Assembly: GCF_013694095.1 (NCBI RefSeq)
Contig: NZ_JACEFB010000004.1
Location: 1-64,000 of the forward strand
Direction: 5' to 3'
Origin: Thermogemmata fonticola
GTDB lineage: Bacteria > Planctomycetota > Planctomycetia > Gemmatales > Gemmataceae
DNA: 64,000 bases
Below, in pieces: positions 1 through 64,000 of the stretch (the first letter of the stretch is position 1; each line of letters begins with the position of its first letter). The translations under genes were made by a program, and so were the position numbers. The notes beneath the pieces were generated by a model that worked only from the letters and a program-made list of their open reading frames with translations, searched no databases and had not been told where the DNA came from.

Positions 1-1
1 G

Positions 2-130
2 TCCCCAGAAATCGTGGCCTCGACGGAAGAAGCCGGAGCGGCATTCCCGCTTCGAGAGCCGCCATCACTGCCGCCGATTGACCGTCCCGCCTTCCACCGG
101 CTGGTTCCGGATGACACACGGTTGTCATAA
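2..130 (+). CDS. C-terminal fragment of an unknown protein (partial at window edge)
   Basis: Frame 2 is open from the window edge to a TAA at 128-130 and gives 42 residues ending in FHRLVPDDTRLS. The residues look protein-like, with several Pro and Glu, and the other two frames close earlier or look less natural. No domain can be recognised from so short a tail. The gene would lie in the same direction as sucC, about 290 bases upstream of it. It may be an open frame by chance. Confidence 0.35.
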   Translation, partial: SPEIVASTEEAGAAFPLREPPSLPPIDRPAFHRLVPDDTRLS

Positions 131-418
131 AATTAGAGATGCAGCGGTTCATGTCGTTCCAATAAGTGGTCGATTGATAAAGGAGAGTCGGCTTTTGTGG
201 AGGGATGGAGCCGGGGAAACTCCGCAGGCACGCCCTCCGCCGCGCAGCGATCGAGAAGCCAGGGCAGCGTCTGGAAATGGCCGTGTCCCTGGGCTGGAAT
301 GTTGGGCGGAAGGTTCGGGTTGGAATGTCCAGAATCTTCGCAGACAATCGGCAGGGGCAGCGGCTAAGATGATGAGCATCGGTTGGCGATGAACGATCCT
401 GGGAAGGCAGGTGCAGTC

Positions 419-1618
419 ATGAAGATTCATGAGTATCAGGCCAAGGAGTTGCTGGCAGCGGCAGGAGCGCCGATTCCCCCGCATATTGTGGTGCGTAGTG
501 GAGCCGAGGCGGCCAATGCCTTTGATGCGCTCAGTGGGGGCGGGGGCGTGGTTGTCAAGGCTCAGGTGCATGCGGGGGGCCGCGGCGCGGGGCAGTTGCT
601 GGGTTATCCGGAGAAGCTGGGGGGGGTGAAGTTTTGCCCCAGCCGGGAGAAGGCGCAGCAGGTGGCGGAGGCGATGCTCAGCCATCGGTTGCAGACTCGG
701 CAGACTGGTCCGGAAGGCGTGCCGATCCGCACTCTGATCGTTCAGGCCGATGCCGAGCCGGAACGAGAGTATTACGTGGCGATCGTTCTGGATCGTGCGG
801 CGGGGCAACCGGTGCTGATGGCCTGTGCGGAAGGGGGCATGGAGATCGAGGAGGTGGCCGCCCGCCACCCGGAGAAGATTCTCAAGACCCCGATTGCTCC
901 GGAGGCAGGATTGCAGCCGTTCCAGGCGCGGCGCTTGGCGTATGAGCTGGGTTTTTCCCCGGAGCAGGTGCCGCAGGTGGAGAAGGTCTTCCAGGCGCTG
1001 GCACGGGTCTATCTGGAGAAGGACGCCTCGCTGGCCGAGATCAATCCGCTGGCATGGACGCGCAAGGGCCAGATCATGGTGCTGGACGCCAAGATCGATT
1101 TTGATGACAACGCCTTGTTCCGGCATCCGGAGATAGCGGCGTTGCGGGACCCGGAGGAGGAAAACCCCCTGGAGGTACGGGCAGCGCAGGCTCATCTGAA
1201 TTACATTCAGTTGGATGGGACGATCGGCTGCCTGGTCAACGGAGCGGGTTTGGCGATGGCCACGATGGACATCATCCAGTACTACGGGGGCCAGCCGGCG
1301 AATTTTCTGGATGTCGGCGGGAGCGTGACGCCGGAAGGGGCGGTGGAAGCCTTCCGCATCCTGCTGAGCGATCCGAAGGTTCGGGGCGTTCTGGTGAATG
1401 TGTTCGGCGGGATCGCGCGCTGCGATCTGATCGCGGAAGCGCTGGTTCAAGCGGGGCGGGAGGTGGGCTTCCGGGTTCCGGTGGTGGTGCGGCTGGAAGG
1501 AACCAATGCGGACAAGGCGCGGCAGATTCTGGCCGAAGCGGCGGCGGAACTGCCCACGCTCAAGACCGCACCGGACCTGACCAGCGCTGCCCAGATGGTG
1601 GTCGCCCTGAGCCGCTAA
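419..1618 (+). CDS. sucC: Succinate--CoA ligase (ADP/GDP-forming) subunit beta
   Basis: This is the nucleotide-binding beta subunit of succinyl-CoA synthetase, which converts succinyl-CoA to succinate with substrate-level phosphorylation in the TCA cycle. The 399-residue product has the usual family length. It opens with MKIHEYQAKELL, the conserved start of the ATP-grasp domain, and carries the glycine-rich KAQVHAGGRGAG loop near residue 50. The C-terminal ligase domain includes FLDVGGSVTPE and VNVFGGIARCD. An in-frame TTG lies upstream at 383, but the ATG at 419 fits the family N-terminus and has a purine-rich site (GGAAGGCAGG) in front of it. The alpha subunit gene follows at 3102, separated by an unrelated lipoprotein gene. 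Confidence 0.96.
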   Translation: MKIHEYQAKELLAAAGAPIPPHIVVRSGAEAANAFDALSGGGGVVVKAQVHAGGRGAGQLLGYPEKLGGVKFCPSREKAQQVAEAMLSHRLQTRQTGPEGVPIRTLIVQADAEPEREYYVAIVLDRAAGQPVLMACAEGGMEIEEVAARHPEKILKTPIAPEAGLQPFQARRLAYELGFSPEQVPQVEKVFQALARVYLEKDASLAEINPLAWTRKGQIMVLDAKIDFDDNALFRHPEIAALRDPEEENPLEVRAAQAHLNYIQLDGTIGCLVNGAGLAMATMDIIQYYGGQPANFLDVGGSVTPEGAVEAFRILLSDPKVRGVLVNVFGGIARCDLIAEALVQAGREVGFRVPVVVRLEGTNADKARQILAEAAAELPTLKTAPDLTSAAQMVVALSR

Positions 1619-1661
1619 CTCTGGGCCTGGCGGAAACTGAACTTGGTGACGAGGTCTTGTC

Positions 1662-2774
1662 ATGGCAGCATCGCAGGAACCATCACGAGCGGCAGGTTTA
1701 CTCTCTTGGCCAGGAGGATCGCCTTGCCGCCAGGCTCTCGTGGTCTGGGGCAGGCGGGGTTGGTCCCGTGGGGGCACCGGTTTGGCCGCCTTGCTCAGCC
1801 TGGCGCTCGCTGCATGCAGCAGCAGTCCGGTCAAGCCGACGGGAGGAGGGGAACCGTCGGACCGCACGCCGGGAACGGCTTCCCATTCCCAGCAGGCCCC
1901 GCCGCTCCCTCCGCCGTCCGGAAAGGATTCCGAACCGCCGGCAGGGCAGAAGTCGGGCGATCCCGCTTCTTCGAGCACCGTTTGGCGGACCGCCAGTGCC
2001 GAGGAACCGGCGGTGGCCACAGCGATCGCCTTCCTGAAAAGCCTCAGCGAGGGCACGCCGCGCTTGGAGCTGCTCACCGCTGACTTGGTGCGGATCATCG
2101 GGCGGCCCTGGGAACTGCCGGGCGATCGGGAGAAGGGTTACAGTTCGCTGGCGGCCGAAAGCTGGCTCAAGCGCGCTGGCCGCGGACGGACCTTCGCTCC
2201 CCCCATCGGCCTGGTGGGAACAGAGTGGGCCATTCTGAGCGGTTCGGCCCAGCAGGACAGCAACCCCGGCCACTATTACCTGCTGCTGCGGCGGGAAGGG
2301 CAGAACTGGCAGGTCGATCTCCTGGTCCTCAGCTCGGCGGAGGTCCCCTTGACCTGGCCGAAGCGGGACCAAGCAGCCTCGACTCCGGGAGCGGATCGTG
2401 GGGAGCAGGAATTGGCCGGAGCTATGCTGCGATGTTGGCTGGCGGCCCTGGCGGATCGCAAGGCCCTGAGTCCTGATGATCGCTCGGTTCTGGTGGCGGC
2501 GGGTTTGTCTCCGGCGTTGCGCCAGGCCTGGGCAGCGCCCTTCGATTCCGACAAAGCCCACGGCTACGACTTCAACCGCGGACAACTGCAACTGAAAATC
2601 GCCGCCATGATCCAGGACCTCCAGCAATTCCACCTCCATCCTCTGGATCCGCCCCGGCACTGGCAGATCGAGGGGAAGGGGGACAAGGGCGCCAGCCGGC
2701 GGTGGGTCCTGGCGCTGGAATCGGCGGGACCGTCCGGGAAATGGCTCATTGAGCGCATCCAGGAAACCCCCTGA
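1662..2774 (+). CDS. Predicted lipoprotein of unknown function
   Basis: The 370-residue protein is not recognised. Its N-terminus is unusually long before a hydrophobic stretch (LAALLSLALAAC, about residues 41-52) that ends in a lipobox-like LAAC, so lipid attachment and export are likely. A Pro/Ser/Gly-rich linker follows, then a mixed alpha/beta-looking region with no obvious catalytic motif (LLLRREGQNWQVDLLVLSS and similar). It lies 43 bases after sucC on the same strand and 327 bases before sucD, splitting what is usually a sucCD pair. The true start could be an ATG-independent site closer to the hydrophobic core. Function cannot be assigned. Confidence 0.7.
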   Translation: MAASQEPSRAAGLLSWPGGSPCRQALVVWGRRGWSRGGTGLAALLSLALAACSSSPVKPTGGGEPSDRTPGTASHSQQAPPLPPPSGKDSEPPAGQKSGDPASSSTVWRTASAEEPAVATAIAFLKSLSEGTPRLELLTADLVRIIGRPWELPGDREKGYSSLAAESWLKRAGRGRTFAPPIGLVGTEWAILSGSAQQDSNPGHYYLLLRREGQNWQVDLLVLSSAEVPLTWPKRDQAASTPGADRGEQELAGAMLRCWLAALADRKALSPDDRSVLVAAGLSPALRQAWAAPFDSDKAHGYDFNRGQLQLKIAAMIQDLQQFHLHPLDPPRHWQIEGKGDKGASRRWVLALESAGPSGKWLIERIQETP

Positions 2775-3101
2775 CTTGCCGGTGGCGGGAGAGTGAGGGC
2801 GGGGGAGCGAAACGCCACAGGGAAGCGAGTGCGGGGCGGGTCTCGCCCTCCGGCCACGGCCTCCGTAACCTCTTCCCCAAGGTGTGCGAGTTCCCCACGA
2901 TGGGCGAGCGAGCGATGCGCCACCGTTCCTGGAGCGGGAAGCCGCCAACATACGGAACCGCCCCGGAGGTGCCGGAGGACCCAGGGTCGGTCCGCGATAG
3001 AAAACGCCGGAGAAAACATCGAAGGAGCCACGGCCTCGGTGCGGAGAAGGTATCGCTGCATTCGGACCCCGACGTGAGAGGGTAAGGAGTTCCACACAGC
3101 C
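2775..3101. other. Gap between the lipoprotein gene and sucD
   Basis: These 327 bases are GC-rich with no supported gene. The last part, before the sucD ATG, contains GGTAAGGAGTT, a good ribosome binding site. A promoter for sucD may lie here but no clear boxes were found. Confidence 0.4.
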
Positions 3102-4028
3102 ATGAGCATATTGGTGGATGCCAGCACGCGTGTGATTTGCCAGGGGATCACCGGGAAGGCGGGCACGTTTCACACGGATCAGTGTCTGCTGTACGGGACG
3201 CAATTTGTCGGCGGAGTGACGCCGGGACGGGGCGGGACAACCTGGCGGGGTCCGCAATCGGGCCGGGAGTTGCCGGTGTTCAACACCGTGGCGGAAGCGG
3301 TGCGCAAGACCGGGGCGACGGCCAGCATGGTCTTCGTCCCTCCCGCCGGCGCGGCGGATGCCATCCTGGAGGCGGCGGACGCCGGCATCCGCGTGATCGT
3401 GGCCATCACGGAGGGCATTCCCGTCCTGGACATGGCGCGGGCCAAGCGCTGGCTGGCGAGCAACACGCCGCACGTCCGGCTCATCGGCCCCAATTGTCCG
3501 GGGATCATCACGCCGGGGCAATGCAAGATCGGAATCATGCCAGGTTATATTCACACGCCTTGTGCTCCCGGTCAGGCGGGCGTCGGCGTGATCAGCCGTT
3601 CGGGAACCCTGACCTACGAGGCGGTTTTTCAACTCAGCCGCCTGGGCCTGCCGCAATCGACGTGCGTGGGGATCGGGGGCGATCCGATTCCCGGCACGAC
3701 GCAGGTGGAGCTGCTGGAGATGTTCGAGAAGGACGAGGGCACGTCGGCGATCCTGTTGATCGGGGAGATTGGCGGAGACGCCGAGGAACGTGCCGCCGCC
3801 TACGCCGCCCGCCACGTGACCAAGCCGTTGGCCGCCTTTATCGCAGGTCAGACTGCACCGCCGGGACGCCGCATGGGACATGCCGGGGCCATCATCTCCG
3901 GCGGCAGTGGTGGAGCGGCCGGCAAAATTGCGGCCCTGCGCCAGGCCGGCTTTGAGGTGGCCGCAACACCCGCCGAGATGGGCGCTGCCGTCCAGAAGGC
4001 GTTGTCCCGCCGCCAACACTCCGCCTGA
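3102..4028 (+). CDS. sucD: Succinate--CoA ligase subunit alpha
   Basis: This is the CoA-binding alpha subunit of succinyl-CoA synthetase, the partner of the SucC encoded at 419-1618. The 308-residue protein starts with [20 protein letters not shown], typical of the Rossmann CoA-binding domain. It has the [11 protein letters not shown] loop and, near residue 260, the [10 protein letters not shown] motif whose histidine is phosphorylated during catalysis. A GTAAGGAGTT site precedes the ATG. Separation from sucC by an inserted lipoprotein gene is unusual, because the two are normally adjacent. Confidence 0.96.
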
Positions 4029-4094
4029 GTCCCCAAAGCCAGCCCCTCCTGGCCGCGGCTCAACCTTCATACTCCCCGGGCTGCCTCCTAAAAT

Positions 4095-5558
4095 ATGGTA
4101 ATGGAACACAGGGAACATGCTGAAACTCGTCTCACCACGCCGACAGTGACCTTCTGGGGAGCCGCGGGGGATGTCACCGGTTCCATGCATGTGTTGCGTG
4201 TCGGCCGGCAGGATTACTTGCTCGATTGCGGCCTGCATCATGGACGGAGCCTGGAAGCCCGCCTGCGGAACAGCCGCTTCCCCTTCCATCCCCAGCAAAT
4301 CCGGGCCGTCCTGCTGAGCCATGCCCACATCGACCACTGCGGCAACCTCCCTACGCTTGTCCGCCAAGGGTTCCGCGGTTTGATCTATTGTACACCTGCC
4401 ACCGCCGACCTTTTGCCGGTGATGCTCGCCGATGCCGCCCGCATTCAGGAAGAGGACGCCGCTTTCCTCAATCATGCCCGGCACTTCGTGGAACCTCTGG
4501 TCGAACCCCTCTATACCCAGCGGGACGTTGAGTGGACACTTAGACAGGTCAAGCCGGTACCCTATGGCCGGGAGGTGGAACTCGGTCCTCACGCCCGCTT
4601 CCACTTTCTGGAGGCCGGGCACATCCTCGGCGCGGCCATCTGCCACTTGGTCCTCCAGGGGCCGCAGCGGGAACATCACCTGGTTTTCAGCGGAGACCTG
4701 GGCCGGCGCGGCTTGCCCCTGTTGCGGCCGACTAGCCCCTTGCCCCCCGCCGATGTCCTCATCTGCGAGAGCACCTACGGCGACCGGCGCCACCCGTCCT
4801 TTTCCGAAACCGTCGAACGGCTCTATGAGGTCATCCGGCAAACGGTCGCGCGCGGCGGCAAGGTGCTCATCCCCGCCTTCAGCCTGGGCCGCATCCAACT
4901 GATCATTTACGTCCTTCAGCTCGGCTTACGCCAGCAAGCCTTCCCGCGCGTTCCCATCTACGTCGACAGTCCGCTGGCCCGGCAGGTGGCGGAAGTCTAT
5001 CGGGCGCACACCGATTGCCTGGCCCCGGATGTGGCCGAAGCCATCCGGCAAGGACGCGGCTTACTCGGCGGCGACGGCATCCACTACGTCGAGGATTTCC
5101 AGTTCAGCCTGCGCCTGGCCTCTCAACCCGGCTCCTCCGTCATCCTCGCCTCCAGCGGCATGTGCGATGCCGGACGCATCCAGCACCACCTCAAGCAACT
5201 CATCGACGATCCCCGCTGCTCCCTCGTTCTGGTCAGCTATCAAGCGGAAGGCACCCTGGGCCGGCGCCTCCTCGAACCCCGCCCCACCGTCACCTTCCAG
5301 GGCCGCACCTGGAACAAGTGGATCGACATCATCCACCTCGACGGCTTCAGTGCTCACGCCGACCGCGACGACTTTGAAGCCTACCTCCGCCCGTTGGTCG
5401 GACGCCTCCACAAAATCCGCCTCATCCACGGCGAACGCTCCCAAGCGGAAACCCTCGCCCAGCACCTGCGGCAACTCGGCTTTCCCGATGTCGAAGTACC
5501 CTGGCCCGGCGACCAGGTCACCGTCGATCCCCTCCCTTCCTCCCCCTCGCTACATTGA
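4095..5558 (+). CDS. MBL-fold RNase, beta-CASP family
   Basis: This is a metallo-beta-lactamase/beta-CASP nuclease of the CPSF/Ysh1-like group, probably an RNA-processing endo- or exonuclease in the cytoplasm. The 487-residue protein shows the metal-binding motif SHAHIDHCGN (about residue 75), AGHILGA, and FSGDLGRRG. The beta-CASP part includes IPAFSLGR, YVDSPLA and ASSGMCDAGR, and the final metal ligand region is LDGFSAHADRDD. All motifs needed for activity are visible. The frame opens at ATG 4095 with a second in-frame ATG two codons later, 66 bases after sucD. The natural substrate cannot be read from sequence. Confidence 0.93.
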   Translation: MVMEHREHAETRLTTPTVTFWGAAGDVTGSMHVLRVGRQDYLLDCGLHHGRSLEARLRNSRFPFHPQQIRAVLLSHAHIDHCGNLPTLVRQGFRGLIYCTPATADLLPVMLADAARIQEEDAAFLNHARHFVEPLVEPLYTQRDVEWTLRQVKPVPYGREVELGPHARFHFLEAGHILGAAICHLVLQGPQREHHLVFSGDLGRRGLPLLRPTSPLPPADVLICESTYGDRRHPSFSETVERLYEVIRQTVARGGKVLIPAFSLGRIQLIIYVLQLGLRQQAFPRVPIYVDSPLARQVAEVYRAHTDCLAPDVAEAIRQGRGLLGGDGIHYVEDFQFSLRLASQPGSSVILASSGMCDAGRIQHHLKQLIDDPRCSLVLVSYQAEGTLGRRLLEPRPTVTFQGRTWNKWIDIIHLDGFSAHADRDDFEAYLRPLVGRLHKIRLIHGERSQAETLAQHLRQLGFPDVEVPWPGDQVTVDPLPSSPSLH

Positions 5559-5794
5559 CTAAGAGCTGTCATTCGCTCCATCCCCCGTTCCTGTCCGCCC
5601 GCTGCCCTGTCCTCCTAAACCGCGGCTTCTCCCCCTGAATCGATGCCTTTCCCCCTCTACCCATGCCCTTCTCCTCCTGAATAAGCGAGGCGCATCTTTC
5701 TCCCTGCAACTGCCCTGACACCATTGGTGGCAAGGGCCGTGCTCCCTCAGCACTCGCCCAGCACGGCTGGCTCCGCCGCCCCACGATTGCCGGA

Positions 5795-6670
5795 ATGTCC
5801 GCTCCAGAGGATACTGATAACATCGGGGCAAAACCATGCCCAACTCCAGAGAGTGACAGGTCCATAACGACGCCGACCGTTCTTCCGTCCGGATCCCCTC
5901 CGCGTCCGACACCGACCCCCGCCGGGCCGCGGGAACCCGATCCCTTCTACCCCGAATCGGACGGTATTCAGTATCGCTGGATTGTTACCATCAAGGAAAA
6001 CCTGGACTATCTTTACCGCAATGATCCGAATGTCTTTGTTGCCGCGGATAACTTTATCTACCCGGTTAGGGGTGATCCGAGTATTCGCCAGGCTCCTGAT
6101 ATCTCCGTGGTTTTCGGCCGGCCCAAGGGAGATCGGCCCAGCTACAAGGTCTGGGAAGAAGACAACATTTTCCCGCAGGTGATCTTTGAAATCTGGTCGC
6201 CCAGTAACCGCGAAGGGGACATGGCCCGCAAGCGGGCTTTCTACCGCCGCTATGGCGCGGAGGAGTACTACGTGTACGATCCGGAAACGCACACGCTGGA
6301 AATCTGGCTCCAGAATACCGGCACGGATTTCCGGGAAATCATGGAGCCGCGCAGCTTCATCAGTCCGCGCCTGGGCATCCGCTTCGAGTTGACGCCGGGA
6401 GAAGAGCTGCGCCTTTACCACCCGGACGGCCAGCCTTTCCTGAGCGTCGCGGAACTCTGGCAATTGCGCGAGCAACTCGCCCTGGCCTGGGAAACGGAAA
6501 AACAACGCGCCGAAGCCGAAAAACAACGCGCCGAAGCCGAAAAACAACGCGCGGAGGCCGAGAGGCAGCGTGCCGAAGCCGAAAAACAACGGGCCGAGGC
6601 CGCCGAACGGGAATTGCAGCGTCTGCGCGAATGGCTCCGGCAAAAAGGCCTGTCCACCGAAGAAATGTAA
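5795..6670 (+). CDS. Uma2 family PD-(D/E)XK nuclease with coiled-coil tail
   Basis: Uma2 (DUF820) proteins have a restriction-endonuclease-like fold and are abundant in planctomycetes and cyanobacteria, with an uncertain cellular role. The 291-residue protein has PDISVVFG and VIFEIWSPSN, which supply the acidic catalytic residues, followed by RKRAFYRRYGAEEYYVYDPE. The last 65 residues are a charged helix with tandem 7-residue units of the type KQRAEAE, at least five copies, predicted to form a coiled coil. The underlying DNA (about 6496-6605) is a 21-bp tandem repeat and so may vary in copy number between strains. It stands alone between flanking gaps. Confidence 0.9.
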   Translation: MSAPEDTDNIGAKPCPTPESDRSITTPTVLPSGSPPRPTPTPAGPREPDPFYPESDGIQYRWIVTIKENLDYLYRNDPNVFVAADNFIYPVRGDPSIRQAPDISVVFGRPKGDRPSYKVWEEDNIFPQVIFEIWSPSNREGDMARKRAFYRRYGAEEYYVYDPETHTLEIWLQNTGTDFREIMEPRSFISPRLGIRFELTPGEELRLYHPDGQPFLSVAELWQLREQLALAWETEKQRAEAEKQRAEAEKQRAEAERQRAEAEKQRAEAAERELQRLREWLRQKGLSTEEM

Positions 6671-7167
6671 TCGGCCCGCCACAGAGTGTCACCAGCCTGC
6701 CGCAGGATGTCGCTGGATCGTCACAGGGTGTCACCAGCCCGCCGCACCGGAGGGTGCCACTGGCCCACTTCGGCGTTCGCTGTCTCGCCGCGATTTCGGA
6801 AGCACACGGCAATAGAATGGCGGTCGAGTAAACGTTGTCATCCACGAGAGAAGATGGTATCGGGAAGCTGCGCGGCGGCCGGCTTTCGTGAGCGGTCGGA
6901 GGCGCAAAACAAGAGGATGGAAGGGCGGATGTCAGGCTATGGCATGCGGAGGGATACCATCCCTTGGACAGACTTTTTGAGCGAGGGGGAAATGATACCA
7001 GACCCGGACGCAGGGCGGTTCCCAGTGCCTGCGGGAGTGAGGTTCATCGGATGGTCTCGGTCGGCTCGTGACGGTGGATGGGGGCGGATGCCGGGGAAAC
7101 AGGGGGAAGTCCAACCGAATTGAGCGCAAAGGTGAGGTCGGGAAAGGAAGGCCAGGAGTTCCGAACC
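6671..7167. other. Gap with a short imperfect direct repeat
   Basis: No supported gene. A unit of about 26 bases containing GTGTCACCAGCC occurs twice near 6679 and 6722, with slight differences. The final 30 bases carry GGAAAGGAAGG and GGAG, serving the next gene. Nothing else recognisable. Confidence 0.4.
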
Positions 7168-7827
7168 ATGACCGAACGCGAGGCACTTTTGGCGGCGATC
7201 GTGAGGGAGCCGGAGGATGACCTGCCGCGCCTGATTTATGCCGACTGGCTGGAGGAGCGGGGCGAGACGGCCTACGCCGCATTCATTCGCGTGCAGTTGC
7301 GCTTGACCCGCGGTTCCGGCAGTTTGGCCGAGCGGCGGAGCTGGGAACGCCAGCAACGGGAGCTATTGCTGCGGCACGAGGAGGAGTGGGTGCAGCCTTT
7401 GCGGGAGGTGCTGAACCTGCCGGCGGGCGTGTGGGGCGGGTGGGTGTTCCGACGGGGTTTTGCCGAGTATTTTCATTTACCCGCCGCCGTGTTGCAGCGT
7501 TATGGTGCCGCCCTGGCCGCCCGGACACCGCTGCGCTCGCTTTACGTCCACCCCTGCTCGGCCCCGGAGTTTGCCGAGTTGGTCCGCCAGCCGTGGTTTG
7601 GGCAGATCGCCGAGGTGTACGCCCCGCAGACGTTGCTGCATCTGCCCGCGGTGATCGCCCTGCTGGACAGCCCCTACACGCAGCGGTTGCGGCATCTGGG
7701 GGTGGGGGGAGCCAGCGGGGATGTGGACGACTACTGGCTGCACGCCTGCCGGGAACGCTTCGGCGTTCAGCTCCACCGGGTCATTCCCCAGTTACCGCCG
7801 GCCCGTTCCCGCTTCTACGCCGCCTGA
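7168..7827 (+). CDS. TIGR02996 domain-containing protein
   Basis: The N-terminal 45 residues (TEREALLAAIVREPEDDLPR, then LIYADWLEERG) match the TIGR02996 repeat-companion domain, which is known mainly from Gemmata-like planctomycetes and usually precedes leucine-rich-like repeats. The 219-residue protein continues with a region resembling degenerate repeats (LYVHPCSAPEFAELVRQPWF, LLHLPAVIALLDSPYTQRLR). The ATG at 7168 was chosen over the longer frame from 7078 because the domain starts there and GGAAGG/AGGAG precede it. The function of this family is unknown. It ends 108 bases before metG. Confidence 0.88.
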   Translation: MTEREALLAAIVREPEDDLPRLIYADWLEERGETAYAAFIRVQLRLTRGSGSLAERRSWERQQRELLLRHEEEWVQPLREVLNLPAGVWGGWVFRRGFAEYFHLPAAVLQRYGAALAARTPLRSLYVHPCSAPEFAELVRQPWFGQIAEVYAPQTLLHLPAVIALLDSPYTQRLRHLGVGGASGDVDDYWLHACRERFGVQLHRVIPQLPPARSRFYAA

Positions 7828-7935
7828 CTCCCCACCCGCGCCGTCGCCCAGGTTCCGCGCAACCTTCCCTGCTTCTGCCCCAACTTCTAGAACAAATCCA
7901 TCCCGGCGGAGAAAGGCACGTCCAGGACAACACCG

Positions 7936-9540
7936 ATGGCCACCTGGTTTCAGACCACCGCGATCGACTATCCCAACAGCCGGCCCCACATCGGTACCGC
8001 GTTTGAAAAATTGGGGGCGGATGTCCAAGCCCGCTATCGCCGCATGGAAGGCTTCGAGGTGTTCTTCCTCATGGGCAATGACGAGAACACGGTCAAAGTC
8101 TCCAAGCAAGCGGCGCAGATGGGGCTGGACCCGCAGAGCTATTGCGATGAAATGGCCCGGCAGTTCCGCGCCGTCTGGGATGCCCTGGATATCAGCTACG
8201 ATATCTTCATCCAAACCAGCAGTGAGCGCCATAAACAATGCTGCCGCAAATTCATCCAAAAAGTTTATGACAACGGCTACATCTACAAGGGGGACTACGA
8301 AGGCTGGTATTGTTCCGAATGTGAAGAGTTCAAAACCCAGAAGCAGTATGACGAACATCAGGGGATGTGCCCGACGCACAAGATCGCCCTGATTCGGCGG
8401 AGCGAGCCGTGCTACTATTTCCGCCTCTCAGCCTTCCAGGAGCGCCTGCTGGAGCACTATCAGAAGCATCCCGAATTCATTCAACCGGAAAGCCGGCGCA
8501 ACGAGATCATCAGCCTGATCCAGACGGAGGGGTTGCGCGATGTGAACATCTCCCGGCGTGGGGAAAGCTGGGGGATCCGCATGCCCTTCGACCCGGAGTT
8601 TACCATCTACGTCTGGTTCGACGCGCTGCTGACGTACATCACGGGCATCGGTTACGGGGACGACGAGGCCACCTTCCGCAAGTACTGGCCGGCGAATGTG
8701 CACTTCATCGGCAAGGACATCACCCGCTTCCACTGCGCGCTGTGGCCGGCGATGCTCTGGGCGGCGGGCGAAGAGGCCCCCCGACAAGTCTTTGCCCACG
8801 GGTTTGTCTACATCAAAAATGAAGAATCCGGCATTGTGGAGAAAATCAGCAAATCTTTGGGGAATGTCATTGAGCCGATGGAGGTGATCTCCAAGTTCAA
8901 TCGTGAGGCGTTCCGTTATTATTTTCTGCGGGAATGTCCGTATCCGTCCGATGGGGAGTTTTCCTGGTCTCGTTTTGCGGAGATTTATAATTCCGAGTTG
9001 GCGAACAATCTGGGGAACCTGCTGAGCCGCTGCCTGACGTTGATCTGGCGCAACTACGCGGGAGCGCTGCCGGGGTTGGTCGGTCAGGCGCCGGCGGCGG
9101 TGGTGGCGGCGGGATCAGCGGCGGAGTTCATCGCTCAGGTGCGGCAGGGGGTGGAAAGCTACCACTATCACCAGGCATTGCAAGCGACCTTGCAGCATCT
9201 GCTCACGCCGACGAATCAATATCTGGAAGCGCAGGCGCCGTGGAAGCTGGTCAAGACGGACCCCGCGGCGGCGGCCCAGGTGCTGGCCCGTGCCGTGGAG
9301 TCCCTGCGGGTGGCGGCGATTGTGCTCAAGCCGTTCCTCCCCCGCACGGCGGCGGCGATCTACGAGAGCTTCAATTTCCAGCTTCCCTGGGACCAGGTGC
9401 GCTATGCCGATGCGGCGGAACCGGAAGTGCTCCGGGAGGACCGGCGGGCCGCCGCCCCCCTGGTCGACGGCAAGCCCAAACCGCTGTTCCCCCGCATCGA
9501 GTTGGACAGTCCGCCTCAAAGTCCCAAGACTTCGCGGTAG
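7936..9540 (+). CDS. metG: Methionine--tRNA ligase
   Basis: Class I methionyl-tRNA synthetase, which charges tRNA-Met with methionine for translation. The 534-residue protein has a HIGH-type signature (NSRPHIGTAFEK, about residue 15), a single zinc knuckle (CSECEEF then CPTHK, about residues 120-145), the DALLTYITG region, and a KMSKS variant KISKSLGN near residue 300. The helical anticodon-binding domain follows. The C-terminal tRNA-binding (EMAP-like) domain found in long forms is absent, so this is a short form. Its 3' end overlaps the convergent selenoprotein gene by 25 bases. Confidence 0.96.
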   Translation: MATWFQTTAIDYPNSRPHIGTAFEKLGADVQARYRRMEGFEVFFLMGNDENTVKVSKQAAQMGLDPQSYCDEMARQFRAVWDALDISYDIFIQTSSERHKQCCRKFIQKVYDNGYIYKGDYEGWYCSECEEFKTQKQYDEHQGMCPTHKIALIRRSEPCYYFRLSAFQERLLEHYQKHPEFIQPESRRNEIISLIQTEGLRDVNISRRGESWGIRMPFDPEFTIYVWFDALLTYITGIGYGDDEATFRKYWPANVHFIGKDITRFHCALWPAMLWAAGEEAPRQVFAHGFVYIKNEESGIVEKISKSLGNVIEPMEVISKFNREAFRYYFLRECPYPSDGEFSWSRFAEIYNSELANNLGNLLSRCLTLIWRNYAGALPGLVGQAPAAVVAAGSAAEFIAQVRQGVESYHYHQALQATLQHLLTPTNQYLEAQAPWKLVKTDPAAAAQVLARAVESLRVAAIVLKPFLPRTAAAIYESFNFQLPWDQVRYADAAEPEVLREDRRAAAPLVDGKPKPLFPRIELDSPPQSPKTSR

Positions 9541-9893
9541 GCTGCCTCCTGGAAGCCGACGATCAGAGTCGTCCCCACGCGGGCGGTGGGAGCGCGGAGA
9601 TTGCCGCTAGGGCCGAGCAAACGCCGGAGCAATTCCTCCTCCGCGGGTTTCTCCTGCCGCAGGTCCCACTGCTCCACCTTCTGCCCCCGTGTGACAATCA
9701 GCCGGCTTATCCCAGGGAGCAATCCCAACGCCTCCTGCGGACCGTAGCGGACTTTGCTGGCATTGACGCTTTCCCGCACCGAAACCTGCGCGCGCTCCAG
9801 GAACTCCTGGGCCTTCTGGCAGGTCATTCACCCTTTGCGTTCGTAGAGCCAATCGATGGCTGGCGGTGCTGCCCCGGGGTGACGACGAGTCAT
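9516..9893 (-). CDS. ArsC-family selenoprotein (thioredoxin-like fold, UGA = Sec)
   Basis: A conventional reading gives only a 103-residue frame starting MTCQKAQEFL. Upstream, the same frame continues through one TGA (9828-9830) to an ATG at 9893 preceded by a strong GAGGAGAGGAGG site. The joined product is 125 residues and reads IDWLYERKG-U-MTCQKAQEFL, giving a UxxC redox motif at the place where relatives known as ArsC family (seleno)proteins carry Cys or Sec. The C-terminal LLGPSGNLRAPTARVG contains the conserved cis-Pro-like segment of this fold. The role is probably thiol/selenol redox, and the substrate is unknown. No ribosome site of comparable quality precedes the internal ATG at 9827. 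Confidence 0.85.
9794..9812 (-). promoter_or_regulatory. Candidate bacterial SECIS hairpin
   Basis: On the minus strand, CCAGG-AGTT-CCTGG forms a 5-bp stem, extendable by two pairs across a bulged A. The loop starts 23 bases after the UGA and has G as its second base. Bacterial SECIS elements are known to sit immediately 3' of the UGA with such spacing and a G at the start of the loop, so SelB recruitment here is plausible. Confidence 0.6.
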
Positions 9894-10120
9894 GGCGGTG
9901 TTCCCTCCTCTCCTCAGATTTGTCAAAATGGTGCTCGCAACGCGTCTGGGATGCTGCGCCGTCCCTCTTCAAAGCCAAGCGTTGTGTGACATCGAGCGGA
10001 ACAACCGAGTTGTTTTTCCCTCCTCCGAAGAAATATCGGTTGTTTCACCTCCCGGGGATGACCTGGGCATGATCCAGCAGTCCAGCAGCAGCCCAACCGG
10101 ATCCGCCACGCCGTCCGGTC

Positions 10121-11023
10121 TCACGTCTCGAGGCCGCGGAGGACCAACTGGAACTGTTCCGCATCGCGGAAGGTGCCGGTATCAGGATCATAGGCGCGGC
10201 GGAGGACGTGAAGCCCAGGGCCATCCAGGCGGTATTCGAGATAGCCGGCCCGTCCCCGTTGGGTGGCGCTGCCGGCTCCGATGGTCGGGCAGGGGAGGTC
10301 TGCGCCGGCATCCAGGTAGTACCAGCGATGGCGGTGGCCGTGGAGCCAAAGGCTGATGCCGCAGGACTCAATCCAACGGCGGGCGTCGGCGGCGTCGCGC
10401 AGGCGGCGGTGCCAGCCTTCGGGACGGCGTTGTTCCGTCAGCAGGGGGTAATGGCAGACGGCGATCCGCGGGCCAGGGTCCAGCTTCTGGCAGAGTTTTT
10501 GGAGGTCCTGCCACTGGGAAGCCCCCACACTGCCGCTGGCATCCCAGAAGCCGACATGGGGGCGGGCCGCGTGCAGGGCGATCAGCCAGACCGGCCCTAT
10601 GCGGCAGGCAAAGGGATAGGGGCGCTGGGACAGTCGGAGACCGCATTGCCAGGGGGCAAAGAGGCGTTCAAAGGCACCGGATCGTGCTGCCGCTGCCACG
10701 TAGTAGTCGTGATTCCCCGGTACGGCGACACCGGGGCAGGGCGCATTCTCGGCCAGTCCCAACAGGCGAGCGGCTTCTTCCAGTTCCGCCGGAAAACCGA
10801 GGAGGGATGCATCCCCGCTGAAGATGACGGCGTCGGGCTGCCGCTGGAGGATTTCCGTGTGCAACAGCCGGGTCAGGCGCCCCGCTTGAGCCAGGCGCGC
10901 TCCCCGGCCCAAAAGATGGATGTTGATCCAGCCCATCAGCCGCTTGTTGCACCACTCCCGCCAGCTCTTGCTCCGCGGCGCCGCCGTCACGTGAATATCG
11001 CTGAAGTGCAGCAATCGCACCAT
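10121..11023 (-). CDS. Metallophosphoesterase
   Basis: A calcineurin-like phosphoesterase of 300 residues. All five metal-site motifs are present in order: HFSDIHV (residue 6), FSGDASLLG (about 70), GNHDYY (about 105), CHYPLL (about 195) and LHGHRHRWY (about 230). Such enzymes hydrolyse phosphodiesters or phosphomonoesters with a dinuclear metal centre. The substrate cannot be inferred. No signal peptide is seen, so it is probably cytoplasmic. It stands alone, on the strand opposite the SDR gene, with 262 bases between the two starts. Confidence 0.92.
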   Translation of the reverse strand: MVRLLHFSDIHVTAAPRSKSWREWCNKRLMGWINIHLLGRGARLAQAGRLTRLLHTEILQRQPDAVIFSGDASLLGFPAELEEAARLLGLAENAPCPGVAVPGNHDYYVAAAARSGAFERLFAPWQCGLRLSQRPYPFACRIGPVWLIALHAARPHVGFWDASGSVGASQWQDLQKLCQKLDPGPRIAVCHYPLLTEQRRPEGWHRRLRDAADARRWIESCGISLWLHGHRHRWYYLDAGADLPCPTIGAGSATQRGRAGYLEYRLDGPGLHVLRRAYDPDTGTFRDAEQFQLVLRGLET

Positions 11024-11285
11024 AACACCCTTTACAATCGGCGCTCTGTCTTCAGACTATCGAGCAGGGGCCAAGGGAACAGGGCCGGCATGTTCCGCCG
11101 CCGAGCGAGAAGCCGACCCAAAACCGGCGGAACACCCCGCAGCCGGAGAGGCGGCGGCATGCAGGTCCGGACGGGAAAAATGGGGCTGCCGGCAGAATAG
11201 GCCAGCGGAACGTTCCCGCCGAACAAGGGCGAGGGAGCGTCGGAAAGAGGAATCCATCCCCGGAAGACCCACGGAGAACGGAGCG

Positions 11286-12050
11286 ATGATCCGGTACGAT
11301 TTCAGCGGGCGGGTGGCCCTGGTCACGGGCAGCTCGCGCGGGATTGGCGCGGCGATTGCCACGGCGTTTTCCGCCGCGGGAGCCACGACGATCGTGCATT
11401 ATTGGAACGATCCCAGCGGGCAGAATCGGCGGGACGCTGAGGAGTTGGTCCAGCAGTTACAGGCCCGCGAGCAGGCGCCGCCGGTGCATCTGCTGGCCGC
11501 GGATGTGCGGGAAGCCGCGGAGGTCGAAGCCCTCATGCGGCAGGTGCAGGAGCGCTGCGGCGGCCTGGATATTCTAGTCAACAATGCCGGTATTCTCCGC
11601 GATCGCAGCCTGCGCAAAATGACCCTGGAGGACTGGCACGCCGTCCTGCGGACCAATCTCGACGGCGTCTTCTATTGCTGCAAGTATGCCGTGGACATCC
11701 TGCGGGAGGGGGGGCGGATTGTGAACATCGCCTCGGTGGCTGGACTTGTCGGCTTTCACGGCCAGACCAACTACGCCGCGGCGAAAGCTGGTGTCATCGG
11801 TCTGACACGCGTGTTGGCCAAGGAGCTGGCCCGGCGGCAGATCACCGTCAACGCCGTCGCCCCCGGCGTCATCCAAACCGCCATGCTCGGCGAACTCCGC
11901 CCGGAAGTCCTCGCCGAGTACCTCAAGCAAATCCCCGTGGGACGCCTCGGCACGCCCCAGGATGTCGCCCATGCCGTCCTGTTCCTCGCCAGCGACGAAA
12001 GCAGTTACATCACCGGCCAAGTCTTGCCCGTCACCGGCGGCTGGATCTGA
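11286..12050 (+). CDS. fabG: SDR family oxidoreductase, FabG-like 3-oxoacyl-ACP reductase
   Basis: A classical short-chain dehydrogenase of 254 residues. It shows the cofactor loop TGSSRGIGAAIA, the NNAG motif, IVNIASVAGLVGF with the catalytic serine, YAAAKAG with the catalytic Tyr and Lys, and the C-terminal DESSYITGQVLPVTGGW typical of FabG-like reductases. The basic residues after the glycine loop suggest NADPH. FabG reduces 3-oxoacyl-ACP in fatty-acid synthesis, but the family is broad and a different alcohol/ketone substrate is possible because no other fab genes are nearby. Confidence 0.9.
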   Translation: MIRYDFSGRVALVTGSSRGIGAAIATAFSAAGATTIVHYWNDPSGQNRRDAEELVQQLQAREQAPPVHLLAADVREAAEVEALMRQVQERCGGLDILVNNAGILRDRSLRKMTLEDWHAVLRTNLDGVFYCCKYAVDILREGGRIVNIASVAGLVGFHGQTNYAAAKAGVIGLTRVLAKELARRQITVNAVAPGVIQTAMLGELRPEVLAEYLKQIPVGRLGTPQDVAHAVLFLASDESSYITGQVLPVTGGWI

Positions 12051-12227
12051 ACCGACTGGACGCTAACCGACCGGACTCGAAACCGATGGGGTGAAACTGT
12101 TCCTGGCCGTCGGTGAGAGAGTGCCGGCACCATCCGCCTCTCAGACTGCGTCTGGCAACAAGCGACGGCGGGTGAGACATCACCGTGACCGAGAAGTAAC
12201 GGTATTGCCAGTGAGGTCGATATCCAC

Positions 12228-12797
12228 TCAGAGAAATTCGACATACTGCCGCAAAGCAGAGACAGTTTGCCCCAGCCCCTGCCTTTCCAGAGATTTGAGG
12301 TACTGTTCGACGGTCAAGGGTGGGTTTTTGAGACTCTCCCTCTGCTTCTTGGCTGCGGAGCAGACAAGGTGAGGGGCTAGATCGAGCAGGTACAGGATAA
12401 ACTCGTCCGGATGTTGGGCTTCGATCCCATATTTAGCTAGCGTCTCTTTCGGAAAGTCCGCGAGATTGGCCGTGACAATCACACTGGCACCCGCACGGAT
12501 TGCAGCGGCGAGGACGTGTCTGTCGTCCGGGTCGGGAAGAGTTAGCGCTCCGATGAGGTCTTCGTAATCCGTGACCAGGCAATCTCTGACATGGGCATTC
12601 ATAAGGTCGCGGATACGTTCGACTTGGGCTTGAGCGATGTCCGGATAGTCCTTCCGAACGTTTCGCATCCATTCTTCGTGGATAGCGTTGGTCCACTTGG
12701 CACGGAATAAGCCCGTGAGCGCCAAGTACATGAGCAGGCTCCGGAGCGGAGCCGGGTAGAGGACGCTGGCGTCGTAAACAACGGTGAGTTGGTTCAC
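12228..12797 (-). CDS. PIN domain protein, probable toxin
   Basis: The first 140 residues form a PIN-like RNase domain: VVYDASVLYPAPLR supplies the first Asp, the centre has TLPDPDDRHVLAAAIRAGA with the conserved acidic cluster, and VIVTANLADFP closes the site. PIN domains cut RNA with Mg2+, and as toxins they inhibit translation. At 189 residues it is longer than VapC, with a C-terminal helical extension. It starts at a GTG two bases after the stop of the HTH gene upstream, so the two are translationally coupled. A toxin-antitoxin role is inferred. Confidence 0.85.
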   Translation of the reverse strand: MNQLTVVYDASVLYPAPLRSLLMYLALTGLFRAKWTNAIHEEWMRNVRKDYPDIAQAQVERIRDLMNAHVRDCLVTDYEDLIGALTLPDPDDRHVLAAAIRAGASVIVTANLADFPKETLAKYGIEAQHPDEFILYLLDLAPHLVCSAAKKQRESLKNPPLTVEQYLKSLERQGLGQTVSALRQYVEFL

Positions 12798-12799
12798 TG

Positions 12800-13273
12800 T
12801 CAGTAGCCCATGCCACCGAGTTCCTGATCGAGGGCGGACAGCTCTTCCAAGACCTTCAGCCGCTCCTCGTCATCCTTCTGTTTGTAGGCCATTAGGTCAT
12901 CGAAGCGAATGCGGCGGTGCTTGCCGACCATGCGGTAGGGGATTTTGCCTTCGTCAAGCAACTTGATCAGATACGGCCGGGAGACGAGGAGCAAGTCGGC
13001 GGCTTGCTGCGTGGTCAGCTCGACATGGGTGGGGATCAGCGTCACGGGATTGCCTTTGGCCATCTGGCTCAGGATGTCCGCGAGCAGTCGAAGGATCGAC
13101 AGCGGCAGCGTGACGGTCTCTTCCGGCTTGTCGGTCGGCTGGATGCGGAAGCGGACGTTCTTCTTCCTCCCCTGGAGCAGCTTGGCGAGCTGCTGGCTGG
13201 CTTCCTGGGCCAGCCGCGTGTCCTCCGGTGTCGGGGTGATGGTCGCAGGAAATGCGCCGAGCATGACCGTCAT
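12800..13273 (-). CDS. Excisionase-type helix-turn-helix protein, probable antitoxin
   Basis: A 157-residue protein. The C-terminal half has a MerR/excisionase-like HTH (LTTQQAADLLLVSRPYLIKL, then EGKIPYRMVGKHRRIRFDDL), the common DNA-binding module of this antitoxin class. The N-terminal half is helical (EASQQLAKLLQG). The ATG at 13273 was chosen because GGGAGGAG precedes it; the longer frame to 13312 lacks this. It is immediately upstream of the PIN gene, fitting an antitoxin that also represses its own operon. Confidence 0.85.
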   Translation of the reverse strand: MTVMLGAFPATITPTPEDTRLAQEASQQLAKLLQGRKKNVRFRIQPTDKPEETVTLPLSILRLLADILSQMAKGNPVTLIPTHVELTTQQAADLLLVSRPYLIKLLDEGKIPYRMVGKHRRIRFDDLMAYKQKDDEERLKVLEELSALDQELGGMGY

Positions 13274-14034
13274 CTTTGTGGCTCCTCCCGTTTCTCTCTT
13301 CCCACCCTGCATTCTATCGGCTCATCGCAATAATCGCAATCAACGAAGCCATCGCCAGGGGCCAGAAACCTCGGAGAAAGCATACCGCAGCCGGTGATTT
13401 GACCGGATGGAACCGAGTCGACGGGAAGCGGTGGGGTTCTTTCCCAGAGAAGAGAGTGGCCGACTGCCGCGGACAAACGAAAAGGCAAAAAAGACAGCCG
13501 GACCGATGTCAGCAGAAGGACGCTGCCCACCTTCCACTGGATCAGTCCGGCCTGTCGCTCCCACATGAGAGGCGACGCTGCCAAACGCCCCTCGCTAGAT
13601 ACGATGCGCGCCGCCGCCGGTTTATTGTCCCGTTGTCGGAAAATTTTTTGGTCCCGTTCCCGAACACCTCTGGCTACGTTATGGCTCGCCGCTCTTTCGC
13701 TTCACTTTTGCCCGGCAAGGTTTGCAGCCCCCGCCCTTTTTGATCCGCCGGAATCTCCCCGCTCTTCGCCCTCCTTATAGAGTGGCAGAAAGCGGATAGG
13801 GCGGTGGATGGTGCGGGTTTCCCTGCCTGCTGCCGCCTTGGGAGGTTCCCCAGGCACCACGGGGCGAAGGGCCGCTGGGGAAAAGAGGGAGCGCGGCGGA
13901 GGGGAGGTAGAAACCTGGACCAGGTAGAAACCTGGACCCCAGGAAAGGCAGCGGACGGCAGGACGAATCTCCGGGGTCCCAACCGGCCCTGGGGAGGCTG
14001 ATACTGGGGCCATTTTAGCGAGGAGGACAGAGCG
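13274..14034. other. Long gap with a 17-bp tandem duplication
   Basis: No supported gene in 760 bases; the open frames here look random. A unit AGGTAGAAACCTGGACC occurs twice back to back near 13905-13938. The region upstream of the HTH/PIN operon (about 13275-13330) should hold its promoter, and TTTTGGTCCCG-type AT-rich tracts occur near 13640. AGGAGGA precedes the next gene. Confidence 0.45.
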
Positions 14035-14958
14035 ATGCGTGCGATCCAGCGGGAGCAGGGTGTGTGGAGTCGGCGTGAGGTGGTGGGAGCCGGGTTGGCC
14101 GCCGCGATCGGGGGAGTGAGGCTCGCCGCTGTCCAGGCGGCGAACGACCCGCCGGCCCAGGAGGCGCCAGTCCGCTTCCGCCTGGGCCTGGTCACCTACA
14201 ACGTGGCCAAGGACTGGGATTTGCCCACGGTGCTGCGCGTCTGCCAGGAAGTTGGGATCGCCGCGGTGGAGTGCCGGACGACCCACAAGCATGGCGTGGA
14301 ACCGTCCTTGACCGCCCCCCAACGCCAGGAGGTGAAAAAACGCTTCGCGGATGCCGGGATCATTTTCTGGGGTTGCGGCACGGTGTGCGAGTTCCACGCG
14401 GCGGACCCCGCAGTGGTGCGGAAGAACATCGAGGAATGCAAGCGGTTCATCGACCTGGTTCGGGACCTGGGCGGCAAGGGGGTCAAGGTGCGTCCCAACG
14501 GCGTGCCCAAAGGCGTGGAACCGGCCCGGACCTTCGAGCAGATCGGCAAGGCCCTCATCGAGTGCGGCAAGGCCGCCGCCGACGCTGGCGTGGAAATCTG
14601 GGTCGAAGTCCACGGTGCCGTCACGCAAATCCCCCAGAACATGCGCACCATCATGGAACATTGCCAGCATCCGGCGGTGGGGGTCTGCTGGAACTCCAAC
14701 CCCACGGATGTCAACCGCGGGTCCGTGGCGGAGGCCTTCGCCCTCTTGAAGCCCTACCTCAAATCCTGCCACATCAACGACCTGGACAATGACGCCCGCG
14801 GCACTTACCCCTACCGCGAACTCTTCCGCCTCCTCCGCCAGTGCGGTTACGACCGCTTCACCCTCTGCGAAGTGGGCCGAGCTTATCCCGATGTCGCCGA
14901 AGGAACCGCCTTCCTGAAGCGGTACAAGGAGCAGTGGCAACGCTTAGTCCAGGGATGA
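14035..14958 (+). CDS. Exported sugar phosphate isomerase/epimerase family protein
   Basis: A xylose-isomerase-like TIM barrel of 307 residues. A twin-arginine style leader (VWSRREVVGAGLAAAIGGV) suggests Tat export. The barrel contains EVGIAAVECRTTHKHGVEP, KGVKVRPNGVPKG, EIWVEVHG, GVCWNSNPTDVN and FTLCEVGRAYPD, which match the pattern of metal-binding Glu/His/Asp residues in the AP endonuclease 2/isomerase superfamily. Planctomycetes carry many exported proteins of this family. The substrate is unknown. GAGGAGGACAG precedes the ATG. Confidence 0.88.
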   Translation: MRAIQREQGVWSRREVVGAGLAAAIGGVRLAAVQAANDPPAQEAPVRFRLGLVTYNVAKDWDLPTVLRVCQEVGIAAVECRTTHKHGVEPSLTAPQRQEVKKRFADAGIIFWGCGTVCEFHAADPAVVRKNIEECKRFIDLVRDLGGKGVKVRPNGVPKGVEPARTFEQIGKALIECGKAAADAGVEIWVEVHGAVTQIPQNMRTIMEHCQHPAVGVCWNSNPTDVNRGSVAEAFALLKPYLKSCHINDLDNDARGTYPYRELFRLLRQCGYDRFTLCEVGRAYPDVAEGTAFLKRYKEQWQRLVQG

Positions 14959-15323
14959 GGCCGCTGCTAGTCTTCGACCGCGCCACTTCCCCTCCATGCG
15001 TTTTGTCCCCCCGACTGAGTTAGTCCCGATTGAGTCATTCCCTCCGGCGGAGCCGGCCCCTCCTGGCTAAGTCATTCTCTCCGGCGGAGTTGGCTGGAGA
15101 TCGGCCCGCGCCTCCCTTTTCCCCTCCTGTTTCCCTCCTTTTCCGGCGAGCGGAAAGACGCTTTTTCCAGCGGATGGCCGGCTTCCTACGGACATTGCCG
15201 GAGGCGGGGGAGTTCGGGGACAATCTTGGGCGTATGGCACGGTGCCTTGAGACAAGGCGGAACTTACCCGCGAGGGGCGAACGGACGGAATCCGGCCGCT
15301 GGGGCGGCAGAGAGGAGGCGAAA
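14959..15323. other. Gap with a short direct repeat
   Basis: No supported gene. The string CTCCGGCGGAG, itself a palindrome, occurs twice (near 15041 and 15077) within longer similar units starting GTCATTC. AGAGGAGGCGAAA precedes the next start. Confidence 0.4.
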
Positions 15324-15764
15324 ATGGCGGTGCTCACCAATCACCAACTGGCGGAACTATTGCGGGCACGTGCTCAGCATTTGGCGCAGGAGGGGGCCAA
15401 CGTGTATCGGGTCCGGGCGTTGCGGCGGGCGGCTCTGGTGCTGCTCGGTCTGCCGTGGGAAGCCGCCGAGCTGGCCACCCCCCAGGGACGCAAGGTGCTG
15501 GAACGCATCCCTGGCATCGGGCGGGGCATTGCACGCACCCTCTGCGAATGGGTCCGCCGGGCGCACCAGGAAGCGGAAAGCGCTTCCGTTCCGGTGCCTT
15601 GTGGGGAAGCTTCTTCCTTTCCCAGCTTTCCCAGGCAGCAAGGAGAAGGTTCCTCCCTCCCGGTGCGGCTAGGGGAAGGTTCTGCCCTGGCGGCCCAGCC
15701 CGATGTCGGCAGCCTGTCAGCCGCGGTGGAGAGGAGCGGGAGCGAGACCCAGCCCGTAGGTTGA
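15324..15764 (+). CDS. Stand-alone PolX N-terminal-like helix-hairpin-helix protein
   Basis: A 146-residue protein. Residues 1-80 resemble the first domain of PolX/DNA polymerase beta: LTNHQLAELLRARAQ, then a helix-hairpin-helix LERIPGIGRGIARTL that binds DNA backbone. No polymerase palm or PHP nuclease domain follows. The last 60 residues are low-complexity, with repeats of the type GEGSSLPVRLGEGSA. It could be a small DNA-binding protein or a truncated polX whose remainder has been lost. AGAGGAGGC supports the ATG at 15324 and rules out the longer upstream frame. Confidence 0.75.
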   Translation: MAVLTNHQLAELLRARAQHLAQEGANVYRVRALRRAALVLLGLPWEAAELATPQGRKVLERIPGIGRGIARTLCEWVRRAHQEAESASVPVPCGEASSFPSFPRQQGEGSSLPVRLGEGSALAAQPDVGSLSAAVERSGSETQPVG

Positions 15765-15848
15765 GGCATGGTCCCGGCCCAGGAGCGGCCCCCTTTCCCG
15801 ACCCAGGAGCGGCTCACGGAATACCCCGGATGCTTTGCTAGCGCACTG

Positions 15849-17003
15849 TCAGGATGGAGCGGACTTCAGGGGGGAGGGGGCAAACGGCCCGCGGGGGGTG
15901 TAGGCGTGGAGGTAGGCGTTGTCGGAGAAAGCCGCGATGGACGCTTGGGCGAGGTGGAGGGCGTCCGACATGAATCGGGCGGCGCGGCCCTGGAGGGGGA
16001 CTCGGCCCGTGGCCAGCAGCAGAGGAGCGAGGTACACATGCCATTCATCGATGGCATCGGCCTGCCAGAAGGAGGAGAACAAGGTTGGGCCTCCTTCCAC
16101 GAGGACGTGGGTGCATCCGCGCCGGCCGAGGTCGTCCAGCAGAGCGGAGATGGAGAGCCGGGGAGCGGAAGGATCGGCGGGGGATTGCAGCGGCAGGGGG
16201 ACGATTTCGACGCCGGCCGCTTGCCAGGCGGCGAGGCGGGGCACGGCTTCGGCGGTGGTGTAAACCAGGGTGGGCACTTCGCGGGCGGTGCGCAGGAGCT
16301 TGGCCTCCGAGGGCAACTGTCCGCTGGCCGACACCACCACTCGCCGCGGCTTGCGCGGTGTGGGCAGTTGGGGGATGAGCAGCGGATCATCAACGCGCAC
16401 CGTCTTCGCCCCCACAATGATGGCATCCATCACGCCGCGCAACTTATGCACGTGGTACCGGGAGGCCTCGTTGCTGATCCAGTACGAGTGCCCACTGTCA
16501 CTGGCCAGACACCCATCCAGACTCATGGCCCATTTGGCATGCACCCAGGGCTGGCCGGTGGCGACGCGCTTCAGGTAGGCGGCATTGAGGCGGCGGGCTT
16601 CGACTTCTCCCACACCGACAATCACCTCGACCCCGGCCTCACGCAGGCGCTGAAACCCTCTCCCCGCCACCGCGGGAAAGGGATCGGTCATAGCGGCCAC
16701 CACCCGGCGAATCCCGGCGGCCAGGATCGCTTCGGTGCACGGCGGCGTCTTGCCGTGGTGACAGCACGGCTCCAGCGTCACGATCAGCGTCCCGCCGCGG
16801 GCGCGCTCCCCAGCTATCTCCAAGGCTATGATCTCGGCATGCGGACCGCCGTACTCCTTATGGCAGCCCGACGCTATATAGCGCCCCTCGGCGTCCAGGA
16901 TCACGGCCCCGACCAGCGGATTCGGCTCCACCCTGCCGCGCCCCCCGCCCGCCACCCGCAGGGCCTCTTTCATAGGCTCCAAGTAACGATCGGGAGAATC
17001 CAT
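15849..17003 (-). CDS. ribD: Bifunctional riboflavin deaminase/reductase RibD
   Basis: RibD carries out two consecutive steps of riboflavin synthesis: deamination of the pyrimidine from GTP cyclohydrolase II and NADPH-dependent reduction of the ribosyl group. The 384-residue product has the deaminase zinc site GGPHAEIIAL and EPCCHHGKTPPC (residues 50-85) and the reductase domain with WAMSLDGCLA, IVGAKTVRVDDP and VLVEGGPTLFSSF. The ATG at 17003 was chosen because the family starts there; the frame runs on to 17480 without homology. No FMN riboswitch was found upstream. Confidence 0.94.
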   Translation of the reverse strand: MDSPDRYLEPMKEALRVAGGGRGRVEPNPLVGAVILDAEGRYIASGCHKEYGGPHAEIIALEIAGERARGGTLIVTLEPCCHHGKTPPCTEAILAAGIRRVVAAMTDPFPAVAGRGFQRLREAGVEVIVGVGEVEARRLNAAYLKRVATGQPWVHAKWAMSLDGCLASDSGHSYWISNEASRYHVHKLRGVMDAIIVGAKTVRVDDPLLIPQLPTPRKPRRVVVSASGQLPSEAKLLRTAREVPTLVYTTAEAVPRLAAWQAAGVEIVPLPLQSPADPSAPRLSISALLDDLGRRGCTHVLVEGGPTLFSSFWQADAIDEWHVYLAPLLLATGRVPLQGRAARFMSDALHLAQASIAAFSDNAYLHAYTPRGPFAPSPLKSAPS

Positions 17004-17419
17004 CGGACTATACCCTGCGTATTGGCTCAGCCCACCTGCCGCTACCGAAAATCGAACCCCACGATGAAAGTATGGCCAACTTGCAACGGTAATAATTATA
17101 CCTCGCGGACAGGAAACCTGTCCCACACGCCTCCGGTCTCGGCGCTGGGAAAGCCGCAGGAAACGGCGACTCATGCCGGCCAGCGGTGCCAAACGTGCCA
17201 GGAAAGCAGGCGCTGGTTGTGACGTGCCGCAGTCACTCGAATTTCTGCCAGAAGGTGGATTTTCCGCTGACTGTATACTAACAGTACCGGGAATGCCGAT
17301 AACGGAGAGAAATCGGACTGGAGTGAGGGGACGGAGCAGAAGAAGCCACGAATAATAAGGGCAAGACCAGCGGAAAGGTCTTGGCCGGATCGTTTGACTT
17401 GGAGAAGTGGTGACGAGTG
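17004..17419. other. Divergent region between ribD and the ArsR gene
   Basis: No gene supported. A hairpin GGACAGG-AAA-CCTGTCC lies near 17107-17123. An inverted repeat ACTGT-ATACTA-ACAGT lies near 17271-17286, upstream of the ArsR gene, and might be its operator. GGAGAAG at 17401 is the ribosome site for the ArsR gene. Confidence 0.4.
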
Positions 17420-17809
17420 ATGATGGAATTGCGTGAAGCGCGGCCCATTGCCCGAATGCTCGCCGGGTTGAGCGAACCAACCCGTTTGATGATCGCCTTG
17501 TGCCTTTTGGAACGGCCGCATTACGTGGGCGAGTTGTCCGAAATCCTGAAGATGCCGATGGTGAATGTGTCGCATCATTTGGGGGTCCTCAAGCAAGCCG
17601 GTCTGGTGGAGGATACGCGGGAAGGGCGCCGGGTGCTCTACCGCCTGCGGGAGGGAGTTCTGGATGCGGCCAGCGGACCGGACACCCACGTGGTGCTCAA
17701 CCTTGGTCCGTATCGCCTGTGGATCACGGAACCTCCGCCTGTGCAACCGGTGAATTGGCAGCAGGGGCGCAAGCGGGGCCGGCCCCGGCGGCATAAACGC
17801 TCTCACTAA
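17420..17809 (+). CDS. ArsR-family winged-helix regulator
   Basis: A 129-residue transcription factor. LSEPTRLMIALCLLERPHYV begins the ArsR fold; LSEILKMPMVNVSHHLGVLK is the recognition HTH and EGRRVLYRLREGVL the wing. ArsR repressors usually release DNA on binding a metal or metabolite. The ELCVC metal motif of classical members is not visible, although ALCLL has one Cys, so the signal is unclear. The basic tail RKRGRPRRHKRSH may add DNA affinity. Start codons GTG 17417, ATG 17420 and ATG 17423 are all possible. It lies 24 bases before the MATE pump gene and may control it. Confidence 0.9.
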   Translation: MMELREARPIARMLAGLSEPTRLMIALCLLERPHYVGELSEILKMPMVNVSHHLGVLKQAGLVEDTREGRRVLYRLREGVLDAASGPDTHVVLNLGPYRLWITEPPPVQPVNWQQGRKRGRPRRHKRSH

Positions 17810-17833
17810 GCCGGCGGTCGCTACAATGACGCA

Positions 17834-19258
17834 ATGCTGGCTCCTGCACCTCCGCCTGCCCCTTCTGCCTCCCTGAGCCGGGCCGTCCTGCATCTGGCGC
17901 TCCCGGCCCTGTTCCAGCAATACTTGCACCTGCTGGTCCGCCTGTCCGATCAGTTCCTGGCCGACCGCTTCCCCCTGAGCGATCCTGCCGGGCGGCCCTA
18001 CTACCTCGCCGCCTTGACCACCGCCGGGTACATCTACTGGTTCATCTCCAGCTACACGGTCCTGGTGAGTGTGGGAGCAACGGCGCTGGTGGCGCGGGCC
18101 ATCGGAGCACGGGATCACCGGCTGGCCTGGCAGGTAACCGCTCAAGCGGTGCTGCTGGCGGGCGTCTTCGGTAGCGTGGGAACCGTCGCGGGGCTGGCCG
18201 GTTTGCCCCACCTTTTGCACCTGTTGCAGCTCGAAGCGGCGGCGGTGCGCTTCGCCCTGGAGTTCCTCACGCCTTTAGCCCTGCTCCTGCCCTTCCAGAT
18301 GATGGAGACGGCCTGCACCGCCTGCCTGGCCGGCGCGGGGGATACCCGGACTGGTCTGCACGTCCTCGGCGGCGTCGCCCTGCTGAATCTCCCCCTGGCC
18401 TGGCTCTTGTGTTTCGGCATTCCTCCGCTGGTCCCCGGCCTGGGATTTGCCGGCATCGCCTGGGGAACCGGCCTGGCGCATACCCTCGGCTGTTTCATCC
18501 TGCTGCGGCTCTTGCGGCAGGGGCGCTCCGGCCTGCGCCTTCAGGGGCAGGATCTCTGGCCGAATGGCTCGCTCATCCGGCGGCTGCTGCGCGTCAGCGT
18601 CCCGGCAGCGGTGGATAGCCTATCGATGGCCGTCTGCCAGTTCTGGTTCCTCAGCGTGGTCAACCGGCTCGGAGCGACGGCGGCGGCAGCTCACGGCATC
18701 GCCTTGCAGTGGGAAGCTTTGGCCTATCTCGCCGGGGGAGCATTCGGCACGGCGGCGATGGCCCTGGTCGGGCAGAACCTGGGGGCGCGCCAGCCGCAGC
18801 GGGCAAGCCGGGCCGCCTGGATCGCTTGGGGGCAAGGGGCGGCCGTCATGTGCGGCATGGGGCTGGTCTTCGTCCTGGCTGCGAAGCCGATGTTCCGGCT
18901 CTTCTGTCACGAAGCGGATACGCAAGCAGTGGTCCAGGCGGGCGTCCCCGTCTTGCAACTTATCTCGCTGGCCATGCCGGCCCTGGCGGCGCAGATCATC
19001 TTCACCGCGGCCCTGCGCGGCGCCGGCGATGTCCGCGTGCCGGTCCTCATCACCTGGTTCGGCTTCCTCGGCATCCGCTTGCCATTGGCTCATTTCCTCG
19101 CTTGGCCGGAAATCCCTCTCGGTGCGGACCTCCGCCTGCCCGCCCTGGGCCTGGGACTGCGCGGCGCCTGGATCGCTATGGTCCTTGACCTGTGGGTCCG
19201 CGGTCTGCTCCTGACCTGGCGCTTCGTGGCCGGCCGCTGGCGCCACATCGAAGTCTGA
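17834..19258 (+). CDS. MATE family efflux transporter (first copy)
   Basis: A 474-residue membrane protein with about twelve hydrophobic segments. MATE pumps export drugs or metabolites using Na+ or H+ gradients. Family-like features include LALPALFQQYLHLLVRLSDQ at the N-terminus, ACLAGAGDTRTGLHV between the halves, and ALRGAGDVRVPVLITW in the second half. It follows an ArsR regulator by 24 bases, suggesting a regulated two-gene operon. It is distantly related in sequence to the second MATE gene at 48569. Confidence 0.9.
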   Translation: MLAPAPPPAPSASLSRAVLHLALPALFQQYLHLLVRLSDQFLADRFPLSDPAGRPYYLAALTTAGYIYWFISSYTVLVSVGATALVARAIGARDHRLAWQVTAQAVLLAGVFGSVGTVAGLAGLPHLLHLLQLEAAAVRFALEFLTPLALLLPFQMMETACTACLAGAGDTRTGLHVLGGVALLNLPLAWLLCFGIPPLVPGLGFAGIAWGTGLAHTLGCFILLRLLRQGRSGLRLQGQDLWPNGSLIRRLLRVSVPAAVDSLSMAVCQFWFLSVVNRLGATAAAAHGIALQWEALAYLAGGAFGTAAMALVGQNLGARQPQRASRAAWIAWGQGAAVMCGMGLVFVLAAKPMFRLFCHEADTQAVVQAGVPVLQLISLAMPALAAQIIFTAALRGAGDVRVPVLITWFGFLGIRLPLAHFLAWPEIPLGADLRLPALGLGLRGAWIAMVLDLWVRGLLLTWRFVAGRWRHIEV

Positions 19259-19506
19259 GCCTTCGCGGAGACGCTTTGGACACCGGCCTGTCATTCCCTC
19301 CCCCCCTTCTCTCGCAAGCTCGGCCTTCCGCTTTCCAGGATGCCCTCCCTTCCGCCCTCTCAGGCTCGGCATACTGTGGGAAAACCCAGGCTAGACGCTT
19401 CCGCCGCTCTGCAGTACGTTGGGAGAAGAGCATCGCTTGTGGACGAAATGCCGGTCCAGAGGAACTGGAGAACAAGGCGGAACCCCAGGGGCGAGGAGGC
19501 TCAGCG

Positions 19507-20070
19507 ATGTCAGGTGAGAGGCGCAGGCGAGTTTTTCCCCCTCTTTTCCGTGGGCGAGGCAGGTGGCTTCCCCTCCTGCTGCTGTTTTGGCTCCTGGCCC
19601 CGCAGCCGCTGCCGTCGAGCATGGCGCAAACTCCTCCGCCGCAGAAGCCAACCCCGCCGGCCCCCCCATCGGAGCCGCCTCAGTCTCCGCCGCAGAAATA
19701 CTGCCCGGTCATGACCAGCGAGGAAGTCGATCCTGAAACTTCGCCGCGGGTGATGTACGAAGGAGTGCCGATCTACTTGTGCTGCGATCAGTGTGTCAGT
19801 AAGTTCCGGCGCGATCCGGCAGCCTATCTCGACTCGGAGATTGTCCCGGCCCTGCGTGGCAAAAAACTGCCTCCGCGTGGTCTGGAACAGGTCTATTGCC
19901 CCGTGCTGCGGGACCGCAAAGTTTCGGCGAAAGACCCCTTCACGATCTACCAGGGGGTCAAGGTGTATTTCTACAACGATCTCGCCCGGCAACGCTTCGA
20001 GAAGGAGCCGCAGCGCTACGCCGATCCTGCCATCCTGCCCCAGTTGAAGAAGGCCAAACCGCCATCGTAG
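19507..20070 (+). CDS. Exported protein with two YHS-like metal-binding domains
   Basis: The 187-residue protein has a signal peptide (WLPLLLLFWLLAPQPLPSSM), a Pro-rich linker, and two related domains: CPVMTSEEVDP with IYLCCDQCVSKFRRDP, then CPVLRDRKVSAKDP with VYFYNDLARQRFEKEP. These match YHS domains, small beta folds often found in metal handling proteins. The first retains CxxC-like cysteines (CCDQC); the second has lost them. GAGGAGGCTCAGCG supports the ATG at 19507 over the longer frame. It is probably periplasmic. The partner is unknown. Confidence 0.82.
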   Translation: MSGERRRRVFPPLFRGRGRWLPLLLLFWLLAPQPLPSSMAQTPPPQKPTPPAPPSEPPQSPPQKYCPVMTSEEVDPETSPRVMYEGVPIYLCCDQCVSKFRRDPAAYLDSEIVPALRGKKLPPRGLEQVYCPVLRDRKVSAKDPFTIYQGVKVYFYNDLARQRFEKEPQRYADPAILPQLKKAKPPS

Positions 20071-20273
20071 CCCTGGCGCAGAGCTTGTCAGACCGCGGAA
20101 CCTCACGCCCGGCACTGGGCGGCAAGACTCAGGCGGGGTGATAACTTTCTGCACCCTGTTTCCTCTGTGCCCCGTTTCCTGGCGGCGGGAAGAGTCATAA
20201 ACTGTCTGCACTTTCCTGCCCTGGGCCGAGGCAGCCTGCTCTTCGGCCCTCCCCTGTCTCTGGAGGTGGAGTG

Positions 20274-21071
20274 ATGCATCGCAGTGTGGGACTGACGGCG
20301 GCTGGTGTCCTTCTGATGGCAGCAATGTTTGCGTCCGCGCCGCGGGGAGAAGCGACCGCACCCGCAGCGGATACCCGGCTGTATGAACTGCGGGTGTACT
20401 ATGCCGCACCTGGCAAGCTGGAGGCCCTCCATGCCCGCTTCCGCAATCACACCCTGAAGCTCTTCGAGAAGCACGGGCTGAGCAACGGCGGCTACTTCGT
20501 CCCCGCCGGCGACAACCCCCAGCGCAAACTGGTGTACTGGATCACGGCACCCAGCAAAGCGGCACGGGACAAGAGCTTCGCCGACTTCCTCCAGGACCCC
20601 CAGTGGAAAGCCGTCGTGGCGGAAACCGAAAAGGACGGCAAGCTGGTCGAACGGATTGAGTCCACCTTCCTGCAACTGACCGATTACTCCCCGCCGGTGA
20701 AACTGGAACGGGCCGATCCGCCCCGCGTCTTCGAGCTGCGCACCTATACTGCCACGCCCGGCAACCTCGGCGCTTTGAATGATCGCTTCCGCAATCACAC
20801 GCTCAAGCTGTTCACCCGTCACGGCATCACCAACATCGCCTACTGGAACCTCCTGCCGGACCAGCCGAAAGCGGACCGGATGCTGATTTACCTGCTGGCC
20901 CACAAGAGCATCGAGGCGGCGCGGAAATCGTTTGAGGCCTTCCGCAACGACCCGGACTGGATCGCCGCCCGCAAGGCCAGTGAAGAAAAGGCCGGCGGCA
21001 GCCTGACCGAACCCAAGGGGGGCGTCGTGAGCGAATTCCTGCTCCCCACGGACTACTCCCCCTTGCGCTGA
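20274..21071 (+). CDS. Exported NIPSNAP family protein
   Basis: A 265-residue protein with a signal peptide (LTAAGVLLMAAMFASA) and two NIPSNAP-type ferredoxin-like domains. Each begins YELRVYYAAPGKLEALHARF or FELRTYTATPGNLGALNDRF and includes FRNHTLKLF. The duplicated domains are clearly related to each other. The family is common in planctomycetes; its biochemical role is not established, though the dimeric alpha/beta barrel fold suggests small-molecule binding. GGAGGTGGAGTG precedes the ATG. It lies 142 bases before fumC. Confidence 0.9.
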   Translation: MHRSVGLTAAGVLLMAAMFASAPRGEATAPAADTRLYELRVYYAAPGKLEALHARFRNHTLKLFEKHGLSNGGYFVPAGDNPQRKLVYWITAPSKAARDKSFADFLQDPQWKAVVAETEKDGKLVERIESTFLQLTDYSPPVKLERADPPRVFELRTYTATPGNLGALNDRFRNHTLKLFTRHGITNIAYWNLLPDQPKADRMLIYLLAHKSIEAARKSFEAFRNDPDWIAARKASEEKAGGSLTEPKGGVVSEFLLPTDYSPLR

Positions 21072-21212
21072 AGCTCTCCCTGGCGCTGAGAGGTGAAAGA
21101 AGGCAGGCACGCCCCGGCCGCGGATCCGGAAGCGCACGCCGGCAGGAGAGGCGGCACAGGACGTGGAGAAGAAACGGTCACACCGCCTCGACCGCCGGGA
21201 GGAGATGCACCT

Positions 21213-22748
21213 ATGGCCGAGTATCGTATCGAAACCGACACCATGGGGCCAATTCGGGTCCCTGCTGACCGGTATTTCGGGGCGCAAACCGCCCGCTCGC
21301 TGGTCCACTTCGCCATCGGGATCGAGGTGATGCCCCGGCCCGTGATCCGGGCTTTCGGCATTCTCAAAAAGGCGGCGGCCTTGGTCAATCGTGAACTGGG
21401 ACTGCTGCCGGAGGACAAATGCGCCTGGATCGTTCAGGCCGCGGATGAGGTGATCGCCGGCCAGCTCGACGAGCACTTCCCCCTGCGCGTGTGGCAGACC
21501 GGCAGCGGCACCCAGACGAACATGAACGTCAACGAGGTGATTGCCAACCGGGCCATCGTCCTCGCCGGCGGCACGCCGGGCAGCAAAAAGCCGATCCATC
21601 CCAACGACGACGTCAACATGTCGCAGTCGTCCAATGATACCTTCCCGACCGCGATGCATATTGCCGCCGCCACGGAGGTCCGGCAGCGCCTCCTGCCCGC
21701 CGTCACGGCCTTGCGCGACACGCTGGCGGCCAAATCCCAGGAGTTCGCCGACATTGTCAAAATCGGCCGCACCCATCTCATGGATGCCGTCCCGCTGACG
21801 CTCGGCCAGGAGTTCAGCGGTTATGTGGCCCAGATCGACTACGGCCTTCAGGCCATCCAGGCGGCGCTGCCTCCGGTGTACGAGCTGGCCCTGGGAGGAA
21901 CCGCCGTCGGCACCGGCCTCAATGCCCATCCGCAGTTTGCCGAGCGGGTCGCCCGGAAGATCGCCGAATTGACAGGCTTGCCCTTTGTCAGCGCGCCGAA
22001 CAAGTTCCAGGCCCTGGCCGGTCACGAACCGCTGGCTAGCCTCGCCGGCGCGTTGCAGACCCTGGCCGCTGGCCTGATGAAGATCGCCAACGACATCCGC
22101 TGGCTCGCCTCCGGACCCCGCTGCGGACTCGCCGAAATCACCATCCCGGAAAACGAACCCGGCTCCTCCATCATGCCCGGCAAGGTCAATCCCACCCAGT
22201 CCGAAGCCATGACCATGGTCTGCATCCAGGTCATGGCCAACACGACCGCCGTGGCTTTCGCCGCCAGTCAGGGCAATTTTGAACTCAACGTCTTCAAACC
22301 CCTCATCATTTACAACATTCTCCAATCGATCCGCTTGCTCGCTGATGCCTGCCGAAGTTTCCGGGAACACTGCGCTGCCGACATGCCGGAGCTGGACTAC
22401 CAGGCCCTGGAATACGCCGTTCATCCGGAGACGGGCCGCCTGGAAGTCGATGCCAGCAAGCTGCGCCCCAAGGCCGGCGCTCCGCTGCGGCCAGGGATCA
22501 CGCCCAATCGTGAGCGCATCCGCCGCTACCTGAACGAATCCCTCATGCTGGTGACGGCCCTCAATCGTTACATCGGCTACGACGCCGCGGCCAAGATCGC
22601 CAAAGCAGCCCACGCCAACGGGACCACGCTGCGGGAAGAAGCCATCCGCCTGGCGCCGCCGCTCAAAGACGGCTCCGGCGTCCTGACCGCCGAAATTTTC
22701 GACCGCATCGTCCGGCCCGAAAAGATGGTCGGACCGGGGTTGGAATAA
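21213..22748 (+). CDS. fumC: Class II fumarate hydratase
   Basis: Fumarase C interconverts fumarate and malate in the TCA cycle. The 511-residue product shows [32 protein letters not shown] (the H and D forms favour fumarase over aspartase) and the superfamily signature [13 protein letters not shown]. It is longer than the usual 460 residues because of an insertion around [12 protein letters not shown] and a longer C-terminus. The start at 21213 fits family homology and GGGAGGAG; the frame extends upstream to 21093 without support. Together with sucCD, it gives two TCA steps in the window. Confidence 0.94.
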
Positions 22749-23036
22749 GCCGACGCAACTCCCAGCGAACCGACTTAAGGACGCGATCCCGCACCCCGCC
22801 GCCCTCCCTCCGGCCCACGGAGGCGGTCCGAGCGCCCCGTCCTCTTTTTTCAAGCCATCCGCCAGGATTCCCCCCCTTTTCCCAAGCGGTCCGCCGGGGT
22901 TCCCAAACTTTTCCGCCGCTGCCTCGTCTGGAACGATGAGCGGCACAGGGGGTGTGTCGAGGGGAGGGTTTTGCCCTGGAGACGGCCACCCCTAGAATGG
23001 CCCGAAACGATTCCTTCTCTTCCGTGGAGGTCAGCC

Positions 23037-23957
23037 ATGAAGAAACGGTTGCTCGGCCTGAGTCTGGCCCTGCTGGGCGTAGTGGTGTTGGTGAGTCCCG
23101 CTCCGGCGTTGCGCATTGCCTTTTTCCCGCCGGCGCAGCGGGCGATTCATGCGGAGGTGATTGTCATCGGCAAGGTGGTTGGCATCGAGAAGCAGCCGGT
23201 GGACCTGGCCCCGGCTCCCGGCGCCCCGGAGAAAGTGAGCCACAAGATCGCCCTGGTCAAGGTGCAGGAGAACCTCAGCGGTGCGGAAAACATCACGCAT
23301 TTGAAGATCGCTTTCGTTCCGCCGGCGGCTCCGCCTCCCCCGTCGGATGTCGATGTTCCCGTCCGCCCCGTTCGGCCCGTGCGCCCGCCGATCCGCCCCG
23401 GCCTGCAACTGCCGGAATTGCGCGAAGGGGATGAGTTCCTCTTCTTCCTCGTCAAGCATCCGGGCGGGCCGTACTACATGATGCCGGGCATGTATCCCCC
23501 CATCGCCGCCAAAGGCGCCAACAAGGAGATCGAGCAGGTCAAGAAGATCACCGCGATCCTGGCCAATCCGCTGGCCGGACTCAAGAGCGACAAACCGGAA
23601 GTCCGCGCCCAAACCGCCGCTGTGTTAGTCATGAAGTTCCGCGCCGCCCCAATGTTCGCCCAGCAAGTGGACCAGGTGCCGATCGACGCGGAGATGAGCC
23701 GCCTGATTCTGCAAGCCCTGGCGGAAGCCGACTGGAGCCAACAGCCGAATGGCGAGGAGTTCCCCTTCCAGGTCGCGCAAGCGTTCTACGCCCTTGGCTT
23801 GACGCCCCAGGACGGCTGGACTCCCCCCAAGTTCACGCCGCCGCAGCCGGGCCAGCCGCCGGTGGACTACAACAAGCTCGTGCACAAGTCCTTCGTCGAA
23901 TGGCTCAAAGGCCCTGGCAAGAATTACCGCATCAAAAAGTTCGTGGCCAAGAACTGA
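23037..23957 (+). CDS. Secreted protein of unknown function, paralogue A
   Basis: A 306-residue protein with a signal peptide (LLGLSLALLGVVVLVSPAPA). The mature part has VIVIGKVVGIEKQPVDL, ENLSGAENITHLKIAFVPP, a Pro/Val-rich loop of the type VRPVRPVRP, and DEFLFFLVKHPGGPYYMM. The C-terminal part (LKSDKPEVRAQTAAVLVMKF) could be a HEAT-like helical pair. No known family was recognised. GGAGGTCAGCC precedes the ATG. It is followed by its duplicate at 24283. Confidence 0.8.
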   Translation: MKKRLLGLSLALLGVVVLVSPAPALRIAFFPPAQRAIHAEVIVIGKVVGIEKQPVDLAPAPGAPEKVSHKIALVKVQENLSGAENITHLKIAFVPPAAPPPPSDVDVPVRPVRPVRPPIRPGLQLPELREGDEFLFFLVKHPGGPYYMMPGMYPPIAAKGANKEIEQVKKITAILANPLAGLKSDKPEVRAQTAAVLVMKFRAAPMFAQQVDQVPIDAEMSRLILQALAEADWSQQPNGEEFPFQVAQAFYALGLTPQDGWTPPKFTPPQPGQPPVDYNKLVHKSFVEWLKGPGKNYRIKKFVAKN

Positions 23958-24282
23958 CCTCTATCCTCCCGGCGTCATCTGACCCAAACTCCCCCATTCA
24001 TTCCGCCGCCCTAAACGACCGGCCCGGCGAGGGGTGCGATCACCCCCGTGCCTGGCTGGCATCTGGCGTGCGGAGGCGGTCCGAGCGCACGTCTCATTTC
24101 CAAGCCAAGCGGGCTGCCGGGGTTCCCAAACTTTCCCGCTGTTGCCTCGTCTGAAACGTTGAGTGGCACCCAGGGGTGTGTCGAGGGAAGAGTGAACCCT
24201 TCGGCCCGCTTCCCGTGGGAGGCCTGGTCAATGTCCCGTGGGAGGCCCGGCCAATGATCTTTCTCTTCCGTGGAGGTCAGCC

Positions 24283-25236
24283 ATGAAGAATCCAGCCTTG
24301 CTGGGTGTAGGTTGGTTGGGTGTATTGGTGCTGGCAATTCCCGCTGCGGCGCAGAAGGATGAGTGGGAGAGGGCGATGGGGTTTAGGATGCTGGTGCAGA
24401 AAGTCGTCCGTGCTGACGTGGTGGTCATCGGTAAGGTGATTGGTATCGAGAAAGAGCCGGTGAACTTGGAGACAGTCGAAGTGGTAGGATTCGACTGGCC
24501 CCAGAGGAAAACAAGAACAGTAAGCTACAAGGTGGCCCTGGTCAAGGTGCAGGAGAACCTGATTGGTGCGGAGAACATCACGCATCTGAAGATCGCCTTT
24601 GTCCCGCAGGAGGTGGCTCCCCCTCCCCCCATCGCCCGTCCCTTCCGTCCCAAGGACCAGGAGATTGTGCAGAGAACCACCGCTTACCCGGTGGATTTGC
24701 GGGAAGGGGAGGAGTTCCTCTTCTTCCTCGTCAAGCATCCGGGCGGGCTGTATTTCATGATGCTGTACCCCGACCTGCCCATCGTAGTCAAGGGAAGAGA
24801 CAAGGAAATCTATCAGGCTAAGGAGGTCGCGGCTATCCTGGCCAAGCCAATGGTTGCACTCAAGAGTGACAAACCAGAGGTCCGGGTCCGAGCCGCCGCT
24901 GTGCTGGTCATGAAGTTCCGCTCCGCCCCGATGTTCGCCCAGCAAGTGGACCAGGTGCCGATCGACGCGGAGATGAGCCGCCTGATTCTGCAAGCCCTGG
25001 CCGAAGCCGACTGGAGCCAACAGCCCAATGCCGACGAGTTCCCCTTCCAGGTCGCGCAAGCGTTCTACGCCCTTGGCTTGACGCCCCAGGACGGCTGGAC
25101 TCCCCCCAAGTTCACGCCGCCGCAGCCGGGCCAGCCGCCGGTGGACTACAACAAGCTCGTGCACAAGTCCTTCGTCGAATGGCTCAAAGGCCCTGGCAAG
25201 AATTACCGCATCAAAAAGTTCGTGGCCAAGAACTGA
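24283..25236 (+). CDS. Secreted protein of unknown function, paralogue B
   Basis: A 317-residue duplicate of the preceding gene with its own signal peptide (LLGVGWLGVLVLAIPAAAQ). The N-terminal two thirds are diverged from paralogue A, including replacement of the Pro/Val-rich loop, while the last 107 residues differ at only three positions. The codon choice in its 5' half is less GC-rich than in paralogue A. The function is unknown. Selection or gene conversion has kept the C-terminal region uniform. Confidence 0.82.
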   Translation: MKNPALLGVGWLGVLVLAIPAAAQKDEWERAMGFRMLVQKVVRADVVVIGKVIGIEKEPVNLETVEVVGFDWPQRKTRTVSYKVALVKVQENLIGAENITHLKIAFVPQEVAPPPPIARPFRPKDQEIVQRTTAYPVDLREGEEFLFFLVKHPGGLYFMMLYPDLPIVVKGRDKEIYQAKEVAAILAKPMVALKSDKPEVRVRAAAVLVMKFRSAPMFAQQVDQVPIDAEMSRLILQALAEADWSQQPNADEFPFQVAQAFYALGLTPQDGWTPPKFTPPQPGQPPVDYNKLVHKSFVEWLKGPGKNYRIKKFVAKN

Positions 25237-25515
25237 CAGGGACCACCCGGATGCCTGAGACCAAGGTTTCCAGACTCCTCTGACCAAGAGCCGCGGATTC
25301 CCTCCGCCTTCGCAACCGGCAGCTTCCCCCGGCCGGTTTGTTTTTGTCGCTTCTGCCTTTGTCGCTTCTTCCGTCAAACCCCGAAACGGAACTCGACGAC
25401 CGGCAGCGCCCCCCTGCCGGTTCCTTTGGGGGGTCACACCTTGTTGGCAAACGAAGAGCTGGCCGGAACGGCCGAGCGGCAGCGGGAACGTCAACGGGCA
25501 ACGTCAGCGTTAGGG

Positions 25516-26391
25516 TCAATCGAGATGGAGGGCGAGCTGGTAGATTTCCTCGATGTCGAAGACGGCGGTGTGGGTTTCAAACAGTTTGGCCACGGCGGTT
25601 TTGTGGATTTTCATCTTGGTGCTGCCGACCCCCAGGGCGCCGTAGCAGACGATGCCATCGCGGATGGTGCCTTTGTCGTTGAGTTCCACGCCTTCGATAC
25701 CGGCGGGGGGGACGCCGTTGAGGTCGATGAGGAGTTTGAGGGCGTTGGCTTTGTCCCGGATTTTTTTGGGCAGAAGGACGACACCGGGTGCTCCGGCAGC
25801 GATGACAAGCTGGCGTCCCTCGAGGGCCTCAGGGGCATCCGCCGCAGTGGCGACGCTGACAGCCTCCACGCCTGCACCGGGGACCTGAGCGCGAATCCGC
25901 TGGCAGACCGCCTCGGCCCGTTCCAGTTGCCGGGAACCGACCCGCACATGTCCGCCGGCGCGGGCCAGGAGCCGGACTACCCGCTGCCCCACCGGCCCCG
26001 TTCCCCCCAGGACCAGCGAGCGGGCGCGGGACAAATCCAGATGCCGGGCCGCGACCCGCACCGCCGCCGCGGCGGTCGTGTTCGCACCGTTGGGGTCCAG
26101 CAGGATCGACACGCTCAGCCCGTATTGCGGCAGCAGATGCTTGCGCACCTCGCTCAGCAGCGCTTCCCCCGCTTGCACATCCGAACCGCCGATGAAAATC
26201 GCCGTGCGGTGCAAATCCTGCGGGCCGCGCGTGAAGATGCAGCCATGGACCAGGGGCGCCACATTCTGCGGCGTCACCCCGCCGTAGCTCAACACCTGCT
26301 CCGCCCCGGCGTCGATCGCCACGATCCGGTCAAACACGCTCGGCAGGGCATCGGTGTCCAACTGCACCAGAATCTTCGTCTTCTCGGCCAT
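25516..26391 (-). CDS. mtdB: NAD(P)-dependent methylenetetrahydromethanopterin dehydrogenase
   Basis: MtdB oxidises methylene-tetrahydromethanopterin to methenyl-H4MPT in the formaldehyde oxidation pathway. The 291-residue protein shows YGGVTPQNVAPLVHGCIFTR near the N-terminus, the nucleotide-binding loop VLGGTGPVGQRVVRLLARAG, and the C-terminal CYGALGVGSTKMKIHKTAV, all characteristic of the family. The ATG at 26391 is preferred to the upstream start at 26400. Its neighbour Fae (26768-27268), on the same strand and transcribed first, performs the preceding step, so a short C1 operon is likely. Confidence 0.95.
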   Translation of the reverse strand: MAEKTKILVQLDTDALPSVFDRIVAIDAGAEQVLSYGGVTPQNVAPLVHGCIFTRGPQDLHRTAIFIGGSDVQAGEALLSEVRKHLLPQYGLSVSILLDPNGANTTAAAAVRVAARHLDLSRARSLVLGGTGPVGQRVVRLLARAGGHVRVGSRQLERAEAVCQRIRAQVPGAGVEAVSVATAADAPEALEGRQLVIAAGAPGVVLLPKKIRDKANALKLLIDLNGVPPAGIEGVELNDKGTIRDGIVCYGALGVGSTKMKIHKTAVAKLFETHTAVFDIEEIYQLALHLD

Positions 26392-26767
26392 AGGTCCCAC
26401 CTCGATGATGCTGCCGCGGAGTTGGAGGTCCTGGCGTCCGCTTGCCGCCGCGATGACAATGGCCTGTCCCCCAGAATTTCACCTCCACCGCAGGACGGAA
26501 CCGAATTGTCCCCCTCCTGGCAACTGCTGGCATCCCGGCAGCGCAGCTCGCACTGCGGTTGCGCGAGCGGTCCCGACCTGCCGTGAGGACCCGGCGAACA
26601 GGCAGCGACCACCTCCCGCTTCTGATCGAGCCAGTGTCTGGGGAGACGGCAGCCCGCAGCTCCTCTCCGGCGAGTCAGGCCCCACCGCCTCGCGCAGACA
26701 CTGGCTGAATCTGGGCCTACCGACGACACACACCGGGCTTTCCCGGTGCTATTGATGCAAGCGCCGC
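26392..26767 (-). other. fae-mtdB gap with a long-range inverted repeat
   Basis: No gene seen. AGCCAGTGTCTG (26629-26640) and CAGACACTGGCT (26695-26706) are exact 12-base inverted copies 54 bases apart. A transcript through here would fold into a long hairpin between the two genes, which might act as a processing or attenuation site. No poly-T run follows in either direction, so it is not a simple terminator. Confidence 0.5.
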
Positions 26768-27268
26768 TTATTCAAACGGATGCTTCGTTTCCTTCTGGGC
26801 GATGATTTCGTCGATGGTCGGCTTCTGTTGCAGCGCTCGGCGGATGGCCAGTTTGGTCGCTTCGTAGTTGTTCTTGTAGATTTTTTTGTTGTCATTGGCG
26901 TTGGGGTCGATGAACACGCCGCAGACGATGCACCACTCTTCGGCCTTGTCCTTGGGGATGACTCCTTCGACGACGCTATCGACGACGGCGCGGGCCACCG
27001 CCGCCTGAGCCGGGCCGAACATCTGCATCACTTGCTTGCTCCCCTTGAGGGTCACCTTGGTGATCATGACTGTGGCCGGCTTGGCGGGAATGTTCGGGCT
27101 GATCACCGCGAGGAGGTTGGTATGGCCTTGGGATTGGCGGGCCAAGGCGTTGGCAAACGCTTCCCCGACCGGTCCGTCTTTCGGGCCGATCACCAGATCG
27201 ATGTGGGCCACGTTCGGCAGATCATTCCCTTCCAGCACCAGGGCTTCACCCACATACATCACCGACAT
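26768..27268 (-). CDS. fae: Formaldehyde-activating enzyme
   Basis: Fae condenses formaldehyde with tetrahydromethanopterin, producing methylene-H4MPT for MtdB. The 166-residue protein begins VMYVGEALVLEGNDLPNVAH, with the family motifs IDLVIGPKDGPVGEAFANAL, HTNLLAVISPNIPAKPATVM and the C-terminal IFIDP-like segment VFIDPNANDNKKIYKNNYEA. The length matches the family. The ATG at 27268 was chosen by homology; the longer frame to 27388 is unsupported. The presence of the pair is consistent with planctomycete H4MPT pathways; the other enzymes are not in this window. Confidence 0.96.
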   Translation of the reverse strand: MSVMYVGEALVLEGNDLPNVAHIDLVIGPKDGPVGEAFANALARQSQGHTNLLAVISPNIPAKPATVMITKVTLKGSKQVMQMFGPAQAAVARAVVDSVVEGVIPKDKAEEWCIVCGVFIDPNANDNKKIYKNNYEATKLAIRRALQQKPTIDEIIAQKETKHPFE

Positions 27269-27576
27269 GGGAGGCACTCCTTTCCGTAGCACCCAGGGTT
27301 TGAAAGACCGCCGGCCGGCGAGCGGCTCGCACCCCCGCCGCGGCACAACCGACGGCGTTGATCGTAGCATTCGGCCCGCTTGAGGCAAGCACCCCGCTGA
27401 CAGATTCTACCCTTTTTTCCTTGTGCACCAGCCCCCAGCTCCTGGTTGCAAGCCGGTTCGACTCCGGGGCCGGTTCTCGCCCCGGCGAGCCGGCCAGAGG
27501 AAAGGAGACGGAGCCAGCTTGCCGTGGCTGTGCGACCGGGGGAACCTGCCGGAACTGGCGGCTCGCCGCGGACCTG
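27269..27576. other. Gap between the DUF1501 gene and fae
   Basis: Just over 300 bases without a supported gene. GGTTCGACTCC near 27464 resembles a tRNA T-loop, but no acceptor, D or anticodon arm could be built around it. The fae promoter should lie here. GGAGTGCCTCCC borders the fae start. Confidence 0.35.
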
Positions 27577-28926
27577 CTAACTCAGGATCGCCGAGATCGG
27601 ATTGCCCCAGGGGCAGACGACCAGAGGCCGCTGGAGGCGGTCATACAGTTCCAGATCGGGAGGGATGCCGAGGCAGGTGTAGATCGTGGCGATCAGGTCG
27701 GCGGGAGTCACGGGGTGCAAGCTGGGCCGGGCGCCGATCTTATCACTGGCTCCGTGGACATACCCGGCGCGAATGCCGCCGCCGGCCAGCAGGACGGAGT
27801 AGCAGAAGTTCCAGTGGTCCCGCCCGGCGTTGTTGCCGTTGATCCGGGGCGTACGGCCGAAATCGCCCAGGACAGCCACCAGGGTCCGTTCCAGCCGTCC
27901 GCGTGCGGCCAGGTCTTCCAGCAAGGTCGAGACGGCGGCGTCAAGCTGCGGAAGCAATTCACGCTTGAGCTTGACAAAATTGCTCCCGTGGGTGTCCCAG
28001 GTGGCGTTGGCATCCGGCGCCCAGGACATGCAGACCACCCGCGTACCAGCTTCGAGCAAGCGCCGTGCAAGCAGAATGCTCTGGCCGTAAATGTTCCGCC
28101 CGTAGGCGTCCCGGAGTTTGACCGGTTCCCGATCCAGACGGACCGCTTCCCGCAGGGCGGGGGAGGTGAGCAATTCGTAGGCGCGCAGGCGGGCGGTATC
28201 CAAATCGGTGGGAGCCAGGCGGGACTGCCCCTGGAGCAACTGGTCGATCAGGCGGCGGCGCTGATCCAGGCGCTGGGGGGTGATGTCCGGACCGAAGGTC
28301 AACTCCGGCAGGCCGAAGTCCGGCGCATTGGGGTCCTTCAGGATGACGAAAGGATCGTAGTGTTTGCCCAGCCAACCGGCGAAGAAGCCGGGTTGCGGCG
28401 GTCCTCCCGCTCCTTCCTTGGTGATGAACGGCAAGAGCACATGCGCCGGCATGGCCGTCTGGGGCGGGCGCTGCCGGCCGGCCACCGCGCCGATGCACGG
28501 ATGATCATCCGGGCGGGCGCCCCCGCCAATCTCCCCGCGATCATGCCCCGTCAAGGCACAATACACCGCCGCCGCATGGGCGTTGTTGACGCTGTGATGC
28601 ATCGAACGGATCAACGTGCAGCGGTGCATCTGCCGCGCCAGTTTCGGCAAATGCTCGCTGAAGTGCACCCCCGGCACCGAGGTCGGAATCGGCCGGAACT
28701 CCCCGCGGATCTCCGCCGGCGCCAGCGGCTTGGGGTCCCACATGTCCAGATGCGACGGACCCCCGTTGAGGAAGATGATCAGGCAGGCGTCCGCACGAGC
28801 CGGAAGCGTTCGCCGCTGCTGCTCCGCGCGCAACACCTGCGGCAAACTCAAACCCACGTAAGAAGCCAGGCCGACTTGCAACATCTGCCGGCGCGTCACT
28901 CGCGGACCAGGACAGACACGATCCAT
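27577..28926 (-). CDS. DUF1501 domain-containing exported protein
   Basis: DUF1501 proteins belong to the sulfatase/alkaline phosphatase-like superfamily and are numerous in planctomycetes. The 449-residue product has a Tat-like leader (RVTRRQMLQVGLASYVGL) and the family segments IIFLNGGPSHLDMWDPK, MHRCTLIRSMHHSVNNAH, GTRVVCMSW, TLVAVLGDFGRTPRING and RDHWNFCYSVLLAGGGIRAG. The usual partner, a DUF1553/DUF1549 cytochrome-like gene, is absent next to it. The substrate is unknown. The start at 28926 has the leader directly following; the frame extends to 28971 without support. Confidence 0.92.
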   Translation of the reverse strand: MDRVCPGPRVTRRQMLQVGLASYVGLSLPQVLRAEQQRRTLPARADACLIIFLNGGPSHLDMWDPKPLAPAEIRGEFRPIPTSVPGVHFSEHLPKLARQMHRCTLIRSMHHSVNNAHAAAVYCALTGHDRGEIGGGARPDDHPCIGAVAGRQRPPQTAMPAHVLLPFITKEGAGGPPQPGFFAGWLGKHYDPFVILKDPNAPDFGLPELTFGPDITPQRLDQRRRLIDQLLQGQSRLAPTDLDTARLRAYELLTSPALREAVRLDREPVKLRDAYGRNIYGQSILLARRLLEAGTRVVCMSWAPDANATWDTHGSNFVKLKRELLPQLDAAVSTLLEDLAARGRLERTLVAVLGDFGRTPRINGNNAGRDHWNFCYSVLLAGGGIRAGYVHGASDKIGARPSLHPVTPADLIATIYTCLGIPPDLELYDRLQRPLVVCPWGNPISAILS

Positions 28927-29304
28927 GGGAAAGTTCCTGCACGGAGGGAAGACCACAAGTGCCAGCCCCAATGAATAGGGCTAGCGGCGGGACTTTTCTT
29001 CCTTCTATCATGAACACCCGCCCGGCCAACAGCAAGAGGGAAATCCCGATGTGGGAAATCCCGATGTGCAGCGCCCCACGCTCCCTCGGAGCTTAGAGCC
29101 AACGGCGTGCTCTCAGCCGGGGCTGAGGGTGAGTCCCCTTTCCCCTCTGGCCGGGGCTGAGGGTGAGTCCCCTTTCCCCTTTGGCCTGTCGCATTCCGTC
29201 GGAGAGCTAGCCTTGCTTCGTGCGTGCTTCGGGCTGCCGGTAGGATTGGCCGTGCTGGTAGGGAGAGCAGAGACTGCTAGGACTCCGGAAGTGCCGATTG
29301 GCCT
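28927..29304. repeat. Gap containing a 34-bp tandem repeat
   Basis: No supported gene. A unit of 34 bases starting CCGGGGCTGAGGGTGAGTCC is present twice back to back from 29117 to 29184, differing at one base. The string GATGTGGGAAATCCC also recurs in part near 29045. The remainder shows nothing recognisable. Confidence 0.55.
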
Positions 29305-29544
29305 TCAATCGCCGACTCCAAGATCGTAAGCGGGAAATTCCTCCTCAAGCTGGCTGCGGTGCCGCCGCTGGCGGGACGTTGTCATCGGCGGAGAGGAGGG
29401 AACGCGGGCCGGCACGAGCTTGAGCCGGATGGGCAATTCACTCCCTTCGCCGCGAGGGACGTGGACGGTGACCTCCTGTTCTTCCTCCAGCAGAAAACCG
29501 ACAGGAACGACCACATGCAACTCGCCGTTGAACAGGTGCGTCAT
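29305..29544 (-). CDS. Small hypothetical protein
   Basis: A 79-residue protein that starts MTHLFNGELHVVVPVGFLLE, with a GGAGG site 8 bases before the ATG, which supports translation. The first 50 residues look like a beta-rich fold (EEQEVTVHVPRGEGSELPIR); the tail is basic then acidic. No family was recognised. It is too short and isolated to predict a role. Confidence 0.6.
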   Translation of the reverse strand: MTHLFNGELHVVVPVGFLLEEEQEVTVHVPRGEGSELPIRLKLVPARVPSSPPMTTSRQRRHRSQLEEEFPAYDLGVGD

Positions 29545-29886
29545 AATTGCCTCCTCCACGGCTCAGGACAACCCTCGCCGGATGACCGGACCACGTTCGC
29601 GAACACCTTGCCTGCTTTGCGGAGAGGGGCAGGCCCTCTCTTCCACGTTGCGACTCAGAAACCACCCGCCCCGCGAGTCCCTTGCATGATACCACACCAC
29701 CGGCTGGGAATCGAGATTTTTTTCCAAATACGGACTGTTTCCGCTCTCTTCGCTGCATGCAACATCTCTAATCCCTACGACCGCTTGGGCAATGAAAACT
29801 TTCGGAATGGTCGAAGAAGGAAGAAAACGCTCCACCGCCGAGGAGCGGGAAAGACAGAGGCAGAAACGATAGGGCCAAGAGGCGGG

Positions 29887-30040
29887 GGCTGTCCAGAAAT
29901 TGGCCTAGTAGCGCAAGCCGTTTTTGCGAACGGGGGGCGGAAGGCTGTCCAGAAATTGGCCTAGTAGCGCAAGCCGTTTTTGCGAACGGGGGGCGGAAGG
30001 CTGTCCAGAAATTGGCCTAGTAGCGCAAGCCGTTTTTGCG
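29887..30040 (-). repeat. 56-bp tandem repeat, almost three copies, carrying a gene 3' end
   Basis: The unit GGCTGTCCAGAAATTGGCCT... starts at 29887, 29943 and 29999, exactly 56 bases apart. The copy at 29999 contains the last codons and stop of the flavin reductase gene (minus strand RKNGLRY then TAG). The other two copies lie downstream and repeat the same codons and stop. Copy differences are confined to the border of the third unit. Confidence 0.92.
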
Positions 30041-30493
30041 AATGTGAACGGTGGGGCGCCCCTCGTGCAGGATGGCCCCGCCGGTGATGTCGGCGAGCAC
30101 GAGGATGTGGTCTCCCGCGGGGCAATGTCCGGCCACCCGGCAGATGAGATAGGCATGGGCTTCGCAGAGCACCGGAGCCGGCAGATGCTCTCGCCGCACC
30201 TTCACGCCCGCGAAGGCATCCGTTCCCGGTTCCCACCCTTTGCCGAAGTGGGCGACCAGCTCCCGGTTCCCTTCCCCCAGAATGTTGAGGACAAAGACCG
30301 CTCCCTGAGTCAGCCAGTCGAGGATGGGCCGCCCTTGACGCAGGGCCAGACTCAGCCGCGGGGGAACCATCGAACACTGCTGCACCCAACTGATCAGCAG
30401 GGCGGCTTCCTCCTGCTGGCGGCGGACTGTCAGAACGAATAACCCACTGGGAATGCGGCCCAACGCCGCGGCATAATCTGGCGTATCGGTCAT
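30017..30493 (-). CDS. Flavin reductase family protein
   Basis: A 158-residue FMN-binding split-barrel protein. LGRIPSGLFVLTVRRQQEEA, ISWVQQCSMVPPRLSLAL, FVLNILGEGNRELVAHFGKG and AYLICRVAGHCPAGDHILVL match the flavin reductase-like domain. Such proteins bind FMN and reduce it with NAD(P)H or act as flavin stores. The substrate specificity is unknown. The gene ends with HIRKNGLRY, and its 3' end is copied twice more downstream as a 56-bp tandem repeat. Confidence 0.9.
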   Translation of the reverse strand: MTDTPDYAAALGRIPSGLFVLTVRRQQEEAALLISWVQQCSMVPPRLSLALRQGRPILDWLTQGAVFVLNILGEGNRELVAHFGKGWEPGTDAFAGVKVRREHLPAPVLCEAHAYLICRVAGHCPAGDHILVLADITGGAILHEGRPTVHIRKNGLRY

Positions 30494-30626
30494 ATCGCTT
30501 CACTCAGCACAATGGCCCTGGCCTAGCAGTCTGGGCCGCTCGCTTCGCCCAGGCATCGGTTCGATGCGTTTGCTCCGAGGGCCGAGCGGGCCGATCGGCC
30601 TTGGGTGCGCCGCCACGAGCTTCGGC

Positions 30627-31166
30627 TCATTCCGCGGTTGGGGGAGCGAGCGGGGACGTTCCCGGCGATGGCTCCGGCGGGGCTTTCTCTGGCGTGGAGG
30701 GCGGGGTCCCATCCGCCGCTGGGGGCGAGGCCGTCTCCGCCGCGGAAGCGTTCGGCTGGCGTGCCGGCTGCTCTTGCCAGTACAGCTCCCGGCCGGCGGC
30801 GTACACCTCGCTGGCCCGATAATCGTGGACCTTGGCCTGTTCTCCCGGCTCCAGCCCTGAAGCATCGAGCATGAGGTAAAACAGACCGTTCCAGTAGCCG
30901 AAGCGAGCCTCCTCAATGATCCGGCGGGGTAGATGGGGACGCATTTGGAAGCGGAACTCCGCGACCTGATGCAACAGGAGTCGGAGGCGGACCGGGCGTG
31001 CCGCCGCTTCGCCCGATCCTCGGCCGCTGCTTTGCACCAGCAGGTCGAAGACCACCTGGGTCACCCCCCCGCGCCGGTAGCGGAGCTGAACCCGCCGGAC
31101 CTTGCCCCCGCGGAACTGATACTTCCGGGCAAACCCTGCCGCCTCATGTGCTGCGAGACGGTTCAT
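30627..31166 (-). CDS. Conserved-looking hypothetical protein
   Basis: The 179-residue product is not recognised. Residues 1-130 look like a compact fold with YQFRGGKVRRVQLRYRRGG, FRFQMRPHLPRR and FGYWNGLFYLMLDASGLEPG; no signal peptide or membrane segment is seen. The last 45 residues are a disordered Pro/Ala/Ser-rich tail. It lies 133 bases upstream of the flavin reductase on the same strand, and a Dabb gene lies 114 bases further upstream. Confidence 0.65.
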   Translation of the reverse strand: MNRLAAHEAAGFARKYQFRGGKVRRVQLRYRRGGVTQVVFDLLVQSSGRGSGEAAARPVRLRLLLHQVAEFRFQMRPHLPRRIIEEARFGYWNGLFYLMLDASGLEPGEQAKVHDYRASEVYAAGRELYWQEQPARQPNASAAETASPPAADGTPPSTPEKAPPEPSPGTSPLAPPTAE

Positions 31167-31280
31167 CGGACTCTCCTGCTGCCACTCCCATGTCCGAGCG
31201 GCTGACGGCCTCGGAGGCCTCCTGTTGGCTTCCTCCGGCGCGCTACTCCCACGGACCCCAGCGCCGTCTCTGGGCAGCCC

Positions 31281-31595
31281 TCACACCAGGGAATCGAAAA
31301 CCCGCACCGCGGCCCAGTTCGCCTTGTTCCGAGCGATGAACTCATTGTGGGTGGCATCTTCCTGGTAGGCATCGTGCGCCGCTTTGTCGATAAACACGAT
31401 GTGCAGACCGACGTGCCAGTCCACATCATTCACATCGCGCGTCAGCTCCGTGCAGCGCGGTCCGGCGGCGAAGAACACAATCCCCGGCTGCACGTTGAGA
31501 TACTTTTTGCAGTCCTCGACCAGCGCCTGGATTTTTTCGGGACTAGCATCTTTAAGCTTGAAAAAGACGTTGTGGGCCAAACGGGGCGTCGCCAT
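31281..31595 (-). CDS. Dabb family protein (stress responsive A/B barrel)
   Basis: A 104-residue protein matching the dimeric alpha/beta barrel fold: LAHNVFFKLKDASPEKIQAL at the start, GIVFFAAGPRCTELTRDVND in the centre and DWHVGLHIVFIDKAAHDAYQ towards the end. Such proteins are small dimers with varied or unknown functions. The ATG at 31595 fits the domain start. It may be cotranscribed with the two downstream minus-strand genes. Confidence 0.9.
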   Translation of the reverse strand: MATPRLAHNVFFKLKDASPEKIQALVEDCKKYLNVQPGIVFFAAGPRCTELTRDVNDVDWHVGLHIVFIDKAAHDAYQEDATHNEFIARNKANWAAVRVFDSLV

Positions 31596-31749
31596 AAGAT
31601 ACCTCACAGAACCGGGGGGCCTTTCCAGAGTTTGGCATACGCTTGTGCCGGGACGCGGTCAATGAGGCCGCGGGAAATTCCTAACCGGCGGGCACACCAG
31701 ACATTCGGAGAGGATCCCTCCCCCATTCCACCAAGCACTTGCAGGACTT

Positions 31750-32463
31750 ATGCATTGTCTGGAGTATACCGGTCCAACGGCGGCGGAGAATCTGGCCTGG
31801 GAGGAAGCCCTGCTGCTGCACGCGGAAGAGAGCGGCGGCCCGGAATTATTGCGGCTCTGGGAATTGGAGCAACCGGCGGTCGTACTTGGTGCGGGCGGCT
31901 GCGTCGCCGCGGAAGTCTGCCAAGCGCACTGTCAAGAGGATGGCATTCCGATCCTGCGCCGGGCCAGCGGCGGCGGCACCGTGTTGCTCGGTCCCGGCTG
32001 CCTGTGCTTCACCCTGGTGCTGCGCTACGATCGCGCCCCGCTGTTGCACGACATCCGCCGCTCCTTCGCCTATGTGCTGGAGCGGATCATCACCGCTTTG
32101 GCGCCGGAGGTCCGCCTCCATCTTCAGGGAAGCGACCTGACGCTGGACGATCGAAAAGTTTCGGGCAATGCCCAGCAGCGCAAGCGGCGGTATTTTCTGC
32201 ATCACGGTACGCTGCTCTACGCGGTGCAAGCTGCTGACTACGCCCGCTATCTGCTCCCGCCGCCCCGGCAACCGGAGTACCGCCGCCTGCGTTCCCACGA
32301 GCAGTTCGTGACCAATCTGCCCTTCACCGCTGCTGAGCTGCGCCGCCGCCTGCTTCAGAACTGGGACGCACGCGAACCGTTCGACCCCCGCCCCCTCTGG
32401 CCCCGCGTGCAAGAGTTGATGACGGAAAAATACGCCCAGGACGCCTGGCACCTCCGCCGCTGA
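31750..32463 (+). CDS. Lipoate--protein ligase family protein
   Basis: A 237-residue biotin/lipoate A/B protein ligase-like enzyme, which attaches lipoyl groups to dehydrogenase E2 or GcvH proteins. Motifs: LWELEQPAVVLGAGG near residue 40, RRASGGGTVLLGPGCL (the glycine-rich ligand loop) and DDRKVSGNAQQRKR with the conserved lysine. It lacks the extra C-terminal domain of E. coli LplA, so it could instead be an LipM/LipL-type octanoyltransferase. The start at ATG 31750 has AGGA just upstream. Confidence 0.88.
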   Translation: MHCLEYTGPTAAENLAWEEALLLHAEESGGPELLRLWELEQPAVVLGAGGCVAAEVCQAHCQEDGIPILRRASGGGTVLLGPGCLCFTLVLRYDRAPLLHDIRRSFAYVLERIITALAPEVRLHLQGSDLTLDDRKVSGNAQQRKRRYFLHHGTLLYAVQAADYARYLLPPPRQPEYRRLRSHEQFVTNLPFTAAELRRRLLQNWDAREPFDPRPLWPRVQELMTEKYAQDAWHLRR

Positions 32464-32484
32464 CAGGGGAGTGTCTGGCTCGGT

Positions 32485-32916
32485 TTAGCGCCGAGGCAAT
32501 AACCACACCGCCAAGAGGACGCCGCACCCCAACGCCAGCAGACCGGCGAGAACGCTGACGACCACATTCAGCACTGCCAGCGGCCAGCTTCCCTGCCGAA
32601 TCAATTGCAGCGTTTCCCACTCGAAGGTGGAAAAGGTGGTATAGCCTCCGCACAGGCCGGTCCCCAAAAACAGGTACCATCCCCGCCACTCCGGTCCCAG
32701 CCGCTCCAAAAGCCAGACAGCCAGAAAGCCCAGGAGCAGGGAACCGGTCAGATTGACCCAGATCGTGCCCCAGGGCAGCCCGCCGGGCCACTGCTGCGCC
32801 TCCACCCATCGGCCGAGCCAATAGCGCAGGTTCCCTCCAATCGCACTGCCGAGGCCCACCAGGACGATCGGTTGCAGCCACAGTCCCCAGATGCCACTGG
32901 TATTGTCCACAGTCAT
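32485..32916 (-). CDS. crcB: Fluoride efflux channel CrcB/Fluc
   Basis: A 143-residue protein with four transmembrane segments. It carries GSAIGGNLRYWLGRW and GTIWVNLTGSLLLGFL with the conserved Asn, then GLCGGYTTFSTFEWE, the pore signature of Fluc channels, which expel F- from the cytoplasm as dimers. It lies 136 bases downstream of a DUF190 gene and is preceded by a fluoride riboswitch at 34186-34278, which together leave little doubt about the role. GGGGG precedes the ATG. Confidence 0.95.
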   Translation of the reverse strand: MTVDNTSGIWGLWLQPIVLVGLGSAIGGNLRYWLGRWVEAQQWPGGLPWGTIWVNLTGSLLLGFLAVWLLERLGPEWRGWYLFLGTGLCGGYTTFSTFEWETLQLIRQGSWPLAVLNVVVSVLAGLLALGCGVLLAVWLLPRR

Positions 32917-33052
32917 CCCCCTTTCCCACGGGCGTGCCCGGTTGGTGGACAGCGTTGCGTCATCGCACCCCGTCCCCCCGCAGACATTCCGCGTCCCACC
33001 GGCTTCCTGCGCTGGCGGCTCCCACCCCCTTCGCCCCCGGTCCCTCCTCTCT

Positions 33053-33859
33053 CTACGCCTCCACCTTCCGCCACATCTTCACCCCTTCGATGGTGACCAA
33101 CCCCTCCGGCACCGCCTCGTCCAGAAACGGCAGGAGGCGTTCGATCTGCTCGCGGCTGTCCACGACTTCCACGAGGACCGGCAAGTCGGTGAGGTAATCG
33201 GCGGAGCGCGGACTATGGACCCGCCGGTGCGTGCCGTAGCCCAACGGGGCGCGCAGGACCACCAGGGAGTGCAAGCCCAACTGCTGGGCCTGATGCAGGA
33301 TCGCCTGATACAGCGGCTGGCCGCGCCACTCATCGGAATCGTCCATGAAAATGCGCAGCAGATAGCCGTCCACAAAGGTACGCATCAGGGGAAACTCCTC
33401 GGCGGCAGGCAAGCAGGCGGACGGGGGAACCCGGTCCGGAACGGCCAGGTGGGTGCGGATGGCTTGCATCTGCTCCTGGCGGCGGCGAAACACCAGCACG
33501 TGGGCGCGTTCGAGCATCAGGGTGCCCCGCCGAACGACCGCGGCGGCGTCGGACAAAAAAGCGCCGATGATCGCTGGAGCATCCAGAAACTCGGCCACGA
33601 GTAGGCGGCGGCGGACCAGACTCCACCGGCTCGACCCGACGAACTGCCCCGCGCTATCCAGCCCTCCTTCCCCTTCCAGGACCGTCGCCCCCATCAGACC
33701 GCGGGCCAGCGCCCGGCGCAGCAACTCCTCCACCGTCCGGCGCCGCCAACTGTAACGGTCCGTCGAACGCAGCACCACGCGCAGCAGGGTCTGCTCCCCT
33801 TCGAGCTTCATCCGCTGCCCATCCTCGGCGGGTACGGCTTGGGCTGGTAATTTTTTCAT
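33053..33859 (-). CDS. DUF190 domain protein, fluoride operon partner
   Basis: A 268-residue soluble protein with two DUF190 (PII-like) units: residues 15-110 (LEGEQTLLRVVLRSTDRYSW, LERAHVLVFRR) and residues 150-268 (VDGYLLRIFMDDSDEWRGQP, LGLHSLVVLRAPLGYGTHRR, LPVLVEVVDSREQIERLL). DUF190 genes commonly neighbour crcB, and their exact role is not known; a regulatory or sensory role is inferred. The ATG at 33859 was chosen because the domain starts shortly after; the frame continues upstream only through repeat sequence (33871-33953). Confidence 0.9.
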   Translation of the reverse strand: MKKLPAQAVPAEDGQRMKLEGEQTLLRVVLRSTDRYSWRRRTVEELLRRALARGLMGATVLEGEGGLDSAGQFVGSSRWSLVRRRLLVAEFLDAPAIIGAFLSDAAAVVRRGTLMLERAHVLVFRRRQEQMQAIRTHLAVPDRVPPSACLPAAEEFPLMRTFVDGYLLRIFMDDSDEWRGQPLYQAILHQAQQLGLHSLVVLRAPLGYGTHRRVHSPRSADYLTDLPVLVEVVDSREQIERLLPFLDEAVPEGLVTIEGVKMWRKVEA

Positions 33860-33870
33860 TGTATCGCCAT

Positions 33871-34083
33871 CCTGTTCCAGCATCTCGCCCCCTGTTCCAG
33901 CATCTCGCCCCCCTGTTCCAGCATCTCGCCCCCCTGTTCCAGCATCTCGCCCCCTATTCCTCCCGCCTCCCCCGCTTGCCCTGGCTGTTACTCGCTTTTT
34001 TCCCCTCACCAGGGAACCACGCCGTTGCCCAGAGAACACCGCAGGGAACCACGCCGTTGCCCAGGGAACACAGCCGTTGCTCA
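33871..34083. repeat. Two short tandem repeats in the leader of the fluoride operon
   Basis: CCTGTTCCAGCATCTCGCCC occurs four times at 33871, 33891, 33912 and 33933 (20-21 bases apart). Further on, GGGAACCACGCCGTTGCCCA occurs at about 34013 and again at about 34043, with a degenerate third part. Both lie between the riboswitch terminator and the DUF190 start, so they would be in the 5' untranslated RNA. Confidence 0.85.
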
Positions 34084-34154
34084 GCGAACAAACCCACCTC
34101 CAGAAACAAATCCACCCCGCCGGGAAGCCCCAGCGGGGTGTCGCACATACCCAC

Positions 34155-34188
34155 AAAAAAACCCCTGCCGGGAGATTCTCCCCGCAGG
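34155..34188 (-). terminator. Intrinsic terminator of the fluoride riboswitch
   Basis: On the minus strand a hairpin CCTGC-G-GGGAG-AAT-CTCCC-G-GCAGG is followed by GG and seven T. Its 5' arm overlaps the last bases of the aptamer (GATGACTCCT), so the aptamer and the terminator compete for the same bases. Confidence 0.88.
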
Positions 34189-34278
34189 AGTCATCAGCCA
34201 CGGCTCGGCCAGGAGAAGGACGGCATTCGCGTTCTGGAGTCGGCGATCGCCGCGGCGGTTCCGGTGAACTCCATCACC
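34186..34278 (-). promoter_or_regulatory. Fluoride riboswitch (crcB motif)
   Basis: On the minus strand the aptamer begins GGTGATGGAGTTCACC (34278 down to 34263), followed by GGAACCGCC, and ends GCTGATGACTCCT (34198 to 34186). These are the conserved parts of the fluoride riboswitch: a GG-GATGG stem-loop, AACCGCC and GCTGATGA. A variable arm separates the two parts. A terminator follows at once, and DUF190 and crcB lie downstream. Fluoride binding is expected to hold the aptamer and prevent termination. Confidence 0.9.
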
Positions 34279-34577
34279 GTCAGGTTGTCGCCCGTATTGT
34301 ACGCCGTGATGTTCCGGACTTCCAGAGGGGAAGGCTCGCCGATGCGCTGGGCCGTTGGGCCTGGGTCTTCCTGTCGCATGGCAAGGTGCCAGGGTTGAGT
34401 TGAGGAACCAGCGGAACAAGATCAGACGGGAGACCCAAGTAGGCTACGAGAACCGCAGAACGAAACGAGACGAGAGAAAAGGCGGAAGGGAAGGGATCGA
34501 CTTTGTCGATACGAAGGGTGGGACTCTGAGGAAGATGTGGGATTCTGGGGCGTATTCGTCCGGTGGGGAAGGAAGGG

Positions 34578-36482
34578 ATGATGGAGCCGGTGTGGGGGCC
34601 GCTGTCTCGGCGGGCCTGGATGCAGAGCGTGGCGGCGATCGGAGGAAGCGGAGCGCTGGCGGGAGCGGTCTCCGCTGGGCCGCTGGCCCGCCTCCGGCAA
34701 CGGCGCAAGCCGGATTGGGTCGTGGGCCGCATGAGCGGGGCGGAAGCCCTGGTCACCGCCTTGCAACTGGAGGGGGTCGGTTGCGTCTACGGCATCCCCG
34801 GCGCCCAGGAGAACGAGCTGTGGGACACCTTCAAGCAAAAGGGTTTGCCGTATTTGCTCGTGGCGCATGAGTTCTCCGCCGCCTGCATGGCCGATGGGTA
34901 TGCGCGGAGTACAGGGCAGCCCGGCGTGCTCTGCGTGGTGCCCGGTCCCGGTGTGACCAACTCGCTGACGGGCCTGGGGGAAGCGCTGCTGGACTCCAGC
35001 GCGGTCGTGGCGATTGTCGGGGACGTAGCCAACGGCGCCGACGCCCGACCGTTCCAGGTCCACTCCTTGCCTCAAGTCGAGCTGCTCAAGCCGGTGTGCA
35101 AATCCATTTATCCGGTGCAAACGGTGGAGCAGATTCCCGCCGCGGTGCGCCAGGCGTTTGTCGCCGCCCAGCAGGAGGAACCCGGTCCTGTGGCGGTGGT
35201 GGTGCCGTACAACCTCTTCATCGAGGTGCGAGATTTTCGCTGTCCGCCGCCGCCGGAGCCGCCGCCGCCGTGGGATGAGGCGGCGTTCGCCCGCGCGCTG
35301 GAGCTGCTAGCCGATCCAACGGCCCGCATCGGCATCTATGCCGGCTACGGCTGCATGGAGGCGACAGCGGAGTTGCAAGCGGTCGCCGAGCTGCTCCAGG
35401 CTCCGGTCGCCACGAGCGTCTCCGGCAAGGGGGTGATCCCGGAGAACCATCCTCTGGCCGTGGGGTGGGGTTTTGGACCACACGCTTCGGAGGTGGCCGA
35501 GGCCGTGTTCGCCGGGGATGGCCGCTTGCCGCGACAGGCCGGTGTCACCACCTTGCTGGCCATCGGGGTCAAGTTCAGCGAGGTGTCCACGGGGTATTAC
35601 GGCAACCCTCAGCCGCAGCGGGTGATCCACGTTGATAGCAGCGCGGCCAATTTGGGGCGGATTCTGCGCACGGATGTCTGCGTCCATGCGGATGCCCGCC
35701 TGTTCCTCGGCCGCCTGCTGACTCACGCGGACCGCCTCCGCCGCCCGGCCAATCCACAGCTCATGCAGCGCATCGCCCAGCTCAAAGCCGAAGTCCAGCG
35801 CCGCTTTGCCCGCATTCCCCAGCCGCCGTGCGGGGTCGATCCCCTCGCCCTGATCCGCGCCCTGCGCTGCCACTTGCCCGCTGACGCTTTGCTATTCACC
35901 GATGTCACGGTCAGCGAGCACCTGGCCGCCGAGCACTTCACCGTCTATCACCCTCGCACTTACTTCAATCCGGTGGACAACCAGGCGATGGGGTGGAGCA
36001 TCCCGGCGGCGATTGGAGCGCAACGCGTGCATCCCGGCCGGCTCGTTGCGACCCTCACCGGTGATGGCTGCGCCCTCATGTCCGCCCTGGAACTGAGCAC
36101 CGCCGCCCGCGAACACCTCCCCGTCAAATTCTTCATCCTCGATGATCAGGCGTATCACTACATGCAGATGCTTCAGCTTCCGGCTTATCTGCGGACCACC
36201 GCCACCATCCTGGCCCGCCTGGATTACAAGGCCCTGGCCCAAGCTCTCGGCCTGGCTTATCTAGACATCACCCGCCACGACCAGCTCGACGAGCGCCTCC
36301 GCCAGGCCCTGGAGCATCCCGGCCCGGTCCTGGTGCGCGTGGCCACGGATTACCACGAGCGGAAAATCCGCTGGATCGAAGCCGTCCGCCGCCGCTATGC
36401 CCGCGAACTCACCCCGGCGCAGAAAGCCCGCTTCCTGGCCCGCATCGGTGCCCGCGCCCTCCGCCTCAAAGAAAGCGACTGA
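34578..36482 (+). CDS. TPP-dependent acetolactate synthase-like enzyme with a Tat-like leader
   Basis: A 634-residue thiamine diphosphate enzyme. The N-terminal domain has VYGIPGAQENELWDTF and HEFSAACMADGYARSTGQPG, including the catalytic Glu, and VVPGPGVTNSLTGLGEALLD; the C-terminal domain has LTGDGCALMSALELSTAARE followed by ILDDQAYHYMQML, the TPP-binding motif. The first 45 residues carry SRRAWMQSVAAIGGSGALAG, a twin-arginine leader, which is unusual for this family. Acetolactate synthase, sulfoacetaldehyde or oxalyl-CoA-type specificities are all possible. GGAAGGAAGG precedes the start. Confidence 0.85.
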   Translation: MMEPVWGPLSRRAWMQSVAAIGGSGALAGAVSAGPLARLRQRRKPDWVVGRMSGAEALVTALQLEGVGCVYGIPGAQENELWDTFKQKGLPYLLVAHEFSAACMADGYARSTGQPGVLCVVPGPGVTNSLTGLGEALLDSSAVVAIVGDVANGADARPFQVHSLPQVELLKPVCKSIYPVQTVEQIPAAVRQAFVAAQQEEPGPVAVVVPYNLFIEVRDFRCPPPPEPPPPWDEAAFARALELLADPTARIGIYAGYGCMEATAELQAVAELLQAPVATSVSGKGVIPENHPLAVGWGFGPHASEVAEAVFAGDGRLPRQAGVTTLLAIGVKFSEVSTGYYGNPQPQRVIHVDSSAANLGRILRTDVCVHADARLFLGRLLTHADRLRRPANPQLMQRIAQLKAEVQRRFARIPQPPCGVDPLALIRALRCHLPADALLFTDVTVSEHLAAEHFTVYHPRTYFNPVDNQAMGWSIPAAIGAQRVHPGRLVATLTGDGCALMSALELSTAAREHLPVKFFILDDQAYHYMQMLQLPAYLRTTATILARLDYKALAQALGLAYLDITRHDQLDERLRQALEHPGPVLVRVATDYHERKIRWIEAVRRRYARELTPAQKARFLARIGARALRLKESD

Positions 36483-36680
36483 CGCCCCCAAGAGTGCGAT
36501 TGACGAAGGGGGAAAAACCGCCTCCCGCTTCGTCGGACGGCTTCCAGCCAAACTACGCGTCCCCTGCCGTCACCGTTCCCCGTCAACGCTTCGGACTGTG
36601 CCCGTGGATCGGACCGTGCCGCTGGACCGGGAGAACAGCGACCGGCGTGCAGACCAGTCCGTGTCCCTCTGCGCTGCCGC

Positions 36681-37376
36681 TCAGAGCACGGGCAAGCCGA
36701 AGTGGCCCCGCCCTTCTTCCGACTGGAGCAAAATCAGCCCCCACAGTCCGACGAGCGCTCCCGGCAGGCAGCAGAGGCCCACAGGATTGAGTCCCGCGGC
36801 CAGGCAGCCGATTTGAGCCAGGCGGTAATTCCAGCGCAGGGCGATGGAGAGACCGCCGAGCAGGGCTAGGGCCGCCGCTCCCGCCGAAGCCGGGACAATC
36901 CACGGCAGATGCCGCATGGCCCACTCCCCGCGCTCCGCGTCCCGCTGCGGCCGTTCCGCTTCTGCCTCGTCCGCCCCAAAGCCCCACTCCCGCAACCGTT
37001 CGATCTGATGCTGGACGTAAGCCCGCGAGCCTTCGGGATCGCTGTACAACCGCCAGGTGATCAGGACGTTGACGATCAGCCCTGCCAGGCCGCAGACGAT
37101 CAAGCCGTAGGCCGGCAGCCACAAAGCGGCATCGGGTGCTCCCGGAGCGGCTTCCGCTCCCCTTCCCGTCTGGCTTCCCGCTGCGGCTGCTCCGCCTGCC
37201 TCCAGCAATTCCGGCTCGCTCAACCGCTCGCCTTGGCGGATCGGCGCTCGGAAGCGCGCCCGGCATTGCGGGCACTGCACCGCTTCCCCCAGCCAGGCTA
37301 CCGGCACCCGCAACAGATGCCGGCAGGCTGGGCAGGCAATCACCTCGGTCGATCCCGGCTCAGATGGCCCAGACAC
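36681..37376 (-). CDS. Zinc-ribbon membrane protein
   Basis: A 231-residue protein. Residues 12-40 form an MJ0042-like zinc ribbon (IACPACRHLLRVPV then VQCPQCRARF). Three hydrophobic stretches follow (LIVCGLAGLIVNVLI, ASAGAAALALLGGLSIAL and LCCLPGALVGLWGLILL), so it is likely membrane-bound with the zinc ribbon in the cytoplasm. The GTG at 37376 was chosen because GAGGGAG precedes it; the frame runs to a TTG at 37430. Planctomycetes carry many such proteins of unknown role. Confidence 0.72.
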   Translation of the reverse strand: MSGPSEPGSTEVIACPACRHLLRVPVAWLGEAVQCPQCRARFRAPIRQGERLSEPELLEAGGAAAAGSQTGRGAEAAPGAPDAALWLPAYGLIVCGLAGLIVNVLITWRLYSDPEGSRAYVQHQIERLREWGFGADEAEAERPQRDAERGEWAMRHLPWIVPASAGAAALALLGGLSIALRWNYRLAQIGCLAAGLNPVGLCCLPGALVGLWGLILLQSEEGRGHFGLPVL

Positions 37377-37484
37377 GCTTTCTCCCTCCCCTCGTGGGGA
37401 CCCGTGCAGCGACACTCCCACTCCGTACAATAGCAGAGATTGACGGCAGGAGGCTCAGCCGACGGCTTCCCGGTGAATCCCACG

Positions 37485-38192
37485 ATGGCGAACTGTCCCA
37501 TGTCTCCCCTGCTCGGTGCAGACACCCCTTCCTGGCTCGCCCCCTATCTCCCGGAAGGAAATGGCTGGTTCCTCGCCGTCGGTGTCATCCTACTGACGGT
37601 GTTCTCCGCCATCATCAGTTTAGCCGCCGTCGCCTTCGCCTTGACGCGCCTGCCGCCGGACTACTTCGTCAATCCCGAAGCGCGCCGGCCCATCGACCGC
37701 CATCCCGTGCTGAAAATCCTTTTGGCCCTCCTGCGCAACGTCTTCGGTTATCTTCTCATTGCTCTGGGCATTCTTCTGTCGCTGCCGGCTGTGCCGGGCC
37801 AGGGACTGTTGACGATCTTTCTCGGCGTCTTGCTGGTCGATCTGCCGGGCAAGCACCGCTGCCTCCGCTGGTTCCTGACCCGCCCCGGTGTTCTGGAAGG
37901 CATCAACCGCCTGCGGGCACGCTTCGGCCATCCCCCGCTGCTCCATCCCCTGCCGCACGACCCGCCCGACACTCCCCGTGACCCTGCATCCCAAGCGGCG
38001 GCCAATCCCGCCCCCCACTCTACGGACCCAAATCCCGCATCCCAAGCTGCGACTGCGACCGCGAACCCCGCCTCCCATGCCGTAGAGACAAACCCTTCGG
38101 GCACGAACTCATCGCCCCTACTCGCCGGGAATCCTCCGCCTCCACCTGCGGACACTAACCCTGCCTCCCAAGCCGCCAAGCCGCCATCCTGA
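37485..38192 (+). CDS. Membrane protein with a PGPGW-like segment
   Basis: A 235-residue protein. Two hydrophobic regions, WFLAVGVILLTVFSAIISLA and FGYLLIALGILLSLPA, flank a charged loop. The segment LPAVPGQGLLTIFLGVLLVD resembles the small putative transmembrane PGPGW family. The last 75 residues are low-complexity, with repeats of the type NPASQAA and Pro runs, probably disordered. The ATG at 37485 was preferred to upstream codons from 37440, as the membrane segment follows shortly. The function is unknown. Confidence 0.68.
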   Translation: MANCPMSPLLGADTPSWLAPYLPEGNGWFLAVGVILLTVFSAIISLAAVAFALTRLPPDYFVNPEARRPIDRHPVLKILLALLRNVFGYLLIALGILLSLPAVPGQGLLTIFLGVLLVDLPGKHRCLRWFLTRPGVLEGINRLRARFGHPPLLHPLPHDPPDTPRDPASQAAANPAPHSTDPNPASQAATATANPASHAVETNPSGTNSSPLLAGNPPPPPADTNPASQAAKPPS

Positions 38193-38275
38193 CTTTCCCC
38201 TGGCTTTCTCGAAATGCCCCGAAACATTCCCTTAGCTGACTCGCAATGGCTCCGACACCCCGGCACGACGCAGAA

Positions 38276-38358
38276 AAAGATGGTATCCTAATAACACCTG
38301 GCCGTTGCCCCGAGACGTAGGAAAAGATGGTGTCCTAACAACACCTGGCCGTTGCCTC
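38276..38358. repeat. Imperfect tandem repeat of about 45 bp
   Basis: AACACCTGGCCGTTGCC is found twice, each time preceded by AAAAGATGGT and a CCTAA run, with about 45 bases between copies. It is in the gap before the 38425 gene. A partial third piece (CCGATGGCCGCTGCCTCAT) follows. Confidence 0.7.
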
Positions 38359-38424
38359 ATCCCATAACCGATGGCCGCTGCCTCATCACCGGGGTGGCTT
38401 CCTGACCAATAGTGCGGAGGAACC

Positions 38425-39309
38425 GTGTCGCTCATTCTGCTGTGGCTCTTGGTAGTGCTGGTGTTGTTCGCCCTGTTTTGGGGAGGCGGACTGCTGGCTC
38501 AAGGTCTGTGGTATCAGGAGGTGGCCGACCTTTTTCCGCTCCGCGCCATCGCCGCCGCCGTGCTGGTGGGCAGCTATCTGACCCTGTGGGTGGCTCTGGA
38601 CCGCCGGGCGCCGGGGAAATACGACACGCTCTTCGAGTTCGCCTCGGAGGAGCAGGTGCCGTTCGAGGAGTTCGAGGCCATCCGCTGGGTGGCGGTGGAA
38701 CCGCCGAAGCTGAAACGTGATGAGAGCGGCCAGCCGGTGGAAGTCGTGACCCGCTTCCGCAAGAACGTGGGGAACCGCGGGGAGGGCTTCGTCGCGGTGG
38801 GAACGGGGGAACCCTTCCGCCTCAACGGCGTGAACCGCAACGGGGAAGCCTTCATGACCGTGGCGCTGCGCGTGCAGCTTGACCCTTCCGGGAAGCCGAT
38901 TCGCTTCAACGCCGTCCTCCAGGAGGACCCACCGGGAGTCCCCGCTTATGCCAGCGGTTTCGAGGGGCGGCGCTTCATCGAAGCCGGAGGCGAACGCTAC
39001 ATCTTCGCCGATCAACTCGGCACCGTCCACGTCCCCACCCCCAAAGTCGTGGCGGTGTCCCTGGTGCTCAACATCCTGCTGTTTGTCGTCTGGTTTATCG
39101 CCTTGTGGCCGATCCTTCAGTTTCTGCCCAGCCACGCCGCCGGCCTGACCCTGGCCTTCGGTTTTGCCACGATGCTGATCGTCTTGCCCCTGCTGTTCCA
39201 GCCGAATCGTCAGCCTCCGCCGGCTCCTCCCCCCGCGGCGGTAGCCTGGATCGGCCCCCTCTCGTCCGTCTCCTCCGCTGGGGAACGGCCCGGCTGGTCC
39301 AGGGCATAA
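38425..39309 (+). CDS. Membrane protein of unknown function
   Basis: A 294-residue protein starting at GTG with GGAGGAACC upstream. Hydrophobic segments lie at the N-terminus (two, LILLWLLVVLVLFALFW and IAAAVLVGSYLTLWVALD) and near residues 210-260 (two, VVAVSLVLNILLFVVWFIAL and AAGLTLAFGFATMLIVLPLL). The intervening domain has FEFASEEQVPFEEFEAIRW and FRKNVGNRGEGFVAVGTGE, facing one side of the membrane. The family is not recognised. Its 3' 100 bases overlap the convergent glycosyltransferase gene. Confidence 0.7.
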   Translation: MSLILLWLLVVLVLFALFWGGGLLAQGLWYQEVADLFPLRAIAAAVLVGSYLTLWVALDRRAPGKYDTLFEFASEEQVPFEEFEAIRWVAVEPPKLKRDESGQPVEVVTRFRKNVGNRGEGFVAVGTGEPFRLNGVNRNGEAFMTVALRVQLDPSGKPIRFNAVLQEDPPGVPAYASGFEGRRFIEAGGERYIFADQLGTVHVPTPKVVAVSLVLNILLFVVWFIALWPILQFLPSHAAGLTLAFGFATMLIVLPLLFQPNRQPPPAPPPAAVAWIGPLSSVSSAGERPGWSRA

Positions 39310-40514
39310 GGCCGTACCAGAGCGCCGCGCCAGCGTTGTCCGATGGCCCGCAGCTTCTGGATCGCCCACCGCATGGGAAGCCACGCCCGCAGCTTCTGGA
39401 CCACTCGCCGCACTCGCCGCCCTATCTGACGGACCACTTCCTCCAGAAACCCCCAGGCAAAGCCGAAATGAATGGCGACAAAGGCCAGCGGAATGCGGCA
39501 GCGCACGCGCCAGGATCGGCCCCGCCCCACAACGAGGGAAACTGCGACCAGGAGCAAAAGATACCCCGCGGCGGCGAGACCCAGCAGCAGAAGCAGATGC
39601 GGCCAAAAAGCAGCGGCGAGAAGAGACGCCAGCAGTCCCACAAGGAGCAGCGGCGGCAGGACCGCCGGCAGCGTCAGCGCTTGCGGATGCTTGAACGCCA
39701 GGCGGGCGCGGCCCGTGCCATAACGGCGGAGCTGATAAAACAACGCCCCGAAACTGCGCCGCGGTTCGTAATGCACTCGCAAAGCTGGAGCGAAATAGCA
39801 GCGCAACCCCGCCTGATCCACCCGCGTGTTGAACTCGACATCTTCACAGGCATCGAACGTTTCGTCAAACAGCCCCACCTGGTGGAAGACCTCTCGGCGG
39901 TAAGCCACCGCGGTGTTTTGCGCCGGAATGAAGCGCGGCGTGTCGGCAAAGATGTCCGAGTCCGGGTTGTGGCCGAGCCAACTGCGCCGAGCCAGGGCCA
40001 CCGCTTCCTGGAACGGCGTCGGGTCCGGCACTTCCAGGGGTTGGGGCCGCCCCAGGCAATCGGCTCCGCTTGTGGCAAACGCCTCGACCACATGCCGCAG
40101 ATAGCGCCGGTCCGGCAGATGGCAATGGCCATCCACGATGACGATGTATTCGCCGCGGGAGTGCCGCCAGGCCGCGTTGCGCCCCGCCGAAGACCAGCGC
40201 CGCGGATTCGCCACCAGATGCAACTGAGCATACCGCTCCTGCCAGCGCCGGACGATCGCCACCGTCCCATCCTCGGATTGCCCATCCGCGACGATGACCT
40301 CATACCGCTCTGTGGGGTAATCCTGAGTCAGCAGGGCCTGTAAGGTCCGTTCCAGATGCCGTTCCTCATTGCGCACCGGCACCAGGACGCTGACAAACGG
40401 CCACACTCCCGCGGCAGACTCGGTGGGTGCAGGTTCATCAGCGAACGCACCGCGGGCATCCGCGAAGGCATTGCCGCAAGCAGCAGATTTCACCTGTCCC
40501 TCCCTGGTGTGCAT
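39210..40514 (-). CDS. Glycosyltransferase family 2 protein
   Basis: A 434-residue membrane-associated transferase. The GT-A domain starts FVSVLVPVRNEERHLERTL, has VIVADGQSEDGTVAIVRRW and YIVIVDGHCHLPDRRYLRHV (DxH-type metal site) and ARRSWLGHNPDSDIF. C-terminal membrane spans (PPLLLVGLLASLLAAAF and LLLLLGLAAAGYLLLLVAV) anchor it. It would add a sugar to a lipid-linked polysaccharide intermediate. The ATG at 40514 was chosen for the GAGGA six bases before it; ATG 40526 is possible. It ends the minus-strand exopolysaccharide operon. Confidence 0.88.
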   Translation of the reverse strand: MHTREGQVKSAACGNAFADARGAFADEPAPTESAAGVWPFVSVLVPVRNEERHLERTLQALLTQDYPTERYEVIVADGQSEDGTVAIVRRWQERYAQLHLVANPRRWSSAGRNAAWRHSRGEYIVIVDGHCHLPDRRYLRHVVEAFATSGADCLGRPQPLEVPDPTPFQEAVALARRSWLGHNPDSDIFADTPRFIPAQNTAVAYRREVFHQVGLFDETFDACEDVEFNTRVDQAGLRCYFAPALRVHYEPRRSFGALFYQLRRYGTGRARLAFKHPQALTLPAVLPPLLLVGLLASLLAAAFWPHLLLLLGLAAAGYLLLLVAVSLVVGRGRSWRVRCRIPLAFVAIHFGFAWGFLEEVVRQIGRRVRRVVQKLRAWLPMRWAIQKLRAIGQRWRGALVRPYALDQPGRSPAEETDERGPIQATAAGGGAGGG

Positions 40515-40749
40515 CGCGTTCCTCATGTTCCAGGCCCTGTCCTGGGATGGCGGTAGCCGCAGGCGGAAGACCGCGTCAGCTTGCCCCCCTGCCCTTTCCC
40601 TGGCCTCGGTGTTGTTCTCGCTGGCCTCTCCTGTTTTCCTTTTGCGCCTGCCACTCCTGCTTGCTGTTGCTTGCCTCGCCAGCGCGCTGTCAAGTCGAGT
40701 GTCTGGCCCCAGCCGGCTAGCGGGCCGGGGGTGAGGGGAGAGAGCCGTT

Positions 40750-41532
40750 TCAGGCGGTGGGATAGCGCGGCGGGCGGTGATAGAGCCGGCGCAAGCCCAG
40801 GAGTTTCAGCACGGTGGCCAGCAGAATGTACAGGTCGAAGCGCCAGTGGCGCCGCCGGATGTAGAAGAGGTCGTAAGCCAATTTGTTGCGGACGCTGCGC
40901 AAACAGGTATCCGGGGGCAGGTGGATTTGGGCGAATCCGGTGATGCCGGGCTTGACGAGATGGCGGCGGTCGTAACCGACGATGTGTTCGCGCAGTCGGG
41001 CGACGATTTCGGGCCGTTCAGGGCGTGGGCCGATGAGGCGCATATCCCCCCGGATTACGTTCCACAATTGGGGCAGTTCATCGAGGTGGAGTTTCCGCAG
41101 GATGCGTCCCACAGGGGTGATGCGCGGATCGTTAGGGCCGCTCCAGCGGGGTCCGGTCGCCTTCTCGCAGTCGTGGTACATGGTGCGGATTTTGTAGAGG
41201 GTGAAGATGCGGCCTCCGCGGCCGACCCGGCTTTGGGAGTAGATCGCCGGACCGCGGGAAGTCACGCGCACCAGCAGGCAACAGAGCACGCACAGCGGAG
41301 CGGTTAGCAGCAACAGTCCCGCTGCCAGCAGCGCTTCCAGAGCATCGCGCAGTCTTTCTCCCACCGTTGGAGGCGGAACCACCAGCGGCGGGACAGCCAG
41401 GCGGCGGCGGAGGCGCGGAACCGCTGACGTACGGTTCGCGGAACGCACTTGCAGCTTGCTGCTGCCGGAGGACGAAAGCAGAGTCGGTGCCATAGGGTGT
41501 CGATCCTGAAGGGTGGATAAGGGACCAGTCAT
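40750..41532 (-). CDS. Bacterial sugar transferase (initiating glycosylphosphotransferase)
   Basis: A 260-residue protein of the polyprenol-phosphate hexose-1-phosphate transferase type, which starts polysaccharide repeat units on undecaprenyl phosphate. A single membrane hairpin (EALLAAGLLLLTAPLCVLCC) is followed by the catalytic domain: SQSRVGRGGRIFTLYKIRTM, LRKLHLDELPQLWNVIRGDM, LIGPRPERPEIVARL and KPGITGFAQI. These are the family motifs. ATG 41532 has AGGGA before it; ATG 41493 is also possible. It lies between the EpsI-like and GT2 genes. Confidence 0.92.
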   Translation of the reverse strand: MTGPLSTLQDRHPMAPTLLSSSGSSKLQVRSANRTSAVPRLRRRLAVPPLVVPPPTVGERLRDALEALLAAGLLLLTAPLCVLCCLLVRVTSRGPAIYSQSRVGRGGRIFTLYKIRTMYHDCEKATGPRWSGPNDPRITPVGRILRKLHLDELPQLWNVIRGDMRLIGPRPERPEIVARLREHIVGYDRRHLVKPGITGFAQIHLPPDTCLRSVRNKLAYDLFYIRRRHWRFDLYILLATVLKLLGLRRLYHRPPRYPTA

Positions 41533-41565
41533 AGCTTCCCTGCCAGGGGTCACAATGTTTACACC

Positions 41566-42234
41566 TCAGGGGCGAGACAGCGCCGCCGCGTACTGGCTCA
41601 AAGCGGCCTGGGTGAAGGCGCGGATCGTCTCGTCATCCTCGCGCTGACTTGCTAGCTCATCCCCCGCCAGAGGTGTGGCCACGTACAATTTGAAGAGCAC
41701 GGGGGCCAATTGCAGTTGCCGGGCGAATTGCCAGCGGGGCCGATCGGGAGCGGACCAGGTCCCAAAGTCGCTCCAGGACCAGCGCACGCGGACGCGGTCC
41801 CGCTGCGTGGCGGAGCGCTTCTCGAAGTCCGCTACGTAATAGGCAGCCACGGTGCCATCAGGCAGGGTCACGGTCTGCCGGCGCGGGCCGGAAAGCACCC
41901 GATAGCCGCTGGCGGGATAGCAAACATCCGGCGTGTGAATGGTGACAGCACCGGGCGGACCGCTGATCAGCGTGACCACCGCTCCTTCCCCGGAGTGGGC
42001 CGGACCGTAATGCCGCGCCGTCGCCCGACTCTTCTCGTGGGGGGGCAACTCCTCCGTGGTCAGCAGCGTGGGCCGCCAGTCCGCAAAGCGAATCTCCAGA
42101 GCGTGCAGCCGTTCCACGCGGTCCGCCTGAGCCGGGGGCAGACGCCAGCGCTGCGTACTGGCTCCGTGCACCCAAGCCGCCACGACCAGCAGGCCGGCTG
42201 CCACGATCGCACCGATCGCACTGATTCCGCGCAT
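41566..42234 (-). CDS. EpsI-like exosortase-associated protein
   Basis: A 222-residue exported protein with one N-terminal hydrophobic segment (SAIGAIVAAGLLVVAAWVHG). The motif IHTPDVCYPASGYRVLSG is characteristic of the EpsI/DUF3485 family, which accompanies exosortases in exopolysaccharide loci. The domain also has VRVRWSWSDFGTWSAP and FKLYVATPL. EpsI may act in polysaccharide processing with the exosortase, but its reaction is not established. It lies between the Wzc-like gene and the sugar transferase on the same strand. Confidence 0.9.
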   Translation of the reverse strand: MRGISAIGAIVAAGLLVVAAWVHGASTQRWRLPPAQADRVERLHALEIRFADWRPTLLTTEELPPHEKSRATARHYGPAHSGEGAVVTLISGPPGAVTIHTPDVCYPASGYRVLSGPRRQTVTLPDGTVAAYYVADFEKRSATQRDRVRVRWSWSDFGTWSAPDRPRWQFARQLQLAPVLFKLYVATPLAGDELASQREDDETIRAFTQAALSQYAAALSRP

Positions 42235-42348
42235 CCTTGCTCCTTATGCTTCCTATCGGTCGATCCCGTCCCTTGGGGCGAACTCCGCGGGCCTTCCCGG
42301 CTACCCGCTGCCACGGCGAACCCGCAGGGGCGGCAACCCTTGTGGAGA

Positions 42349-44748
42349 TTAACAGAGGCTCTCCGCTGGGCTGGCTCCCACATACACAATCCCGCTGGAA
42401 GGGGCCTCCAACTGGAGGATGCGTTCCGCCACCCGCTTGAGCAACGGGACGGTGGTCTCTCGGTACTGGCAGCAGACCAGCAGCACGTCGCAGCGGCGCC
42501 CGACCTCCAGGGCCTCCGCCGCAGCCAGCAGTGCGTGATTGTGCACAATGACGCAGTCGAAGCTTCCCTTCCAAGCGGCGAGGAGCTGGGACAGACGCTC
42601 GCCCGTAGCCGCCGCCCGGACCTCCTCCGTCCAGCGTCCCGCGGGCAGGAAGTGCAACCCGCCGGACAGCGAGCGGATCGCCGCTGTGGCGTCGGTCTCG
42701 CCCCGCAGCCATTCGCTCACACCGTTGTGGTTCTCCACTCCCAGGAACCGGTGAAGCTGCCCCCGACGCAGATCGAAATCCACCAGCAGAGTGCGCAGCC
42801 CCGTGTGAGCAATGCTCGCTGCCAAAGCCACGGCCACCACCGCCTTGCCGTCGTCCTGGAGGGCACTCGTCAGGCCGATGACGGTTGCTCCCCGCGTCAG
42901 GTAGGCTTGCGAGACATAAGCCCGCAGCTTGTCCACCGCCTCGACCGCCGCCGCTCGCTCCGACGCCGAACGCGCAAAGACCGCCTCCGCCTTGCCGGGG
43001 ATCACCCCCACCACCGCAAGACCGGCCGCCTGCCGCACATCTTGCAGCGAGCTGATCCGCTGGGCCAGCGTCTCCACCGCGATGACGCCCGCCGCCACCA
43101 GCACAAAACCCATCAGGCCGGCGAAGATGGTGCCGACGATCTGCTTCTTCATGTCCCGCTGGATCGGCGTGGATGCCGACTGGATCACACGCACCCGCGG
43201 CGGCGAGTCCAGCTCCAGCCGGGTCAGATAATACTGCTGCACCAGGCGGCGGTAGATGCCATCGGTGCTATCCAGATCGCTCAGCTCCGGGCGGTAGATG
43301 CGGCCATCGCTCCCCTCGGCGACTTTCTCCCCCAGCGGCAGATGGACCAGTTGCCGCTCGGTTCGGGCGAGCAGGGCCTTGGCCGTGTCGAGCTGCTCTT
43401 GCAGGCGCTGGATGCTGCGGATCACCTCCTCCATCTCCGCGGCGACCTTCTGGGCTTCGGCCAGGCGGCGATTCCGTTCCAGGGCATCCGCCTTCTCCTT
43501 GCGCAAGGCGGCCAGAGCGGCTTCGTGCGCCTCGTAGCTGGCCTTCAGCTCCCGCAGCTTCGGCGCCTCCGGATCAGCGGCAGCATTGCGGCGGAACTCG
43601 TACTCCCGCAGCGCCTGACGGGTCCGCTGCACCTGCGCCATCACCTCCGGGTCCTTCTCGACCAGTTGCAAAGTGATGTCCGAGACCGGAGCGTTTTTGA
43701 TCGACTCCATCTTCTCCCGCAGGATCGCCAGGCGGCGCTGGGCATGATTGATCTCAATCGGCAGGCGTTCCACCTCCTGGATCAACGCCGTGACTTTGTT
43801 GACCACAATCGCCGGATTGCTGCGGATGAGGCGGTCCCACCCGGCTGGTTCCGCCGGCAGCATCGCCGCTGCGGGGATCAGGATCGGGTTGGGAGCGGGC
43901 GGTGCTCCCGCTGCGGCAGGTCCACCTTGGGGAACGGCTCCGACAGGCAGGGCCGGCGCTCCCCCCGCTGCCCCAGCCGGTAGCACCGGCGGAACGGGCA
44001 AGGGATGATCGCCGCGTCCAGCCACGGGCGGGTTCGGACCGCCCGCGGGCGGATTGGGGCCGGCTCCGGCACCCTCGCCGCCCTCCCGCGCTGCCAACGG
44101 ACGCTCCGCCTTCCGCTCCAGGATCTTCCGCAGCTCCAACTGCGCCTCTTCCACCTTGCGCAGGAAGAGCTGCTTCTCCTGCACGTCCTTCTGGATCACC
44201 TCCGCCATGAAGGCCTTCTGCACCGCATCGACAATCCGCCGCGCATCCTGCGGTTCCCGGCTCTTGAAAGCAATCCGCACCACTTCGGACCCATCCTGCC
44301 ACTGCACGATCAGCTCCTCGTCCAGGAACTTGATCGGGTCCTTCTGGTTCCGGATGGTGGGCAGGTCGCGGATGTCGCGCAGAGCGGCGTTGAGGACGAA
44401 CTCCGAGCGGAGCAAGGCCGCCGTGGTCTTCAGGTAGGTCACAAAGTCCGTGCGTGCCTGCGTGGGATTGTTCTGGTTGGCCAAAGCCGCCGGCACGGAC
44501 GACACCTGCAACAAGGCGTACGACTCGTACTTGCTCGCCAGCAACTGCCACGCGGCATAAGCCGCCACACCTCCCAGCAGCGAACCGCAGAACAGAATCA
44601 TCAGCCAGTGCAGGCGCAGGTAGTGCAGGACCCGCCAGGTGTTGGCCGCCTCCGGGGCCGGCATCCCCCGCCGCTGTACTGCCAGCCGCAGGGAGGGATT
44701 GGCTCCCGTCCCGGAAGGTGTCGCTGCTGTCGCTGTCGTGCTGCTCAT
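42349..44748 (-). CDS. Wzz/Wzc-like polysaccharide chain-length protein with degenerate kinase domain
   Basis: A 799-residue protein. Residues 30-70 contain the first membrane span (WLMILFCGSLLGGVAAYAAW), followed by a Wzz domain (ASKYESYALLQVS), a Pro/Gly-rich insert of about 90 residues, long coiled-coil regions (RKEKADALERNRRLAEAQ), and a second span (IVGTIFAGLMGFVLVAAGVI). The C-terminal domain resembles bacterial tyrosine kinases, but the Walker A region reads LTSALQDDGKAVVAV with Ala for Ser/Thr, and the Walker B position reads CVIVHNHA without Asp. It probably controls polysaccharide length without kinase activity. No C-terminal Tyr cluster is seen. Confidence 0.88.
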   Translation of the reverse strand: MSSTTATAATPSGTGANPSLRLAVQRRGMPAPEAANTWRVLHYLRLHWLMILFCGSLLGGVAAYAAWQLLASKYESYALLQVSSVPAALANQNNPTQARTDFVTYLKTTAALLRSEFVLNAALRDIRDLPTIRNQKDPIKFLDEELIVQWQDGSEVVRIAFKSREPQDARRIVDAVQKAFMAEVIQKDVQEKQLFLRKVEEAQLELRKILERKAERPLAAREGGEGAGAGPNPPAGGPNPPVAGRGDHPLPVPPVLPAGAAGGAPALPVGAVPQGGPAAAGAPPAPNPILIPAAAMLPAEPAGWDRLIRSNPAIVVNKVTALIQEVERLPIEINHAQRRLAILREKMESIKNAPVSDITLQLVEKDPEVMAQVQRTRQALREYEFRRNAAADPEAPKLRELKASYEAHEAALAALRKEKADALERNRRLAEAQKVAAEMEEVIRSIQRLQEQLDTAKALLARTERQLVHLPLGEKVAEGSDGRIYRPELSDLDSTDGIYRRLVQQYYLTRLELDSPPRVRVIQSASTPIQRDMKKQIVGTIFAGLMGFVLVAAGVIAVETLAQRISSLQDVRQAAGLAVVGVIPGKAEAVFARSASERAAAVEAVDKLRAYVSQAYLTRGATVIGLTSALQDDGKAVVAVALAASIAHTGLRTLLVDFDLRRGQLHRFLGVENHNGVSEWLRGETDATAAIRSLSGGLHFLPAGRWTEEVRAAATGERLSQLLAAWKGSFDCVIVHNHALLAAAEALEVGRRCDVLLVCCQYRETTVPLLKRVAERILQLEAPSSGIVYVGASPAESLC

Positions 44749-44778
44749 CGTGCCATCCTCTGCCAGGTGCCAGGGGAG

Positions 44779-45747
44779 TCACTCCCCGCTTGTCTCCGAG
44801 CCGTGCTTGCCCGCCGTTCCACCGCTGGCCAGGGGCCGAAGACCCGTCGGCAACAAGGGTTCGCGCAGATACTCGGCCGTCTCCTCGACCACCAGGTTCC
44901 GCAGGACCCACAGCTCCAGGGCCAGCAAGCCCAGCCCAATCGGCATCATCAGCCAGCCGTGGAAATCGTGAAGAAAATCGAGCAGGCGGGGATCGCGCAC
45001 ATACACGTGGCTCAGCCCCGTCGCCGTGATCCGCACAATGTTCGACACAATCGCGATCGGAATGATCCCCAGCAACACCATTAGCTTCTCGAATCGGCTG
45101 CGCCGCAGCAAAAGCACCGCCCCCACCGAAAACGCCGCAAACGTCACGAGCATCTTCAGCCCGCTGCACGCATCGACCACCCCCAGCCGCACCTCGCCCA
45201 TGAGGATGATGTGCCCATCGCGCAGGGCCGGTTGACCCAGCGTTTGCAGCAAAAAGGTGCTCCCCACCGTCGCCGCCACCTTCAACGGCTCCCCCACGTT
45301 CCGCTCGAGTTCGTAAGGCAACGGCACCATGAAAATCAAAAAGCCGATCGCCGCCGCACTCCGCCGCAGCAAACACCAGCCCCCGCAGCCCAGCACCACC
45401 GCCGCCAACGACAATTGCAACGCCACCGCGTCGAGCTGATGGAACAGCAGCCGCCCCGCCACCGCCCGCAGCAGCAGCACCGCCACCAACAGACCCAACG
45501 CCGCACCCCAACGCGGCGGACCCCACCACGCCTCCGCTTCCTCCCGCTGCCGCCACAGCAGATACAGCGAAAACAACGGCACCAGCGGACCGTGCGAATA
45601 CTGCGGATCGTGCCACCACCGCTCCGCCAAAATCGCCAGCAACGGCGCATGCCCCCACACCACCAGGGCCAACAGCCCCACCAGGGGCACCCACCGCTGC
45701 CCCACGCTCTCCGCTGCTCTGCTCTGTGCTGGCTGACTCTCCGCCAT
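44779..45747 (-). CDS. Exosortase
   Basis: A multi-pass membrane cysteine transpeptidase of 322 residues. It has the three catalytic motifs: VVDACSGLKMLVTF (Cys), SNIVRITATGLSHV (Arg) and HDFHGWLMMPIG (His). Exosortases cleave and attach proteins with PEP-CTERM-type tails and often sit in exopolysaccharide loci, as here. About nine hydrophobic segments are visible. The frame extends to ATG 45846; ATG 45747 was chosen because the N-terminal 33 residues before it are Arg-rich and unlike the family. No substrate with a sorting tail is seen in the window. Confidence 0.9.
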   Translation of the reverse strand: MAESQPAQSRAAESVGQRWVPLVGLLALVVWGHAPLLAILAERWWHDPQYSHGPLVPLFSLYLLWRQREEAEAWWGPPRWGAALGLLVAVLLLRAVAGRLLFHQLDAVALQLSLAAVVLGCGGWCLLRRSAAAIGFLIFMVPLPYELERNVGEPLKVAATVGSTFLLQTLGQPALRDGHIILMGEVRLGVVDACSGLKMLVTFAAFSVGAVLLLRRSRFEKLMVLLGIIPIAIVSNIVRITATGLSHVYVRDPRLLDFLHDFHGWLMMPIGLGLLALELWVLRNLVVEETAEYLREPLLPTGLRPLASGGTAGKHGSETSGE

Positions 45748-45849
45748 CGCTGGCCCTGCTCGCCCTCTCGCGGACCTCGGCCGGTCCCTCACACCCTCGG
45801 ACCTCCGCCGGTCCAAGCGGCGAGCCATCCTCACACATTCCGCCATTGC

Positions 45850-47365
45850 GAATCAAGCCCAATTTTTCGCCTTGGCTCTTCCCCGGCCCATCCCCGCCAT
45901 TTCCCGCCTCTTTCTCACCCTCTTCTTCCCCGTCCCCTGGCACTCCCGCCGCTCCCTTTGTCGGGGCAACATTCCCGTGGACGACATGACCCGATGAAGC
46001 CCGCACGCCGGATTGGGCCGACTCCTGCGCCTCCCCCACCCAGCCGACACCACCGGATAGCTTCTCCTGCCAGGGCAATAAGTCATCAGAACAAAGATTG
46101 AAACTAAGAGAACCTAATTTTAGAGAATGATTTTTCCAACGTTGAGTCAGATCAAAAACTTCACAGACTGAATCATCGGATTGGCTCGGATCATCGGGAG
46201 ATGCTGGATTCGACCGGGGGATGGTCCCCGCAGCGGACTCTGACGGCGGCGGCTCTGCGGCGGCATGGTCAGCCTGACTCTGGGACGGAGAGGAAGATGA
46301 CAGGTCACCGTCAGCGGCGGATTCCCGGTTCTCCTTCCGCTCCTGGCGTTCGAGGCGGCGCAGGAAGGCGGAGACGCGGGCGAGCCAGCGGAGCTGGGCC
46401 TGATGGCGCTTGCGGGCCAGGACGGCGGGGGAACGCGAGCGGCGGCGGCGCTTCTTCCGGCGGAGTTTCTGGCGCAGCAGGGACAGGAGCTTGACCATCA
46501 GGGCTAGACGAAGGGTGCGGGCCAGACGGCGGGAACGCTTGCGACCCCGGCGGTGCAGTGAGCGGATGGCTTGACGACAGCGAGAGCGGAACGGCGAACG
46601 CCGGTCGCACCCCTCGGCTTCCTCCTCGGCATCACCCCAGCCGATTTGACAATATTCGTTACTATCGCATGAGTGTTCACTATAACAGCAACCGCATTCC
46701 GCCTCGTCGCCGTCGCAGCCGTGGCAGCAGTCGCCATCCTCGGCATCGTCCCAGTTGATTTGACAATTTTCGTCACTATCGCATGAGTGTTCACTATGAC
46801 ACCGACTGCATTCCGCCTCGTCGCCGTCGCAACCGTGGCAGCAGTCGCCATCCTCGGCATCGTTCCCGGCGGGATGGCAACAGCCGCGGCAGGCATCCGC
46901 GTCATCCCCAGCGTATTCCCAGCCGTCTGGGTCGTCCGCGGAGCAGGGACAGTGACCGTTGCAATGGCAATAGCCATCGCAAGAGCAATGGCAATGACAG
47001 TGACACGTCATGTCCTCGTGGCCCGGGTGATCAGTGCCGCAGCCATCGTCGTCCTCGTCATAGCCATCGTCCCAGTTTTCCGGGGGATTTTCGCCGTCCT
47101 CCGTGGAGAAATGGTCGTCCTCCCAGGTTTGGCTGTTTTTGTCGGAGTCGGCATCGTTGGGGAAAGGGTGGGAAGCTGGGCGTGCGGTAGGGGAAGCGGT
47201 GGCGGCGGGGCGGGAAGCGCGGGCGGGGTCAAGGGGTTGGCTTTCAGCATACAGGTCGGCGGCGGTTGGGGCGGCGTCGGCTTCTTCGAGGAGGTGGACG
47301 GGGAGCCACTCGCGGATGACCGCGTCGGGCGGGAGGTTCGGCGGTGGGTTTCGGCGGGCGGTCAT
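45850..47365 (-). CDS. Cys/His/Asp-rich repeat protein; 3' end not determined
   Basis: Start ATG 47365 is supported by GGAGGC seven bases upstream. Residues 1-118 are polar and acidic. Residues 119-254 hold about 28 cysteines: first CHCHCHCSCDGYCHCNGHCP, then two 38-residue repeats with DAEDGDCCHGCDGDEAEC and SEHSCDS. Residues 255-348 are strongly Arg/Lys-rich (KLRRKKRRRRSRSP), followed by a Ser/Glu-rich part. This looks like a metal-binding protein, but no family fits. The frame has no stop before 43754, where it would overlap the exosortase and Wzc-like genes in another frame; beyond about 45850 it reads as low-complexity shadow. A frameshift or sequence error is possible. Confidence 0.5.
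46600..47011 (-). repeat. 114-bp tandem repeat inside the Cys-rich gene
   Basis: The sequence TTTGACAAT-type mark occurs at 46645 and 46759, 114 bases apart, with the flanks nearly identical. This encodes the 38-residue Cys-rich repeat (two full units and part of a third). Copies differ at several bases. Confidence 0.85.
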
Positions 47366-47906
47366 GGCTTTGCCTCCATTTGACTTCGTCACTTTTACTA
47401 TACATCTGATCTGATGTAACTATGCACCCTATTTTGTCCGAAGTCAAGGAAAAATTTTCCGAAAAGGGAAAATTGTTCCAAACCCGCAGAACACGAGGGA
47501 TTTTTCACGGGGTTTTTGAGAGGAAGGGCAGCGAACGGCAGGATCAGCCCCGTTTCAGGGGGGTGCTTTCCGGTGATGGGTCCCCGTTCTCTGGTCCGCG
47601 GGATTTGGTGTCCACGACTTGCTAGGGTAAGACTTGGGAGGTGCCGATCATTCCACCTCGATTTCGATGCCTCCCACAAGGGCGGCCACACCCCGACCGG
47701 AAGCGTGATGCTGCCGGATGACTATGGTACCTCATCGCAGTGTGCTTTTCCAGCTCCGTGCCCCGTATCCACCGCCAGGTTAGTTTTACAGGTAAGGTGA
47801 CGAGAAGCCACAATTCGTTGTCTCTGAAGAGCGGCATTTCTCCAGTCACTCCTCAACGAGTTTACATGGGTTGGAACATTTTCAGGTCAGTGCACGAAAG
47901 AGCGTA
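47366..47906. other. AT-richer gap with a possible operator for the Cys-rich gene
   Basis: No gene supported. TACATC-TGATCT-GATGTA (47401-47418) is a perfect inverted repeat 36 bases before the Cys-rich gene start; on the minus strand it overlaps TATAGT, a plausible -10 box. It could be a repressor site. A run of AAAATTTTCC and AATTGTTCC lies near 47450. Nothing else is recognised. Confidence 0.45.
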
Positions 47907-48182
47907 TCAGAACCATTCTTTCTTCTCGATGTAGTAGAGTTGATAAAATTCTTCGTCGCTTTTGGATAGGTAGATGATTCCTTCTATCAGTCCGATGATT
48001 GCCATCACCCATGCACCAGGTCCACACACACACGTAAGCAAGCTGACCAGAAGCATGATAAGCCCCGGTCTTGTCAAACCGAGGATAAACTTGTGAATAC
48101 CGTATGCTCCCAGAAAGATGCCGCAAACACCTGCAGCAACCTTTTTGCTAACAAAAGCCTTGTAAGATTCGTCGGAGGACAT
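47907..48182 (-). CDS. TM2 domain-containing protein
   Basis: A 91-residue membrane protein. VAAGVCGIFLGAYGIHKFIL forms the first TM2 helix with the typical G-IHKFILG ending, then TRPGLIMLLVSLLTCVC and AWVMAIIGLIEGIIYL. TM2 proteins are small two- to three-span membrane proteins of unknown function. Codon use is less GC-rich than the surroundings, which may mean recent acquisition. It is isolated, with large gaps on both sides. Confidence 0.88.
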   Translation of the reverse strand: MSSDESYKAFVSKKVAAGVCGIFLGAYGIHKFILGLTRPGLIMLLVSLLTCVCGPGAWVMAIIGLIEGIIYLSKSDEEFYQLYYIEKKEWF

Positions 48183-48568
48183 GGGCGTTTCAAACCGAGG
48201 GTTAGGTTTGAGTTCGACGGTGCTGAAAACTCTTCCTGCGGGTCACAAGAGAAGGAGACGGTCCGTCCGTCCCCGGTGCACCAGTGCAGCGACCGGACCG
48301 GGAGGTCCTCCCGCCCGCTTTCCCTTTTGGAAGCGGTTCTCCCTCTGGAGGAAGTTCTCCCTCTGGAGGAAGCGGCCCATCTGCAAGTGCTGAATTGATT
48401 GTAACTCTAACGGCTTGATTAATGCTGTCAAGGTAAGAAGGTTTTTTTTCGTCGTTTTGAGGTGCAGGGTTGAATGACGGGAGGGGAGGAAGGGGCGTAC
48501 AATCCGAGGGATGGGGGGAGCGGCGGGGTGGCTTGGCGGCGTTTGCGTGGAGAAACGAGGAGGAGAGT
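48183..48568. repeat. Gap with an 18-bp tandem repeat
   Basis: TTCTCCCTCTGGAGGAAG occurs twice in a row near 48333-48367, with an inner palindrome CCTCTGGAGG. A T-rich run (GGTTTTTTTTCG) lies near 48440. No gene supported. The following MATE gene has GAGGAGGAGAG in front. Confidence 0.6.
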
Positions 48569-49999
48569 ATGAAGGTGCAGGATGGGGCGGATCGGGGCCG
48601 GGCGGGGGCGCGGGAGTTGGGGGCGTTGGCCTTGCCGCTGGTCCTGAGCCAGAGTTTTGCCACCCTTCAGGTGACGGTGGATCGAGTGCTCCTGTCGCGG
48701 CATGATCCGCGGGAGGTGGCGGCGGCGTTCCCGGCGATGATGATCTTTTGGCTAGCCTTGGGTTTGGGCCAGGGAACGGTGGGGTATGTGACCACCTTTG
48801 TGGCCCAGTATTGGGGTGCGGGGCGGCCGGAGCGGGTTGGTATCGCGGTCGGGCAGGGGTTGTCTCTGGCGCTGCTTGGGGGTCTGGTGTTTCCGCTGCT
48901 GGAGCCGGTGTTGGAGGCCGCGGCCTGGTGGGGGGCGGCCGAGGAGGACGTGTGGGAGCTGGAGCGGGTGTACTTGCGGTATTTGAGCTATGCGGCGCTG
49001 CCGATGCTCGTGGTGGCGGCGGTGAGCGGCTATTTTTCCGGCTTGGGACGGACCTGGGTGGTGCTGGGAATGGACCTGGCGGGGACAGTGGTGAACGCCG
49101 TGTTGGGGTGGGTGCTGATCTTCGGCCGCTGGGGTTTTGCGGAGATGGGGATCGCCGGGGCGGGCGTGTCCACGGTGGTCGGGGCGTGGGTGTCGGCGGG
49201 GGTGGGGCTGGCCTGGATGCTGCGCAAGGCGGAGCGGCAGCGCTTCGGAACGGGACGCTGCTGGCAGGTCGAGGGGGACTTGTTCCGGCGCCTGCTGCGC
49301 TACGGCGTTCCCGCCGGCGTGCAGATGTTTCTGGAGGCCCTGGCCTTCACCCTCTTCACCCTGCTGGTGGGTCGGCTCGGCGTGGCCGCCATGACCGCCA
49401 CCAGCATCGCCGTCACCCTGAACATGCTCGCCTTTCTCCCCATGCTCGGACTGGGCCAAGCCGTCGGCATCGTCGTGGGCCAACGCCTGGGGGCCAACCA
49501 ACCCCAGGAGGCGGAAGCAGTCGTCTGGCTCGGCCTGCGCTGGATGCTGGCCTACATGGGGCTGATCGCCACCCTCTACGTCACCTGCCCCCAGCTCCTG
49601 GTGGCGGCCTTTACGCCCCCGGAGCCAGCCGAGGCGGCACGCTTCGCGGAAGCGGCCCAACTGGTGCCCGGACTCCTCCTCGGCGTCGCCCTCTACTCCC
49701 TGGCTGACGCGGGCAACGTCACCTTCGCCTCGGCCTTGCGCGGCGCGGGGGATACCCGCTTCGTCGCCGGGGTGACCTTCGGCTTGGCCTGGCCGGTCAT
49801 GGTGCTGCCCACCGCCTCCATCGTCCTCCAGAGCCAACAGTGGCAACAGAAAGGACTGGGGGAACCCCTCTACGCCGCCTGGGCCAGCGCCACCCTCTAC
49901 ATCATCCTGATGGCCCTCTGCCTCTGGGCACGCTTCGCCGCCGGACTGTGGAAACAAATGCGGGTCATCGAACCGGGACCAGAAGCGCCGCGACGGTGA
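48569..49999 (+). CDS. MATE family efflux transporter (second copy)
   Basis: A 476-residue multidrug/Na+ or H+ antiporter-type membrane protein with about twelve hydrophobic segments. LALPLVLSQSFATLQVTVDR opens the first half; ALGLGQGTVGYVTTFVAQYW, GAGVSTVVGAWVSAG and ALRGAGDTRFVAGVTFGLAW are family-like. The ATG at 48569 is preferred to the longer frame because GAGGAGGAGAG lies just upstream. It is a distinct gene from the MATE copy at 17834. The substrate is unknown. It is followed by the CRISPR leader. Confidence 0.9.
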   Translation: MKVQDGADRGRAGARELGALALPLVLSQSFATLQVTVDRVLLSRHDPREVAAAFPAMMIFWLALGLGQGTVGYVTTFVAQYWGAGRPERVGIAVGQGLSLALLGGLVFPLLEPVLEAAAWWGAAEEDVWELERVYLRYLSYAALPMLVVAAVSGYFSGLGRTWVVLGMDLAGTVVNAVLGWVLIFGRWGFAEMGIAGAGVSTVVGAWVSAGVGLAWMLRKAERQRFGTGRCWQVEGDLFRRLLRYGVPAGVQMFLEALAFTLFTLLVGRLGVAAMTATSIAVTLNMLAFLPMLGLGQAVGIVVGQRLGANQPQEAEAVVWLGLRWMLAYMGLIATLYVTCPQLLVAAFTPPEPAEAARFAEAAQLVPGLLLGVALYSLADAGNVTFASALRGAGDTRFVAGVTFGLAWPVMVLPTASIVLQSQQWQQKGLGEPLYAAWASATLYIILMALCLWARFAAGLWKQMRVIEPGPEAPRR

Positions 50000-50344
50000 G
50001 CCCCGCTCCCTTCCCCCCGCCATTTCCCATTCGCCGTTTCCCACCATTCGCTCTTTCTATGCGGAATTGACCCACAACATTCAAACCAACAGACATTCAA
50101 GCACCTCCGCGTTCAACTTTGACCTCGCCTCAATTTCGACGTAAATCCCTGTCTAACATCCACTTACTCCGAATCCACTAGCGTGGACGTGCTTGATTAA
50201 TCGCAAACCCTTGTGTCCCAATACTATGCGTTACTGATCTTTCCTCAAAAGGGGGTGGCCGAAAAAAATCGGAAAATTTTTTGGGGGGGTGCTTGAAAAG
50301 AGGTCGAGGAAAGGCTATGATTCCTAGGGCGGCGAGAGCCAGCT
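50000..50344 (+). promoter_or_regulatory. CRISPR leader and upstream AT-rich region
   Basis: About 345 bases without a gene, AT-richer than the genome. The last 130 bases before the first repeat contain GAAAAAAATCGGAAAATTTT, a G run and GAAAAGAGG, typical of a leader that carries the array promoter. Its position at the end with newer-looking, identical repeats supports the orientation. Confidence 0.7.
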
Positions 50345-52250
50345 CTTAAACATGCAGTGATGCCGAAAGGCGTTTGAAACTACTCCTGCACGGCGGCTAG
50401 GAAGAGGTCTTTCGTCTTAAACATGCAGTGATGCCGAAAGGCGTTTGAAACCTAAGAGAAAGGAGAGAAGCGATGGCACTACTACCCTTAAACATGCAGT
50501 GATGCCGAAAGGCGTTTGAAACGTCAGCTGCTCATTGACCGGCAGAAGGCGTGGCAGGCTTAAACATGCAGTGATGCCGAAAGGCGTTTGAAACCAGTTT
50601 TCCCAGCGCATAGCTTGCCCTCCGTTTTGGCTTAAACATGCAGTGATGCCGAAAGGCGTTTGAAACAGGACGATTCTTATCGAAGAAGCACGGAGGAGAT
50701 CCACTTAAACATGCAGTGATGCCGAAAGGCGTTTGAAACATGATGTCGCTGCGGCTGATGGCAATCAATCGACCCTTAAACATGCAGTGATGCCGAAAGG
50801 CGTTTGAAACGTCACGTTATAGAGATGTGGACTCGAATACGCGTTGCTTAAACATGCAGTGATGCCGAAAGGCGTTTGAAACGTGGAGCAGATTTCGCTG
50901 TCGGCTGACGGAATTAACCTTAAACATGCAGTGATGCCGAAAGGCGTTTGAAACCAAGACGGCCGCGAGATTCGCTGCGGTTTCCGCTGCGGCCTTAAAC
51001 ATGCAGTGATGCCGAAAGGCGTTTGAAACATCGTCCAATTAGGTGCTGTATCACGAGAATTAAACCTTAAACATGCAGTGATGCCGAAAGGCGTTTGAAA
51101 CTCCTTGAGCGTTCCGGTAAACCCAGTAGGCGGAGTCTTAAACATGCAGTGATGCCGAAAGGCGTTTGAAACGTGCCCAATCCTGGCATCAAAACAACTC
51201 TTGATGCCTTTCACATGCAGTGATGCCGAAAGGCGTTTGAAACTTCGGGGGAGAGCACCAGACGTGCTTTCTGATTTCTAACTTTCACATGCAGTGATGC
51301 CGAAAGGCGTTTGAAACTCCAGGACAGGGCTATAATGTTCTCCGACAAGGATACTTTCACATGCAGTGATGCCGAAAGGCGTTTGAAACTCGGACCAGGA
51401 CGACCCCCCGTCGCCCAACTCGTCTTTCACATGCAGTGATGCCGAAAGGCGTTTGAAACCAGATGACACCGCACTGGCACCTACTCCGGCACTAACTTTC
51501 ACATGCAGTGATGCCGAAAGGCGTTTGAAACAGTTTTGCGGTTGCCCCACCCCAGTCGAGGTATAGCTTTCACATGCAGTGATGCCGAAAGGCGTTTGAA
51601 ACAATAGTACAGTCAGGTGTACAGAACCCAATTTCTCTTTCACATGCAGTGATGCCGAAAGGCGTTTGAAACTAGTTTATTGTTGGGAAGAATTGTTCCA
51701 TAGAACCGCCTTTCACATGCAGTGATGCCGAAAGGCGTTTGAAACAACATCCTCCTCAAACAACTCGCCTAACGTCCCCCTTTCACATGCAGTGATGCCG
51801 AAAGGCGTTTGAAACCACTAACAGGAACACCTCCATCTGTCTTCCTCCTCTTTCACATGCAGTGATGCCGAAAGGCGTTTGAAACTTCGCGGCCACCGAT
51901 GACGATATAGGTACCGCCAGCCGGACTTTCACATGCAGTGATGCCGAAAGGCGTTTGAAACATAGACCCGGAAAATGAGCCTCTTCTCGGAACTACCTTT
52001 CACATGCAGTGATGCCGAAAGGCGTTTGAAACACTTCGTCTTCTGACAATACTCTGCCGTTGAGCTTCCTTTCACATGCAGTGATGCCGAAAGGCGTTTG
52101 AAACTTTTGGTCCAAGATCAGAACCTCCAGGTTCGGCATCTCTTTCACATGCAGTGATGCCGAAAGGCGTTTGAAACTCGTACGTCCATGCCCGGAAATC
52201 CGGGTGACAAAGGACTTTCCCATGCAGTGATGGCGAAAGGCGTGGGAAGC
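50345..52250 (+). CRISPR. CRISPR array, 26 intact 36-bp repeats plus one degenerate repeat
   Basis: Repeats are 36 bases, with spacers of 34-40 bases, at 50345, 50416, 50487 and so on to 52142; the 27th, at 52215, has six changes. Repeats 1-12 begin CTTAAAC and repeats 13-26 begin CTTTCAC; the rest is identical. Each has a stem ATGCC-GAAA-GGCGT with a GAAA loop and ends TTTGAAAC, which matches the 8-base handle left by Cas6-type cutting. Transcription from left to right is therefore likely. Spacer sequences are all different. No cas gene lies in the window, so the type is not fixed; class 1 is likely from the Cas6-like repeat. Confidence 0.97.
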
Positions 52251-52483
52251 CAGCCTCTCTCCCGAAGCTTCGGAAGAGGGGAAAAAGGGGTGAGGGCCAG
52301 CCCCTGATGCCGCAAGGCGTTTGAAACGGGCGAATAGGCCGAACCTTCGAGGTGGAACGGACCTCTTTTCATATGATGCCGAAAGGCGTGGGAAGCCAGC
52401 CTCTCTCCCGAAGCTTCGGAAGAGGGGAAAAAGGGGTGAGGGCCAGCCCCTTCACATCCCCTGATGCCGTAAGGCGTTTGCAA
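52251..52483. repeat. Decayed array tail with two copies of an interspersed palindromic element
   Basis: Partial repeats remain near 52305-52327, 52373-52396 and 52452-52483, each ending in a mutated GAAAC-like end. Between them, a segment of about 70 bases occurs twice (about 52234-52305 and 52380-52451). It contains CCGAAGCTTCGG, a perfect palindrome, with CTCT/AGAG flanks and then GGGGAAAAAGGGGTGAGGG. It looks like an interspersed palindromic element placed inside the array. Confidence 0.75.
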
Positions 52484-52565
52484 TGGAAATGCGGAAGAGA
52501 ATGAGATAGACTCAAATAGGTGTGCTGTTACCTCCTGTGACACCCCAGAATATCGGACCACTGCC

Positions 52566-53549
52566 ATGAGCCAGACAGAAAACAAAAGCAACTTTGAAGA
52601 CGAGTATTTCGAGGGTTACTTGAAAATTTACAATTACCTTCATCCGTCGCTCGTCGATCTCGTCGTCTTCGACATCCTGGCCGAGAAGTTTGTCAAGGCC
52701 GCGGGGCACATCCTGCCGAACCTCGACGGGATCATCATGATTCCGATTTTTGCTCCCTACGAGCGAAGCGAAATCTGCAAGGTGGACGGAGAAGAGCGCG
52801 TCATTGTCGAATCCGGTTCGACCGACACCACCGGCTGTTTTTACTCGACCGAGAATTGTCTTCACTACTTCTCCGAGCAAACGCTGCCGGAAATTTTGGC
52901 TGCCCACCGCAGTCTGCTGTACCATGCTCTGATTCAACTCGAATTGGTTTATAACAAGATGAAGCGGCTCGCGGACTCAACCGAGCCGCTCAACGGGCTT
53001 TTGCAAAGCATCCTCGATCTTCAGAAACGCCTTCAGAAACTCCGGCAGAAGGCGCGGCAGCAGCCAGCCCCCGCCGACGACCCCGACGCCGAGGAGGAAG
53101 ACGAGTCCTCCCCCAAGCCCTCGGCCTACGAAGTGGAATTGCGTTTTCTTTTGGAACAACTCCGGGACAAATTGCTCGAAATCCCCCTGCCGGAGGACAG
53201 AGTCGACGCCGGGGTCGATTACATCAAGTTGTTGCACAAGGCGTTCCATGTCGATCCATCGGAGACCGCCTCCCCCTCGCCGCCGCTCGTCTCCGCCTCG
53301 GAAGATACAAATCTCGCCTTTGCCTCGGAAGATGAAATGAATGAGGAAGATAGTCAGCAAATGATCATTCATCAGGCCATGATCAACCAAAGATTTCGCA
53401 ATTTGGTCGAAAAGAAATTGATCAATTGGAAAGAGTTTCATCAGCACCTCCCCCAACCCCAGCTCTTTCCTGAGGAGGAGCCGACCGAAGAGGAGACAGA
53501 GCCGGAGTCGAAGGAAGACATCCCCCCGCCGAACAAGTCGCTGCTGTGA
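52566..53549 (+). CDS. Unknown acidic protein next to the CRISPR array
   Basis: The 327-residue protein is not recognised. Residues 1-135 are compact and rich in aromatic residues (FEDEYFEGYLKIYNYLHPSL, FYSTENCLHYFSEQTLPEIL). Residues 135-180 form a helix with basic Lys/Arg/Gln repeats (LQKRLQKLRQKARQQ), followed by acidic linkers (DDPDAEEEDESS) and a further helical part (ELRFLLEQLRDKLLEIPLPE). No signal peptide or membrane span. Its 5' end is less GC-rich than neighbours. It starts about 80 bases after the array tail. A link with CRISPR is not shown by the sequence. Confidence 0.7.
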   Translation: MSQTENKSNFEDEYFEGYLKIYNYLHPSLVDLVVFDILAEKFVKAAGHILPNLDGIIMIPIFAPYERSEICKVDGEERVIVESGSTDTTGCFYSTENCLHYFSEQTLPEILAAHRSLLYHALIQLELVYNKMKRLADSTEPLNGLLQSILDLQKRLQKLRQKARQQPAPADDPDAEEEDESSPKPSAYEVELRFLLEQLRDKLLEIPLPEDRVDAGVDYIKLLHKAFHVDPSETASPSPPLVSASEDTNLAFASEDEMNEEDSQQMIIHQAMINQRFRNLVEKKLINWKEFHQHLPQPQLFPEEEPTEEETEPESKEDIPPPNKSLL

Positions 53550-53781
53550 AAGGCATCTCCGCTGAGCCGCGAACGGCGGCAGGCAGCCGATTGATGGGAA
53601 AGAGCGAATGAGTCAAAAGGTCCAGATCGTCCGCCAAACGAGGCGGATCGGCTGCCTTCCTTCTTCTCGACAACCCCCGGCCAGCACGTTAGGATAGGGT
53701 GGGACATTTTCCAGATCATTCCCCACGCACCACCAGCGGTCCTGGATGCATCCTCGGCAAGCGGGGTGAGGAGGCAGTGTC

Positions 53782-54822
53782 ATGAGCCGCAGGTACGAGT
53801 ATCGCTCAGCACAGGGTCTGAGCACTTTGTTGCTGCTGTTTCTGGTTTTGTACGTGGTCGGCAATGCGGTGAGCGTCTGGTTCACGTGGGACGAGATCGT
53901 CCTGCTCCAGCAGATCATCGACGGGGTGCCGCCGCCGAAGGAGGAGCTGGTAGCGAACGATGAGCGGCTCTTCCAGTTGGGGATTGCGACGCTGCTGGAG
54001 CATGTGGTCACGGCCATTGTGTTTCTCAGTTGGGCGTATCGGGTCCATGCGAATGCTCATGCTCTGGGTGCGGAAGGGATGCAGTACACACCGGGTTGGG
54101 CGGTGGGGTGGTATTTTGTGCCGATAGCCAATCTGTTCCGGCCGTTTCAGGTGATGCGGGAGACGTTCCGGGCCTCGCATCCGGACTATGGGCCGCGGAA
54201 TTGGCGGCAAGCACCGGTGCCGTCGCTGGTGGCCTTCTGGTGGGCCTTGTGGATTGTCGGCAACGTGGCGGGGCAGATTGTCATCCGTATGTCACTTGGT
54301 CAGAAGGAACCCACACCGCGGCAGATGCAGATTGCGGACAGCCTGCACATCCTCTGCGATTTGCTCTGTGTTGCTCTGGGGTTTGTGGCGATCGGCATGG
54401 TGGCCACGTTGCAGCGGTGGCAGGAGGAGAAGCATCAGCGGCAGATGGAGGCGGAGGCGGAGGGGGGGCCGGTTTATGCGGCGGAGCTGGCGGAGGAAGG
54501 CGAAGGGGCAGCAGCGGGCGCGGAACTGGCCGCGGAGGAGGAAGGGCGGACGCCGGACGATCCTGCTATGCGCTGGATATTGCCGGTGGGGCGGTCCGGG
54601 TGGGCGATTGCGGCGGGGTATCTGGGCTTGTTTTCGCTGTGGATTCTGCCCGGTCCGCTGGCACTCTGGGCGGGGATCATGGCGGTGCGGGACCTGCGGC
54701 GGCATCCGGAGAAGCGCGGCATGGGGCGGGCGATCTTCGGCATCATCATGGGCGGGCTGGCGACCCTCTATCTCTCCGTGGGGATAGTCGTTCTGGTGAC
54801 AGACCTCATCATGAAGAACTGA
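53782..54822 (+). CDS. DUF4328/DUF4190-like membrane protein
   Basis: A 346-residue membrane protein. The N-terminal part matches DUF4328: FLSWAYRVHANAHALGAEGM and YTPGWAVGWYFVPIANLFRP, with four or five membrane segments. An acidic cytoplasmic-type linker (AEEGEGAAAGAELAAEEE) leads to a second membrane part (SGWAIAAGYLGLFSLWILPG, FGIIMGGLATLYLSVGIVVL) resembling DUF4190. Both families are of unknown function. The gene is followed 114 bases later by an amidohydrolase gene. Confidence 0.85.
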   Translation: MSRRYEYRSAQGLSTLLLLFLVLYVVGNAVSVWFTWDEIVLLQQIIDGVPPPKEELVANDERLFQLGIATLLEHVVTAIVFLSWAYRVHANAHALGAEGMQYTPGWAVGWYFVPIANLFRPFQVMRETFRASHPDYGPRNWRQAPVPSLVAFWWALWIVGNVAGQIVIRMSLGQKEPTPRQMQIADSLHILCDLLCVALGFVAIGMVATLQRWQEEKHQRQMEAEAEGGPVYAAELAEEGEGAAAGAELAAEEEGRTPDDPAMRWILPVGRSGWAIAAGYLGLFSLWILPGPLALWAGIMAVRDLRRHPEKRGMGRAIFGIIMGGLATLYLSVGIVVLVTDLIMKN

Positions 54823-54936
54823 GGGCGGGGGGCGGTGCGTTGGGCAGCGCTGGCTTCGTTCCGGGTGCGTCTCTGGTGCGTGGCATGGTTTTGTCAGCGG
54901 TTGTCGAAGTCCGAAGCGGGGCAGGAGGGAGCTAGC

Positions 54937-56697
54937 ATGCGGCAGAGTGCTGGGGTGCTGGGGGTGGTGCTCGCGTGGGGGGTGCTGGGGGGAGGTCTGC
55001 CGCTAGCCGGATGGGAAGGCGGAGCGGCGGCGAGGGCGAAGGGAGCAGCGGAGGAAGAGGCGATGACAGCGGTGGGTCAGTCGATGGAGGCGGAGGTGGT
55101 GTATCGCGGGGGTCGGATGTGGACGGGGGAGGCAGCCCAGCCGGAGGCGTCGGCCCTGGCGGTGTGGCGCGGGCGGATCATCTGGCTGGGAGCGGAAGCG
55201 GAGGCGAAGCGGTGGATCGGACCGAGCACGGAAGTCGTGGAGCTGGAGGGTCGGCGGGTGGTGCCGGGGTTCATCGATGCCCATGTGCATTTTCTGGGCG
55301 GGGGGTTGCAGTTGGCGCGGGTCGACCTGCGGGAGGCGCGGGACGAGGCGGAGTTCGGCCGGCGGTTGCAAGAGTTTGACCGCAAGACGCCGCGGGACCG
55401 CTGGCTGCTGGGGGGAAACTGGGACCACGAGCGGACCTTCGGGGGGCGCTTGCCGACGGCGGAACTGCTGGACAAGTACGTGAAGGATCGGCCGGTGTTT
55501 TTGCGGCGCTATGACGGGCACATGGGGGTGGCGAACCGGGCGGCGCTGCGGGCGGCGGGGATCACCAAAGCCACGGCGGAGGTGGAGGGCGGCGTGATCG
55601 ACCGGGATGCGCAGGGGGAACCGACGGGCATCCTGCGGGACAATGCGATGGCGTTGGTGGAGCGGGTGATCCCGGAGCCGACGGACGAGGAGATCGCGGA
55701 GGCGGTGCGGGCGGCGTTGGCACATGCGGCGGCAGTGGGCGTGACCGGCGTGGACGACATGGACGGCAGCGCCCCGCAGACGCGTCGGCGGCTGCTGCGC
55801 GTCCTGCAAAACCTGGAACGCGAAGGGCGCTTGACCTGCCGCATTCACCTGCGCTGGCCCCTGGGGCGCTACCGGGAACTGGCGGAGCTGGGTCTGGCCG
55901 GCTGGTTCGGCAGTCCCTGGCTGCGGATCGGCGGGGTGAAAGGGTTTGTCGATGGCTCGCTGGGCAGCAGTACGGCGCGGATGTGGGAACCCTACGAGAA
56001 CCAGGGGGGCAACCGCGGGGTGTATGTGACGCCGGTGGAGACGCTGCGGGCGTGGATTCGCGGGGCGGATGCCGCCGGCCTGCCGGTGTGCGTCCATGCC
56101 ATCGGGGACGAAGCCAACTCGGTACTGCTGGACATTTACGAGCAGATTCAGCGGGCGCAGCCGAGCCGGGAACGGCGCTTCCGCATCGAACATGCCCAGC
56201 ACCTGCGCGAAGCGGACTATGGGCGCTTCCGCCAGTTGGGTGTCATCGCTTCGATGCAACCGTACCATGCGATCGACGATGGCCGCTGGGCGGAAAGCCG
56301 CATCGGGGCGCGGCGCTGTGCCCGCTCCTACGCCTTCCGCTCGCTCTTGGAGGCTGGGGCGATCCTGGCCTTCGGTTCGGACTGGCCGGTGGTGCCCCTC
56401 TCGCCGCTGTTGGGGATCGACGCCGCTGTCAACCGGCGCACCCTCGACGGCAAACACCCCCAGGGCTGGCACCCGCAGCAACGCATCGGGGTGCGCGACG
56501 CCGTCCGGGCTTACACCTGGGGCAGCGCCTACGCCACCGGCACGGAACAGGAGCGCGGCACCCTCGCCGTCGGCAAATGGGCCGACTTCGTCGTCCTCGA
56601 CCGGGACATCTTCGACCCCCAGCAGCAGGACCGGATCGCCCACACCCAGGTGCTCCGCACCGTCGTCGCCGGTAAGACGGTTTACGTCAAGCGCTAA
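54937..56697 (+). CDS. Amidohydrolase, YtcJ-like (metal-dependent hydrolase)
   Basis: A 586-residue enzyme of the amidohydrolase 3 family. The N-terminus carries a signal-like stretch (VLGVVLAWGVLGGGLPLAG). Catalytic motifs: VVPGFIDAHVHFLGGGL (first metal His pair), GGNWDHERTF, GVTGVDDMDGS, VCVHAIGDEANSVLLDIYE (metal His) and GSDWPVVPLSPL (Asp near residue 485). Such enzymes hydrolyse amide, urea or ester bonds; the substrate is unknown. The start at 54937 has GCAGGAGGGA upstream; the frame runs to 54835. Confidence 0.9.
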   Translation: MRQSAGVLGVVLAWGVLGGGLPLAGWEGGAAARAKGAAEEEAMTAVGQSMEAEVVYRGGRMWTGEAAQPEASALAVWRGRIIWLGAEAEAKRWIGPSTEVVELEGRRVVPGFIDAHVHFLGGGLQLARVDLREARDEAEFGRRLQEFDRKTPRDRWLLGGNWDHERTFGGRLPTAELLDKYVKDRPVFLRRYDGHMGVANRAALRAAGITKATAEVEGGVIDRDAQGEPTGILRDNAMALVERVIPEPTDEEIAEAVRAALAHAAAVGVTGVDDMDGSAPQTRRRLLRVLQNLEREGRLTCRIHLRWPLGRYRELAELGLAGWFGSPWLRIGGVKGFVDGSLGSSTARMWEPYENQGGNRGVYVTPVETLRAWIRGADAAGLPVCVHAIGDEANSVLLDIYEQIQRAQPSRERRFRIEHAQHLREADYGRFRQLGVIASMQPYHAIDDGRWAESRIGARRCARSYAFRSLLEAGAILAFGSDWPVVPLSPLLGIDAAVNRRTLDGKHPQGWHPQQRIGVRDAVRAYTWGSAYATGTEQERGTLAVGKWADFVVLDRDIFDPQQQDRIAHTQVLRTVVAGKTVYVKR

Positions 56698-56817
56698 ACA
56701 GAATATGCAGAGCAAATCGAATAGCTGAATCTGTCATACTTAATCACTGAGAGTATCTTCGATCTAACGCATCATGGAATGTGGAGGTGGCGGCGGGGTT
56801 CAGGTGGCGGCGCGCTG

Positions 56818-58428
56818 TCAGGAGGGGGAGCGCCGGATGGCCGAGGCCGGGAAGCGGACGCCGAGGATCGACGTGACCGGAATCTCACGCTCTTTCCAGA
56901 CGAAGATGCCGGTGCGGAGGTGGACGTGCCAGAGGAGGTCGGCGGGGGCATTGCGGACGGCGCGGCGGAGGGTGGGGTCCGCGGCACTGCAAATGACGAA
57001 GGTGCGGCTTTCGCCGGGTTGTAAGGGGCGGTCGTGGTCCTGCTGGGCGGCTTCGTAGCGGCGGACGCCCCGGCGGAAGGGCCACTCCAGCGGCCCGCCA
57101 ATGAACACCGCCGATCCCACATGCAGGCGGGTGCCGTTGAAGCGGTCCTCCTGTTCCAACTGGCTGGCCTTGCGCACCAGGGCCGGGTCCACCGGATGGA
57201 ACACCCAGGCGTCGGACGTGTTCGTCAGCTTCAGATGCAGCACCAGGGCCGGGCCTGTCACCTCCTCCCGCTTCTCCTGGGCGGATTCGGCGATCAGGCG
57301 CAGGGGCCGCTCTTCCACCCGTAGCGGCTCCACGCGGAGCTGCCCCACGGTGAGCGCCCCGCCCAGAGGGACGATCAGCTCCTCCGGCAAGGGGCCGGTC
57401 AGAGGCAGGCGCAGGGCGATCTTTTTGCGGCTGGCCGGATCGTATTCGCCAAAGGTGTCCGGCAGGATGGCCAAGGGATGCGCAGGAGGCAGCGGCGGCT
57501 CGCGGAAGAACAAGCCGTAGAGCGCCACACAGGTGGCGAAAGCGGCGTAGACCGCCAGCACGGCAAACGCCAGGGGGGAAATGGGCCGCGGAGGCGGAGG
57601 GGTCGCGCGGGCCGCCCCGGACGACGGCGGAGCTTCGACCGGCACCTCCACCGGCACAATCAACGGAATGGGCAGCGGCGGCGTCGGCACATCCCCGGCG
57701 TTGCCGAAACGGAACGGACCCGGATCATCCGTCGGTGCGGACGCGGGGGGTGACGGTGGCGCGGGCGCGGCAGCCGGAACGGCGGAAGCTGAAGGCGTGG
57801 GAACGGCAGCTAGCGGCGGCACCGGAGCTGAAACCGTGCCGGGAGGCGGAGTCGGCGGGGAAACCGCGGGGGACGGCCCTGCTGCCCCCGGTCCAGCCAC
57901 CGGCGCACGCGGCGGCGGCAGCGGCGTCTGCGGAGTCACCGACGGACGCTCCGGACCAGCCGGGCGTGCCGCGGCGCCCTTCCCCTCCTCCATCACTGGC
58001 AAAATCGGGCGCGGCAACTCATCTCCACAGTCGAAGAGCGAATCGGTCGGCGCGGCTTCACTCAGAATGCTGGCAGCGTCTTCCCCACCGGAGGCGGGCC
58101 GGGAAAACGGCAGCGGCGGCGACACGCTCTGCACCACCGTCGGCGCTTCGGACGCTAGCTCCTCCAGCCCAGGAGAAGAAGACGACACCACCGGAGGAGA
58201 AGACGACACCGGAGCCGACCCCGCCGAAAGCCCACCGTCCGCTCCCCCGCTCCCTGGCGGTGAAACCGCCCCCGCGGCCCCGGTCGCACCCGCCGTACCG
58301 CCTCCCTCCTCCTTCGGCACCACCACCATCTGGCGGCAGTGCGGACACCGCACCACGCGCCCCCGCTGGTGCTCCAACACTCCCATCGGCTTGTGGCAAA
58401 ACGCACAGGTGATTGTCGCCGTGGCCAT
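56818..58428 (-). CDS. Zinc-ribbon protein with Pro-rich linker and membrane span
   Basis: A 536-residue protein. Residues 7-36 form a zinc ribbon (ITCAFCHKPMGV then VVRCPHCRQMV). The next 250 residues are Pro/Ala/Ser-rich and probably disordered. A hydrophobic span (LAFAVLAVYAAFATCVALYG) follows, then a beta-rich domain with LVLHLKLTNTSDAWVFHPVD and PGESRTFVICSAADPT, probably outside the cytoplasm. This architecture is common in Gemmata-like planctomycetes but its role is not known. Confidence 0.8.
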   Translation of the reverse strand: MATATITCAFCHKPMGVLEHQRGRVVRCPHCRQMVVVPKEEGGGTAGATGAAGAVSPPGSGGADGGLSAGSAPVSSSPPVVSSSSPGLEELASEAPTVVQSVSPPLPFSRPASGGEDAASILSEAAPTDSLFDCGDELPRPILPVMEEGKGAAARPAGPERPSVTPQTPLPPPRAPVAGPGAAGPSPAVSPPTPPPGTVSAPVPPLAAVPTPSASAVPAAAPAPPSPPASAPTDDPGPFRFGNAGDVPTPPLPIPLIVPVEVPVEAPPSSGAARATPPPPRPISPLAFAVLAVYAAFATCVALYGLFFREPPLPPAHPLAILPDTFGEYDPASRKKIALRLPLTGPLPEELIVPLGGALTVGQLRVEPLRVEERPLRLIAESAQEKREEVTGPALVLHLKLTNTSDAWVFHPVDPALVRKASQLEQEDRFNGTRLHVGSAVFIGGPLEWPFRRGVRRYEAAQQDHDRPLQPGESRTFVICSAADPTLRRAVRNAPADLLWHVHLRTGIFVWKEREIPVTSILGVRFPASAIRRSPS

Positions 58429-58736
58429 AGAGTCGGCAATTTTCAGTAGCTAGCTACAGTTTGTGATCATGCTTCGCTTATCCGGTCCGACGTTCCCCAA
58501 ATCTTTTTTGTTCCCAAAAAGATACCTCATGGAGAGATTTTGGTCCAAACAAAAAAACCGCAAGCCGGGAACGCCCCATCGGGAACGGCATGGTCCATTC
58601 GCCCCCCTGGATGATGACACTGCAACGCTCCACTGCCGCGGGATCAACTTCCGCTTGCTCTTCTGGAAAAGGTGGAAAGCAGTACCGAACCACGCGCCTC
58701 CCCTCGGTCTGGCGCTAAACGTGACCGGGTCCGCCG
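58429..58736. other. Gap between the zinc-ribbon gene and the DUF5131 gene
   Basis: About 300 bases without a supported gene. GTAGCTAGCTAC, a 12-base palindrome, occurs near 58447, just upstream of the zinc-ribbon gene. A-rich and T-rich tracts near 58500-58560 look like promoter sequence for that gene. Confidence 0.4.
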
Positions 58737-59480
58737 CTAGGCGTCCGGGCGTTCCGTCCCCCGGCTTGCCGCGATGGGCGGCAGTTCGTCGTAGGTGCGG
58801 CCGTGGAGGAGGCGTCCGGTCAAGTCCTTGCGCACGCCGCCCCACTGCTTGAAGAAAAACGCCACGCCCGCTCGGCGGCACTGGGTCAGGATCGACTCCA
58901 CCCACTCCGGCAGCATCGGCCGTGCTCCCGGCCCTGACTCCCCGCCCACGATGACCCAGGCGATCCCATCGAGGGGAAGGTGATCCAGCGGCCCCAAGAG
59001 CGGCTCGCAGGAGAGAAACCGCACCGCCGCCGGCACCTGCCGCAAGTCTGCGATGCGGCCCAGCACGCGCTCATCCTCCACGCTTACCCCCATCCAGACA
59101 TGTTTCGGCCAGGGCAGCCGCGGCGCCAGCTCCCGCAATCTCTGGCTGCGCTTGGTCAGCACCTGGAAGATGTGCTGCGGGCAGGCCGCCATGGTGTCGA
59201 AGACTCGGCGGATGAACTCCTCCGGCACCTGTTCGTGGAACAGGTCGCTCATGGAGTTGACGAAGATGCGGCGGCCTCGGTGCCAGCGGCGCGGCAGGTC
59301 GAGCAGCTCCTCGTGAAGTGTCACCGCAAAGCCCCGGGCGTAGCGGGGATTACCCATCGCTTGCAGGCGCTGGGCCAGGCGCTCGGCGTAGCAGTGGCGG
59401 CACCCCTCGCTCACCTTGGTGCAGCCGGTCACGGGGTTCCAGGTCATCTCGGTCCATTCGATGCTCGATTTCGTCGCCAT
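58737..59480 (-). CDS. DUF5131 (phage Gp37/Gp68-like) protein
   Basis: A 247-residue protein. MATKSSIEWTEMTWNPVTGC followed by VSEGCRHCYAERLAQRL matches the Cys-rich start of the Gp37/Gp68 family, which resembles radical-SAM enzymes. FFVNSMSDLFH-type sequence (IFVNSMSDLFHEQVP), VLTKRSQRL, VWMGVSVEDE, FLSCEPLLGPL and WVIVGGESGPGARPM are the family's other motifs. Found in phages and bacteria; the reaction is unknown. Its presence may reflect a past phage or plasmid source. Confidence 0.92.
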   Translation of the reverse strand: MATKSSIEWTEMTWNPVTGCTKVSEGCRHCYAERLAQRLQAMGNPRYARGFAVTLHEELLDLPRRWHRGRRIFVNSMSDLFHEQVPEEFIRRVFDTMAACPQHIFQVLTKRSQRLRELAPRLPWPKHVWMGVSVEDERVLGRIADLRQVPAAVRFLSCEPLLGPLDHLPLDGIAWVIVGGESGPGARPMLPEWVESILTQCRRAGVAFFFKQWGGVRKDLTGRLLHGRTYDELPPIAASRGTERPDA

Positions 59481-59800
59481 CGCCTGTCTCCAACACTGCC
59501 ACTCGTGGTCCGCCCCTGCGGCACGGCGACTTCACGTCGCTTTCCATTCCCGGTACGGCACGGTGACTTCACGTTGCGTCCCACTCTTCCCCTTGCTGGG
59601 CCGATTCTCCCCGACCTCCGCCTCCCGCCGGTCTGGTTCGGGAAGCGGTCTTGTCGTGGGGAGCGGGGCTTTCGTCATCTGTGACTTTAGGATGTCATGG
59701 ACCATTGGGAGCGGTTCTACCGTCTCGGTCACCGCTGGCGCGGCATGGGGGAGATTGCCCGGCCCGTGATGTGCTGCGGGGAAGCCGATGCACCAGAGCA
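59481..59800. other. Gap with a short direct repeat
   Basis: Around 320 bases without a supported gene. GCACGGCGACTTCACGT and GCACGGTGACTTCACGT, near 59521 and 59557, form an imperfect direct repeat. Nothing else is recognisable. Confidence 0.4.
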
Positions 59801-60595
59801 CTAGGCGGCGAGCAAAGCCTTCTGAAACTCTGCCGGATCGGACCACTTCACGACGGTGGAGAGGCTCTCCACCAGGCGGAAATCTTCGGGATTCCACACA
59901 TCGAGCGTGTCGTCGAACAACGAAACGCATTGCAGGGCTTCCGGTCCGACGGTCAGATGGTTTAAGTCATACCAGGCAGCTAGGACGTGCTCCGCGATGG
60001 ACCGTGCCGCGGCTCGGCTTCCTGTGCTCAGGACGTACACCAGGGAACTGCGAGCAGGAACGCGCACATGGAAGTCCACGACCCAAGTCCGCCCAGAACG
60101 GCCCGCGAGTTTCTTCTCCCGCTCGAATGGGAACTGGTGCTTCGTCAGCCAATCGGCTACCTCGTCCTTGACGGATTCCACCGAGCGGGTGCGGAAGGCC
60201 AACCACAGGTCCGCGACACGTATAGCGGCCTGGGCCACGCGGAGGACCACCGCTGCCACAGACTCACCGGGCCGACACCGCGCTTGCAGCATCCCCTTGT
60301 AGAACTCCACCCCGTGGGTCAGGCAGATGTCTTCGATGAGCGCTCGCTGCTTAGCGGATCGTTTCGGAGAGAGGGTTTGCAGGCGGAGCCAGCGTATCGT
60401 CTCGCCGAGGTCGGTAATCGTCAGCTCTTCCCCTGGGAGTGGTCCCACTGCTTCCTGGTGGCAGAACAGATCGATGACATCGCCGTCCGGGTACAGATAA
60501 GGCGTGCGGATTCTCAGATATCGCCCTTGGGGAGAGCAAACAAAGAGCGCTCCCAAGCCTTGACGCAAGTCTTCGCAAAAGGACGGAGCCATCAT
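59801..60595 (-). CDS. DUF1828/DUF1829 domain protein
   Basis: A 264-residue protein. The N-terminal part has PYLYPDGDVIDLFCHQEAVG, LTITDLGETIRWLRLQTL and GVEFYKGMLQARC, matching DUF1828. The remainder (VRVADLWLAFRTRSVESVKD, VDFHVRVPARSSLVYVLSTG) matches DUF1829. These domains occur together in bacteria and phage-related regions; the function is unknown. Starts at 60595, 60592 or 60662 are possible. It is divergent from the HD gene, with 203 bases between them. Confidence 0.85.
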   Translation of the reverse strand: MMAPSFCEDLRQGLGALFVCSPQGRYLRIRTPYLYPDGDVIDLFCHQEAVGPLPGEELTITDLGETIRWLRLQTLSPKRSAKQRALIEDICLTHGVEFYKGMLQARCRPGESVAAVVLRVAQAAIRVADLWLAFRTRSVESVKDEVADWLTKHQFPFEREKKLAGRSGRTWVVDFHVRVPARSSLVYVLSTGSRAAARSIAEHVLAAWYDLNHLTVGPEALQCVSLFDDTLDVWNPEDFRLVESLSTVVKWSDPAEFQKALLAA

Positions 60596-60798
60596 GAGAA
60601 GAGGTCCGGCTGCCAGCTTGGCCCCGCCTGAAGAGTGCCGTTGCCCGCAGAATGTCGTTGGCATTAGCTCTTCGCTCATTCTATCTATCGCCTGACTGGG
60701 AGATACACCCAGGTATTGTGGCGTCGGGCAGCCTGGCGGCCAGGGGAGATAGGCATAGAACGTGGCTAAGCCTCCTCCTGCACGGGAGCCGGGAAAAC

Positions 60799-62100
60799 AT
60801 GAGCAAACCATTTCATGAAATCCGGGATCCGATTCACGTCTTTGTGCGTCTCGATTCCGATGAGAGAAAAGTGCTCGATTCCCGCCCGTTTCAGCGTCTG
60901 CGGCATATTCACCAATTGGCAATGACTTACTTGCTCTACCCGGCGGCGACCCACAAACGGTTCGAGCATTCCCTAGGTGTCATGGAATTGGCAGGCCGAG
61001 TGTTTGATGTCGTGACCAATCCCGCACACATTACCGACGCCATTCGACAAGAATTGCCGGAATTGTCGCAACCGGACAAGCTGAACTACTGGCTGCGTGT
61101 TCTGCGGATGGCTGCGCTCTGTCATGACATGGGACATTTGCCCTTTTCCCATGCTGCCGAGAAAGAGCTCCTTCCAGAGGGGTGGAATCACGAGCGCTTG
61201 ACACGCGAAATCATCCTCTCGGAGGAGATGAGGCAAATCTGGAACGCGGTGACGCCACCTTTACGGGCCGAGGACATCGTCAAGTTAGCTCTGGGACCGA
61301 AGGAAGCCGACGACATGACTTTCTCCCCCTGGGAAGCAGTCCTTTCGGAAATCATTGTGGGGGATGCGTTTGGTGTGGACCGAATGGACTACCTGCTGCG
61401 CGATTCCCACCATATCGGAGTTGCCTACGGCAAGTTTGACCATTTCCGATTGATCGATACGTTGCGCATCCTACCGACGGACTCCGGACCGGCGTTGGGT
61501 GTGGAACGGGGCGGTCTCCACTCCGCCGAGGCGCTGCTCCTAGCACGCTACTTTATGTACACGCAGGTTTATTTTCATCCGATCCGCCGAATTTACGACA
61601 TTTTGCTCAAGGACTTTCTCGCGGAATGGTTGCCCGGCGGCAAATTCGATACAGACCTCGAAAAACACCTGAGCCTAACAGATGACGAGGTGCTATCAGC
61701 AATCCATGAGGCGAGCCGGGATTCGAAAAAGCCAGGCCATGCGGCGGCCCGAAGAATCGTCCGCCACGAGCACTTCAAGATGCTTTACGAACGACACCCG
61801 GACGATGTGAAGGTGAATCCCGACGCTGGTGCCGCAGTGGCCGCTGCTGCTCAAGAGAAGTTCGGCCCGGACAATGTCCGCCGCGACGCCTACACGCAGA
61901 AACGGCCCGCCACGCTTTTTCCGGTTCTTCACCGGGATGGGCAAATCCTTGATGCTGGCAAACTTTCCGAGGTCTTGGAGCACTTGCCGGTTGTCACTGT
62001 CGATTTCGTTTACATTCGCCCTGATTTGCGAAACGAGGCTAAGCAGTGGTTACGACAAAATCGCGGTGTCATCATCGGGGAACTCGCTAAAGAGGAGTGA
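60799..62100 (+). CDS. HD domain phosphohydrolase (SAMHD1/dGTPase-like)
   Basis: A 433-residue protein. PFHEIRDPIHVFVRL opens the domain, and the metal-binding HD motif is THKRFEHSLGV, then RMAALCHDMGHLPFSHAAEK, and finally GVDRMDYLLRDSHHIG with the distal Asp. Family members hydrolyse dNTPs to nucleoside plus triphosphate or cut other phosphates. The ATG at 60799 was chosen because GGGAAAAC precedes it and the family starts here. The following gene begins one base after its stop, so the two are translated together. Confidence 0.9.
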   Translation: MSKPFHEIRDPIHVFVRLDSDERKVLDSRPFQRLRHIHQLAMTYLLYPAATHKRFEHSLGVMELAGRVFDVVTNPAHITDAIRQELPELSQPDKLNYWLRVLRMAALCHDMGHLPFSHAAEKELLPEGWNHERLTREIILSEEMRQIWNAVTPPLRAEDIVKLALGPKEADDMTFSPWEAVLSEIIVGDAFGVDRMDYLLRDSHHIGVAYGKFDHFRLIDTLRILPTDSGPALGVERGGLHSAEALLLARYFMYTQVYFHPIRRIYDILLKDFLAEWLPGGKFDTDLEKHLSLTDDEVLSAIHEASRDSKKPGHAAARRIVRHEHFKMLYERHPDDVKVNPDAGAAVAAAAQEKFGPDNVRRDAYTQKRPATLFPVLHRDGQILDAGKLSEVLEHLPVVTVDFVYIRPDLRNEAKQWLRQNRGVIIGELAKEE

Positions 62101-62101
62101 C

Positions 62102-62659
62102 ATGATGGAGCGGTTGGATCGGTTTCAACGGGCCGCGATTTTGACCGAACTGATGGAACAACTTCGCGCTGCCGGAAGCTGGTGCGGCGAGACGCATGTT
62201 CAGAAGGCTGTCTACTTCCTCCAGGAGGCTTTGAAGGTCCCTTTGGGTTATAGGTATATTTTTTACAAATATGGCCCTTATTCTTTTGATCTCACCGAAG
62301 ATCTGACCGCGCTGCGTGCGGACTATCTGATCGAATGGAATCATCGCTCGCCAGGTTACGGTCCCTCGTTGATTCCCACGCCCTGGAGTGATCAATTGCG
62401 CCAGCGCTATCCCAAAACCTTGGAAAAATACCGTCCGGCTATTCAATCCGTGGCCCAAGCTCTGGGGAGAAAGGATGTCAAGGAATTGGAGAAACTGGCC
62501 ACCGCGCTTTACGTCACGCGGCAAGCCGGTGCGCCGAGCGACGTGGATAGCCGAGCGCGGCGGCTTTGTGAGCTGAAGCCACATGTGAGCCTTGAGGAAG
62601 CCCAGGCCGCGGTGGACGAGGTGGACCAGATTTGCCAACGTGCCACAGTAACGCACTAG
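62102..62659 (+). CDS. YwgA/Panacea-like protein
   Basis: A 185-residue protein, beginning MERLDRFQRAAILTELMEQL after a Met-Met start. HVQKAVYFLQEALKVPLGYR and YIFYKYGPYSFDLTEDLTAL resemble the YwgA and Panacea (DUF4065) groups, small helical proteins, some of which act as antitoxins. The remaining 90 residues are helical. It starts one base after the HD gene stop (TGA C ATG). The HD plus YwgA pairing recalls the ywfO-ywgA neighbours in Bacillus, from memory. The function of the pair is not known. Confidence 0.75.
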   Translation: MMERLDRFQRAAILTELMEQLRAAGSWCGETHVQKAVYFLQEALKVPLGYRYIFYKYGPYSFDLTEDLTALRADYLIEWNHRSPGYGPSLIPTPWSDQLRQRYPKTLEKYRPAIQSVAQALGRKDVKELEKLATALYVTRQAGAPSDVDSRARRLCELKPHVSLEEAQAAVDEVDQICQRATVTH

Positions 62660-62859
62660 CCATGCCGGAGGCAGAGCGGGTGCAGGGTCCAGCACCAAGG
62701 GCAAGGGTGCCGGGGGCGAAGGGGGCGGTGGGGGGCGCGGAGTGGCCCCTCGGCGTTTGTTGGGGAACGGGAAGGGCCGCGCGCAGCGCTTGATTTAGCA
62801 TCGATGGCGAGGGTCTGAGGCGCAGCGCTGATCGGGCGCCGGTGGCGAAGGGCGGTGGG

Positions 62860-63810
62860 TCAGCGCTTGAGTTTGCTGCTGGGGGTGTCGTCGCCGGGGA
62901 GCAGGCCGACCGCCCACTGCAAGCCGCCGAGCAAATGCTTCTGGAAGCGGGGGTCCTTCCACACTTTCGGATCGTGGCCGAAGGAGGTATAAAAGACGCG
63001 CCCTTGCCCTTCCCGGCGGCACCAGGAGATGGCGTAATCGTTGTCGGCACGGGTCAGGTTTTTGCCGGGGTTGAACGACGCCGGGTCGATGCTCAGGATG
63101 ATGTGGAGGCGGTCCCGGCTGAAGGGCTGATCGCGGAAGACGTACATTTCATCCTGGAACTCTTCACCGTCGGTGAAGGCGGCGGCGGCGGGATGCTTGG
63201 GGTCCTCGACCCGGATGCGGATTTTTTGGAGTCCCGGCGGATGGCCGCGGAAATAGGCGCCGATGAGGTCGCCATAGACCGATTCCGTGTAGAGGGTGTC
63301 GGTGGCGCAGTGGGTGCCCGCCAGGGCGCCGCCGGCGCGGACCCATTCCCGCAGGTCGTTCAGCTCTTCTTTGGTGACCGGGTTGCCCGTGGTGAAGAAG
63401 AGGACGACGTCGAAGTTTTTGAGGGTCTGCTTGTTGATGCGTCCGCAGTGTTCGCGTTCGACGGGAAGGCGGGTGCTGCCGCGGAAGCGTTCGGCGTAGA
63501 CTTCCAGGGCGGAGCGTTCGCGGCCGCTTTTGTCTTTGACTTTGCTTTCCGGGTCGCCGGTGAAGCGCCAGCAGGTGACCTCGAAGCCGTGGGCCGGTCC
63601 GATCTGTTTGAGGACTTCCTCAGCGGTGGCGACGGAAGCGTGGATGAAGCCGCCGCTATGGGTGACCAGGAGCAGGCGTTTAGCGGCACGGGTGCCGCTG
63701 GAGGCGGCCCCGTCGAGGCGGGGCGCATCCTGATCCGCCTGGCAAGCCGCCAGGACCGCCAGGGAGAAACCGGCAGCCAGCATTCCGAAGGCGAAGGTTC
63801 GGCGACGCAT
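62860..63810 (-). CDS. ThuA domain-containing lipoprotein
   Basis: A 316-residue protein with a signal peptide and lipobox (FAFGMLAAGFSLAVLAAC, Cys about residue 22). The mature part is a ThuA domain, a glutamine amidotransferase-like fold: LLLVTHSGGFIHAS at the start, FDVVLFFTTGNPVTKEEL and GGALAGTHCATDTLYTESVY in the middle, and GRVFYTSFGHDPKVWKDPRF near the end. ThuA-like proteins occur widely in planctomycetes and in trehalose-type operons; the substrate is unknown. AGGAG precedes ATG 63810. Confidence 0.92.
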   Translation of the reverse strand: MRRRTFAFGMLAAGFSLAVLAACQADQDAPRLDGAASSGTRAAKRLLLVTHSGGFIHASVATAEEVLKQIGPAHGFEVTCWRFTGDPESKVKDKSGRERSALEVYAERFRGSTRLPVEREHCGRINKQTLKNFDVVLFFTTGNPVTKEELNDLREWVRAGGALAGTHCATDTLYTESVYGDLIGAYFRGHPPGLQKIRIRVEDPKHPAAAAFTDGEEFQDEMYVFRDQPFSRDRLHIILSIDPASFNPGKNLTRADNDYAISWCRREGQGRVFYTSFGHDPKVWKDPRFQKHLLGGLQWAVGLLPGDDTPSSKLKR

Positions 63811-64000
63811 GGGAAAGGACTCCTGAAGAAGGAACGGGAGGGAGGGACAACGGAGCGCCGGGCGTGACTCGGCGGCGCTCTCCGCCAATGTTATAGTCCC
63901 CCGGCGGCGGCGGAGCCTAGAGGGCCGATGGTTTCTCGTCTACAACAGGGGCAGGGCCGCGTGCGGGCCAAGGGCCAGATGCAGGGCCGGCTCCGTCTGA

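Follow-up and report, generated by a model that had tools for sequence, protein, structure and literature searches.

Does the in-frame UGA at positions 9830-9828 on the minus strand of the stretch of DNA analysed here (64,000 nucleotides from Thermogemmata fonticola, hereafter the window) end a coding sequence, or does it encode selenocysteine (Sec) within a longer gene? Sequence comparison indicates that this UGA is almost certainly a Sec codon in a gene of the NCBIfam NF041106 family located at 9893-9516 (-), and we infer that it would be decoded as such inside the cell. Gene finders remove the catalytic residue of the NF041106 product, which makes such genes easy to mis-annotate, and the finding corrects the annotation.

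Results

The short open reading frame of 103 residues at 9516..9827 (-) has as its first codon the ATG right behind TGA 9830-9828. When this TGA (9828..9830, -) is taken as a residue, the frame extends without interruption from ATG 9893 to TGA 9518-9516, giving a gene at 9516..9893 (-) of 126 codons including the stop, whose 125-residue product carries Sec22 and C25. The homologues finish near the final UGA stop (9516..9518, -). ATG 9893, read directly on the minus strand, is preceded by GAGGAGAGGAGGGAACACCGCC-ATG, and the purine-rich ribosome-binding site GAGGAGAGGAGGGAA lies upstream of it at 9897..9920 (-; limits approximate). The joined product contains IDWLYERKG-U-MTCQ. A preliminary description of this DNA had reported a 103-residue frame starting directly behind a TGA, an open frame upstream to an ATG with a strong ribosome-binding site, and a UxxC motif in the joined product, and each of these is present in the reading frames and the translation.

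The same description had placed the product in an ArsC-like (seleno)protein family, which a full-model profile match bears out. The 125-residue product scores 137.9 bits (1.7e-40) against NF041106 "ArsC family (seleno)protein", over the curated cut-off of 85, and the alignment covers profile positions 1-107 of 107. The UGA falls on the active site of the UxxC motif in this match, with Sec or Cys first in UxxC/CxxC. The host genome holds a single NF041106 member, for which the profile search itself flags one in-frame TGA, and all 30 aligned relatives (30/30) match the model. The ArsC-like UxxC selenoprotein is an already catalogued kind, to which the window gene adds a member: an arsenate reductase-like protein with UxxC and accession NF041106 is listed in the tables of PMC13188914, an entry of the same name stands among the prokaryotic selenoproteins of PMC9312934, and an ArsC-like selenoprotein, whose subfamily may differ from NF041106, was counted already in 2006 (PMC1794560).

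The AlphaFold2 model of the product has a thioredoxin-type fold (pLDDT 91.9) in which residue 22 lies immediately ahead of the first helix (23-34). At this site of thioredoxin-fold enzymes, UxxC forms a selenol-thiol redox pair. Searches by profile and by fold place Spx and ArsC-related proteins nearest among solved structures, with glutaredoxins next; the Foldseek TM-scores are moderate, at about 0.5. Judging from fold and motif, the product is probably a glutaredoxin- or thioredoxin-like selenol/thiol oxidoreductase with a Sec-Cys pair. The Pfam glutaredoxin family has no match in the host genome at E 0.001, while 13 of 14 control genomes do match; this absence is compatible with the NF041106 protein filling such a role.

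A true selenoprotein of this fold might instead be a redox-sensing regulator like Spx/MgsR, which would bind RNA polymerase alpha rather than act as an enzyme. Among solved structures, most of the nearest in profile and in fold are CxxC-bearing Spx proteins, and the product does match the Spx/MgsR model TIGR01617 weakly, but its 27.3 bits lie below the curated cut-off of 75.05, and ArsC and glutaredoxin-like models score in the same order. Spx has been characterised in Firmicutes, which we also count against this reading. Taken together, we regard a regulatory protein of the Spx type as unlikely.

A second alternative, an arsenate reductase using Sec as its nucleophile, would be decidedly unlikely on the sequence evidence. 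Glutaredoxin-linked ArsC has a single catalytic Cys, unlike the NF041106 homologues, nearly all of which conserve both UxxC positions. The Pfam ArsC model (PF03960) is matched at 24.5 bits against a gathering score of 24, a borderline match that speaks for such an enzyme, as does the name arsenate reductase-like given to the family in the lists (PMC13188914, PMC9312934). However, none of the arsenate reductase equivalog models matched the product in the profile search, and the immediate neighbours include no ars genes. These neighbours are metG, encoding methionyl-tRNA synthetase (7936..9540, +), a convergent gene that shares its final 25 bases with the end of the selenoprotein gene and which we take as a neighbour and not as part of the system, and a metallophosphoesterase gene (10121..11023, -), which lies upstream on the same strand at a distance of 227 bases.

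A metallophosphoesterase-like gene adjoins the selenoprotein gene in 7 of 64 loci; the other recurring neighbours, named by eye from their sequences, are a ThiF/MoeB-like gene (11 loci) and a ketoacyl-synthase-like gene (9 loci), and the neighbourhoods of the 64 loci hold no common partner gene. The largest neighbour clusters (52 and 47 loci) were rejected as antisense or out-of-frame shadows of the selenoprotein gene itself. With so few true recurring neighbours, gene context does not reveal the substrate.

A search of 99 planctomycete genomes, the host included, gave a match in 67, and the codon at the UGA site was readable in 64. It is TGA in 44 and TGC or TGT in 20, with no other codon at this site. 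Invariant positions in the 30-sequence alignment are W15, Y17, R19, Sec/Cys 22, C25, G94, P95, G97, L99, A101, P102, G107 and G113. Three of them (W15, Y17 and R19) are located N-terminal of the UGA, and the 103-residue frame is therefore not the whole protein. Alignment with Cys-containing homologues, which the preliminary description had proposed as a check, returned the 20 TGC/TGT forms with the IDWLYxRK-type sequence ahead of the site retained; the domain starts upstream in all homologues, and they neither begin at a Met behind the UGA nor lack sequence resembling IDWLYERKG. That the UGA is a true stop, with the protein starting at ATG 9827, is thus highly improbable. The frame from ATG 9827 is indeed open and has an ATG start, but it misses both the first strand of the fold and its catalytic residue, and ATG 9893, not ATG 9827, is the start codon with the strong Shine-Dalgarno site. 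The Met directly after the site is likewise not conserved among relatives, in which this residue is mostly T but also V, N, K, R, S, I, A or M, and their domain begins upstream even in the 20 that read Cys across the site.

The TGA form also occurs in a same-genus relative, with 63% identity and an otherwise intact sequence, and a contig scan found three close relatives, all of them Gemmata or Gemmataceae MAGs. One TGA-bearing homologue, L083 (G041:C44), has UTTV for UTTC, with Val replacing the second (resolving) Cys, possibly through an assembly error.

Behind the UGA lies a SECIS-like hairpin (9794..9812, -) with a GC-(bulge)-CCAGG stem and an AGUU loop set 22 nt beyond the UGA. The preliminary description had noted a hairpin with a G in the loop at this distance, and the comparison supports it as a feature conserved in the Sec forms. 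Across these forms, the family hairpin spans bases 18 to 36 (U of UGA = 0), with up to 8 pairs and the loop GUU. The 44 Sec forms make 313 of 352 possible pairs, compared with 219.5 +/- 4.9 when synonymous codons are reshuffled (2000 runs, maximum 236), whereas the 20 Cys forms make 74 of 160, against 66.6 +/- 3.5 expected; the sequences in both groups are related, and the counts thus measure an excess rather than a strict probability. Of the 44 Sec forms, 43 have the loop G and 39 use CTT as the Leu codon on the 3' side of the hairpin; CTT stands there in 2 of the 20 Cys forms. By this comparison, the hairpin bears the mark of an RNA signal within the gene, retained in the Sec forms alone, as expected of a bacterial SECIS.

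The window copy has CTG instead of CTT, which breaks one pair of the family register; 5 of 8 pairs remain in that register. A shifted register with a one-base bulge gives 5 + 2 pairs and the AGUU loop. In this form the hairpin fits the bSECIS model, with a loop of 4 nt, an upper stem of 5 bp and 2 pairs below the bulge, -11.2 kcal/mol, G second in the loop and U next, and a spacing of 22 nt; the published limits are a loop of 3-9 nt, an upper stem of 4-16 bp, a G in the first two loop positions, a spacing of 16-37 nt and an MFE of at most -7.5 (PMC13188914). Taken alone, the window hairpin folds no better than shuffled sequence (z -0.25), so the argument for a SECIS rests on the comparison.

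The preliminary description had also implied that the organism has selA, selB, selC and selD, and a search of the genome (4.81 Mb in 61 contigs, 97% complete) found all four. SelA (532.6 bits), SelB (396.3 bits) and SelD (291.4 bits) each score over the curated cut-off, as does tRNA-Sec (74.9 bits), which is 95 bases long with anticodon UCA (tca in ARAGORN). The host is therefore equipped to use selenium in protein. Planctomycete Sec machinery has been described before and is complete in Gemmata obscuriglobus (PMC4807772). Loss of a Cys codon, by nonsense mutation (a pseudogene) or through a sequencing error from TGC/TGT to TGA, would take a single base but is hardly credible for a TGA that recurs in 44 genomes, a same-genus relative included, that is accompanied by a hairpin which the Cys forms lack and that stands in a genome with full Sec machinery; for pseudogenes and sequencing errors in general, the conservation pattern of the TGA rules them out.

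Sec and Cys forms are interspersed among the homologues. Placing Sec and Cys on a maximum-likelihood tree of these 64 proteins takes 12 changes, and well-supported branches force at least 6 of them, so Sec and Cys have been exchanged repeatedly; the switching is seen across loci L017-L046 and L051-L085. Among genomes at least 90% complete, 37 carry the Sec form and 35 of these have SelB, whereas 16 carry the Cys form and 9 of these have it (Fisher p 0.0018, kinship of the genomes not corrected for). Several hosts of the Cys form retain SelB, and the switch is thus not simply a matter of machinery loss. The two Sec-form genomes of this completeness without SelB over the cut-off are both fragmented drafts, and one of them (G066) has a tRNA-Sec of 72.9 bits. 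Four TGA-bearing genomes (G031, G057, G003 and G035) have neither SelB over the cut-off nor a tRNA-Sec above ~60 bits; most of these are incomplete drafts, with G031 listed as 92% complete. A tRNA-Sec was counted only above ~60 bits, since genomes with the Cys form only also give scores of 45-49 bits.

Two further features were seen in passing. Formylmethanofuran dehydrogenase subunit B looks like a second selenoprotein of the host genome: its SL-U-HGPT motif holds an in-frame TGA (L093:1185-1187, contig C2 about 507684-507686) with a hairpin behind it, and with the TGA read as Cys, it scores 498 bits against TIGR03129 (cut-off 327.8). A Sec-containing fmdB has been described for another planctomycete (PMC4807772). 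Within the window, a fluoride riboswitch (RF01734, 46.9 bits) lies at 34178-34287 (-), and the minus-strand frames after it, 33053-34201 (C-terminal part) and 32485-32916, resemble by eye DUF190 and CrcB fluoride channel proteins.

Discussion

The features described above suggest a model in which SelB and Sec-tRNA-Sec, directed by the hairpin behind the UGA, would insert selenocysteine at UGA 9830-9828, and the second UGA would terminate a 125-residue protein of the ArsC/Spx fold. Sec22 and Cys25 would then make up the UxxC redox pair where the first helix of the thioredoxin-type fold begins. The selenolate would most probably attack an oxidised substrate, Cys25 would resolve the intermediate as an Se-S bond, and a cellular thiol reductant would in turn reduce this bond.

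The set of 64 genomes, in which Sec and Cys switch often and the hairpin follows Sec, offers a useful small system for the study of SECIS origin and decay. A bolder view, which we consider quite unlikely, is that the family forms, in Gemmataceae-type planctomycetes, a natural series of Sec/Cys swaps: an Spx-like redox switch with a selenocysteine sensor would have been retuned repeatedly along with SECIS gain and loss.

The window gene and its hairpin have several known counterparts. Like the bacterial SECIS of the E. coli formate dehydrogenase type, the hairpin follows soon after the UGA (16-37 nt) and has a G in a small apical loop; it differs in a stem of just 7-8 pairs and in the family consensus at the loop, GGGUUCC. 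Glutaredoxin-linked arsenate reductase ArsC (PF03960) shares the fold and the Pfam family with the product, but a lone Cys there stands against a dithiol-type UxxC here, and the window locus has no ars context. Spx and MgsR (PDB 3l78, 1z3e, 6ghb) share the fold, a CxxC redox pair at the same place and a C-terminal LRxP region, but identity in the Foldseek matches is about 22-24%, Spx has Cys in place of Sec, and the window product scores far below the curated Spx/MgsR cut-off. With NF041106 ArsC_rel_Se_1, the likeness extends to a full-length match over the cut-off, the UxxC site and the exchange of Sec and Cys among members, and with nothing material to set it apart, the window gene is a member of this family.
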